Position numbers and translations under genes: made by a program. Of a stretch of 35,755 nt of DNA, positions 1 through 35,755 are shown one piece after another. Origin of the DNA: a virus; IMG/VR virus record IMGVR_UViG_3300031521_000209, positions 1 through 35,755 of that record. One strand, 5' to 3'. Below the pieces are notes generated by a model. The model saw only the letters and a list, made by a program, of their open reading frames with translations, was not told where the DNA came from and ran no database searches. Position 1 is the first letter of the stretch, and the number at the start of each line of letters is the position of its first letter.

Positions 1-51
1 ATATTCAATGACATAAGCAATATCACCTTAGTTATAAATGAAGTAGTATGA
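1..51 (+). CDS. 3' end of an upstream gene (partial), unknown
   Basis: An open frame runs from base 1 to a TGA at 49-51 and gives the C-terminal residues IFNDISNITLVINEVV. The stop overlaps the ATG of the next gene as ATGA, the junction type used throughout the window, which is why I call it real. By position just before a gpI-like tail gene it could be a baseplate (gpJ-like) protein, but 16 residues are too few to tell. Confidence 0.55.
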   Translation: MFNDISNITLVINEVV

Positions 52-845
52 TAAATTTGAAAAGCTTAATAGACTTGTTACCTATATATTTCAAGGATAG
101 GGACACATATAAAAATGAAGAAGAAGAAGGTATACTAGAAAGGTTCCTTCAGGTATGTGGTGATTACTTTAATGATGTTGTAACACCAGACATTGATAAC
201 ACTGTAAATTTAATAGATATTGATGCTACAGATGAGATTTACCTAAACTATATCTGGGAGTTATTTGGGTCTATACCATACGCATATGGCATACTAATTG
301 ACACTAGATTATGGGACACATACAGCAATATCAGTAAAAATCAAGAAGCTTGGTTAAAGGCCATTGAAGCATTACCACCAAGGGCTAATGCTAGAGACCT
401 ATTAAAGTTTGCCATTCCCTTATATAAGATACGTGGTACTATAAACTTCTACAGTGTCCTATTAAAGTTTTATGGGTACAAATGCATACTATCTGATCCA
501 ACAGGTGATTTTGTTAATCCTTACCCAGAGATTAGTTATTATGATAGTATACCTTACTATGATTCAGGTTTACTATACGACTCCAATGAAGTATATGATG
601 AATCAAAAAACTGTTTAAGTTGTGTGGGTATAAGCCTAAGCATATACGTATCACATGAGGTTGATTATATGACACCTGATTTCTTTAGTAGGTTATGCTC
701 TTTATTAAATAGGTTTAGGCCATTAAATGTTAAACCTTTTGATAAATCAAACATACTATTATATAATAGGTTACCAAGTGAGTTAGTTTATGATTATGAT
801 GACTACATAACTGATTACTACTTACAAAGCATGTTAAACATATAA
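48..845 (+). CDS. Tail/baseplate protein, P2 gpI-like
   Basis: This 265-residue protein is probably a baseplate component of a contractile or long-tailed virion. The N-terminus (LKSLIDLLPIYFKDRD, then short acidic helices) and the central segment around residues 95-145 (EAWLKAIEALPPRANARDLL, then PLYKIRGT and a short helix) resemble phage tail protein I, where an LYxIRGT motif marks the core. The C-terminal part holds three YDS/YDE repeats (about residues 165-190), which are common in tail proteins of Bacteroidota phages. It is ATGA-coupled to the upstream partial gene and followed after 19 bp by another structural gene. The family call is from motif memory; the baseplate role is an inference from context. 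Confidence 0.55.
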   Translation: MINLKSLIDLLPIYFKDRDTYKNEEEEGILERFLQVCGDYFNDVVTPDIDNTVNLIDIDATDEIYLNYIWELFGSIPYAYGILIDTRLWDTYSNISKNQEAWLKAIEALPPRANARDLLKFAIPLYKIRGTINFYSVLLKFYGYKCILSDPTGDFVNPYPEISYYDSIPYYDSGLLYDSNEVYDESKNCLSCVGISLSIYVSHEVDYMTPDFFSRLCSLLNRFRPLNVKPFDKSNILLYNRLPSELVYDYDDYITDYYLQSMLNI

Positions 846-864
846 CAAATTAATATAAAAATAT

Positions 865-2169
865 ATGAGTGTAGTACCATCACAAAAAAGATACAGGGAC
901 TTCAAGTCGCCTGTTGAGTCTAAAGATTCTGCTGAGTCTCTTGCAATATTAAGTGGGATAGGCCCAAAATTTGGTTTTGATTATGTACCTGTTACTACTA
1001 TAGTAGGGGATACTGTAAATATCACTATTAGGTCAATAGAGAATAGTTCTCCAGGTCTATCTCCTGGTATAAAGAACAGGTACCTTGTAGATAAACTCCA
1101 AAACATACTATACCCCAGGGGGGGAGTTATTACACCTGATGGTATATTAACCCTAGTAACTGAAGACCTTAATATGTCATTCAATAAGTTGGGTGCATCA
1201 GTATTTATGGAAGGTGAATTAGCCTATGTAGAGGCTGTAATAGTTGCTAATCATTCTTATATAGAGGAGGAAGGTTTATTAAACAGTACTTCATTTGAGT
1301 TAATAGTGAATACAGATGAAGTTTCTATATATGAAGTTACAAAACCAGCTTGGGGTATAAATTCTTGGTTATCTCATCCTTCATTATCTGTACTGGATAA
1401 AAAAACTGAGATAGTAGTAGGATTGTTAAAGGTTTATATTAATAACTCTAACACCACCTGTATACTGCCATATGACTACCAATGGCCTAATCCTATAAAC
1501 CTATCCCAGAATACATGGGAAGCTTTCACTACTAATTACATCAATTTTAAGAATGGTACTAATGATAGCCTAACAGATGTTAATGAGCAAATAGGTTCAC
1601 TATCTACTGCTTTATCTCAACAGGCTACTGAAATTGGTACCAATACAGAAAACATCAATGGTACGATATTATCTATTAGGGGTTACAAGAAAACTTGCCA
1701 AGTTCTTAATAATGGTGTAATGTTTTCCAGTAGTGGTCAATGGGACATGGTAGTTGGTGAAGAGCAATTTGTATATTCATTAGTTGGGCCGGGTCGTAGT
1801 GGCCATATAACTGGAAGGATGGCAATAAAGAGAGCAACTAACCCCCTCAATGAAGCACCCATAACCCTAACCTTTCCCTTAAGTACTGTACTTGACACAA
1901 CAAAGATATTTACTGATCTATATGGTAAAAACTCAGATAACATTGAAGATAACAATGTAGTAACCCTAAAAACATCTATGGGGGCAAATGCTATATATAA
2001 TTATGGCAGTGTAGTTGCTGTTAGTAGGTTAAATAAGAACCTAGTAGTACCAGGTCAATTATTCATAAATTCATCAAACCCAAGCAACCTTACTATATCC
2101 ATGTTGTTAGCTGAGTTTGATGTAACTGACATTGTAGACATATACTTCAATGGCAAGTTTCATTTCTAA
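865..2169 (+). CDS. Putative tail fibre or peripheral baseplate protein
   Basis: I do not recognise a specific family in this 434-residue protein. It is rich in beta-prone, Ser/Thr/Asn/Gly-containing segments, with one short heptad-like helix around residues 235-270 (DVNEQIGSLSTALSQQATEI) of the kind that trimerises phage fibres. The part after it (about 270-434) looks like a beta-rich terminal domain. There is no signal peptide or membrane segment. It is the last gene of the tail module and is followed directly by a hairpin terminator. An adhesin or fibre-like role is likely from composition and position only. The start follows an A-rich leader. Confidence 0.45.
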   Translation: MSVVPSQKRYRDFKSPVESKDSAESLAILSGIGPKFGFDYVPVTTIVGDTVNITIRSIENSSPGLSPGIKNRYLVDKLQNILYPRGGVITPDGILTLVTEDLNMSFNKLGASVFMEGELAYVEAVIVANHSYIEEEGLLNSTSFELIVNTDEVSIYEVTKPAWGINSWLSHPSLSVLDKKTEIVVGLLKVYINNSNTTCILPYDYQWPNPINLSQNTWEAFTTNYINFKNGTNDSLTDVNEQIGSLSTALSQQATEIGTNTENINGTILSIRGYKKTCQVLNNGVMFSSSGQWDMVVGEEQFVYSLVGPGRSGHITGRMAIKRATNPLNEAPITLTFPLSTVLDTTKIFTDLYGKNSDNIEDNNVVTLKTSMGANAIYNYGSVVAVSRLNKNLVVPGQLFINSSNPSNLTISMLLAEFDVTDIVDIYFNGKFHF

Positions 2170-2199
2170 ATAAAGAATAGTTGTTGTTTTGTTGATGTG

Positions 2200-2238
2200 G
2201 CGAAGGTTTGGGTTACTTTAACTCGGCCTTCGCTTTTT
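2200..2238 (+). terminator. Rho-independent-type terminator of the tail operon
   Basis: GCGAAGG (2200-2206) pairs with CCTTCGC (2227-2233) across a 20-nt loop and is followed by TTTTT. It ends the rightward tail transcript. Its 3' arm lies inside the last codons of the convergent minus-strand gene, whose TAA is at 2213-2215, so hairpin and coding sequence share bases. Confidence 0.7.
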
Positions 2239-2860
2239 CGACTGTTATTTCTATTTCTTTCCTTAATGCAGTAATAAAATTAGAGTGGGTCTTAGTCCTT
2301 GGTAAGTCAAAAAAATCTAATAACATAATAATGCTGGGTTTAGAGTTCTGAGTTTTCATCATATCTTTTATAAACTCAGGTGGATCATTCTGTACTTCAA
2401 ATAACAGGAATGCATCTGGGCTTAAATTATTACGCATAAATGTATATAACCTATCCATCCTGGCTTGTATTAATTCACTTTCTGAATGATCTTCAATAAG
2501 CTCTTTGCTATCATCAAATAAATCTTCCATACTTGTCAATGCTTGATAGTATTCTGACTGTTCAGTATAGGCCTTCCTAAGTAACCTATTTTTAAATGTC
2601 ATAAGTGAACTTATAAGGGTAGCCCTTAAATGTTCTTCACTATATTCCCCCTGATACTTATTAAATACATAAAGAAACTTATCCCAGAAATAAGATTGGA
2701 TAACATCATTGGGAACATTAAACCTTCTCTCATCCACATTTCTAGCCAACCTTTTAACTAAAGGTTTTAAGTTACGGTATAGCTTATTAAAAAGCATCTC
2801 ATCGTAATCCTCCATTACCTTCAACCTATGCAGTTCACTGCCATCACTATTTATTTCCAT
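2213..2860 (-). CDS. Sigma-70-like phage sigma factor (divergent)
   Basis: The protein has 215 residues from the ATG at 2858-2860. A longer frame would start with a TTG inside the promoter -7 box, so I rejected that start. Residues about 20-100 resemble sigma-70 region 2: a helix like LFNKLYRNLKPLVKRLAR, then DVIQSYFWDKFLYVFNKYQG and an arginine-rich helix (FKNRLLRKAY). This is the order of region 2.1-2.2 in ECF-type and phage sigma factors. The C-terminal third has helices that could act as a region 4 (SPDAFLLFE, then PSIIMLLDFFDL and NFITALRKEIE), but it is divergent. It is the only leftward gene here and has its own host-type promoter, so it may be made early and redirect host RNA polymerase to later genes. 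A general HTH regulator is the alternative. Confidence 0.5.
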   Translation of the reverse strand: MEINSDGSELHRLKVMEDYDEMLFNKLYRNLKPLVKRLARNVDERRFNVPNDVIQSYFWDKFLYVFNKYQGEYSEEHLRATLISSLMTFKNRLLRKAYTEQSEYYQALTSMEDLFDDSKELIEDHSESELIQARMDRLYTFMRNNLSPDAFLLFEVQNDPPEFIKDMMKTQNSKPSIIMLLDFFDLPRTKTHSNFITALRKEIEITVEKAKAELK

Positions 2861-2881
2861 ATTTGAATTATTAATTATTTG

Positions 2882-2911
2882 CAAATATAATACATATTTT
2901 TATATATGCAA
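2882..2911 (-). promoter_or_regulatory. Bacteroidota-type promoter for the sigma-like gene
   Basis: On the minus strand TTG (2909-2911) is followed after exactly 19 bp by TATATTTG (2889-2882), matching the Bacteroidota -33 TTG / -7 TAnnTTTG pattern. The leader CAAATAATTAATAATT then runs towards the ATG at 2860. The same -7 box plus leader occurs at 23522 and 29730 on the plus strand. Confidence 0.8.
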
Positions 2912-2915
2912 TGGA

Positions 2916-2981
2916 AAGCTAGCACAATTTTTCACCTTAGTAGTATACTTTATGTGGATTGATATTAGGAGATGCTAGCTT
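2916..2981. repeat. Inverted repeat AAGCTAGC / GCTAGCTT in the divergent intergenic region
   Basis: AAGCTAGC (2916-2923) and GCTAGCTT (2974-2981) are an 8-bp inverted pair with a 50-bp spacer, between the leftward sigma-like gene and the rightward replication operon. It could be an operator or a long-loop hairpin. No plus-strand TAnnTTTG box was found in this 180-bp gap, so the promoter of the helicase operon is not identified. Confidence 0.3.
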
Positions 2982-3040
2982 ATGTACACCTGAGTACTAC
3001 TATATACTATTATAATACAATAAACAACATTAACTCTAAC

Positions 3041-4474
3041 ATGAACAAGAAAGCTAGTACAAAAGAGAAGTTTTCATTTCTCCCGGAATTTCAATTAGAA
3101 GTATTAAGATATATTATAAAAGACCCGGATGGTGTAACAGCTTTACAAAAGGTTAAACCTAACTATCTAACACTTATTGAACACTCAATTATTGCAGAGG
3201 GTGTATTAACATTCTTTAAAAAACACAGTCGCATACCTAGTAAGCCAATCCTGAAAGAAACCATTAAAAGGGTATTAGAGAGTAAGAACTACCTTGATCT
3301 TGTAACACAAGAAGATGTACCTGAGATTAATAAAGTAGTTGATAACCTATACCACAACCCATTAAAAGACCCAGACATTATCAGGGAAGAGGTATTTAAG
3401 TTTGCTGCATACGTTGAGATGAAGAATCTCAGTGAGTCATTTGACTTAGAAAACTTTAGTCAGTATAGCGAGTATCAAAACAAGGTAAGTAAGATTATCC
3501 AAGAGGCTAGTCCTAAAAAGGTAGATAAACCTTTAATGATGGTAAAGGGTGTTATCAGCAGGCAATTAGATAGGCAGGCAAATCCTAATGTAGTACCAAC
3601 ACCATTCAGGCAACTTAATGAACTAACTAATGGTGGGGGTTATCCAAAGGGTTCAATTGTAGTACTACTTGATAAGGCTAAAGCTAAGAAATCATTCACA
3701 TTGGTTAATGCTGCTAGGGGTTATCTTAGGATGAAAAAAAATGTATTATATATTGATACTGAAAATGGTAAACGGGAAATTATGGACAGGATGATACAGT
3801 CTACCCTTAATAAAACTAAAAAGGAAATGTTTTCTGGTGAACATGATAAGTTAGAACAAAAACATGTTAGGAAATATAAACGAATAGGTTCTGAGTTTAT
3901 CGTTGAAAGGGTTGCTGCAATGATATCTGATGCTAATGATATCAAGGAAATTATACATACAGTTGAAAAGGAGTTGGGGATAAAGATACATGTATTAGTA
4001 TTAGATTATGCTGCTAAAATGGCATCCATAGGCAAACACAAAGATGACAATGATAGGCTATTTAATGTATATGTGGAATTACAAAACCTTGCACTAGAAG
4101 AAAACATAGAATCGGTTTGGACTGCTAACCATGTTACAAGGGAAGGATCTAAACATAAGGAAACTAGGTATGAGGAAAATGATATTGCATCTGCTATATC
4201 TATTGTAAGAAATGCACAAGCTATCATAGGACTTAACAGTACACAGGAAGAAGAAGACAATGAGATACAAAGGATGGAAATAGTAGTTCAAAGGGATGGT
4301 AAACCATTTGGTAGAGCACTATTCAACCTAAGTGTTGAAACACAAAGGATGAATGAATTTACAAAGGTTCAAAGGGAAGTATATGATAAAGAGTATGGAC
4401 CTAAACTAGAGGCATCAATAAAGAAGAAGGTAAGGGCTGGAACAAAAGATGTAAAGGGTAACGGAGATATTTAA
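3041..4474 (+). CDS. Replicative DNA helicase, DnaB/T4 gp41-like
   Basis: This is the hexameric RecA-fold helicase that unwinds the fork with the primase encoded next. I use the ATG at 3041 (477 residues), which has an A-rich leader (taaacaacattaactctaac). An upstream in-frame ATG at 2972 would add 23 Tyr/Asn-rich residues that look like leader. Domains are a helical N-terminal part (about 1-170) and a RecA core beginning NGGGYPKGSIVVLL. Walker B is VLVLDYAAKM, with the DY of DnaB, followed by a sensor-like ESVWTANHVTREGSK and an arginine-rich region near the C-terminus. The P-loop is unusual: DKAKAKKS keeps the Lys and Ser but replaces both conserved glycines. The gene opens the helicase-primase operon, 2 bp from the primase. 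Confidence 0.82.
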   Translation: MNKKASTKEKFSFLPEFQLEVLRYIIKDPDGVTALQKVKPNYLTLIEHSIIAEGVLTFFKKHSRIPSKPILKETIKRVLESKNYLDLVTQEDVPEINKVVDNLYHNPLKDPDIIREEVFKFAAYVEMKNLSESFDLENFSQYSEYQNKVSKIIQEASPKKVDKPLMMVKGVISRQLDRQANPNVVPTPFRQLNELTNGGGYPKGSIVVLLDKAKAKKSFTLVNAARGYLRMKKNVLYIDTENGKREIMDRMIQSTLNKTKKEMFSGEHDKLEQKHVRKYKRIGSEFIVERVAAMISDANDIKEIIHTVEKELGIKIHVLVLDYAAKMASIGKHKDDNDRLFNVYVELQNLALEENIESVWTANHVTREGSKHKETRYEENDIASAISIVRNAQAIIGLNSTQEEEDNEIQRMEIVVQRDGKPFGRALFNLSVETQRMNEFTKVQREVYDKEYGPKLEASIKKKVRAGTKDVKGNGDI

Positions 4475-4476
4475 TC

Positions 4477-5427
4477 ATGGCAAGATACAACAACCAATTT
4501 AAAGGACGACTAAAAGCATACCTGATCAAGCGATTGGGTATGTTTGACTATAAGCATGGTTGGATGAAAGGCAATTGCCCCTCATGTGAAAAAGAGTTTA
4601 AATTTGGGGTAAACATATCTCTGAATAGAACTAACTGTTTTGTATGTGGCTACAGTCCTTCACCCTTGGATATGGTAATGGACTTAGAAGGTCTTCATAC
4701 TTATGCTGAGACCCTAGACTTTTTAGATCATGGAGATTTTGAAGGCTATGAATTTAAAGAAGTTAAGGTAGAACTAAAGGAAAGAATTGATGTATATCTA
4801 CCTGATGGCTTCAGACTACTTAGTTTAGGTAAATCTCAATTAGCCAGGTCTGCAAGAAACTATATTAGTAAAAGGGGGTTTGATATAAAGAAAATGAGTC
4901 GTAAGGGCTGGGGCTATTCTAACAGTGAAAAGTATTTCGGTTACATCATAATACCCTTCTACTCCCACAATAAACTAATATACTTTAATGCAAGAAATTA
5001 TATGTCTACTGGCCCCCGGTATAATAACCCAGATACTGATGTAACTGGGGTAGGCAAGTCAATGATATGGTATAATAAAGATGCATTCTATATGTATAAA
5101 CAAGTTTATATACTAGAGGGTGCCTTTAATGCTGAAACATTGGGGGATAAAGCAACTGCATCTGGTGGCAAGTTTGTTTCAAGGTACCAGATAAATGATA
5201 TTATCAAATCACCTGTTGAACGAATAGTAATTGTATTAGACCCAGATGCTATTGATAAAGCAGTTGACTTGGCATTAAAACTGGTTGATTATAAAAGGGT
5301 GAAAGTAGTAATACTCCCAGATGGTGAGGATGCTAATTCTTTGGGTAAAAAGGAAACAATGAAACACATATACAAAGTTAGATACCAAAACAGGCAAGAT
5401 TTAATTAAACTAAAAAATGACTTATGA
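4477..5427 (+). CDS. DNA primase, DnaG-type (zinc finger plus TOPRIM)
   Basis: The primase makes RNA primers for lagging-strand synthesis. An N-terminal zinc-binding domain has CPSC (Cys34, Cys37) and CFVC (Cys54, Cys57). The centre (about 110-200) is a DnaG-like core with IIIPFYSHNKLIYFNAR. The TOPRIM domain follows, with the catalytic Glu in YILEGAFNAE (Glu214), the DxD in IVLDPDAID (Asp255/Asp257) and a later acidic LPDGEDANSLG. At 316 residues it is shorter than bacterial DnaG and lacks an obvious C-terminal helicase-binding domain, as in T4 gp61-type and other phage primases. It lies directly downstream of the helicase and is ATGA-coupled to the next small gene. Confidence 0.88.
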   Translation: MARYNNQFKGRLKAYLIKRLGMFDYKHGWMKGNCPSCEKEFKFGVNISLNRTNCFVCGYSPSPLDMVMDLEGLHTYAETLDFLDHGDFEGYEFKEVKVELKERIDVYLPDGFRLLSLGKSQLARSARNYISKRGFDIKKMSRKGWGYSNSEKYFGYIIIPFYSHNKLIYFNARNYMSTGPRYNNPDTDVTGVGKSMIWYNKDAFYMYKQVYILEGAFNAETLGDKATASGGKFVSRYQINDIIKSPVERIVIVLDPDAIDKAVDLALKLVDYKRVKVVILPDGEDANSLGKKETMKHIYKVRYQNRQDLIKLKNDL

Positions 5428-5705
5428 TACTCTGGAAAAAATACAAAGGGATAACTAAAGAATTAATAGATTCAGTGGGTTGGGAATTAGCAGGTGATAG
5501 TAGGTCTAGGTATTCTAATACTTTTATTGTAATGGTTAAATTTAAAAACAGTAAAGATCCATATGAGCCAAGGTTTGCTAATATAATAGCATGGGCTGAC
5601 AAACATGCATACCTTAACGCTAACGATCACGTATACCTTAACATAAATGGTATGTCTGGTTTAACTGAAGTATCCCATTACTCAAGAATAAACCTACCAA
5701 AATGA
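5424..5705 (+). CDS. Small protein, unknown (weak OB-fold resemblance)
   Basis: The 93-residue product matches no family I can name. It begins with WKKYKGITKELIDSVGWEL and then has a beta-strand-like stretch (NTFIVMVKF, ANIIAWADKHAYL, VYLNINGMSGLTEVSHY). The order 'strand, NIIAW, short helix, DxVYLNING' recalls the part of SSB-type OB folds where NIVAW precedes the KGxxVxVxG strand, but the length is short and I would not assign it. It overlaps both neighbours by 4 bp (ATGA), so it is translated with the primase and may be a replisome accessory factor. Confidence 0.7.
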   Translation: MILWKKYKGITKELIDSVGWELAGDSRSRYSNTFIVMVKFKNSKDPYEPRFANIIAWADKHAYLNANDHVYLNINGMSGLTEVSHYSRINLPK

Positions 5706-6520
5706 GAGACCCCTCTATACATATCAGAAAATCAAACCTAACCTGCCTACTAAAGGAGCATGGTCTTTCCCAAAAAGATATTGAAAGTATACTAACCCAG
5801 GCAAGGAAAATATCATGTGATAACAGGTCAGTATCAATTACCAATGACAAACTAAAGAAGGACTTAACCAGGGTACTTAAAAGTAGTAAGGGAGATACTA
5901 ACCTATTGGCTGACATCATATATTCAGTCCGAATAAAACTAAAACATAGGGGGATTAAAAAACTACATGAGACAGATAGGGACTGGCTACAATTAAAAGA
6001 ACTCACCAAACTGTGCAACCAGTTCTGTGAGGATTTTGAGTTAGATAAGCGGGCTGGTTATATAAAGTATATAAGTCTGGCCTTCCCTAAAATACAATCT
6101 ATGAGGGCTTACGTATCTAAGTTCATAAATATGTATGAAAGTATATGTTCTCAATATGAGGCAGTTGGAAAGCTTAAAGAGGATAAAAATCCTGAAGAAA
6201 CCCAGGAATTACATGACCTGTTTATATCTAAGGTTGCAGACAGGACAGGTATATTTGAAACTTACATGAACAATGATCAAAAGATGTTAGCATTCTATAA
6301 TGCAGGCAAGTTATGCAGAGAGCTGGGGGTAGACCCAAGTATTTTCATTGAAGCACAATTTGAGTCACTGGAATGGTGCAATGGTATCCCACAACCAGAA
6401 GCATTATATGGGGATAAAGCAAAAGAGAGATTAAACAAGTATTTATATCAAAACCAAATAACAGTTAAACCACAAGCCAGTAAGGATTTTTGGAAAGGCT
6501 TAAAAAACAGAACAGCATGA
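5702..6520 (+). CDS. Helical protein of the helicase-primase operon, unknown
   Basis: The 272-residue, predominantly helical, charged protein has no motif I recognise: no P-loop, Cys cluster or membrane segment. Its place between the primase and the UvsW-like helicase, translationally coupled on both sides, makes a helicase-loader or replisome-adaptor role (like T4 gp59) conceivable. That is context only, and no gp59 signature could be read. It overlaps the preceding gene as ATGA at 5702 and the next as ATGA at 6517. Confidence 0.75.
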   Translation: MRDPSIHIRKSNLTCLLKEHGLSQKDIESILTQARKISCDNRSVSITNDKLKKDLTRVLKSSKGDTNLLADIIYSVRIKLKHRGIKKLHETDRDWLQLKELTKLCNQFCEDFELDKRAGYIKYISLAFPKIQSMRAYVSKFINMYESICSQYEAVGKLKEDKNPEETQELHDLFISKVADRTGIFETYMNNDQKMLAFYNAGKLCRELGVDPSIFIEAQFESLEWCNGIPQPEALYGDKAKERLNKYLYQNQITVKPQASKDFWKGLKNRTA

Positions 6521-6726
6521 TGAGACACAAAAAATTTAAAGCAAAACTAGCTGAGATATCTGGTTACAAAACCACCTATGCTCAATTGAACCTAAGCCAA
6601 ACTATTAAAATCATGAGGGCAGTTAAGAAACTGTTTGGTGATATGAGCATGATTGAGTACCATGAACTAATAGAAAAGTTTCCTAATTTAGGAAAGGGTG
6701 CTGATTTTCATGATCTGCCATTCTGA
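6517..6726 (+). CDS. Small protein, unknown
   Basis: I chose the ATG at 6517, which makes an ATGA overlap with the previous stop. A longer frame from a TTG at 6490 lies inside the upstream gene and is less likely. The 69-residue product is basic at the N-terminus (MMRHKKFKAKLAEISGYKTTYAQLN) and has a short helix LSQTIKIMRAVKKLFGDM and an acidic middle. No family is recognised. It ends in a TGATG overlap with the SF2 helicase gene, so the two are translationally coupled. Confidence 0.65.
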   Translation: MMRHKKFKAKLAEISGYKTTYAQLNLSQTIKIMRAVKKLFGDMSMIEYHELIEKFPNLGKGADFHDLPF

Positions 6727-8207
6727 TGAAAAAAATAAACATAGAAATTATAAACTATAACCAGGGCCAGTTAGATGGTCCTATGGTTATTATGAATAAG
6801 CTATATGAAGAGTTTGGTATAAAACACCCAAATGCTTGGCATATAAAGATGGCTGGTGGTAGGGAATGGGATGGCATAGTACATTACATAACTGAGTATG
6901 GTAAATTCAAAATAGGTCTTTTACCCATAATCTATAAAAGGTTGGTTGAGTTAGAATATGAGGTTAAAGTTATTGATAACCGAGAACCCATAAGAATTGT
7001 ACCTAAGGTACCAAAGATGGTAGGTAATTTAAAACCAAGGCCACAACAAAGGCAGGTAATGGATGCTATCATAAATAACAAAGTTGGAGGTAAGCCATTC
7101 TATATAGGTACACAAAACTTAGCTGTTAACTTTGGTAAGTCAATGATAATGGCTGGACTATACCTTGCATTTAAAAAAGGTTTAAAAACCCTATTACTAA
7201 CTAATGATAAGGACTGGCTAGAACAATCAAGGTCTGAATTTAAGGACTTACTACCTGGTGAGAATATAACATTTGTACAGGGGGGTAAGGTATTTAACTG
7301 GGGCAACTTCTCTATAGGTATGGTACAATCAATATCAAGGAACCTGGGGAACTACCAAAAGGAGTTAAACAACATTGATATGTTACTTATTGATGAGGGT
7401 GACCTTATTGATAATAAAACATATAAGGGCGTAATTCAACACTTATGGGGAACATCAGTTAGGCTAATTTTCTCAGGTTCTATATACATGAGTAAGCTTA
7501 AGAAAGACCTGGTTCATAATATGAATATAAGGCAATTCGCTGGGGATGAACTAACTATCATCAAGTTAGATGAGATGATTAAAAAGGGGTACTCTACCCC
7601 AGTAATTGTGAAAATGGTCCCAACAGAGTATAACAAGGATAAGAAAAAACTGGGAGGCTATCCCGATGAGTATTCAAAAGTTATATCAACTAGCCAACAT
7701 GCTTATGGTGTATCCCTGGATAGGACAAGGTATAACTTACAATATGGTAGGACTCCCATGCTTATAGTAACCAAGTATATTGAGCATTGTGAAAAGCTTT
7801 ATTCTTATTATATGAGTTATATATCTTTACTAGAAAAGTCTGTAGGCAGGAAATTAGTAGTGAAAAGAGTTCACCATGATACTAAAGATAGGAAAAAGAT
7901 TTTATCTAACTTCAGAGATGGAAAAATTGACATCCTTATATCTAATACATTTATTGCCAGAGGGAAGAACTTCCCACTATTACAGTATATGCAGAATACT
8001 GCTAGCATGGACTCTAATGAAAAGACACTTCAGCTTATGGGTAGGTTGGTTAGAACACATGAGAGTAAGACTAAAACTTACTTAGATGATATTCAATACA
8101 ATGGTAAATATCTTTCAAAACATGCTAAGCACCGAAAAAACTATTATACTAAAGAGAACCTTAAAGTGATCATGTTAAATAGGTTAACACCCAAGAAGTC
8201 CTTATAA
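6726..8207 (+). CDS. SF2 helicase, UvsW-like
   Basis: This 493-residue ATP-dependent helicase probably remodels branched DNA (fork regression, D-loop and R-loop unwinding) as T4 UvsW does. The family N-terminal region (1-95) is followed by a Q-like motif LKPRPQQRQVMDAI, motif I NFGKSMIMAGLY, motif Ia LLLTNDKDWLEQ, motif II LLIDEGDLID (DEGD), motif III IFSGS, and in domain 2 ILISNTFIARGKNFP (motif V) and LQLMGRLVRT (motif VI QxxGRxxR). All catalytic motifs look intact. T4 UvsW is of similar length. It sits at the end of the helicase-primase operon and works with the UvsX/UvsY/gp46-47 genes downstream. Confidence 0.82.
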   Translation: MKKINIEIINYNQGQLDGPMVIMNKLYEEFGIKHPNAWHIKMAGGREWDGIVHYITEYGKFKIGLLPIIYKRLVELEYEVKVIDNREPIRIVPKVPKMVGNLKPRPQQRQVMDAIINNKVGGKPFYIGTQNLAVNFGKSMIMAGLYLAFKKGLKTLLLTNDKDWLEQSRSEFKDLLPGENITFVQGGKVFNWGNFSIGMVQSISRNLGNYQKELNNIDMLLIDEGDLIDNKTYKGVIQHLWGTSVRLIFSGSIYMSKLKKDLVHNMNIRQFAGDELTIIKLDEMIKKGYSTPVIVKMVPTEYNKDKKKLGGYPDEYSKVISTSQHAYGVSLDRTRYNLQYGRTPMLIVTKYIEHCEKLYSYYMSYISLLEKSVGRKLVVKRVHHDTKDRKKILSNFRDGKIDILISNTFIARGKNFPLLQYMQNTASMDSNEKTLQLMGRLVRTHESKTKTYLDDIQYNGKYLSKHAKHRKNYYTKENLKVIMLNRLTPKKSL

Positions 8208-8242
8208 AAACCCCAGGTACTACTAATTATAAACAAAACAAT

Positions 8243-8650
8243 ATGTCAACTAAAGTAAAGAAAAAGAAGTCACTACTGCCTGACTTGTCCAAGATGGATA
8301 TCCTAAAGCCATTATCAATTACTGATATAGGGTCTAATGGTGATCCATGCTTTGGTAAGGCTTATGATCTGTCAACTAAAGAATGTAAGATGTGTGGAGA
8401 TTCTGAATTATGTGCAATAGTATTTGCCCAGACAATGAATACCACAAGAGGTGAAATTGAGAAGGAAAAACATTTCAAGGACATGGATGTATTAATTGAT
8501 ATTCCAGGTGTAAAAAAATACATGAGGAAATTGAAGCGTACGGGGTATATTAAGAAGGATATTATTACAATGTCCATGGCTAAGTTTGAAATAGCTAAAT
8601 CAGATACAAGGGATATATATAGAAGTTTAAACAATTTAAAAGAAGAGTAA
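8243..8650 (+). CDS. Small Cys-cluster (probable zinc-binding) protein
   Basis: The 135-residue product has a Lys-rich N-terminus and then a compact cysteine cluster: DPCFGKAYDLSTKECKMCGDSELC, that is Cys36, Cys48, Cys51 and Cys57, in a spacing suited to one metal ion. The C-terminal half is helical and basic. I have a sense that the CFGKxYD...CKxCxDxxxC motif recurs in phage proteins next to replication genes, but I cannot name a function. The leader is A-rich (ataaacaaaacaat). The HNH gene overlaps its stop as TAATG. Confidence 0.7.
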   Translation: MSTKVKKKKSLLPDLSKMDILKPLSITDIGSNGDPCFGKAYDLSTKECKMCGDSELCAIVFAQTMNTTRGEIEKEKHFKDMDVLIDIPGVKKYMRKLKRTGYIKKDIITMSMAKFEIAKSDTRDIYRSLNNLKEE

Positions 8651-9156
8651 TGGATGATAATATACCAGGCTTCCCAGGTTACCATATAGCTAGAGGTGGG
8701 AAGTTATACAATAGGGGAAAGCCAAAACCAACGTATGTTCATAAGAATGGGTACTTAAGGTCTAGGTTAAGAAATGAAAAAGGTAAAACTTATAACAAAA
8801 CTATACATAGGCTAGTTGCCATAGCTTGGGTACCAAATCCAAAGCCTGGTATATATAATACTGTATTACATAATGATAATATAAGGTTACACAACTTTGA
8901 TACAAACTTACACTGGGGTACACAACAGGAAAATATAGACCAGGCTATAAAAGATGGTATCATGAATGTAAAGGGTAAGAATAATCCCATGTATGGTGTA
9001 CACAGAGATTGTAGGGGTAAAGTAAACAAAACCTTATCAGGTAATAAGAAAACTCAGGTAAGGGGATTATACAAAACAGGAAACTATAAACTTACTGAGT
9101 TAGCAAAAAAGTTTTCAGTAGGAACTAAGAATATAAAACGAATTATAAACATTTAA
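8650..9156 (+). CDS. HNH homing endonuclease (NUMOD4-HNH-NUMOD type)
   Basis: This free-standing, I-HmuI-like selfish endonuclease has 168 residues. Residues 1-30 (IPGFPGYHIARGGKLYNRGKPK) are a NUMOD4 module. The HNH core follows with IHRLVAIAWVPNP, the catalytic-type His in TVLHNDN, Asn residues in FDTNLHWGTQQENI and the usual short helix. The C-terminal 40 residues (GLYKTGNYKLTELAKKFSVGTKNIKRII) form a DNA-binding NUMOD/HTH. Such enzymes copy themselves into related phages by cutting the empty site. It sits between a Cys-cluster gene and the dCTPase-like gene whose usable start follows closely, consistent with insertion into an intergenic junction. Confidence 0.85.
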   Translation: MDDNIPGFPGYHIARGGKLYNRGKPKPTYVHKNGYLRSRLRNEKGKTYNKTIHRLVAIAWVPNPKPGIYNTVLHNDNIRLHNFDTNLHWGTQQENIDQAIKDGIMNVKGKNNPMYGVHRDCRGKVNKTLSGNKKTQVRGLYKTGNYKLTELAKKFSVGTKNIKRIINI

Positions 9157-9167
9157 AACTTAACATT

Positions 9168-10040
9168 TTGGACATAAGAGATGTAAAAGAAGAACCACAA
9201 GTAGTAGAAGGTGGGATGTATTTAGAAAAGATTTATGAGTTACAAAAGGTATTGGTAGACCACTATGTAAAAATTGAAGGCCTACCACCTTACCCAATTA
9301 GTGTAAACACAAAACCCAGCCAGATAATCCTGAAGGATTTTACGGGTAGGGTAATTGAAGAACTTGCTGAAGGGTTTGAATCTCACCTATTGATTGATGA
9401 ATTAACAAGTAACAACCTTTATTGGAGTGATGAGGATGGGAGTTCTAATGATTATCAACAAATGGTAAACCACCTTCAGAACTTAAATGAAGAACAGGCA
9501 GATGCAATGCATTTCATGACTGAGTTAATGATCTATTGCAACATTCAACCAGATGATATCCAAGCTTGGATTGATGCTTATGTAAAGAAGTACAATTTTA
9601 ATAGTATAAATGCTGGTGCTCCTTATGTTGGTACCGATGGTGATGTAATAGCTAATGCTATAGAATTAGGCTATGCTATATTTGAAGGTGATTTAACTCT
9701 TAGTAGGGAAGGTGTTAACTTGGTTAAATACATTGATGAAGTAAAACTTAAGTATCTACCTGGGGCAAGATACCTATCAATGGAATTGATGGAGTTATCT
9801 GAAAAATTGCTTTGGAGAGTTACCTACCATATCAACATTTCAAGGAACTGTTTGAAAAACAAACCCTGGAAACAGTCTGGTGTTATGACTGATGAAACTC
9901 TATACCAATCTAAAGTAGTTGAAGCATTTGTATACATGATGACTTACTTTGGGTTTATTGGTATGGGAAGCAAGGAGATATACTACTTGTACTTCAAGAA
10001 GAATATGGTTAATCAATTCCGTATTAAATCAAACTATTAA
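9168..10040 (+). CDS. dCTPase/dUTPase-like nucleotide pyrophosphatase (T4 gp56-like)
   Basis: It probably hydrolyses dCTP (and dUTP) to the monophosphate, removing dCTP and supplying dCMP. It belongs to the all-alpha NTP pyrophosphatase/dimeric dUTPase group. Visible signs are KIYELQKVL near the N-terminus, RVIEELAEGFE followed by EEQADAMHFMTELMIYC (ExxE plus ExxD-type metal site), KPWKQSG, then a second acidic helix (KVVEAFVYMMTYFGFIGMG) and the family C-terminus EIYYLYFKKNMVNQFRIKSNY. That end can be lined up with the end of T4 gp56 (IFKLYYLKNAENFARQDRGY). At 290 residues it is longer than gp56 because of a middle insertion. No ATG lies upstream in frame: the start is a TTG at 9168, or ATG at 9216 (274 residues). 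Confidence 0.68.
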   Translation: MDIRDVKEEPQVVEGGMYLEKIYELQKVLVDHYVKIEGLPPYPISVNTKPSQIILKDFTGRVIEELAEGFESHLLIDELTSNNLYWSDEDGSSNDYQQMVNHLQNLNEEQADAMHFMTELMIYCNIQPDDIQAWIDAYVKKYNFNSINAGAPYVGTDGDVIANAIELGYAIFEGDLTLSREGVNLVKYIDEVKLKYLPGARYLSMELMELSEKLLWRVTYHINISRNCLKNKPWKQSGVMTDETLYQSKVVEAFVYMMTYFGFIGMGSKEIYYLYFKKNMVNQFRIKSNY

Positions 10041-10969
10041 TGGGCAAGGTATCTGGCTCAATCCAAGAAAAATGCCACAACTTGGAATTTGCAACCTCCC
10101 AGGAAGCTTGGGAAGGTTTAAATGAAATGTTCATATACCATGATAAAAGGTTATTTAAACATGGAGCATCATTTACATCGGGTATGTCTGCTGTATATAA
10201 CATATTCATAAAGATAAGGAAAGCTTGGGTAGACCCAGAATTCGATTATGGTTTAATGTTTAATTACAGGGAACAGAAATGGACCACTCTAGTGAATAAT
10301 TATTTAAACTTAAATAAACTAGACCTACTTAGGTCTAAAGTTCGCTACTTCCAGTCTAAGTATAACCAAAACTATAATATATCTTACTCATTTGATAACT
10401 CCCATGATAATGGGAAAGGTTGTTTATTAGCTGCAACATTTTCAAGGAGATTAAATGATGACATCCCAGTTATAACTGTAATGTTAAGGTCATCAGAGAT
10501 AACTAAAAGGTTAATATTTGATCTCCTATTAGTACAAAGGATGGCAGAATATGTATATGGTAAAGAAGTAACCTGCATGATAAATATATTTGCAACTCAA
10601 ATGTATTGCAATACAGAAACACTGGTAATGTATAATACTCATAGGCCACTTGCTGATGTACTTGAAGAAAACAAAAAGAAGTGGATGTCAAAGGGTATAG
10701 CAAAAGATTCATGGCCTGAAAGTTTATTAAAAACATTCAATACCTTCATGGATAAACCTGAATCATTTGGGAGTTATAAGGTTTTCTTAAGAACTGCAAA
10801 ATGCTTAAGACCTGATTATTACAAGGGGCACTATAAACCTTTAATTGCAGTTAATATGGTTTTAGAATATGATGAGGGCATTGAATACCCCGAAACCGTC
10901 ATAAGCTTCTCACAAAGAAAAGCATACAAAAAGAAACATAACAAACAACTTAAAAAACTAGTAGTATGA
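10040..10969 (+). CDS. Thymidylate synthase/dCMP hydroxymethylase-family paralogue A (divergent)
   Basis: Residues about 110-200 of this 309-residue protein follow the TS/dCMP-hydroxymethylase core: a Cys (Cys128, GKGCLLAATFSRR), then VITVMLRSSEITKRLIFDLLL and MINIFATQMYCN. The RS (Arg150) lies 22 residues after the Cys. The residue 11 positions after Arg is Asp161, as in T4 gp42, where it favours dCMP over dUMP. The usual PC before the nucleophile is GC, and the His of the HxY sugar-binding motif is Gln (Gln187, Tyr189), so catalysis could be altered or lost. A C-terminal extension (about 200-309) is not family-typical. It starts right after the dCTPase-like gene and overlaps paralogue B by 4 bp. 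It could be a partner subunit or a different base-modifying enzyme. Confidence 0.55.
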   Translation: MGKVSGSIQEKCHNLEFATSQEAWEGLNEMFIYHDKRLFKHGASFTSGMSAVYNIFIKIRKAWVDPEFDYGLMFNYREQKWTTLVNNYLNLNKLDLLRSKVRYFQSKYNQNYNISYSFDNSHDNGKGCLLAATFSRRLNDDIPVITVMLRSSEITKRLIFDLLLVQRMAEYVYGKEVTCMINIFATQMYCNTETLVMYNTHRPLADVLEENKKKWMSKGIAKDSWPESLLKTFNTFMDKPESFGSYKVFLRTAKCLRPDYYKGHYKPLIAVNMVLEYDEGIEYPETVISFSQRKAYKKKHNKQLKKLVV

Positions 10970-11727
10970 GGATTTACGCAAACGCTTACGAGTTAATGTC
11001 AGAAACTGGCAGAAACTTATGGGAAATGGGTGCAGAGGTTAAACCTAAAACTTATCAAGATAAGGTAATTGAGGGTGATGACAACTTTATTACAAAAGAA
11101 CTTATCTGTGAACAGTATTGTTTAACTGACTTACCAGATGAGGATTTATTATTCTTATTTGACCCACGTTCTAAGGACTGGACAAAGGCAGAATTTGTTG
11201 AAAGGGTATCAATTGGTAAAAGCCAAAATCCTGGGGAAGCCTATAAACTTAGGCCAGATCTTTGGGAGCAATTCATAAACAGTAGAGGGAAGTTCGACTA
11301 CAACTATAATGACCGGATGAGGTATGAAAAAGCCTTGTTTAGCAGATTAGAGCTGGATAACTTGTCTATAGTAATAAAGCAACTAATGTTTGACCACCAG
11401 ACAAGGAAGGCAGTATTACCAATCTACACCCTAGATGATGTATCCAAGATACCAGAGGGCAAAAGGATACCTTGTTCAATGTATTATGACTTCTTAGTAA
11501 GGGAAGTAAATGGTGAAGAACAATTAAACATAACCTACCACCAAAGGTCTGCAGATTATGTTACCCACTTTGGTAATGATGTATTCCTTGCCTGGAAACT
11601 AATGCAATATGTTGCTTCACTGATAAAAGTTAAACCAGGGTACCTATACCATACCATAGATTCACTACACAGTTACAAAAAAGACTGGGTAAAACTTAAA
11701 ACATCAGTAGGAGACTTCAAAAAATAA
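10966..11727 (+). CDS. Deoxycytidylate hydroxymethylase-like enzyme, paralogue B
   Basis: This 253-residue member of the thymidylate synthase superfamily probably makes 5-hydroxymethyl-dCMP from dCMP and methylene-tetrahydrofolate. The order of motifs is clear: FDYNYNDRM (like the YxYGxR region), HQTRKAV (the conserved Arg, Arg147), RIPCSMYYDFLVRE with nucleophile Cys170, HQRSADYVTHFGND (Arg194, Ser195), then SLHSY (His235, Tyr237). The discriminating residue 11 positions after Arg194 is Asp205, preceded by Asn, as in the FRND of T4 gp42. Thymidylate synthases have Asn there. Length matches gp42 (246). It lies immediately upstream of DNA polymerase. A dUMP-acting enzyme is the alternative. 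Confidence 0.78.
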   Translation: MRIYANAYELMSETGRNLWEMGAEVKPKTYQDKVIEGDDNFITKELICEQYCLTDLPDEDLLFLFDPRSKDWTKAEFVERVSIGKSQNPGEAYKLRPDLWEQFINSRGKFDYNYNDRMRYEKALFSRLELDNLSIVIKQLMFDHQTRKAVLPIYTLDDVSKIPEGKRIPCSMYYDFLVREVNGEEQLNITYHQRSADYVTHFGNDVFLAWKLMQYVASLIKVKPGYLYHTIDSLHSYKKDWVKLKTSVGDFKK

Positions 11728-11741
11728 TACTACTAACCTGT

Positions 11742-11769
11742 AATGGGAGGACTTAATTGTTCTCCCATT
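11742..11769 (+). promoter_or_regulatory. Perfect hairpin in the DNA polymerase leader
   Basis: AATGGGAG (11742-11749) and CTCCCATT (11762-11769) form an 8-bp perfect stem with a 12-nt loop, with no U-run after it. An upstream in-frame ATG at 11743 lies in the 5' arm. The likely real start at 11785 is 15 nt downstream of the stem, a position that suits a translational operator. Confidence 0.5.
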
Positions 11770-11784
11770 CGTCACCTTATAAAC

Positions 11785-14064
11785 ATGATATCAAGGTACC
11801 ACATAATAAAGAATTTTAAAGAACTTAAACTACTTGTAAAAGCTTGCAAGGAAACTAAGTATGCAAGCTTTGACTTTGAATCTAATGCTAAAAGCATATA
11901 CTCTGATGAGTTCTACCCTACTATACTATCCGTATCATTTCAAGTAGGTTCTTCAGTTATATTACCACTAGCTCATTTTGATTCACCATTCTTATCAGGT
12001 AAAAATAAACCAACCTGGCTTAAGATGTTAGAATACTTTGGTAGACATGTAATTGAGAATCCAGATATAACTAAGGTAGCATGGAATTGGAAGTTTGATA
12101 ATCAGATAATGGCAAGGTACAACATCTGGCATAAGGGTAGAGCCTTAGATGGTATGCTTGCAAAATATCTCCTGGATGAGGAAAGGCCAATGGGTTTAAA
12201 AGATATGGTAAAAAGGTATCTACCTGAATTTTCAGGCTATGAAAATTATGAAGGTAGTAAATTGCCATGGGATAAAAAACCTTTAGAGGGGTTAAGTAAA
12301 TATAGTGGACAAGATTCTGACTGTACCTTACGACTTATGCTATTCTTTGAAAAGAAACTCATTGACTTAGGCTTCTATAGTTTATATAGAAATTTAATTA
12401 TGATGGCTAGCAGAGTACTGGAGGATGCTGAAAGAAATGGTATGAAGCTTGATATTGAACTAAATCATGAACTTGGTATTAAATATGATGCATTAACAGA
12501 AGAGGCCCAAAAGAAACTTAGGGAGATGTCAAGGGTTATGAAGTTTGAAAAGGCTTTAATAAAAGACAGGAGGGAAGCTTATATATCAAAGATAGAGGAT
12601 GAAATTGAAGCTATAAATAATGAGATTGAAGAACTTGATGACCAAAAGAAAATCAATGCAGCTAATAAAAAGATTGATTCCAGGGAGGAAAAAATAAGCA
12701 GGTTAACAGTTGGTGACTTTAGAACTAATGATGAAAAGAAACTTATAGAGCCAATTAACTTTGGTTCACCATTAGTAATGGGGGCTTTACTTTACACCCA
12801 TAAAAAAGGGTTTAAATTCCCCATACAAAACTATACTGATAAAGGTGCACCATCTACAGCTGAAGAGGATATACTAAAACTAAAGGATTATGATAAACAT
12901 GGTTTTATAGATGGGCTTATAGAGTTAAGGGGGTTCCAAACCATTAATTCCACATTTGTAAAAGGTATTGGTGAAAAGGTTGGATCAGATGGTAGGATTC
13001 ACCCTAAGTTTAATATACATGGAACAACTACAGGAAGGCTTAGTTCTAACGACCCAAATTTTCAAAATCTCCCAAGGGTTACAACCAACGAGGATATTAA
13101 AAGGATGATGATACCAGGTGAAGGCAAGATATTCATCATGCTCGATTATTCTCAGGCTGAGTTAAGGGTACTTGCTCATCTTGCAAAAGAAGAAACCATG
13201 CTTATGTGGTTTAGAACTGGTAGGGATATTCACCTTGCTACAGCTTGTAAGAAATACAAAACTGATTATGAGGAAACACTTGTAATATATAAGGATGAAC
13301 AACACCCCGAATATAAAACGTGGAAGAAGAGAAGAAAACAAGCTAAGACAATTAATTTTGGTATAGCTTATGAACAAACTGCTATGAAGTTATCTGAGTC
13401 ACTATCTGAGCCAGGTGCACCAGTTTCAATTGAAGAAGCTCAGGTTGAGTTAGATGCTTGGTTTTTAGAATTTCCAAAGGTAAAGAAATTTATTGAAAAA
13501 CAACATAGGTTTGCAGAGAAACATGGTTGGGTTAAAACAATGTTTGGTAGGAAGAGAAGGTTACCCGGAGTATATAGTGAAGTATATAGAGAATATCTAG
13601 AGGCATTAAGATTTGCATCTAATTCACCTATTCAGGGAACTGCTACTGACTTTGCACTATTCTCATCCATATTAATATGGGAAAAGATTAAACTAGGTGA
13701 GTTACCAAGAATACATGAAAACACAACAGTACATGACTCCATTGTATATGAGGCAGATCCTAAGGATGTAACTCCATTCTTAATCCATGCACTATGGTCA
13801 ATATGCAAGAACCCAAGTACTAAACAGTACTTTGGCTTCCAAATTGATGACGTTGAGATGGATGCTGACTTTGGGGTTGGAAGAAACTATGGTGAAGAAT
13901 TGCCCTTTGTACCAGGCTATGACTATACTAATCTACTATCAAAAGACTTCAATAAAGATGATTATTACAAGGAATTTAATAAAGTACGGGACATCCCTTA
14001 TTCAGATTTTCCAATTAAGTTCAATGATAACTTTAATAAAAGTAAAGCCCTATATGCAAGATAA
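11785..14064 (+). CDS. DNA polymerase, family A (with 3'-5' exonuclease)
   Basis: The main replicative polymerase, 759 residues from the ATG at 11785 (773 if the ATG at 11743 is used). A proofreading DnaQ-like domain comes first: SFDFES (DxE), NWKFDNQIMARYNI, and KYSGQDSDCT for the last Asp. A charged helical insertion (about 255-305, KIEDEIEAINNEIEELDD) follows. The polymerase domain has TGRLSSNDPNFQNLP, motif A MLDYSQAELRVLAHL, motif B KKRRKQAKTINFGIAYEQ and motif C TTVHDSIVYEAD, all intact. There is no N-terminal 5' nuclease domain; that activity is encoded separately at 16983. T4-like relatives of the surrounding genes normally use family B polymerase, so this is a mosaic replisome. Confidence 0.95.
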   Translation: MISRYHIIKNFKELKLLVKACKETKYASFDFESNAKSIYSDEFYPTILSVSFQVGSSVILPLAHFDSPFLSGKNKPTWLKMLEYFGRHVIENPDITKVAWNWKFDNQIMARYNIWHKGRALDGMLAKYLLDEERPMGLKDMVKRYLPEFSGYENYEGSKLPWDKKPLEGLSKYSGQDSDCTLRLMLFFEKKLIDLGFYSLYRNLIMMASRVLEDAERNGMKLDIELNHELGIKYDALTEEAQKKLREMSRVMKFEKALIKDRREAYISKIEDEIEAINNEIEELDDQKKINAANKKIDSREEKISRLTVGDFRTNDEKKLIEPINFGSPLVMGALLYTHKKGFKFPIQNYTDKGAPSTAEEDILKLKDYDKHGFIDGLIELRGFQTINSTFVKGIGEKVGSDGRIHPKFNIHGTTTGRLSSNDPNFQNLPRVTTNEDIKRMMIPGEGKIFIMLDYSQAELRVLAHLAKEETMLMWFRTGRDIHLATACKKYKTDYEETLVIYKDEQHPEYKTWKKRRKQAKTINFGIAYEQTAMKLSESLSEPGAPVSIEEAQVELDAWFLEFPKVKKFIEKQHRFAEKHGWVKTMFGRKRRLPGVYSEVYREYLEALRFASNSPIQGTATDFALFSSILIWEKIKLGELPRIHENTTVHDSIVYEADPKDVTPFLIHALWSICKNPSTKQYFGFQIDDVEMDADFGVGRNYGEELPFVPGYDYTNLLSKDFNKDDYYKEFNKVRDIPYSDFPIKFNDNFNKSKALYAR

Positions 14065-14497
14065 AATAACACAAATCAGTAAGATTAAGCGGGATGTATT
14101 AACTGTACACTATAAGGGTGAGAAAATAAACATAAACATTTCCCAGGAATTATCCATAAGTGAAAATGTTATCAACTCTCAATTAAAAGAGAGTCCTTCT
14201 AGTTATGCATTCCTTTGTTTACTAAGAGATAAACAAGTAAAACTCCGTGATACTCTAGAAAGGAGCAAGGATGTTGCCTATAGTGAAGCTTATATATATT
14301 ATAAGGGGTCTGGTAGTGGCATTACCAATGAAACAGCACAACATAAGGCTAACTCTAACCCCAAATATAAAAGCTTATATAAAAAATACCTAAGGGCAGT
14401 TAGTAAGGCAAGCAACTTTATTTCAATATGCAGGGCCTATGAGGGTAGGGAAAAGATATTACAAACAGTATCAGCTAATCTACGTAGAGAACACTAA
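14054..14497 (+). CDS. UvsY-like recombination mediator
   Basis: The likely start is the ATG at 14054, overlapping the polymerase stop by 11 bp. The open frame extends further upstream only as a shadow of the polymerase. The 147-residue product has a basic beta-like N-terminus, then RDKQVKLRDTLERSKDVAYSEAYIYYKGSGSG, a short polar turn, NPKYKSLYKKYLRAVSKASNFISICRAYEGREKILQTVSANLRRE. The layout (long helix, YYxGxGxG turn, then helices with a C-terminal DNA-binding end) resembles T4 UvsY (ARLDYYSGRGDG...LDFCSGALDAIKSRG), which loads UvsX onto gp32-covered DNA. UvsX and gp32-like genes follow just downstream. Alignment is by eye, so the call is moderate. Confidence 0.58.
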   Translation: MQDKITQISKIKRDVLTVHYKGEKININISQELSISENVINSQLKESPSSYAFLCLLRDKQVKLRDTLERSKDVAYSEAYIYYKGSGSGITNETAQHKANSNPKYKSLYKKYLRAVSKASNFISICRAYEGREKILQTVSANLRREH

Positions 14498-14506
14498 GAA
14501 TTTCTA

Positions 14507-14519
14507 TAAACTATTAATA
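14507..14519 (+). promoter_or_regulatory. Shared leader motif TAAACTATTAATA (copy 1)
   Basis: This 13-nt AT-rich string lies 16 nt before the GroES-like start and recurs at 21233-21245, 22 nt before the PD-(D/E)XK nuclease start. Neither site has a TAnnTTTG box. It could be part of a phage-specific promoter or a leader, but in AT-rich DNA chance is not excluded. Confidence 0.25.
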
Positions 14520-14535
14520 TATAAACAAAAACATT

Positions 14536-14946
14536 ATGAATTTAGCAACAATGCTTGGCCAGTCTCTTATTTCAAAAGATACTGCAATGTTAATCAACAG
14601 TGAGTTATACAAAAGGGGTCAGGTAACTGAGAACCGGGTTATAATCATTACACCTAAAGAAATTGAGGGTAGGACTGCATCTGGTATAATCATACCCGGA
14701 GAAGTAACAGAAGGGGTACCAAGAAAGGGTATCTGTGTTCAAATGGGAGAGTTCACTGAAGAGAATCGGACCTATACCTCTGTAGTTGGGATTGGTAATG
14801 TACTTACCTATGGCTTATATGCTGGTAAGGAAATTGATCTACTAGAACCCCTATTAGTAAAAGGTTTTAACCCTGACAAACATGAACTAAGGTGTATATC
14901 AGTTAATGAGATTATGTATTCTGAGTATCCAATTAAACTAACATAA
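14536..14946 (+). CDS. GroES-like co-chaperonin (T4 gp31-type role)
   Basis: The 136-residue protein has the GroES beta-barrel pattern: ENRVIIITPKEIEGRTASGIIIPGEV (in the place of DRVLV...KTxGGIxLP with the mobile loop), RKGICVQMGEF, then GNVLTYGLYAGKEIDL (like GDxVLFxKYxGxEI) and a final RCISVNEIMYSE strand. It should cap the host GroEL cavity for folding of large phage proteins. It is longer than GroES (about 95) because of a 30-residue N-terminal extension and a wider central loop. No GroEL gene is in the window. It sits between the UvsY-like and SSB genes with an A-rich leader. Confidence 0.78.
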   Translation: MNLATMLGQSLISKDTAMLINSELYKRGQVTENRVIIITPKEIEGRTASGIIIPGEVTEGVPRKGICVQMGEFTEENRTYTSVVGIGNVLTYGLYAGKEIDLLEPLLVKGFNPDKHELRCISVNEIMYSEYPIKLT

Positions 14947-14958
14947 TAAAGTAAAGTC

Positions 14959-15759
14959 ATGAGAGCAGAGAAGGAAGACAAAACTAAAAAGAAGAAGTTA
15001 TCTACAGGTGGTAAAACTGCCCGTGAGAAAATGATGGACCGGAAAAAAGACCTTGAAAAACGTAGTGCAGGTGGTGGATTCATATTCCCAAAAGTTGGTA
15101 CAACAAGGCTACGCCTAAAGTCACCAGGTGATGATGAAGAATTAGCCATTGAGGTAATTCAGTTCTACCTGGGTAAAGAATTGGGTGGTGTGGTATCCCC
15201 AGCAACATTTGATGAACCCTGTCCATTTATGGATAAGTACAAAGAACTAAAGGATTCAGATGATGATGATGACAAAGCATTAGCAAAACGTCTGGTACCT
15301 AAAAGGAAGTATGCAATTGGGTGTGACTCTTACAAGGACGAAAAGGGTAAAGAAGTTGATCAAACTGACAAAGCAGTACTTGTTGCAAGAGGTGCTTACC
15401 AGGACATTACTGAACTCTACCTTGATGAGGATGAGTGGGGGGATATGACTGATAAAAAAGAAGGGTATGATATTAAAATTATCAGAACTGGGGTTGGCCA
15501 ACTAGATACATCTTATTCTGTATCACCTTGCCAAAAGAAAGCATTACCCAAAGACCGTTCAAATACTTGCGACCTTGAAAAAATTGTAAGGTCACAAATT
15601 CCTTCATTTGAGGAACTTGAGGATACACTTGCTAAGTTCTTAAACTCAGGTGAGGATGGGGATGCTCCAGCAAAAAAACCCAAGGATAGTAAATCCAGGG
15701 ACAAGTTCAAAGAAGGTCTAAAGGACAAAAAGAAAAAGAAAAGAGTAAGAGATATTTAA
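14959..15759 (+). CDS. Single-stranded DNA-binding protein, gp32-like
   Basis: This 266-residue protein should coat ssDNA at the fork and in recombination. The N-terminus is basic and Lys-rich (KEDKTKKKKLSTGGKTAREKMM). The core starts with GGGFIFPKVGTTRLRLKSPGDDEE and continues with EPCPFMDKYKEL, LVPKRKYAIGCDSYKD, AVLVARGAYQDITELYLDEDEWGDMTDKKEGYDIKIIRTG and SVSPCQKKALPK, a pattern I associate with phage gp32-like SSBs (OB fold with Cys residues placed to hold zinc). T4 gp32 ends in an acidic tail; here the last 30 residues are basic (KFKEGLKDKKKKKRVRDI) after an acidic stretch. A strong terminator follows. More C-ending codons than its neighbours suggest high expression. Confidence 0.72.
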   Translation: MRAEKEDKTKKKKLSTGGKTAREKMMDRKKDLEKRSAGGGFIFPKVGTTRLRLKSPGDDEELAIEVIQFYLGKELGGVVSPATFDEPCPFMDKYKELKDSDDDDDKALAKRLVPKRKYAIGCDSYKDEKGKEVDQTDKAVLVARGAYQDITELYLDEDEWGDMTDKKEGYDIKIIRTGVGQLDTSYSVSPCQKKALPKDRSNTCDLEKIVRSQIPSFEELEDTLAKFLNSGEDGDAPAKKPKDSKSRDKFKEGLKDKKKKKRVRDI

Positions 15760-15785
15760 TCCTACCCTAATAAAACAACAACTAG

Positions 15786-15819
15786 TAAGGGGCGGTATAT
15801 TATATGTCGCCCCTTATTT
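15786..15819 (+). terminator. Strong hairpin terminator after the SSB gene
   Basis: TAAGGGGCG (15786-15794) pairs perfectly with CGCCCCTTA (15808-15816) across a 13-nt loop, followed by TTTC. It lies between the SSB and UvsX genes and would let SSB be made in excess of UvsX. Confidence 0.8.
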
Positions 15820-15841
15820 CATGTACTAAACAAAAAGATTC

Positions 15842-16990
15842 ATGGCAAAGAAAACTAAGATAGGTATAACCATACCTACAAAAAATGAGTTAATGAAAAG
15901 GTACCCTGGGATGTCAGTAGCTTCTGAAAATGATGATGATAGATACCCAAGAATACCATCAAGGCATTTAGCCTTCAATTACCAAACAGGGGGAGGTCTT
16001 CCATATGGTAAAATCATGGAGATATATGGAGAAGAGTCTTCAGGTAAATCTCTAATGGCCTATGATTTCGCTTATGTAACCCAAGCATTAGGTGGAGTAG
16101 TTCTAATAGCAGATGCAGAACAAGCATTCACTAATGCCTGGGCAATAGCAAATGGATTAGATTTAACAAGGATAATAAGGTTACCTTCAACAGTAGTTGA
16201 AGAGATATCTGATTGGCTTGCAGATATGGCAATATATTGGAGATCACAATTAACCCACAATGAACCCATATTATTCATATTAGACTCAACTGCTGCGTTG
16301 GATTGTATGGTAAATATCAATTCAAAAATGGTAGACTCTAAAGCCGATATGGGTAATAGAGCAAAAGCTATTTACAAGATGCTAAGGGTACGTTCTGAGT
16401 TAATGTTTAAACTAGGTGTATCACAGATATACATTAACCAATTAAGAAAGAATCTAAAAGCTGGTATGTTTGAGAATCCTGATACTACACCAGGAGGCGG
16501 TGCAATGAAGTTTTATGCTTCTATACGTATTGCTTTTTATGGTGGTAAACAAATCCTTGAAAAGATAAAAGGTAAAGATAGGAAAGTAGGCAGGGTAACT
16601 TCAATAAGGGTTATGAAAAATAAAGTTGGGCCCCCAAGGGGAACTATAAAGGGTGCACCCATGTATTTCAACCAGGATGGTAAAAAAGATATTGGCTTTG
16701 ATAAGTATTATTTTTTATCCGACTCATTACTAGAAGCCGGTGCTATAAGCAAAAACAATGGTGGTACTTACTCTATAAAGGGTGTAACTTTATGTAGGGG
16801 GGATGAGAAATTCCTTGCATTAATTGAAAAAGATGATGATCTTCGTAGGAAGTTATTACGTAAAGCTAATATCAATACTATCAGCACTACAAGAAAGAAA
16901 ATTGAAGGCTTAGGAGTTAACCTATTTCCAGTAGGTAATGTAAAGTATACGTCACAGGTAAAGGAGGCTGATGAGAATGAAGATGAATAG
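15842..16990 (+). CDS. UvsX/RecA-like recombinase
   Basis: This strand-exchange ATPase has 382 residues, close to T4 UvsX (about 390). Walker A is GEESSGKS (63-70) in KIMEIYGEESSGKSLMAYDFA. LIADAEQAF follows with the RecA-type Glu. Walker B is ILFILDSTAAL (Asp148). INQLRKNLKAGMFENPDTTPGGGAMKFYASIRI covers the loop L2 region and the DNA-binding TPGGxAxKF signature. The acidic C-terminus (KEADENEDE) is typical. It should form filaments on SSB-coated DNA with the UvsY-like mediator. It ends in TAG, inside the next gene's start. Confidence 0.93.
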   Translation: MAKKTKIGITIPTKNELMKRYPGMSVASENDDDRYPRIPSRHLAFNYQTGGGLPYGKIMEIYGEESSGKSLMAYDFAYVTQALGGVVLIADAEQAFTNAWAIANGLDLTRIIRLPSTVVEEISDWLADMAIYWRSQLTHNEPILFILDSTAALDCMVNINSKMVDSKADMGNRAKAIYKMLRVRSELMFKLGVSQIYINQLRKNLKAGMFENPDTTPGGGAMKFYASIRIAFYGGKQILEKIKGKDRKVGRVTSIRVMKNKVGPPRGTIKGAPMYFNQDGKKDIGFDKYYFLSDSLLEAGAISKNNGGTYSIKGVTLCRGDEKFLALIEKDDDLRRKLLRKANINTISTTRKKIEGLGVNLFPVGNVKYTSQVKEADENEDE

Positions 16991-17879
16991 TTTATTAATA
17001 ATTGATGGAGAAAATCTATTACACAGGGCATACCATAAGTTCTTAGGCTTCAAGTCTACTGAAGGAGTTCCAACTGGTGCAATATATGGTTTTCTAAAGA
17101 TCCTACACTCTAATATATTTAGGTTCAAGCCTGAATATGTTATTGTTACATTTGATAATGGCAGATCAAAACATAGGACTAACATACTTCCAGGTTATAA
17201 GACACGACCTAAAAAACTGGGTATGGATTATGAGTCATTACAAAAACAAAAAAAGTTGATAATGAAGATCCTTAGAAGGTTGGGAGTACCTTATGTATTT
17301 GATAAATCATTCAGTAATGAATGGGAGGCTGATGATTACATTGCTTACTTAGCTAAAACCTTTGAGGGTGAAGTAACTATACTATCCTCTGACAAAGATT
17401 TTCACCAACTGATATCTAAAAGGGTAAAGGTAATGAGCCCATCTAAAGACCAATTAATCACTGAAGTTAATTGCATAAAGTTAACTGGGTATAATCCTGA
17501 CCAATGTGTTGATTGGTTATCAATGGTGGGGGATGAATCCGATAGCATACCCGGCTATAGAGGCATTGGAGAAGTAAAAGCTACTGCATTACTTAAGAAA
17601 TATAACTGTATAGAGAAATTTATAATGGGCGATTACAAAGAAAGTAGGGTAAATAAGCAAACACTTAATGAAGTAATGACTAAGAATAGGCACCTTATTG
17701 ATCTTAACTTCTTTATAAGAAAATACCCAATGGTAAAAAACATACCCATAAAATATGGGAAGGATGAATTTATAAACAGGAAGCTAGTAACCATGTTTAA
17801 TGGGTACTCTCTATCCTCATTCCAGTCTACTGAATTTATAAACACCTTTAAAGAATTAAGCAAATGGAAAGTAAAGTAA
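16983..17879 (+). CDS. 5'-3' exonuclease/flap endonuclease (FEN, T4 RNase H-like)
   Basis: It removes RNA primers and 5' flaps, the activity missing from the separate polymerase. Metal-binding acidic residues are in LLIIDGENLLHRAY, VTFDNGRSKHR, NEWEADDYIAYLA and VTILSSDKDFHQL. A helix-3-turn-helix DNA-binding motif follows in VGDESDSIPGYRGIGEVKATALLKKY. Length about 298 residues, as in T4 rnh (305) and T7/T5-type exonucleases. Three in-frame ATGs (16971, 16977, 16983) are possible. I chose 16983 because MNSLLIIDG is the usual distance from the first Asp. All overlap the end of the UvsX gene. Confidence 0.9.
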   Translation: MNSLLIIDGENLLHRAYHKFLGFKSTEGVPTGAIYGFLKILHSNIFRFKPEYVIVTFDNGRSKHRTNILPGYKTRPKKLGMDYESLQKQKKLIMKILRRLGVPYVFDKSFSNEWEADDYIAYLAKTFEGEVTILSSDKDFHQLISKRVKVMSPSKDQLITEVNCIKLTGYNPDQCVDWLSMVGDESDSIPGYRGIGEVKATALLKKYNCIEKFIMGDYKESRVNKQTLNEVMTKNRHLIDLNFFIRKYPMVKNIPIKYGKDEFINRKLVTMFNGYSLSSFQSTEFINTFKELSKWKVK

Positions 17880-18514
17880 AACGTATTATGTTTGTGGGTC
17901 CCAGTGGGATAGGCAAGACCCACCTATCCAAGTTTATTGCAGATAAATATGGTATACCATTCATAAGTGGTTCATACTCTGATATGGTACCATCAACTAA
18001 AGATCAAAGCCATGCTGATATGGTAAGCAAGGATTCAAAGGTAATTTATAATGAAGATTATAAGTTGCTATGGGCAAGGGCAAAGGTATACTTAGGCTAT
18101 ACTACTAAAGGTTTAAGTTTTGTAACCGACAGGTCATATATTGATAGCATTGCATATTTCATATACAAACTTTCAAAAGTAATACCCAAGTGTGAAATTG
18201 AAGGTTTTGAACATGCAGCAAAAATGCTATTATTCAGGGACTGTACCCACCTAATTGTAATGCAATGTACTGAATCAATGGTTGATACCTGGAGAGTTGA
18301 AAATAATGAAAAGAGGATATTAAATACATATTTCCAGTGGATGGTATCTATGGTAATGATAGGAGTACTTAAAAGATTGGGCTTAAGAACTGGTAAATAC
18401 TTTGGCCATACATACAGTTACATGCCAATGGGTATAAAAGTACTTGTTTTAAATAACAGGAACATGGAGAATAACAAAGTACTAATCAGTAAATTCTTGG
18501 GCAATGTCAAATAA
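17864..18514 (+). CDS. P-loop (deoxy)nucleotide kinase-like protein
   Basis: The 216-residue ATP-binding protein has Walker A GPSGIGKTHLSKFIADKYG (GPSGIGKT, residues 12-19), then IPFISGSYSDMVPS, a DRSYIDSIAYFIYKL motif (like the DRxxxDxxAY of NMP/nucleoside kinases), and a lid-like segment with VENNEKRI. This matches small nucleotide kinases rather than AAA+ motors. With a dCTPase- and hydroxymethylase-like set upstream, a role like T4 gp1, phosphorylating the modified dCMP, is attractive but inferred. Thymidylate kinase or a nucleoside kinase are alternatives. It overlaps the FEN gene by 16 bp and the gp47-like gene by 11 bp. Confidence 0.68.
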   Translation: MESKVKRIMFVGPSGIGKTHLSKFIADKYGIPFISGSYSDMVPSTKDQSHADMVSKDSKVIYNEDYKLLWARAKVYLGYTTKGLSFVTDRSYIDSIAYFIYKLSKVIPKCEIEGFEHAAKMLLFRDCTHLIVMQCTESMVDTWRVENNEKRILNTYFQWMVSMVMIGVLKRLGLRTGKYFGHTYSYMPMGIKVLVLNNRNMENNKVLISKFLGNVK

Positions 18515-19523
18515 AAGACCCATAGCAATTGCTTTCTCAGACTTACACCTGAATATCTGGACTAAGTTTAACAAAGACAACAGCAGAACAATGAACCAGT
18601 TCGAGGTTCTTCACTACATAAGAAAGCAATGTATAAAAAAGAAGGTTCCGGCCTTCTTTCTTGGTGATATGCTACACAAACCCGAGAGCATCGATAGTGA
18701 CCTATTCAGGCTTATAATTGAAGAGTTTATTAGGCTAAACACAGAACCCCTTTGGAACTGCTTCTTCATTGAAGGCAACCATGAGATAAAGAATAAGAAC
18801 CAATTGGTAACACTTGGCCAAGGCACTGCCCATACTGATAAGCCATCAGTCTATACCTCACCTGGTATAGTGTCATCGCTATCAAAAATATTCAACTTTC
18901 TAAATCCCATAAATGGGTACGTAGGTTTATATGGTGGATATAAGGTTTGGGGTATATCCTACCTTGACCATAACCAAGGTTTGAATAAACACTTAACTGA
19001 AATAATACTAAGGTTTAATCAGCATGATAAGAACATCCTATTACTACATACAGATTACCCAGGTGCAAAAGATACTGATGGTTCTGAAGTTGGTTCAAGT
19101 GAAAATATCAATGTAAACCTTATCAATAAATTTGATCTAGTATTATGTGGCCACATACATAAACCACAAAGGCTTTCAAAAAAGGTATACATGATTGGTG
19201 CACCCATCCAACAAAGGAGGACAGATAGGAATTGTGAAATGGGTTATTGGGTAATATACAATGACCTATCTGTTAAGTTTAAATCCCTTGCAAAGAAGTT
19301 CCCCAAATTTATAGATGTTGAAAAGGAAGAAGGTATTAAAGATGATTATAACTATTACACAGTAATTCCTAAGCATATTCTAGTAAACACAGATACTAAG
19401 AGTAATAGAATTACTGCTAATCTTTCTAAAACTAAACTAGCAAAGAAGTATATGCGTGAAAAAGGCATCAAAGATAAAGACAAATCAAGGTTACTAACTA
19501 AACTACTGAAAGACAATGATTAA
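18504..19523 (+). CDS. gp47/SbcD-like nuclease subunit
   Basis: The 339-residue metallophosphoesterase acts with the next gene's ATPase as a Mre11-Rad50-type end-processing complex. The motif set is AFSDLHLNIW (DxH), FFLGDMLHKP (GDxxH), FIEGNHEIKN (GNHE), LLLHTDYPG (H) and LVLCGHIHKPQ (GHxH), all metal ligands present. Length matches T4 gp47 (339). The stop overlaps the start of the gp46-like gene, so the two subunits are translated together. In T4 the pair makes the ssDNA ends on which UvsX loads and degrades host DNA. Confidence 0.92.
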   Translation: MSNKRPIAIAFSDLHLNIWTKFNKDNSRTMNQFEVLHYIRKQCIKKKVPAFFLGDMLHKPESIDSDLFRLIIEEFIRLNTEPLWNCFFIEGNHEIKNKNQLVTLGQGTAHTDKPSVYTSPGIVSSLSKIFNFLNPINGYVGLYGGYKVWGISYLDHNQGLNKHLTEIILRFNQHDKNILLLHTDYPGAKDTDGSEVGSSENINVNLINKFDLVLCGHIHKPQRLSKKVYMIGAPIQQRRTDRNCEMGYWVIYNDLSVKFKSLAKKFPKFIDVEKEEGIKDDYNYYTVIPKHILVNTDTKSNRITANLSKTKLAKKYMREKGIKDKDKSRLLTKLLKDND

Positions 19524-21231
19524 GTTTGGGAAACTAATAATAAAAGGCTTCTGCTCTATCCAGGATTATGAAATTGATCTTGATGGGGGGCATATAACTA
19601 TTATACGAGGAGAAAATGGAGTAGGTAAAACTACGCTCCTATCAGCAATAACATGGGTACTCTATAATAAGACAGCTAAGGAAGATGCTAAAGACGTAAA
19701 CACATGGAAAGAAAGAAGGCCAAAAGATTACAGGGGTACTAGTGTAGAGATATACTGGAATAATGGTACAACACTACACCAAGTAATTAGGTGTTCTAAC
19801 TATGGTGAAAAAGTACATGGCTCAAAGGGTGCTAATAGGCTGATATATCTAATAGAAGGCGTAGAGGTTAAGAATAAAAGGAAGGATGAGATACAGGCCC
19901 TAATTGAAGCTAACCTTACACTATCCTACTCTCTATTCAAGAACTCTATCATGTTTGGCCAGGGCCTAAAGAGATTAATACAAGAATCTGGTACAGAGAA
20001 AAGGAAACTATTCGAAGAAGTATTCGATGTAAGCTACCTATCAGTAGTAAGAACAGTTGCACAAAAGGAAAGGGACAAGATAAAAGAAGAACTTAGTTTA
20101 ATAACAAATCCTTTAAATACAATGAGGGCTAGTTATGAAACTAATAAAGAAACCTACCTAGAACTAAAAGCAAGAGAATCAAATCAAGCAACTGCTATAG
20201 GTGAAGAACTTGAGGAATATATAACTCAACTAAAGGAAATAAAAAGAACTTTAAGAAGGTACGACCCAGAGATTGAAAAGTCACTAGCTAAGGCTACTGA
20301 AAAAAAGGTCCGGCTTAAAGAACAACTAGAAGAGTTACGAGAAAATTATAACTCTAACAAAAAAAAGGTATCAGATGTAACTTCAGTTAAAGGCTTAGGT
20401 AGTTTAGTAAAAGAGATTATTGGGTTAATCATAATAAACCCTCACTTGGCAATATCAAAGTTAAAAGAACTTGAATCGGCAATAGTTGAAATGAATAACT
20501 ACCATGATGAGTATGAAAGGCTTAATAATAAGCTTATTAGCATAAGAGATGAAGAAAATGAGTGGCATAACATAGTTGAGAAGAATAAGAAGAACCTGGA
20601 AATAGCTAATACTATAGAAAAGAAAATTGACATAATCAAGAATGCCAAGTTAGAAGTACTTTCTCCTAAGTATAAAGAGAAGTATTTGAAATACAAAGAG
20701 GAGATAAGAGTTCTGGAAAAGAAGTTATTACCTATTGAAAAGCAACTCAATGATTATAATTGGGTAATAGATGATCCACTTGGTAGCAACGGGATCAAGT
20801 CATATATATTTGAATCATCAATGGATGGTATAAATGATATACTAATGCAATATGCTGATACCCTGGGATTAAGAATAGAATTTGGGGTAGACCTATCAAA
20901 TACAAGGAAGGACTTTTATACACTAGTAGAGATAGGTGGTATAGTAGTTGATTATGCTGATTTATCCGGTGGCCAAAAGCAATTAGTTAATCTTGCTATG
21001 GCTTTTGCAATGTGGGAATCCACTTCTAGTACAAAAGATATTAATATACTATTTCTAGATGAAGTATTTGAAAGCTTATCTAGAAGTAATATCGAAATAG
21101 TGGTAGACCTTATAAAGCAATTGTCTAAGGGCAAGAGCATATACATCATCACACACCAGGAAAACCTACCCCTTAGCAATGCTAAGATCTTAAACCTAGA
21201 CTCTAAGAATGGTCTAACTACCTTTAACTAA
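19516..21231 (+). CDS. gp46/SbcC-like ATPase subunit
   Basis: This Rad50-family ATPase has 571 residues (T4 gp46 is 560). The N-terminal lobe has IIRGENGVGKTTLLSAITW (Walker A, 32-39) and a Q-loop region (KNSIMFGQGLKRL). The middle (about 190-420) is a charged coiled coil (LEEYITQLKEIKRTLRR..., KATEKKVRLKEQLEELRENY). The C-terminal lobe has ADLSGGQKQLVNLAMAFAMWE (signature), INILFLDEVFESL (Walker B with Glu) and IYIITHQENLP (H-loop). I see no CxxC zinc hook at the coiled-coil tip, where most SbcC/Rad50 and T4 gp46 proteins have one. The only cysteines are near residues 13 and 95, in the N-terminal lobe. Confidence 0.92.
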   Translation: MIKFGKLIIKGFCSIQDYEIDLDGGHITIIRGENGVGKTTLLSAITWVLYNKTAKEDAKDVNTWKERRPKDYRGTSVEIYWNNGTTLHQVIRCSNYGEKVHGSKGANRLIYLIEGVEVKNKRKDEIQALIEANLTLSYSLFKNSIMFGQGLKRLIQESGTEKRKLFEEVFDVSYLSVVRTVAQKERDKIKEELSLITNPLNTMRASYETNKETYLELKARESNQATAIGEELEEYITQLKEIKRTLRRYDPEIEKSLAKATEKKVRLKEQLEELRENYNSNKKKVSDVTSVKGLGSLVKEIIGLIIINPHLAISKLKELESAIVEMNNYHDEYERLNNKLISIRDEENEWHNIVEKNKKNLEIANTIEKKIDIIKNAKLEVLSPKYKEKYLKYKEEIRVLEKKLLPIEKQLNDYNWVIDDPLGSNGIKSYIFESSMDGINDILMQYADTLGLRIEFGVDLSNTRKDFYTLVEIGGIVVDYADLSGGQKQLVNLAMAFAMWESTSSTKDINILFLDEVFESLSRSNIEIVVDLIKQLSKGKSIYIITHQENLPLSNAKILNLDSKNGLTTFN

Positions 21232-21232
21232 T

Positions 21233-21245
21233 TAAACTATTAATA
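21233..21245 (+). promoter_or_regulatory. Shared leader motif TAAACTATTAATA (copy 2)
   Basis: Second copy of the 13-nt string found at 14507-14519. It lies in the 36-bp gap between the gp46-like and nuclease genes. Function is unknown. Confidence 0.25.
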
Positions 21246-21267
21246 ACTAAACAAACACAAACATGGG

Positions 21268-21813
21268 ATGGCACGAATTAACTCAAAAGCTAAGGGATCA
21301 AAAAATGAAAGAGATACCTGTAAGTGGTGGAAAGATTGGACAGGATATGAATTTAGTAGAGTGCCCTCTAGTGGTGGGCTTAGGTGGTCCCGTACAACGG
21401 ATACTACGGGAGATATCATCTGTTCAGATAACAAACACTATCTCAGGTTCCCCTTTAGTATTGAGTGCAAAAACTATAAGGAAATTAATTTTGAGCATAT
21501 CCTATTGGGAACAAAGGGAGCAAAAGTCCTCCAATTCTGGAATCAAGCTCTTGAAGATGCGGAGAGGGGGAACAAGCTTCCTATCCTAATGATGAGGTAT
21601 AATGGGATGAAAAAGGGAGATTACTTCTTTGTAGTTGATGAACAATTTGGGGGAATACTAATTGATACCATGCCACATGAGGATGTAAATGTAATGCTTA
21701 TAAATGCTAAACATATAAAGCTGATGATTGTAATGGCATCTGATATCATTAAGTATGCTGATTACGCTAAAGTATATAAAGAGTCAAGGAAACGATTAAA
21801 AGCTAAGAAATGA
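21268..21813 (+). CDS. PD-(D/E)XK nuclease, Holliday-junction-resolvase-like
   Basis: The 181-residue protein shows the archaeal-Hjc/phage nuclease pattern: KGSKNERDTCKWWKDWTG (acidic residue on the first helix), SRVPSSGGLRW, then TTDTTGDIICSD (Asp49) and FPFSIECKNYKE (Glu66-x-Lys68), which form the D...ExK active site. KVLQFWNQALEDAERGNKLPILMMRYN follows as the usual helix and strand. It probably resolves branched intermediates before packaging, though another structure-specific nuclease is possible. It follows the gp46/47 pair and overlaps the NusG-like gene by 4 bp. An ATG at 21263 opens only an overlapping shadow frame. Confidence 0.75.
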   Translation: MARINSKAKGSKNERDTCKWWKDWTGYEFSRVPSSGGLRWSRTTDTTGDIICSDNKHYLRFPFSIECKNYKEINFEHILLGTKGAKVLQFWNQALEDAERGNKLPILMMRYNGMKKGDYFFVVDEQFGGILIDTMPHEDVNVMLINAKHIKLMIVMASDIIKYADYAKVYKESRKRLKAKK

Positions 21814-22523
21814 AAAAATCATCTAAGTGGTGTATTTTTAACATCAACAACAAACATTGCTTAACCATAGCTAAAGAACTTAAGGAAAAAGGGTATGATA
21901 AACTAGGGGTAAAGGTAAGCCTACCCACAGTATCAATCCTAAGGAAGAGGCAAAAGGGTAAGGATATTTATGAAGATGTCCCACTGCTATTCAACTATGG
22001 CTTTGTAAAGATGCCCACTGAGATGGCTTACTCTAGACCACTTTTAAGGAAACTAACTCGTGACATAACTGGGATAGGCTCATGGGTTAAATCAAATGAT
22101 ACAATGCATGAAAAGAAACTAAGAAGAAGAATTGATGGTGAAGACTTCGATGATTTCTCTAAGGTTGCTATTGCAAGTAACAATGAAGTAAGGAGATTTA
22201 AAAGGATGTCTAGAGAAAATAAGGTATACCAAGCAGATGAAATAATAAACCTAAGTATTGACTCTTACGTAGTACTAAGGGGCTACCCATTTAATGGTGT
22301 TAATGCTACTATAAAAGAAGTCAACCTTGTTACTAAGGAAATAACTGTAATGCTATACCCAGGCAATACTAATATGATAGTTAAACTCCCCATGGATAAC
22401 GTAGTATACTCAATCTATCAAAACTATGATGAGAATAAACTATTCTGCAACAGCACAGAATTAGATACTACAAATATCCAGTCTGAAGATATTGAAGATA
22501 AACTAACTAAAAGGCAATTCTGA
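21810..22523 (+). CDS. NusG/RfaH-like transcription antitermination factor
   Basis: In this 237-residue protein the N-terminal 95 residues fit an NGN domain: KWCIFNINNKHCLTIAKELKEKGY (like WYvl...g.E..va..L), LPTVSILRKRQKGKDIYEDVPLLFNYGFVKM (PT...K...PLFpgYvFV) and LTRDITGIGSWVK. After a basic, helical linker (about 96-145), residues 146-205 read as a KOW domain: VVLRGYPFNGVNATIKEVNLVTKEITVMLYPG, with the Gly-x-Pro-Phe turn of NusG. It should bind host RNA polymerase and prevent pausing or termination, for example at the hairpin terminators in this window. The extended linker is not typical for host NusG. It is TGATG-coupled to the next gene. Confidence 0.62.
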   Translation: MKKSSKWCIFNINNKHCLTIAKELKEKGYDKLGVKVSLPTVSILRKRQKGKDIYEDVPLLFNYGFVKMPTEMAYSRPLLRKLTRDITGIGSWVKSNDTMHEKKLRRRIDGEDFDDFSKVAIASNNEVRRFKRMSRENKVYQADEIINLSIDSYVVLRGYPFNGVNATIKEVNLVTKEITVMLYPGNTNMIVKLPMDNVVYSIYQNYDENKLFCNSTELDTTNIQSEDIEDKLTKRQF

Positions 22524-23494
22524 TGAAAAAACATGAAGAGATAGCATGGGCAATGCTGACTGACGTAGAGAAGAACAGTCTATATTTAACGTTAAACAAT
22601 GGGATGTCTTCATGGGAAGCTGGAGAAGTATTAAAGCTATCACACTATAAGTATTTAGAACTAAAAGAGAGGGCAGAGAAATTCTTTAGGCTATTTGTGG
22701 AATACTTCGAAATAGGCATAGAAAGTTTATTCAGCCCTCAAACAGTTGCTGATTCAAGGTTTAGGGATTACATAGAAGCATGCTTAGAAAAACGTATAGT
22801 AAGAAGTGAAGCAATAACTTATTGTGGAGATTCCTCTTTAGTTGTACCAAGCATCAGTCAAACCTTCATAATAAAAAACATGGATAGGCTAAGCAAATCT
22901 GAATGTCAGATAGACATAAGGTTATACAAACTAATCATGGAATTTGATCGATGGAATAACTGGAGAATACTACCCAGGAAAATACAACAACCTTCAGCAT
23001 ATAAACGAAGGAATAACAAAAGGGATAAGGTATACATTACTTATATGAATAAACTTGCAGAATACAAAGTAAAAGCTATTATGAATATCTTCTGGTATGT
23101 TCCTCGAAAACCTAATAAAAAAATATACTATATTCCCTTAGTTTCTAGCACTTTATTTAGCGATGGCTACAAGGTAATACCCATAAAAACTGATGACACC
23201 ACCTTAAAAAAACTATCCAAACTATGTATATACATATTTAAAGAAGAAGAACAAGCAGATGTATTTGGTTATATGCTAACAAGGTATTTCAAGGAAGATT
23301 TAAAAGCATCACAAGGTCAAAAGTATTGGCCAGAATACCGGGACTGTTTAACTAGAACAGTAAACTATAACCAAGTAAACAATATAAACTTTTACATTGA
23401 TAGACTTGATATGGCATATAACGACTTCACTCATAAACCAGCAAAAAATAAATCCCTACATAATGAAAGGAGAGCTCCTGATGAAATTTTTTAA
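22523..23494 (+). CDS. Unknown protein with possible N-terminal HTH
   Basis: I do not recognise this 323-residue protein. The N-terminal 60 residues (MLTDVEKNSLYLTLNNGMSSWEAGEVLKLSHYKYLELKERAEKFF) read like a helix-turn-helix of sigma region 4 or LuxR style: a glycine-linked 'NGMS' followed by a helix with 'AGEVLKLS' and a recognition-like helix. The rest is basic and aromatic (FDRWNNWRILPRKIQQPSAYKRRNNKRDK) without known motifs. It is translationally coupled to the NusG-like gene, so a part in transcription control is possible. A host-type -7 box begins 27 bp after its stop. Confidence 0.7.
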   Translation: MKKHEEIAWAMLTDVEKNSLYLTLNNGMSSWEAGEVLKLSHYKYLELKERAEKFFRLFVEYFEIGIESLFSPQTVADSRFRDYIEACLEKRIVRSEAITYCGDSSLVVPSISQTFIIKNMDRLSKSECQIDIRLYKLIMEFDRWNNWRILPRKIQQPSAYKRRNNKRDKVYITYMNKLAEYKVKAIMNIFWYVPRKPNKKIYYIPLVSSTLFSDGYKVIPIKTDDTTLKKLSKLCIYIFKEEEQADVFGYMLTRYFKEDLKASQGQKYWPEYRDCLTRTVNYNQVNNINFYIDRLDMAYNDFTHKPAKNKSLHNERRAPDEIF

Positions 23495-23499
23495 AAATT

Positions 23500-23529
23500 A
23501 GTGTATATAATATAAATGTCGTATATTTG
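23500..23529 (+). promoter_or_regulatory. Bacteroidota-type promoter, weak -33
   Basis: TATATTTG (23522-23529) is followed by the leader CAAATAATTAATAATT, identical to the promoter-leader units at 2882 (minus strand) and 29730. The -33 region reads TTAGTG instead of TTG at 19 bp, so it is weaker than the others. It lies 29 bp before the ATG at 23558. Confidence 0.65.
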
Positions 23530-23557
23530 CAAATAATTAATAATTCAACAATTCAAC

Positions 23558-24121
23558 ATGAAAACCAGAGTCAAGAAACAAAAGGGAAACGACAAGAAGG
23601 CTAATATCAAGGGCATTGCTGGAACCCATGATAGAAAGTCTTACAAGGACCTAAAACGGGAAGCCGTTATAAGGGGCATGGCTTTCCAAGATGTGGTAGA
23701 AGCAAACATCTACAGCCTAATTTCCTTTATCGAATCCAGCTTATCAAAACCTGACCTTTCATTAATTGATCAATTCGATGACTGGGTGGATAATCAATTA
23801 GAACTTATTGGTTACTCAGCAGACAATGCAATGAGACATCCTCAACTACGGTTGGGGTTTATTGGTGAAAAAGACGAAGATGGAAACATCACTAAACACA
23901 AAAGAATTAAAGGCTTAACTAAACCTAAGAAAGTAAAAAGGGAACGAGATGAAGCTGGTTTATACAAAGGAACTAAAAAATCTTACACCTTCGAACTTGC
24001 AAGAAGGGGCAAGTCACTTGAGAAGGTTAATGCTAGGGTCCTAAAGAAATTCCCAGATGCCTCACTAAAATCAGTTAGCATATGGTTCCGAACTGCAAAC
24101 AGGGAAGCTAAGAAAGCATGA
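23558..24121 (+). CDS. Basic protein with possible C-terminal DNA-binding helices
   Basis: Unknown 187-residue protein. The first 40 residues are Lys/Arg-rich. Residues 38-80 hold a helix pair (EAVIRGMAFQDVVEANIYSLISFIESSL) and LIDQFDDWVDNQL. The C-terminal 50 (KSYTFELARRGKSLEKVNARVLKKFPDASLKSVSIWFRTANREAK) look like a helix-turn-helix with a basic recognition helix. It starts right after a host-type promoter, so it should be expressed early by host RNA polymerase, and it leads a unit of four ATGA-type overlapping small genes. A regulator of transcription is possible but unproven. Confidence 0.75.
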   Translation: MKTRVKKQKGNDKKANIKGIAGTHDRKSYKDLKREAVIRGMAFQDVVEANIYSLISFIESSLSKPDLSLIDQFDDWVDNQLELIGYSADNAMRHPQLRLGFIGEKDEDGNITKHKRIKGLTKPKKVKRERDEAGLYKGTKKSYTFELARRGKSLEKVNARVLKKFPDASLKSVSIWFRTANREAKKA

Positions 24122-24489
24122 TAAATCAGGATATGGAAAAAGTATTTAATAGCCCCTCACTATTAACCATACTATATGAAAGGGCATTATTTGAAAATAG
24201 TGATAAAGCCATATACAATGAATACTTTACCTTTTACTTTACTATAGAAGATTTTAGAAGGCTAATACTCATTGAAAAGCTTTTAAAACCTCACACGGGT
24301 AAATATGACACTATAAGATATGGGTTATTAGAAAATACTAAAGCTGATAAGCCTCTATCTGGGTGCACGGTATTTATACATGATGAACTAGATTGGGGTG
24401 ACTCTTACCACCTAAAAACAAATACTGATAACTTTGAGTATGCTGGAGCACAATATGTTATCAATAATAAAGGGCTTTATAAATCATGA
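24118..24489 (+). CDS. Hypothetical protein
   Basis: The 123-residue product has no family I can name. It is mixed alpha/beta (INQDMEKVFNSPSLLTILYERALF, later FIHDELDWGDSYHLKT) with many aromatic residues and no membrane segment or Cys cluster. The start makes an ATGA overlap with the upstream stop, and the end overlaps the next ATG the same way, so it belongs to the unit led by the gene at 23558. Confidence 0.7.
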   Translation: MINQDMEKVFNSPSLLTILYERALFENSDKAIYNEYFTFYFTIEDFRRLILIEKLLKPHTGKYDTIRYGLLENTKADKPLSGCTVFIHDELDWGDSYHLKTNTDNFEYAGAQYVINNKGLYKS

Positions 24490-24887
24490 GAAAAGTAAAC
24501 GACCAAAAGATATATAAGAATAAGTACTACCCCTGGTACTACAAGGAGAGCCTAAAAGTAAATCTTGTACCAATATCCTATTATACTAGAGAGGAAGCTT
24601 TATTTACTCTAGAAAAGCAATTTGGGAATAAGGGCATGCTAGAGCTAAAGGTAATCAAGGGGTCAGTTGCAATAAAGGAAGGCCTGGAACTTGGTAAGAA
24701 CTCTTTTAGGTTAGATGGGAAAAGCCACCAAGTAAAAAAATACTATGTCCCACCAGAATACCAATTCAACAGGTCAAGGAGAAGGACTTACTTCAAGCTT
24801 CTAAAAAGAAGGAATAAAGACAACCAGCCATCAGGAGTGGTAAGGTTACATAAAACATATAAACTAAAAACTTATGGTACTAGGTGA
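24486..24887 (+). CDS. Hypothetical basic protein
   Basis: The 133-residue, strongly basic, Tyr-rich product (KNKYYPWYYKESLKVN; YYVPPEYQFNRSRRRTYFKLLKRRN) has no recognised domain. The Arg/Lys-rich C-terminal half suggests nucleic-acid binding, but no motif supports a specific call. ATGA overlap upstream; the next gene begins 14 bp before its stop. Confidence 0.7.
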   Translation: MRKVNDQKIYKNKYYPWYYKESLKVNLVPISYYTREEALFTLEKQFGNKGMLELKVIKGSVAIKEGLELGKNSFRLDGKSHQVKKYYVPPEYQFNRSRRRTYFKLLKRRNKDNQPSGVVRLHKTYKLKTYGTR

Positions 24888-25413
24888 TACTACAATAGAT
24901 TGGGTAAAGGTATATAAGAAAAGGGACCTATCCTACAGGTTATGGAAAAGGCTTTTAAATGGGGGAGATTGGCTTACCCTATATAAGGATGAAGAAATCC
25001 AGCCCAATGACCTACTACTTATTATGAAGATACATAAAATGTATGTCATACCCCTAAAGAAGTTAATAAGAAAGTTACCCAAAATAATAGAAGCCTATGA
25101 GGCATGGCTACCCACAAGGAATATACCATTCCAAAAAACCAGTAAAGACAAGTACTTAGCTAAAGAATTAGCATTCAGAGGGTTTGTTCCTATTGCCCAA
25201 TTTGATTACTCTAATACCAAGTTTTGCTATATAATGAGCAACCGTTCAATAGAAAATACTATATGGGTATACCCTATGAAATTCACATTGAACTATGATC
25301 AATTACAAAAGGATATTAAAAAAGGCAAGGATATAAACATAAGGTATATATATCCCAATTTTGCAGCCATTGCCTTACAAGGTTGCACTAAAATTCAATA
25401 CTGTAATTTATGA
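24874..25413 (+). CDS. Hypothetical protein
   Basis: The 179-residue product is not recognised. It has helices such as LSYRLWKRLLNGGDWLTLYKDEE and LKKLIRKLPKIIEAYEAWL, and a C-terminal half rich in Tyr and Phe. It overlaps its upstream neighbour by 14 bp and the next gene by 4 bp (ATGA), the third member of a run of unknown genes that are always coupled. Confidence 0.68.
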   Translation: MVLGDTTIDWVKVYKKRDLSYRLWKRLLNGGDWLTLYKDEEIQPNDLLLIMKIHKMYVIPLKKLIRKLPKIIEAYEAWLPTRNIPFQKTSKDKYLAKELAFRGFVPIAQFDYSNTKFCYIMSNRSIENTIWVYPMKFTLNYDQLQKDIKKGKDINIRYIYPNFAAIALQGCTKIQYCNL

Positions 25414-25706
25414 TAAACGTAATAAAACAAGAAGAGCCTAAGTTGCCTAAGCTCAAATACTACTTGGCAACATATAAGAAGTATATGCCAGTTGAAACTG
25501 AGATTATAAAACATGTTAAGTACAACATTATACCCACAGATGAAATAACTAGTAAAGAACCATTAGATATCAGTGAGGATAATACCATTGATGATATTAA
25601 AAATGCTATTGCCCAATTGGTGCTATTCAATCAAGAAAACAAGAGCAATATACTTCAAGGAAGTTTGGGAAACTATATAATACAGCAAAAGCTCATTAAT
25701 GAGTAA
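25410..25706 (+). CDS. Hypothetical small protein
   Basis: The 98-residue product closes the small-gene unit begun at 23558. It is basic at the N-terminus (KQEEPKLPKLKYYLATYKKYMP), then acidic (SEDNTIDDIKNAIAQLVLF), and helical at the end. No family was recognised. The next gene follows after 42 bp of A-rich leader with no visible promoter box or terminator. Confidence 0.65.
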   Translation: MINVIKQEEPKLPKLKYYLATYKKYMPVETEIIKHVKYNIIPTDEITSKEPLDISEDNTIDDIKNAIAQLVLFNQENKSNILQGSLGNYIIQQKLINE

Positions 25707-25748
25707 AACAACAATAACAATTATTAATTTTTAAAAAACAATTACATC

Positions 25749-26189
25749 ATGGCTAAGAAAGCAAAAGTAAAAGAAGTAACAGTAGAGTCTACAGAATTTT
25801 TAGGCGGTGGCCTTATCAAAATCACCATGTCGGATGGTTCAATCATCTTTGCATTAACAATCACCCAGGAAGTTATCGACCTAATTGCACCGGAAGCTGA
25901 TGATGATGATGACGATGATTCGGACGATGATGATGATGATGATGACGATGATTCGGACGATGATGATGATGATGATGACGATGATTCGGACGATGATGAT
26001 GATGACGAAGTCACTGCAGAATCACTTGCCGAAATGGATTATGAAGAACTGGAAGATGTCTGCGATGACAAAGACCTTGACACTGATCCTGATGACTTCG
26101 ATGAGGAAGAAGTTGAAAAACTCCGGTCTGCCATCGCAAAAGAACTGGGCATCAAACTTCCCAAGGCTGCCAAAAAAGGCAAAAAATAA
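25749..26189 (+). CDS. Highly expressed acidic protein with Asp10-Ser repeats
   Basis: The 146-residue product has three parts: a beta-like N-terminus (KEVTVESTEFLGGGLIKITMSDGSIIFAL), an almost pure Asp/Ser stretch (about 51-86) made of D10-S units, and a C-terminal helical domain (ESLAEMDYEELEDVCDDKDLDTD...VEKLRSAIAKELGI) like the small SAP/Rho-N-type helical folds. It ends in a basic KKGKK. Ile is ATC or ATT, never ATA, and CGG is used for Arg, unlike the neighbours' ATA/AGG preference, so translation is probably strong. It could mimic DNA or buffer basic proteins; this is inference. It has an A-rich leader, and a structured terminator follows. Confidence 0.85.
   Translation: MAKKAKVKEVTVESTEFLGGGLIKITMSDGSIIFALTITQEVIDLIAPEADDDDDDDSDDDDDDDDDDSDDDDDDDDDDSDDDDDDEVTAESLAEMDYEELEDVCDDKDLDTDPDDFDEEEVEKLRSAIAKELGIKLPKAAKKGKK
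25899..26006 (+). repeat. 33-bp in-frame tandem repeat (Asp10-Ser)
   Basis: GAT/GAC codons interrupted by TCG recur with an 11-codon period: a 27-bp first unit (25899-25925), two full 33-bp units (25926-25958, 25959-25991) and a partial fourth (25992-26006). The two full units are identical in base sequence, including the position of GAC and TCG, which points to recent duplication and probable length variation. Confidence 0.9.
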
Positions 26190-26194
26190 ACCAC

Positions 26195-26264
26195 TAAGGG
26201 GGGCTCACAGTACTGGTTATGAACCTTAAGCATAACACTTACTTGACTACCCCCCTTATGTTTT
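26195..26264 (+). terminator. Structured terminator with nested hairpins
   Basis: TAAGGGGGG (26195-26203) pairs with CCCCCCTTA (26250-26258) and TTTT follows at 26261-26264. The 46-nt interior holds an 8-nt palindrome CAGTACTG (26208-26215) directly followed by GTTATG (26216-26221) pairing with CATAAC (26231-26236). It ends the transcript of the acidic protein, but it is larger than a simple terminator. Confidence 0.65.
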
Positions 26265-26312
26265 ACAACATTTCTTAAACACAAATATTTAATTTTTACA
26301 ACAACACTCATT

Positions 26313-26702
26313 ATGGCTAAAGACAAATCAGCTTCAAAAAAAGACGAAGCTAAAGGAAAAGTAAAAGGTGCAGATGCTACAGCAGAAGCTGCAAAACTGG
26401 CAAAACGCGAAGCTCGCAAAGAGGCCCTTAAAGCCCGTCCAGATGGACAACGTCAAAACTCGAAACAGATTGATACCCTTACGGTAGGTAAAACTACAGT
26501 TGAAACATTTGGTTGCTCGGTTCGTAAAACGGGTACCCTGGTAACAACAGTTATCAAAAACGAAAAAGGGGATGCTATTGCAGTTGCTGTCACATTCGTT
26601 CCGGGTGTTAAGGTGAAAGCCAAAAAAGGTCACGGAATGCTTCAACCGGGAGTTGCTGGTGAAGGCAAGAAAAAGAAAGGCGCTGAAGAAGACGAAGATT
26701 AA
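26313..26702 (+). CDS. Highly expressed small Lys-rich protein
   Basis: In this 129-residue protein the first 50 residues are Lys/Ala/Glu-rich and probably flexible (KSASKKDEAKGKVKGADATAEAAKLAKREARKEALKARPDG). A compact beta-rich centre follows (IDTLTVGKTTVETFGCSVRKTGTLVTTVIKNEKGDAIAVAVTFVPGVKVKAKKGHG), and the tail is KKKKGAEEDED. Arg is often CGC/CGT and Ile ATC, the codon style of the acidic gene upstream. Terminators on both sides isolate it as its own unit. No family was recognised; a virion or nucleoid-associated protein made in quantity is my inference. Confidence 0.8.
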   Translation: MAKDKSASKKDEAKGKVKGADATAEAAKLAKREARKEALKARPDGQRQNSKQIDTLTVGKTTVETFGCSVRKTGTLVTTVIKNEKGDAIAVAVTFVPGVKVKAKKGHGMLQPGVAGEGKKKKGAEEDED

Positions 26703-26736
26703 TCTTCACAACAAAAACATTAGGTAAATTTGGGTT

Positions 26737-26766
26737 TAAAGGTAGGGGGGCAACTTCCTACCTTTA
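26737..26766 (+). terminator. Hairpin terminator after the Lys-rich gene
   Basis: TAAAGGTAGG (26737-26746) pairs with CCTACCTTTA (26757-26766), a 10-bp perfect stem with a 10-nt loop, followed by an AT-rich run without a strong U-tract. A TAAATTTG sequence just upstream (26724-26731) has no -33 partner and I do not call it a promoter. Confidence 0.65.
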
Positions 26767-26788
26767 TTCATTTATAAACATTCACAAT

Positions 26789-26992
26789 ATGGATGACGAG
26801 AAAGAAATTATTTATATTGCACTAAGCAATTCAATAAGTTATTATAGAACTTTACTAGAATCAAGCAAGGAATTGCCCAAAGAAGATGAAATAATGGCTA
26901 AACATATTTTATTAAGAACTGAGCAATTATTAGATATGTATGCTTTGCTAATTGATGGTAATGAGAAACTAATGGATAGACCAAGATGGTAG
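26789..26992 (+). CDS. Hypothetical small protein
   Basis: The 67-residue acidic, helical product (MDDEKEIIYIALSNSISYYRTLLESS; LLRTEQLLDMYALLIDGNEKL) is unrecognised. It begins after the hairpin at 26737 with an A-rich leader and ends in TAG, which overlaps the next gene's ATG (ATGGTAG). This TAG is one of the stops that show standard code use. Confidence 0.6.
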   Translation: MDDEKEIIYIALSNSISYYRTLLESSKELPKEDEIMAKHILLRTEQLLDMYALLIDGNEKLMDRPRW

Positions 26993-27375
26993 GATTAAAA
27001 GAATTGTTATCACTAATACAAGAGTCACTAATTGACTTACAGGTAGTGGAGGCTAATCTATATGCTGCAAAAGCTAAAGGTAAACATGGTCTACAGGACA
27101 TCATGTCTAAAAGGGCTGCAATGGTTAAGTCAAAGATAAGAAGTTACCAAACAAAACTTCTCAACTATGGACATGGGAACATCCTACATATTAACTTTAG
27201 GGTGATTGAAGAAAATGATTTTAAGGTGCCTCAGGAATTTATTCATTACTATATTAATATAACAAGGGAAGAGGGGGAAGCTCTTTTAAACTATTGGGCA
27301 GATACCAAGGGCTTTAAAATACAAATCCTAGAGATTAAGGATATAGATACCCATAAATCCTATAAAAAGCTATAA
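26986..27375 (+). CDS. Hypothetical protein
   Basis: The 129-residue product has a helical N-terminal half (KELLSLIQESLIDLQVVEANLYAAKAKGKHG, then KRAAMVKSKIRSYQTKLLNYG) and an alpha/beta C-terminal half (ILHINFRVIEEN, EFIHYYINITREEGEALLNYWADT). No known family. It is coupled to the gene at 26789 by a 7-bp overlap. Confidence 0.68.
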   Translation: MVGLKELLSLIQESLIDLQVVEANLYAAKAKGKHGLQDIMSKRAAMVKSKIRSYQTKLLNYGHGNILHINFRVIEENDFKVPQEFIHYYINITREEGEALLNYWADTKGFKIQILEIKDIDTHKSYKKL

Positions 27376-27415
27376 TCATATACTATAATACAAACCAATA
27401 AAAAACAACAACAAA

Positions 27416-27964
27416 ATGGCAAAATCTGAAGTTAAGGTAGCTACTCCAAAGGTAGACGAAGAATTATTATTAAAGAACAAAAAGGCAACCAAAAAACTTG
27501 CTAAGTATTTTGAAGAAAACAAACTGGATCCTACAGTGGATTACACCAAAAGCAAAAAGCATGGTGAAGCAGTTCGGGCTTTAGTAGCAGTCATTAATTC
27601 CACCAGGGATAAAATCAATGCCACCGCACCTGCTGAAAAAGGTAAGGGTGAAAGAACCAAAGAAAAGGTTGCAAAAGAAGGTGAAAAACCAAAGGAAAAG
27701 AAAGCATCAGTTCTTGCCAAATACGACTACCCATTGGTAAATGGCAAAGAAATGACCTCGGGTGAAAAAAAGAAATACAGGGTTAAAATGCGTGCCGGTA
27801 ACAAACCAGAAAAGGTAGAAAAGGTTACTGACAAAAAAGCTAAGACTTTGGTTGAAGCTAAGCCAGAAAAGAAATCGGTTAAAGTAGAAGCTCCTGCCGC
27901 TGAAGCTAAAAAAACGGATAAGAAATCTGACAAGAAAAAAAAGAAACATACCAAGGAAGATTAA
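27416..27964 (+). CDS. Very basic Lys/Ala/Pro-rich protein
   Basis: In this 182-residue product the N-terminal 65 residues are ordered (LLLKNKKATKKLAKYFEENKLDPTVDYTKSKKHGEAVRALVAVINSTRDKI). The remaining two thirds are mostly Lys, Glu, Ala and Pro (EKVAKEGEKPKEKK, KKSVKVEAPAAEAKK, DKKSDKKKKKHTKED), like histone H1 or bacterial HU-associated tails. It uses the high-expression codon style (GCC, GAC, CGT). It could bind or condense DNA or RNA, or be the cationic partner of the Asp-repeat protein; both ideas are inference. Its own terminator follows at 28024. Confidence 0.8.
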   Translation: MAKSEVKVATPKVDEELLLKNKKATKKLAKYFEENKLDPTVDYTKSKKHGEAVRALVAVINSTRDKINATAPAEKGKGERTKEKVAKEGEKPKEKKASVLAKYDYPLVNGKEMTSGEKKKYRVKMRAGNKPEKVEKVTDKKAKTLVEAKPEKKSVKVEAPAAEAKKTDKKSDKKKKKHTKED

Positions 27965-28023
27965 ATCAACACGGTAATAAATAGCCCGGTTCTTATCAAA
28001 GTATGAATCTCATTCTAACCCCC

Positions 28024-28053
28024 GACCGGAAATTGCACATGCTTTTTCCGGTC
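28024..28053 (+). terminator. Hairpin terminator after the basic protein gene
   Basis: GACCGGAAA (28024-28032) pairs with TTTCCGGTC (28045-28053), a 9-bp stem with a 12-nt loop, followed by TTAGTATTT. With those at 26195 and 26737 it gives every gene in the high-expression block its own transcript end. Confidence 0.75.
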
Positions 28054-28072
28054 TTAGTATTTAACTAACATT

Positions 28073-28942
28073 ATGGACATAGCAAAAAAACTCCAGGAAA
28101 CAGAAAACATATATAAGCCTAAACTCAGGGTGCAATACCTAAATGAGGATGGAACTATTCAATCAGACCGATTGGTAGACCAGGCAATAGAATTTACTAA
28201 TGGTCCAAAACAAGGCCACACAGGACCTCTAAGAATTGAGGCCAGCCTAATGTGTCAACAGGATGTTGAGTCATTAAAAGGTTACTTGGATAGAGTATCT
28301 TCTGGCTTAACAAGTAAACAGGTAAACCCAAGAGGTAGAACTCCTAATGCAATAACTGAGTTCAATTCTCCAAGGGAAGAGATCCTAAGCCACATTGAAA
28401 ACATAGTAAAAAATGATGGTAGGGATCAGGATGAGATTATAACCCAATTAAGGGGTTTAGGATTTGTATTCATGCTAACAGAAGACTTCCTTACTTACTT
28501 CCCAGACTTCCCATTCAGAGACAGGGATATTGGAGAAGCTAGTACTACTGGTCAATACCCAGCATCACTACAATGGATGGTAAGGTGCATCAAAAGGGCA
28601 AAGGATCCTAAAACAGATAAGTATGATCCTCAGATTATATTCGGCTTTCAAATAGTAGGAGAAAGGGAAGAGAAATTTGTTCCTTACTTATATAAAGAAC
28701 GCAAAAAACCAATCAAGGCAAAAATACCAACTAAATATGCCCTATCATTTAACAACACTGAATTAACCAAGTTCCCTAAGTACATGATTGAGGAAGAGAG
28801 ATTAAAATTCTCTACCGAAATGAGACAACTAATTGCCAGTCCAGAAAGAAAACCAACTAAGTTCTTCATACGCTGGTATCAGGATGTTATATTCTCAAGT
28901 ACTTTAAAAGACCAAATGGCAGAAGCCTACGAACGACGTTAA
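28073..28942 (+). CDS. Hypothetical protein
   Basis: The 289-residue product is not recognised. The N-terminal part is beta-like (KLRVQYLNEDGTIQSDRLVDQAIEF) and then GPLRIEASLMCQQDVESLKGYLDRVSSGL. The middle is helical (EEILSHIENIVKNDGRDQDEIITQLRGLGFVFMLTEDFLTYFPDFP). The C-terminus is charged (ERKPTKFFIRWYQDVIF). The start context (aactaacattATGGACATA) is almost the same as that of the TTG-start dCTPase-like gene at 9168. It follows the hairpin at 28024, so it may be transcribed by read-through or by an unseen promoter. Confidence 0.72.
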   Translation: MDIAKKLQETENIYKPKLRVQYLNEDGTIQSDRLVDQAIEFTNGPKQGHTGPLRIEASLMCQQDVESLKGYLDRVSSGLTSKQVNPRGRTPNAITEFNSPREEILSHIENIVKNDGRDQDEIITQLRGLGFVFMLTEDFLTYFPDFPFRDRDIGEASTTGQYPASLQWMVRCIKRAKDPKTDKYDPQIIFGFQIVGEREEKFVPYLYKERKKPIKAKIPTKYALSFNNTELTKFPKYMIEEERLKFSTEMRQLIASPERKPTKFFIRWYQDVIFSSTLKDQMAEAYERR

Positions 28943-28953
28943 TCACACATAAA

Positions 28954-29409
28954 ATGGAACTACACTTTTCAGACCAAGAAATTAAAATACTAAAAGACAT
29001 CTGCGATATTCAAATTATATCATTCTCAAATATTCTAAGAGGGAACCTATTAGCAGAGGATGAAGAACTACTATTGCAGTACCAAGCTTCACTAGATATT
29101 GCCAAAAGGGAGGCAAAATGGAAGATAAGCCAATACACAGAACTAAGTAAGCAACCAATGTACTTGGGTATAATGGTTGAAAAAGATATTTCAATCATGA
29201 GGCATATCCTTTTCCACATGGAAGAAGTTTACATAGTAAAATACCCACAAGGGGTAAAAGACCTTTGGAATAAGTTCTTCTTAATTGAGGAAACAAGGAA
29301 CCCCGAGATCAAATTATTAACTACTAATATTAAACATGATGAAAAAAGCAAAAAAGCAAAAAAAGCAAAGTATATCAGTAACAATCGAAAAGTTCTCTAT
29401 GTCAGTTGA
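28954..29409 (+). CDS. Hypothetical helical protein
   Basis: The 151-residue, mostly helical product (FSDQEIKILKDICDIQIISFSNILRG; AEDEELLLQYQASLDIAKREAKWKISQYTELS) ends in a Lys-rich tail (HDEKSKKAKKAKYISNNRKVLYVS). No family was seen. It begins 11 bp after the previous stop with an A-rich leader. Its 3' end overlaps the KTSC-type gene by up to 74 bp, depending on the start of that gene. Confidence 0.68.
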   Translation: MELHFSDQEIKILKDICDIQIISFSNILRGNLLAEDEELLLQYQASLDIAKREAKWKISQYTELSKQPMYLGIMVEKDISIMRHILFHMEEVYIVKYPQGVKDLWNKFFLIEETRNPEIKLLTTNIKHDEKSKKAKKAKYISNNRKVLYVS

Positions 29410-29671
29410 TTTGCCAAAACAAAAAAGGCAAGTAGTTGGGGGTTTCCCATTAAGTGAATTTACAAAAACAGAATCATCTAATATAACATCGGTATTCCAT
29501 GATGGTAAATCCTGCCTATATATCCAATTCCACAATGGCAAGGTATATAAATATAGTGTATCCTCCACGGGTTATAAACAACTCCTTGAAGCCCAATCAA
29601 TAGGCAAGTTTTTCTTCCAATACATAAAAGATAAATGCTCCTTTGAAGAAGTTGATATTAAACTAGAATAG
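29336..29671 (+). CDS. KTSC-domain protein
   Basis: Residues about 45-108 match the KTSC domain, a short beta-rich domain found alone or in modular bacterial and phage proteins: ESSNITSVFHDGKSCLYIQFHNGKVYKYSVSSTGYKQLLEAQSIGKFFFQYIKDKCSF, with the hallmark 'nG.vY.Y' and 'a.S.G.ff...I'. Biochemical function is not known to me. The N-terminus is Lys-rich if the ATG at 29336 is used (A-rich leader attaaac). An alternative ATG at 29399 would shorten it to 90 residues and the overlap to 11 bp. It ends in TAG. A host-type promoter follows it. Confidence 0.72.
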   Translation: MMKKAKKQKKQSISVTIEKFSMSVDLPKQKRQVVGGFPLSEFTKTESSNITSVFHDGKSCLYIQFHNGKVYKYSVSSTGYKQLLEAQSIGKFFFQYIKDKCSFEEVDIKLE

Positions 29672-29707
29672 ATGCTAGGCATACCCTTATAAACCTTTTT
29701 TAATTTA

Positions 29708-29737
29708 TTGTATATTCAATATATTGTATTATATTTG
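29708..29737 (+). promoter_or_regulatory. Bacteroidota-type promoter
   Basis: TTG (29708-29710), exactly 19 bp, then TATATTTG (29730-29737), followed by the leader CAAATAATTAATAATT. It drives the small membrane-protein gene at 29760. The box plus leader is identical to the unit at 2882 (minus) and 23522. Confidence 0.82.
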
Positions 29738-29759
29738 CAAATAATTAATAATTTAATTT

Positions 29760-30059
29760 ATGCAAAACAGTAACCACATCAAGGATCACAAAGGGAAGAT
29801 TGCTATGTTAGTAATAGTGGCTGTATTTTCAATCATCAGCTCAAAGAAAGCAGACTATACTCAGGGTTATAATTTCCCCAAGCCAGACCCTTCTAGGGGT
29901 GCAGCTTGGGGCTACGACCCTAAAACTAAAGACTATCGCTATGAAAGCCATTGGCATGGACCTTTACCTAAGCAGGTAAAACCATCAGCCAAAGACACAA
30001 CAGATTATGACAGTAGTGATATTGACAATATAATAGATGACATTGAAAGTAGCCGATAG
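29760..30059 (+). CDS. Small membrane-anchored protein
   Basis: The 99-residue protein has one hydrophobic segment at about residues 14-28 (KIAMLVIVAVFSIISSK) after a basic start, so it should sit in the inner membrane as a signal anchor. There is no lipobox Cys. The rest (about 30-99) is polar and Pro/Tyr/Asp-rich (YNFPKPDPSRGAAWGYDPKTKDYRYESHWHGP), probably outside the membrane plane. It has its own host-type promoter, so early expression is likely; superinfection exclusion or envelope modification would fit, but nothing in the sequence proves it. Confidence 0.7.
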   Translation: MQNSNHIKDHKGKIAMLVIVAVFSIISSKKADYTQGYNFPKPDPSRGAAWGYDPKTKDYRYESHWHGPLPKQVKPSAKDTTDYDSSDIDNIIDDIESSR

Positions 30060-30100
30060 GCTAATCCACCCTAATACCATAGTAAATTTGTATTTTATAG

Positions 30101-30129
30101 TATATATTGAAAAAATAGTATTATCTTTG
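30101..30129 (+). promoter_or_regulatory. Bacteroidota-type promoter, -7 box only clear
   Basis: TATCTTTG (30122-30129) fits TAnnTTTG and lies 28 bp before the ATG at 30158. No good TTG is found at 19 bp upstream, where the sequence reads GTA. The leader contains AAATAATTAAAAAAT, like the other units. Confidence 0.55.
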
Positions 30130-30157
30130 TTTATTCAAATAATTAAAAAATCAATTT

Positions 30158-30532
30158 ATGAAAACAACAACTGAAGTACCTACTACCACAAAGGTAAAGG
30201 CTTCCAAAAAGGCTTTAGTACTTGAAGCACAAAAGGCAATTGAAAAGAAGGCTGACAAAAAAGCCACAGTGATTAAAGAAGTAACACCAACTAACAAAGC
30301 AACATTGGTGGAGTCAGTAATCTCAAACCGGGAGGTTAAATACATCTATCCTGAAGATGTGGTTGATACCTTATCACGTAAATCCTGGAGACAAAAAATC
30401 CGTAACCAACTGGACAAGCTGGAAAGGGATATGCTACGTATCAAGGACCAAGAATCAAAAGAATATCGCCGGGCAAAGAAAGCTTATCTTTCATACCAGT
30501 CAACAGTAATGAAAATTGGTAATGCATCCTAA
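30158..30532 (+). CDS. Hypothetical basic protein
   Basis: The 124-residue product has a Lys/Thr-rich flexible N-terminus (TTTEVPTTTKVKASKKALVLEAQKAIEKKADKKATV) and a helical C-terminal half (DTLSRKSWRQKIRNQLDKLERDMLRIKDQESKEYRRAKKAYLSYQ) with a coiled-coil tendency. No family was recognised. Its own promoter box precedes it and a hairpin follows, so it forms a one-gene unit. Confidence 0.75.
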   Translation: MKTTTEVPTTTKVKASKKALVLEAQKAIEKKADKKATVIKEVTPTNKATLVESVISNREVKYIYPEDVVDTLSRKSWRQKIRNQLDKLERDMLRIKDQESKEYRRAKKAYLSYQSTVMKIGNAS

Positions 30533-30548
30533 TCTGCTTTTACCTTAA

Positions 30549-30583
30549 TGCTCGGGTTTAGGGTAATTCCTAATGCCTGAGCA
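30549..30583 (+). terminator. Extended hairpin, possible terminator
   Basis: GCTCGGG (30550-30556) pairs with CCTGAGC (30576-30582, one G-U), and inside it TTAGG (30558-30562) pairs with CCTAA (30569-30573), giving one long stem with a 6-nt loop. An outer T-A pair extends it by one. No U-run follows, so it may be a regulatory or RNA-stabilising structure instead. Confidence 0.5.
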
Positions 30584-30636
30584 ATTACTATTCTCAGACT
30601 TATTTCTCTATATCTATAATTATTGACCACTATATC

Positions 30637-30909
30637 ATGCTTGACAAAAAGGAAATACTAAAGACGCGAAAGGACCTGATTGAGCTCCATAAAAGGTGCT
30701 TACTCACTCACTTCACTCAAAGATCACTAAAAGCTAAACACAGGAAAAGATTCTTTAAACTTTATGACTTATATGTCACACCCACTAATATCCAATACTA
30801 CTTCTTCAGGGACTTAGAGTTATTTGTATATGCCCTAGTAACCGATAGGCTGGACGAGATATCAGATTACTTCCCTAAACGTAAGGTTAAACGAAAAAAG
30901 AATAAGTAA
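30637..30909 (+). CDS. Hypothetical basic small protein
   Basis: The 90-residue product is strongly basic and helical (LDKKEILKTRKDLIELHKRCLLTHFTQRSLKAKHRKRFFKLYDLY), with a Lys/Arg tail (FPKRKVKRKKNK). No known domain. It starts a run of four closely packed genes (gaps of 1 bp, then 4-bp and longer overlaps) leading to the acidic protein at 31927. Confidence 0.68.
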   Translation: MLDKKEILKTRKDLIELHKRCLLTHFTQRSLKAKHRKRFFKLYDLYVTPTNIQYYFFRDLELFVYALVTDRLDEISDYFPKRKVKRKKNK

Positions 30910-30910
30910 T

Positions 30911-31312
30911 ATGTACCCAGAAGTAATCAAACACACTTACTTAAATAAATCACAGCTTAACATAAGGGATCAGTATGGTAACACCCTACCTTATGAATCA
31001 GAGATTGGTGATTATGCTGATACTAATGGAAACCAATCAGACATGCCAGATTCTGACTTTGTCCCAGACTACCACATAGAAGGGTTCTTTAGACAAATGC
31101 CAGAAGGTAAACAAAGTGAATTTATCATTGCATACCCAGGAAATTGTACAATGTATATAACTGGAGTACCAAGAAATGCACTAACTATAGAGCCATTCAG
31201 AATGGGCTCAGTCAAAAGTAAAATCTACAGCTCATATTGGGAAGACCCAAACAGAGGCTACTTATTCCAAATCATTATAAAACCCCAAACTAAACAAGTA
31301 TTTATACCATGA
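30911..31312 (+). CDS. Hypothetical protein
   Basis: The 133-residue, acidic to neutral product has many Tyr/Pro/Asp residues (TYLNKSQLNIRDQYGNTLPYESEIGDYADTNGNQSDMPDSDFVPDY) and a beta-rich C-terminal half (SEFIIAYPGNCTMYITGVPRNALTIEPFRMG). Not recognised. It starts 1 bp after the previous stop and overlaps the next gene by 4 bp. Confidence 0.68.
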   Translation: MYPEVIKHTYLNKSQLNIRDQYGNTLPYESEIGDYADTNGNQSDMPDSDFVPDYHIEGFFRQMPEGKQSEFIIAYPGNCTMYITGVPRNALTIEPFRMGSVKSKIYSSYWEDPNRGYLFQIIIKPQTKQVFIP

Positions 31313-31665
31313 AGACAACTAAGCAATATGTAGGGCAATTTAGACTTGATCAAGAGAACTTCCAGTTTAACCGAGAAGAATTTCTTGCAATGTTAAACCA
31401 AGAATTTCTAGGAAAAATAGGTGTACTCCAATTGGGGGTCATAACCTACCCCAAGTTCAGGAACTGCGTTAAAGAAATTGAAACAAAGTTCTGGGCAATA
31501 TCAAATAAAAAGGTAGGTCAACCATTCTCAGATAAGCTATGGTCTGCTTTCTTTGCAGTATATGTTATAAAAGTAAGGGCAGAACTATTCCCTGATATTG
31601 AGAAAAGCATCACGGAGAAAAGAGAACAACACATTGCTAGAAGAGAGGCAACAATGACAACATGA
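31309..31665 (+). CDS. Hypothetical protein
   Basis: The 118-residue product is helical in the middle (FNREEFLAMLNQEFLGKIGVLQLG; FSDKLWSAFFAVYVIKVRAELFPDI) and ends in a charged helix (KSITEKREQHIARREATM). No family seen. Four-base ATGA overlaps at both ends put it in the same translation unit as its neighbours. Confidence 0.68.
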   Translation: MKTTKQYVGQFRLDQENFQFNREEFLAMLNQEFLGKIGVLQLGVITYPKFRNCVKEIETKFWAISNKKVGQPFSDKLWSAFFAVYVIKVRAELFPDIEKSITEKREQHIARREATMTT

Positions 31666-31955
31666 AAAAACGTATAATAGAAGACCTACATGGTCATATC
31701 TTTGAAATGGGGGCTTATAGCATCATGGATGTTATACCCCCACCCAATACCTTTGGGGTAAACGAGAATAGGGTCTTTGACAGGGATATAACATCACAGA
31801 CATCCTTCATATTAATAAATTATGGAGAGAATAAGGAGAGCTTTGCTTATACCTTTTATGAGAACAGGGTTTATGTATATGGGCTATTAACCATTATAGG
31901 TTATAATCAGAAAAACGATATAAGACATGTCAAAGAAAAAAGTTACAGAGGTTAA
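31662..31955 (+). CDS. Hypothetical small protein
   Basis: The 97-residue product is beta-leaning (HIFEMGAYSIMDVIPPPNTFGVNENRVFDRDITSQTSFILINYGENKESFAYTFYENRVYVYGLLTIIG). No motif recognised. It overlaps the next gene by 29 bp, the longest certain overlap here, since the downstream frame has no later ATG close by. Confidence 0.6.
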   Translation: MKKRIIEDLHGHIFEMGAYSIMDVIPPPNTFGVNENRVFDRDITSQTSFILINYGENKESFAYTFYENRVYVYGLLTIIGYNQKNDIRHVKEKSYRG

Positions 31956-32847
31956 GGAGGTAAAGTACCACTCAGATGGTAAAGTAAGGTTACCAAGGGC
32001 ATTCGGTATAACACAGTTGATGGCCCCCTATTCTAAACTACCAGAACCCCAACAGTTAGAACTCTTAACAAAGGTCCAGGATTATGTAATACAACAATGG
32101 TTCTTGGGTAATGGTAACCTATGTGGGTTAAGCTTAAGTACTTATGCCTTAGCTAATTTCCTACATTGTGAACCAGATAGAGTACAACTATTTATGAGGG
32201 ACAGGGTACTATCAGCAAAGATATGGGACTCTAGTAAACAAAAAGAACTACTGGAAGGTATACTTGGTCAACAACTATCTTGGGTACTAGAAGATAGGAT
32301 GGAAGCCCAGAGCCAACTAGATTTACTTAAAAGGGCACAGGGTGATACTTACAAAGCTTTTATATCTGGAGAGGTTAACAAAGCAATTAAACTTAAATTA
32401 GAATCCAGTACTGCACTGCAATCAGTATTTAGAAGTATAGCCGGTGGAAGTACAGTTAATGTATTTAATCAATTAAACGTACAGAACAATGGGAACCCAG
32501 CAGCATCAGGTGTAACCCAGGCAGAAGCTCTAGCAATTATTGATGAAAATTATTCATTATTAGCACTTGAAAAAGGGGCAAAGCTTTACTTGGAAGAACA
32601 CTATGAACTAGATGAATTGCCAGTAGTAGTTGCGGGAGAGCAATCAGGTATAAATACTGACAAAGAAGGTTTAAAAATAATGAGAAAAGATATTGCCAAG
32701 GTAGTTGATAATTATAAGGCTAATTTGGATGGAGGCGGGAATGATGAAGACTTCCATGATCTTAGAAGGGAGGTTGAATTAAGTATTGATGAAGATGAAG
32801 AAGACCCAGAATTTATTGACTATGAAGATGAATCTGATGAAGATTGA
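31927..32847 (+). CDS. Unknown acidic-tailed protein, possible small-terminase-like
   Basis: The 306-residue product may have an N-terminal HTH (SLSTYALANFLHCEPDRVQLFMRDRVL, residues about 65-92), followed by a long helical segment (KELLEGILGQQLSWVLEDRMEAQSQLDLLKRAQGDTYKAFISGEVNKAIKLKLESST), then VNVFNQLNVQNNGNPAASGVTQAEALAIIDE and a highly acidic C-terminus (VELSIDEDEEDPEFIDYEDESDED). An HTH plus oligomerising helices and an 'EALAIIDE' end occur in small terminase subunits, but no large terminase is in the window to support it. A regulator is equally possible. A strong terminator follows. Confidence 0.6.
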   Translation: MSKKKVTEVKEVKYHSDGKVRLPRAFGITQLMAPYSKLPEPQQLELLTKVQDYVIQQWFLGNGNLCGLSLSTYALANFLHCEPDRVQLFMRDRVLSAKIWDSSKQKELLEGILGQQLSWVLEDRMEAQSQLDLLKRAQGDTYKAFISGEVNKAIKLKLESSTALQSVFRSIAGGSTVNVFNQLNVQNNGNPAASGVTQAEALAIIDENYSLLALEKGAKLYLEEHYELDELPVVVAGEQSGINTDKEGLKIMRKDIAKVVDNYKANLDGGGNDEDFHDLRREVELSIDEDEEDPEFIDYEDESDED

Positions 32848-32862
32848 TTATCATTGACAACC

Positions 32863-32897
32863 AAGCCCCATCTCTTAACCTAGATGGGGCTTCTTTA
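32863..32897 (+). terminator. Strong hairpin terminator
   Basis: AAGCCCCATCT (32863-32873) pairs perfectly over 11 bp with AGATGGGGCTT (32882-32892) across an 8-nt loop; CTTTA follows. It ends the unit from 30637 and separates it from the host-type promoter 16 bp further on. Confidence 0.88.
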
Positions 32898-32912
32898 TGT
32901 TATATAGGGTAA

Positions 32913-32942
32913 TTGCATATTGAAATAAAATGATTATATTTG
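32913..32942 (+). promoter_or_regulatory. Bacteroidota-type promoter
   Basis: TTG (32913-32915), 19 bp, TATATTTG (32935-32942), then an AT-only leader (CATATTAATAATTAAATAAA) to the ATG at 32974. Spacing is identical to the promoters at 2882 (minus), 29708 and 34357. Confidence 0.82.
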
Positions 32943-32973
32943 CATATTAATAATTAAATAAAAAATAAAGCCC

Positions 32974-33615
32974 ATGAACGCAGACCAATTAAGCTTAATC
33001 AAACATTACCTAAAAGCTGGTATGAATCTTCACCTAAGATTCTATACTGGACCCATGCATGGTACAAGGGAAGTTACCCCAGTAAAAATACTCAAATTAG
33101 TATTTGAAAACAAAGGGTACTGGTTTAAAACAGATGGAGGTGACTTCCTTACGTACAGTACACCCCTTACCAGTATAGCAATTGAAGTTGCAGGGAGTTA
33201 TCAACCTCTATTTGATACTAATGGTAATACCCTAATAAGGCAAAGCCCAATGGATAAATTCACAGCAACCTACTACCACTATATTGTATCACAATTTGAT
33301 TTGGTAAGACCTGGTAGTATGGTAATCATTGACAACATTAATTACAAAGCATTAGGCAGGGTAATTAACAAAGGTAACTATGGTGATCTAATGCCCATAT
33401 TCCAGGACATCCATAAAAAGAAACTAAAGAACTTATCCCATGTAGATATGAAAGATACTGGGATAACACCAGATGATATTATCTTCGATGTAGTGGTAAT
33501 AAAAATGAAACTGGAAGAAAGGCTATCTGGGATGCCAAAGGTAACTGACATAACCTTTATAGTACCCTTCAATATGGTATCAGAACTAGGTTTTACAATA
33601 ACAGAATTAATTTAA
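32974..33615 (+). CDS. Hypothetical protein
   Basis: The 213-residue, alpha/beta product is not recognised (SLIKHYLKAGMNLHLRFYTGPMHGTREVTPVKILKLVFENKGYWFKTDGGDF; DLVRPGSMVIIDNINYKALGRVINKG; TFIVPFNMVSELGFTITELI). The 'NLHLRFYTGPMHGTR' start looks like small beta domains, without a safe family. It is transcribed from its own host-type promoter and is followed 5 bp later by the next gene. Confidence 0.72.
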   Translation: MNADQLSLIKHYLKAGMNLHLRFYTGPMHGTREVTPVKILKLVFENKGYWFKTDGGDFLTYSTPLTSIAIEVAGSYQPLFDTNGNTLIRQSPMDKFTATYYHYIVSQFDLVRPGSMVIIDNINYKALGRVINKGNYGDLMPIFQDIHKKKLKNLSHVDMKDTGITPDDIIFDVVVIKMKLEERLSGMPKVTDITFIVPFNMVSELGFTITELI

Positions 33616-33620
33616 AGACA

Positions 33621-34316
33621 ATGAGTAAAAGAGACAGAGACTGGACTATGCCAGTATTAATTGCATTTAACAAAGGGGAATGGACAGGTTATGAATTACT
33701 TATGAGAGCTATTGAAAGGATGACCTCAGTATGCAGCATACCCAAGTATGAACTATTTAAAAAAGTATTAAAGGAGTACCACAAGTACAGGTCAATATAT
33801 GATATGGACCATAATTCACCTTCACTATTAATATGCAGGATGCTTAGCCTTGCTAAAACATGTACTATGTTAACAGTGCCACAAACTGAACTAGATATCA
33901 GGAATATTATGTCGGATATAACCCTGCCATACCATGCAAATTCAAGGTACCCAATTTTACCTAATCTTATGCTAGAACACCTGGGTAAACTATTTGATGA
34001 TTCTACCATGTATATAAATAAAAATATACTTGGCCCTGATCAATCCTTTTCTGATATAAAGGAGATATTTATAAGGAACTTCTCTATCAGCTATTTTTCC
34101 AACTGGCAGAATAACATAGTAGAGCCAAGGCCCTGGATATTATTATGCATAGAACAAATACTGCTAGTAGTCCCAGATAATAGTAAATTAGCCTGCTCAA
34201 ATTTGATCAATCGATCAGCAGAAGAAATAGCAAAAGACCCAAGAACTTTTGCTAATACTACTTCTATGCAACCCAGTATAGTATCAAGATTCTGGTATGC
34301 TTTAGGCTTTAGATAA
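33621..34316 (+). CDS. Hypothetical protein
   Basis: The 231-residue, mainly helical product (WTGYELLMRAIERMTSVCSIPKYELFKKVLKEYHKYRS; SLLICRMLSLAKTCTMLTVPQTELDIRNIMSDI; WILLCIEQILLVVPDNSKLACSNLINRSAEEIAKD) has several Cys residues spread out, with no cluster or membrane segment. No family was recognised. It shares the promoter at 32913 with the gene upstream and ends 7 bp before a large inverted repeat. Confidence 0.68.
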   Translation: MSKRDRDWTMPVLIAFNKGEWTGYELLMRAIERMTSVCSIPKYELFKKVLKEYHKYRSIYDMDHNSPSLLICRMLSLAKTCTMLTVPQTELDIRNIMSDITLPYHANSRYPILPNLMLEHLGKLFDDSTMYINKNILGPDQSFSDIKEIFIRNFSISYFSNWQNNIVEPRPWILLCIEQILLVVPDNSKLACSNLINRSAEEIAKDPRTFANTTSMQPSIVSRFWYALGFR

Positions 34317-34323
34317 TACACCT

Positions 34324-34361
34324 TGCAATGGGCTCTAATTTAGTTATTAGAGTTCATTGCA
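34324..34361 (+). terminator. Large inverted repeat/terminator overlapping a promoter
   Basis: TGCAATG (34324-34330), gg, CTCTAAT (34333-34339) pair with ATTAGAG (34346-34352), tt, CATTGCA (34355-34361) across a 6-nt loop: 14 Watson-Crick pairs with one symmetric 2x2 mismatch. The 3' arm contains the -33 TTG (34357-34359) of the next promoter, so the hairpin and the promoter share bases. Confidence 0.65.
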
Positions 34362-34386
34362 TATTAATATAAATGTATTATATTTG
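34357..34386 (+). promoter_or_regulatory. Bacteroidota-type promoter
   Basis: TTG (34357-34359), 19 bp, TATATTTG (34379-34386), then an A/T-rich leader to the ATG at 34415. An upstream ATG at 34373 lies between the two boxes, which shows that the longer frame is not the real gene start. Confidence 0.82.
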
Positions 34387-34414
34387 CATTCAATCAATTT
34401 TAAATATAAACACA

Positions 34415-34618
34415 ATGGCCGCATTTAAAGTCAAATTTCATGGTATATCTAAATCATTAAGCCAGCCTTATATAAGCATGGCAGTTCCTGGTAAGCTTAG
34501 GCAACGTAAACTATCTCCAGTAGAGATAAAAACACACATAGAATGTAATTCCTTAGAAGACGTTCTACCTACACTAGAAAAGTATTATACAAACATCACA
34601 GGACTAAAAATTAAATAA
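34415..34618 (+). CDS. Hypothetical small protein
   Basis: The ATG at 34415 is chosen because the promoter -7 box ends at 34386, and an in-frame ATG at 34373 would lie upstream of it. The 67-residue basic product (MAAFKVKFHGISKSLSQPYISMAVPGKLRQRKLSPVEIKTHIECNSLEDVLPTLEKYYTNITGLK) is likely a small alpha/beta fold. Not recognised. Own promoter; the next gene begins after 1 bp. Confidence 0.72.
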   Translation: MAAFKVKFHGISKSLSQPYISMAVPGKLRQRKLSPVEIKTHIECNSLEDVLPTLEKYYTNITGLKIK

Positions 34619-34619
34619 C

Positions 34620-35246
34620 ATGGCACAATGTAAATATTGCTACCAAGATCTTGAAACACCCAATGTAGAAACATGCCCTAATTGTTCAGATGCTATTTAC
34701 CAACTTACTGAGGTTGGAATATCCTCTGAAATTGCTGGTATAGCATTTAGAACCTTACTCAGAATTGGTTATGGAAAACCTACAGAAAAAGAAATTGAAC
34801 ACAAACACAGAGGTATAATAATAGTAGGCCATAAATCAGGCTCCTGGGGTATCTCTGGGGGTATGGTTAGAAGTTTAGCTCAACCCCATCAACCCCATCA
34901 ACCAGACTCAATGGACCCTGGTATCCATGGTATGCCCCTAGAGCACACCATATTGATAGGTGGATTTGGTACTGACCTATTGGGAATAATGGAGAGAGCA
35001 GAACTATTCCACCCAGACTTTAGAGACTATGAATTAGAAGCGCCCACATTACACATATCACCCCAGACTACGGAAACTTTAAAGGCAGCCAGTAACAAGT
35101 TAATAGAAATAGGTCAGAAATTTGAAGAACTTCACTTCTCAAAAATTGATTTTGAAGTACCACAACCAAAAGAAATTTACCCACACAAATTACAGGAAAG
35201 AAAATACATGCCAAACAAAACCTATAAAAACAAAAAACGCAAATGA
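34620..35246 (+). CDS. Zinc-ribbon protein, unknown
   Basis: The N-terminus of this 208-residue protein has a zinc-ribbon-like pair, CKYC (Cys4, Cys7) and CPNC (Cys19, Cys22). Then follow TEVGISSEIAGIAFRTLLRIGYGK, a glycine-rich GIIIVGHKSGSWGISGGMVRSLA, a repeated PHQPHQPD linker, LIGGFGTDLLGIMERAEL and a basic C-terminus (KTYKNKKRK). No complete family match. Zinc ribbons with a basic tail often bind nucleic acid or RNA polymerase. It overlaps the downstream partial gene by 4 bp. Confidence 0.72.
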   Translation: MAQCKYCYQDLETPNVETCPNCSDAIYQLTEVGISSEIAGIAFRTLLRIGYGKPTEKEIEHKHRGIIIVGHKSGSWGISGGMVRSLAQPHQPHQPDSMDPGIHGMPLEHTILIGGFGTDLLGIMERAELFHPDFRDYELEAPTLHISPQTTETLKAASNKLIEIGQKFEELHFSKIDFEVPQPKEIYPHKLQERKYMPNKTYKNKKRK

Positions 35247-35755
35247 ATGACTCCAATGAAAATTTAAAAGTAAAAGAGATCACTGTAATGTCCAAGACAT
35301 TTCTTGATCTACCATCAGTAGTTGCTGACATCAATTTCCAGATAAACCTTAGTAAAGAACTATCAAGGCTATCAGCAAACAGTACTAATGCCCAGGTGCA
35401 AATTAACGAAAAGAGGAGTAAGCTTATTAATGAAGGTAAGATCTCCAATGCTCATACCTTAAGACTAAAGAGAACTACCTATGATACCTTTGAAGAACTG
35501 GGCTATCTAGGTAATGATAAATTCTCTGAAGAGTACATCTTAATCTCTGAAAAGAAATCCAAACTACCTTCTGTCCAAAGAGAACTAATTATTGATACCT
35601 GCAACAATGCTATCAGGAAAATGGTTGCAGGCTACTCAATAAGGTTATACGTTGGGATGAACTTTGGAACTAAGAACTCTTCAGCTAGGGGTTATATCCA
35701 GGATATAAATCAGGAAGGTAATACCATCCATATTGAACGTACAACTAGGACACTT
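35243..35755 (+). CDS. Partial gene running off the window, unknown
   Basis: An ATG at 35243 makes an ATGA overlap with the previous stop, and the frame stays open to the last base (171 codons). The start is polar (MNDSNENLKVKEITVMSKTFLDL). The middle is charged and helical (QVQINEKRSKLINEGKISNAHTLRLKRTTYDTFEELGYL), and the end is NAIRKMVAGYSIRLYVGMNFGTKNSSARGY. No known domain in the visible part; the C-terminal end is missing. Confidence 0.7.
   Translation, partial: MNDSNENLKVKEITVMSKTFLDLPSVVADINFQINLSKELSRLSANSTNAQVQINEKRSKLINEGKISNAHTLRLKRTTYDTFEELGYLGNDKFSEEYILISEKKSKLPSVQRELIIDTCNNAIRKMVAGYSIRLYVGMNFGTKNSSARGYIQDINQEGNTIHIERTTRTL

Follow-up and report, generated by a model that had tools for sequence, protein, structure and literature searches.

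A recurrent phage gene cassette pairing a predicted dCMP-specific enzyme of the thymidylate synthase superfamily with a diverged partner of the same fold, and its putative role in cytosine modification

The window analyzed here (the whole stretch of 35,755 nucleotides of IMG/VR virus record IMGVR_UViG_3300031521_000209, from a phage for which a Bacteroidota host is plausible) raises the question of what is made by three consecutive genes located directly upstream of a DNA polymerase gene. The initial annotation, prepared from the sequence alone, had read them as the T4 route to 5-hydroxymethylcytosine. The genes concerned, together with one more distant ORF, are the following:

9168..10040, plus strand: gene A, dUTPase_2-family NTP pyrophosphatase with a TTG start codon, a predicted dCTPase/dUTPase like T4 gp56
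10040..10969, plus strand: gene B1, diverged thymidylate synthase (TS)-fold protein with Cys128, Arg150 and Asp161, which reached no Pfam cut-off
10966..11727, plus strand: gene B2, TS-superfamily enzyme, predicted to be dCMP-specific, of a separate subfamily marked by Arg at position −3 relative to the catalytic Cys
11743..14064, plus strand: family A DNA polymerase with a 3′-5′ exonuclease domain (PF00476, 1.2e-73; PF01612, 9.3e-18), the end of the cassette
17864..18514, plus strand: P-loop ATPase/kinase-like ORF, a candidate nucleotide kinase (AAA_28, 1.4e-7; phrog_2107, 1.2e-4)

The polymerase does directly follow the three genes, and its Pfam and PHROG matches assign it to family A. Comparison of 61 loci revealed that B1 and B2 occur together in 57, and that A, B1, B2 and the polymerase are all present in 45. 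The type of pathway that had been proposed (a dCTPase-family enzyme, a dCMP-specific TS-superfamily enzyme and its paralogue, followed by the polymerase) is well supported by this recurrence, and more strongly than could be known from the window, since the cassette is found in many phages, some of which also encode a dCMP deaminase and a thymidylate kinase. The similarity of A to gp56, the TS identity of B2 with its Asp205 and the diverged TS fold of B1 with matching residues support a T4-like logic, i.e. removal of dCTP, C5 modification of dCMP and polymerization. On balance, we favor the view that A, B1 and B2 constitute a cassette producing a C5-substituted deoxycytidine nucleotide.

The motifs KIYELQ, EELAE and EEQADAMHF, on which the likeness of A to gp56 had been based, are all present in its reading frame, and the relationship exceeds chance: A matches dUTPase_2 (PF08761) with 31.9 bits (1.9e-7) against a cut-off of 22.9, is aligned with T4 gp56 by hhalign (81%, 1.2e-5) and belongs, like gp56, to phrog_173. 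KIYELQ is not kept in every relative. The metal-binding motif of dUTPase_2 pyrophosphatases is ExxE ... ExxD, and the corresponding residues of A (E64, E65, E68, E109 and D112) are invariant in all 17 aligned rows. The TTG start agrees with the M-D-x-R start common to these 17 rows, in two of which (L007 and L025) the start was picked to match. Searches of PDB sequences with A (phmmer and profile) returned nothing useful.

Among the matches listed, A-type proteins are mostly annotated as "dUTPase" and B2-type proteins as "thymidylate synthase", which would fit the supply of thymidylate alone, with A acting as a dUTPase and B2 as a divergent dTMP synthase; a single-sequence search with B2 also ranks dUMP TSs first. 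We consider this very improbable. In 9 of 13 records a separate trimeric dUTPase (PF00692) is encoded 18–902 nt ahead of A (it is absent from G001, which is near-identical to the phage of the window), so that A does not have to serve simply as a dUTPase and dCTP becomes the likelier substrate. Some of the same genomes also have another source of dTMP: ThyX in 3 of 13 records, G001 among them, or, in the Microbacterium phage Huwbert, a true TS next to B2 with Leu at −3 and Asn177. Two features of B2 itself, described below, point in the same direction, namely Asp at position 177 instead of Asn and the absence of a TS-like C-terminal tail.

B2 matches Thymidylat_synt (PF00303) above the cut-off (1e-16). 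The three residues highlighted by the initial annotation (Cys170, Arg194 and Asp205) are present as quoted, and two of them were traced through the relatives: Cys170 is found in 48 of 48 rows and Asp205 in all 47 readable rows, one row being gapped. Asp205 aligns with the N177 position of the E. coli enzyme and thus distinguishes B2 from ThyA, as does its short C-terminal tail. In the MetaGPA report, TS proteins encoded on modified-cytosine contigs mostly carry Asp177 (PMC8670742). AlphaFold2 models of B1 and B2, searched with Foldseek and VIA, both match structures of the TS fold. For the B2 model (pLDDT 88.6), the top VIA match was AfhB (Z 20.1, rmsd 3.1, 219 aligned), tied with the CMP hydroxymethylase MilA (19.9); Foldseek placed MilA first, with dUMP TSs mixed in from rank 5 and AfhB at rank 12. 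In the tree, B2 forms a group of its own (support 95/93). It is predicted to be a dCMP-specific enzyme of a distinct TS subfamily.

The exact product named at the outset, 5-hydroxymethylcytosine, is not backed by the published hydroxymethylase signature. T4-type hydroxymethylases are recognized by Asp/Glu three residues before the Cys and Ser/Thr two residues before the catalytic Tyr (PMC6400193). B2 departs from this signature at both sites: the −3 residue is Arg in 48 of 48 rows, and in 26 of 26 of a second row set; in these 26 B2-type rows the Ser/Thr site is occupied by Tyr (17 rows) or His (9 rows). B2 shares with T4 gp42 the TS fold, the nucleophilic Cys and the cytosine-selecting Asp (Asp179 in T4). 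It differs in that Arg replaces Asp145 and Tyr or His replaces Ser94, and it lies in a separate clade. Neither protein has a TS-like C-terminal tail (16 residues follow Tyr237 in B2, compared with 28 in T4 gp42 and 55 in the TS of phi3T). Glu45 of B2 is aligned with the catalytic Glu60 of T4 in 42 of 48 rows, in an N-terminal region where the alignment is unsure. T4 hydroxymethylase is not among the best 60 profile matches of B2 in the PDB, nor does a chain of it appear among the best 50 VIA matches of B1 and B2 or the best 50 Foldseek matches of B2, though the proteins may still be related.

The best solved profile match of B2 is instead AfhB, the 5-hydroxy-dCMP synthase of Mosigvirus-type phages (PDB 9iqu, 9iqc), titled a flavin-dependent dCMP hydroxylase and acting on dCMP (1.6e-11, followed by MilA at 1.9e-7 and dUMP TSs from 9.9e-7 onward). 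This raises the alternative that B2 is a flavin-dependent dCMP 5-hydroxylase, and that the phage DNA contains 5-hydroxycytosine or a derivative of it rather than hydroxymethylcytosine. The DNA of Mosigvirus, whose TS-family enzyme is matched by AfhB, contains arabinosylated 5-hydroxycytosine; glycosylated 5-hydroxycytosine was reportedly described by Lee et al. Such a hydroxylase would agree with the position of AfhB as top VIA match of both B1 and B2, with the lack of a TS-like tail in AfhB as well as B2, and with the slightly better hhalign result for the B2 profile against the AfhB-type pair (99.0%) than against the T4-type (98.6%) and TS (98.2%) sets. The active sites nevertheless diverge, since B2 has Arg at −3 and Asp at the E. 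coli 169 position, whereas the two AfhB-type rows have Glu and Asn, respectively; the two kinds of protein form separate supported groups in the tree, and the scanned ORFs yielded no member of a sugar-transfer family. The B1 profile found no match in the two AfhB-type neighborhoods (L049 and L050), including the gene adjacent to the TS-family enzyme of Mosigvirus. Taken together, we regard a hydroxylase of this kind as improbable.

Methylation of dCMP is a further alternative, in which B2 would yield 5-methyl-dCMP in the manner of the dCMP C5-methylase of Xanthomonas phage XP12. The exchange of Asn177 for Asp can on its own make a TS accept dCMP and release 5-methyl-dCMP, as stated in the MetaGPA report (PMC8670742), and Arg at −3, while differing from the Asp/Glu of hydroxymethylases, does not disprove methylation. 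B2 lacks, however, the C-terminal tail with which methylating TSs cover the folate (a role given to the tail in PMC6400193), and we consider a methylase distinctly improbable. MilA, the second-best profile match of B2 and the top Foldseek match of both B1 and B2, is likewise a cytosine-specific TS-superfamily enzyme, and we know of no A or B1 partner of it. Its substrate is CMP and its pathway mildiomycin synthesis (PMC5175136).

In the reading that we prefer, a C5-substituted deoxycytidine nucleotide would arise as follows. A would convert dCTP, and possibly dUTP as well, into the monophosphate, and so starve the polymerase of normal dCTP. Cys170 of B2 would then attack C6 of dCMP, with Asp205 holding the cytosine and Arg194 the phosphate, and B2 would substitute C5, most probably with a one-carbon group. 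Methylene-tetrahydrofolate is the most likely donor because B2 retains Asp197, the Asp used by folate enzymes, and the single most likely product would be 5-hydroxymethyl-dCMP or a relative of it. Kinases of the phage or the host would raise the modified nucleotide to the triphosphate, for incorporation by the adjacent polymerase. B1 may work together with B2, either by forming a heterodimer with it or by carrying out another step at C5.

The T4 pathway includes the gp1 kinase and the dCMP deaminase cd. The cassette resembles it in placing a dCTPase-family enzyme and an Asp177-type TS-superfamily enzyme near a DNA polymerase, and in the dCMP deaminase-like ORF (identified by motif) that lies directly before the polymerase in 13 of the 61 loci; no dCMP deaminase (PF00383) was found in any of the 10 close records. 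It differs in having B1 as a second TS-fold protein and a polymerase of family A, and neither gp1 nor a glucosyltransferase was identified in the phage carrying the cassette. The P-loop ORF at 17864, put forward earlier as a possible counterpart of gp1, does exist and has counterparts in 7 of 10 records, including G001; its similarity is of a general P-loop kind, with a weak resemblance to thymidylate kinase. The reported lack of a glucosyltransferase holds for 25 ORFs of the window and for 34 ORFs of an 88-kb relative, chosen from 70 of at least 130 aa (the other 36 being mostly taken for structural or already identified genes), and no other decorating enzymes were seen in these two sets. Five of 13 records have a C5-cytosine methyltransferase-like gene with an unusual P-[NSD]-C-G motif. 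Its product would be left without a substrate in DNA with complete cytosine substitution, which counts against full replacement.

The description of B1 as a second paralogue is supported by its predicted fold. Its AlphaFold2 model (pLDDT 86) was matched by VIA to AfhB (Z 13.6, rmsd 4.0, 182 aligned) and MilA (12.9, 3.7, 175), with dUMP TSs at 10.4 or below among the matches listed; Foldseek also placed MilA first (8.4e-6), though the query TM-scores were just 0.27–0.39. In sequence comparisons, hhalign joined B1 to B2 with the Cys, Arg and Asp of the two aligned to each other (41.7%, 2.7e-4), compared with 2% for a smaller B2 set. With the T4-type, AfhB-type and dUMP TS sets it gave 0.3–2.5% and showed no relation, and phmmer and profile searches of PDB sequences with B1 returned nothing useful. 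The predicted structure thus supports B1 as a diverged TS fold with its own Cys/Arg/Asp set.

It could be argued that B1 is a non-catalytic relative whose sole function is to stabilize B2 or to anchor it at the replisome: it has no clear counterpart to the Arg pair lent between TS subunits, and the B1 of the window ends in a basic tail (as judged by eye). Its active-site Cys, Arg and Asp are, however, invariant in 57 of 57 rows, and likewise in all 32 rows of a set with actinobacterial and proteobacterial phages, which argues against a pure scaffold, since this would not need those residues; we think such a role unlikely. One 61-kb record encodes B1 but no TS that could be detected, which counts against the preferred reading. 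A second B1-like gene is present in gut-type relatives as well as in the Pseudomonas phage STP12. We tentatively propose, as a possibility that is itself rather doubtful, that B1 and B2 are the two components of a cytidylate-modifying enzyme of phages of several bacterial phyla. B2 would generate an exocyclic-methylene or hydroxymethyl dCMP, to which B1 would couple a second nucleophile by the same Cys-C6 chemistry, giving a new hypermodified cytosine prior to polymerization. A third step might occur where there is a second B1-like gene, and the P-[NSD]-C-G methyltransferase-like protein could act on this base in the DNA.

B1 corresponds to phrog_34294, of unknown function. The papers listed in the literature searched (titles and abstract openings, in a scope outside which bioRxiv and most subscription papers lie) contained no treatment of a B1-like protein, no paper naming phrog_34294 or phrog_13667, and no prior report of cytosine modification by B1 and B2; such silence is weak evidence for the novelty of B1. 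What is new is B1 in combination with B2, the latter having an active site unlike those of the known hydroxymethylase and hydroxylase, and the former being annotated as hypothetical.

Restriction data might seem relevant for phage AXL3, whose DNA was cut by just two of 37 restriction enzymes, both with A/T-only sites, and which encodes a pyrophosphatase, a 327-aa protein, a "thymidylate synthase" and a dCMP deaminase in a similar order (PMC7504290). AXL3 was rejected as a member of the cassette family: its TS has Asp at −3, and the 327-aa protein is a P-loop protein and not B1. It is a hydroxymethylase-like analogue, and its restriction resistance therefore lends no support to the cassette.

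The B1/B2 pair itself is also carried by phages of Gordonia, Mycobacterium, Streptomyces, Microbacterium, Serratia and Pseudomonas. If the proposed function is correct, many cultured phages, including the mycobacteriophage Muddy used in therapy, would carry modified cytosine, which would help to shield their DNA from bacterial defenses and would bear on restriction, CRISPR escape and the sequencing of B1/B2 phages; with many members in culture, the proposal is testable at once. The A profile matches gp52 of Serbin and gp48 of Muddy. It gave no match in the loci of KimJongPhill, Huwbert, PMBT14, STP12 and Polewnik, where a gene is called A-type from annotation or position alone, and the B1 profile had no match in MW202777, which has a 0.8-kb gap before B2. 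As in the window, Vine, Muddy, KimJongPhill, Huwbert, Serbin and PMBT14 have a dUTPase/pyrophosphohydrolase, a B1-type "hypothetical protein" and a B2-type "thymidylate synthase", in that order and followed by DNA polymerase I. They differ from the window in having a thymidylate kinase upstream (in all five loci read that far, Vine not being among them), a deaminase downstream (5 of 6, none being annotated in Muddy), and a B1 so diverged that profiles tie it weakly to that of the window. In Vine and Huwbert, extra genes are interposed in the operon.

Three adjacent genes of the window, a virus record of 35,755 bases that is probably a fragment, share a strand, overlap by a few bases and lead into a family-A DNA polymerase:

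9168-10040, + strand, gene A, first of the three genes
10040-10969, + strand, gene B1, second of the three genes
10966-11727, + strand, gene B2, third of the three genes
11743-14064, DNA polymerase, family A, end of the cassette

The window is continued on its upstream side by the 56,346-base contig G001, which we call near-identical because three sampled 200-base words were exact, with a one-base shift between window positions 5,000 and 15,000. The two differ in length by one base in the stretch from the polymerase to the gene that follows it (14064-14536), and an ORF overlapping the polymerase end may therefore not be intact in both.

Gene A scored 31.9 bits against the Pfam family dUTPase_2 (curated cut-off 22.9), and phrog_173 is common to T4 gp56, the dCTPase of that phage (5.8e-39), and A (6.8e-9). 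The resemblance of the A C-terminus to gp56, proposed in the initial annotation, was borne out: a profile of A (17 relatives) could be aligned to gp56 over residues 115-171 at 81% probability (E 1.2e-5). Residues E64, E65, E68, E109 and D112 were invariant in all 17 relatives. Nine of 13 related records (G003, G004, G005, G006, G007, G010, G016, MT121964 and MT121960) also encode a trimeric dUTPase (PF00692), an enzyme unrelated to A, 18 to 902 bases upstream of it; this family was looked for in G001 and was absent. The presence of a second dUTPase adjoining A argues that the predicted substrate of A itself is dCTP, as in T4 gp56. A dCTP-deaminase-like hit in G003 probably stems from the same ORF as its trimeric dUTPase.

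The product of B2 exceeded the cut-off of the Pfam family Thymidylat_synt (1e-16). Its Cys170, Arg194 and Asp205 lie where the initial annotation had placed them, and they hold across relatives: among 48 distinct sequences (the window and IMG/VR loci, including one genome contig), Cys170 and Arg194 were present in 48/48 and Asp205 in all 47 readable rows. According to section 20 of PMC6400193, an Asp at the latter position favours cytosine over uracil, and a passage in PMC8670742 reports this residue in most thymidylate synthase (TS) proteins from modified-cytosine contigs.

The best solved matches of the B2 profile were the dCMP hydroxylase AfhB (1.6e-11), the CMP hydroxymethylase MilA (1.9e-7) and dUMP TSs from 9.9e-7 onward, the activities of AfhB and MilA being those of the structure entry titles; with the single sequence, a dUMP TS came top (3.6e-4) and AfhB reached 8e-4. 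An AlphaFold2 model of B2 (pLDDT 88.6) gave, by VIA, Z 20.1 for AfhB (rmsd 3.1, 219 aligned), 19.9 for MilA (rmsd 2.9, 225) and 18.5 for the best natural dUMP TS (rmsd 3.3, 234 aligned), while Foldseek placed MilA first, dUMP TSs interspersed and AfhB at rank 12. Such close scores of a predicted structure do not by themselves settle the function of B2. AfhB appears, from identical aligned stretches, to be the TS-family protein of Mosigvirus APCEc01, and its flavin use is taken from PDB titles. Part of PMC13390438 describes the production of 5-hydroxy-dCMP by Mosigvirus via a TS-superfamily enzyme; the putative match of AfhB to this enzyme is our own pairing.

The similarity of B2 to AfhB speaks against the pathway proposed below, and so does the absence from B2 of the T4-type hydroxymethylase signature, defined in section 20 of PMC6400193 as Asp/Glu three residues before the catalytic Cys (-3) and Ser/Thr two before the catalytic Tyr. 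By this published signature, the B2 sequence is not that of a T4-type hydroxymethylase: position -3 is Arg in 48/48 sequences and in 26/26 B2-type rows of a wider set, and Tyr (17) or His (9), not Ser/Thr, stands two before the Tyr in these 26 rows. Elsewhere, -3 is Asp in the T4-type, Glu in both 5-hydroxy-dCMP synthase rows and Leu in both dUMP TS rows. B2 nevertheless resembles the T4 hydroxymethylase gp42 in its cytosine-selecting Asp and its short C-terminal end, with 16 residues after the Tyr (Tyr237), compared with 28 in gp42 and 55 in phi3T TS; gp42 is described in a part of PMC6400193 as being without the TS tail.

B2 also differs from the AfhB-type (two rows compared) in having Arg instead of Glu at -3 and Asp instead of Asn at E. 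coli TS position 169. In E. coli TS, Asp169 serves folate, and a structure entry title in the VIA listing of B2 names a D169N mutant. In a 35-row tree, 27 B2-type rows formed one group (support 95/93), separate from the T4-type (3 rows, one assigned by its residues only) and the 5-hydroxy-dCMP enzymes (2 rows); SPO1 and Eleri were long branches of unsure placement.

Neither Pfam, at its cut-offs, nor NCBIfam gave a family for B1, and against PDB sequences the single sequence gave no match and the profile one chance-level hit. Its AlphaFold2 model (pLDDT 86) was closest by Foldseek to MilA (8.4e-6) and AfhB (4e-5), followed by T4 gp42 entries (2e-4 to 6e-4) with one dUMP TS among them, all with large rmsd and TM-scores of 0.27-0.39 on the query. 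VIA gave Z 13.6 for AfhB (rmsd 4.0, 182 aligned), 12.9 for MilA (rmsd 3.7, 175) and at most 10.4 for dUMP TSs among the matches listed. These matches of the predicted model indicate that B1 is a strongly diverged TS fold. Cys128, Arg150 and Asp161 of B1 were invariant (57/57), and B1 and B2 share an Arg-to-Asp spacing of 11 residues. Aligning the B1 profile (72 rows) with that of B2 (60 rows) superposed each of the three residues (41.7%, E 2.7e-4; 2% with earlier, smaller sets), and the B1 profile gave no alignment with T4-type, AfhB-type or TS sets (0.3-2.5%).

Used as a query against IMG/VR, the B1 alignment yielded 60 loci, to which one genome contig found via B2 was added; four of the 61 have a B1 identical to that of the window, and several lie on contigs already found via B2. 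B1 and B2 occurred together in 57/61, the complete set with polymerase in 45/61, and two B1 genes in 4/61. Four loci lacked B2: in L107 a TS lies in the record just beyond the locus edge, and L093 and L110 belong to records shorter than 10 kb. In the fourth, L121 (61-kb record), A, B1, polymerase and an ORF resembling dCMP deaminase were present with no TS match, so that B1 may occur without B2 in at least one case. A deaminase-like ORF of this kind (motif HAExN + PCxxC) directly precedes the polymerase in 13/61, and a PF00383 search for dCMP deaminase in 10 close records gave 0/10. Three TS-fold paralogues, two B1 genes and B2, are consecutive or nearly so in L007, L008, L010, L025, L026, L027 and L124; several of these relatives originate from human faeces. 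L124 lies on a 61-kb contig, perhaps of a phage, in the metagenome bin Lapin-012 labelled Dysosmobacter (Bacillota).

The cassette also recurs in named phages. Gene 52 ('hypothetical') of Gordonia phage Vine is B1-like and adjoins a 'thymidylate synthase'; tblastn retrieved 85 phage records with gene 52 (E up to 1e-3) and 105 with Vine B2 (E up to 1e-10). Muddy, Serbin, PMBT14, KimJongPhill and Huwbert are annotated in the order thymidylate kinase, dUTPase/pyrophosphohydrolase, hypothetical protein, thymidylate synthase, on to DNA polymerase I, one small ORF separating the third and fourth in Huwbert. Four of the five have a dCMP or cytidine deaminase gene ahead of the polymerase (none is annotated in Muddy), and Vine has the deaminase as well, with more genes intervening. 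Searched over the ORFs of 12 loci, a B1 profile including the Vine row detected the hypothetical protein of Huwbert (2.9e-17), Muddy (1.2e-16), KimJongPhill (3.1e-12), Serbin (2.2e-5), STP12 (6.6e-5) and PMBT14 (1.1e-4); without that row, only STP12 (6.8e-4) and Huwbert (3.9e-3) were found. Polewnik B1 was assigned by position and residues alone, and STP12 has a second B1-like ORF downstream of B2 (4.3e-4). Independently, phrog_34294 ties window B1 (2.7e-8) to Serbin gp51 (2.1e-7), and phrog_12184 ties A (1.3e-16) to Muddy gp48 (1.8e-77). The Cys, Arg and Asp of B1 were retained over 32 aligned rows, these phages included. Phage AXL3, whose DNA is described as restriction-resistant in a part of PMC7504290, was tested as a cassette member and is not one; its operon is a look-alike.

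B2 is adjoined in Huwbert by a true TS (Leu at -3, Asn177) and in uncultured MW202777 by the flavin-dependent thymidylate synthase ThyX, which occurs in three of 13 related records, including G001 (locus L028). Two genes of this locus are relevant here:

L028:4873-5556, - strand, ThyX
L028:6070-7149, upstream of the window and near the terminase gene, C5-cytosine methyltransferase-like gene

Since a separate true TS or ThyX is encoded, B2 would not be needed for dTMP in Huwbert, MW202777 and G001.

We consider it likely that the cassette makes C5-modified cytosine at the nucleotide level, the hydroxymethyl form being the single most likely, but unproven, predicted product. A would remove dCTP, giving dCMP; B2 would alter dCMP at C5 by way of the Cys-C6 adduct that TS-superfamily enzymes use; kinases would complete the triphosphate, and the adjoining polymerase would incorporate it. 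B1 could be a heterodimer partner or a second-step enzyme. Against this pathway, no decorating enzyme was found among the scanned ORFs (34 selected from the 70 of one relative, and 25 in the window). The methyltransferase-like gene, whose catalytic motif (P-[NSD]-C-G-x-S-S) is unusual and whose first motif is altered, also counts against full replacement, since substitution of every C would leave it no substrate. It is present in 5/13 related records, the five longest (L028 and its relatives L043, L045, L046 and L047), and its product could be an independent DNA modifier.

The window had a CpG observed/expected ratio of 0.25; the values were 0.30-0.77 for 56 related IMG/VR loci and 0.21 for L026, compared with 0.97 for a T4 stretch. 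CpG depletion does not track the cassette, because SPO1 is low (0.38) while Muddy, PMBT14, KimJongPhill and Serbin, all with B1 and B2, reach 0.81-1.05.

A strongly acidic protein with a repeated Asp/Ser run is encoded at 25749-26189. A weak NUMOD3 match lies at 8650-9156, and HNH-type ORFs occur around the cassette. The polymerase is split into two ORFs in L006, L015 and L016 and much enlarged (ORF of 1092-1421 aa) in L013, L025 and L026, arrangements that resemble intron or intein cases.
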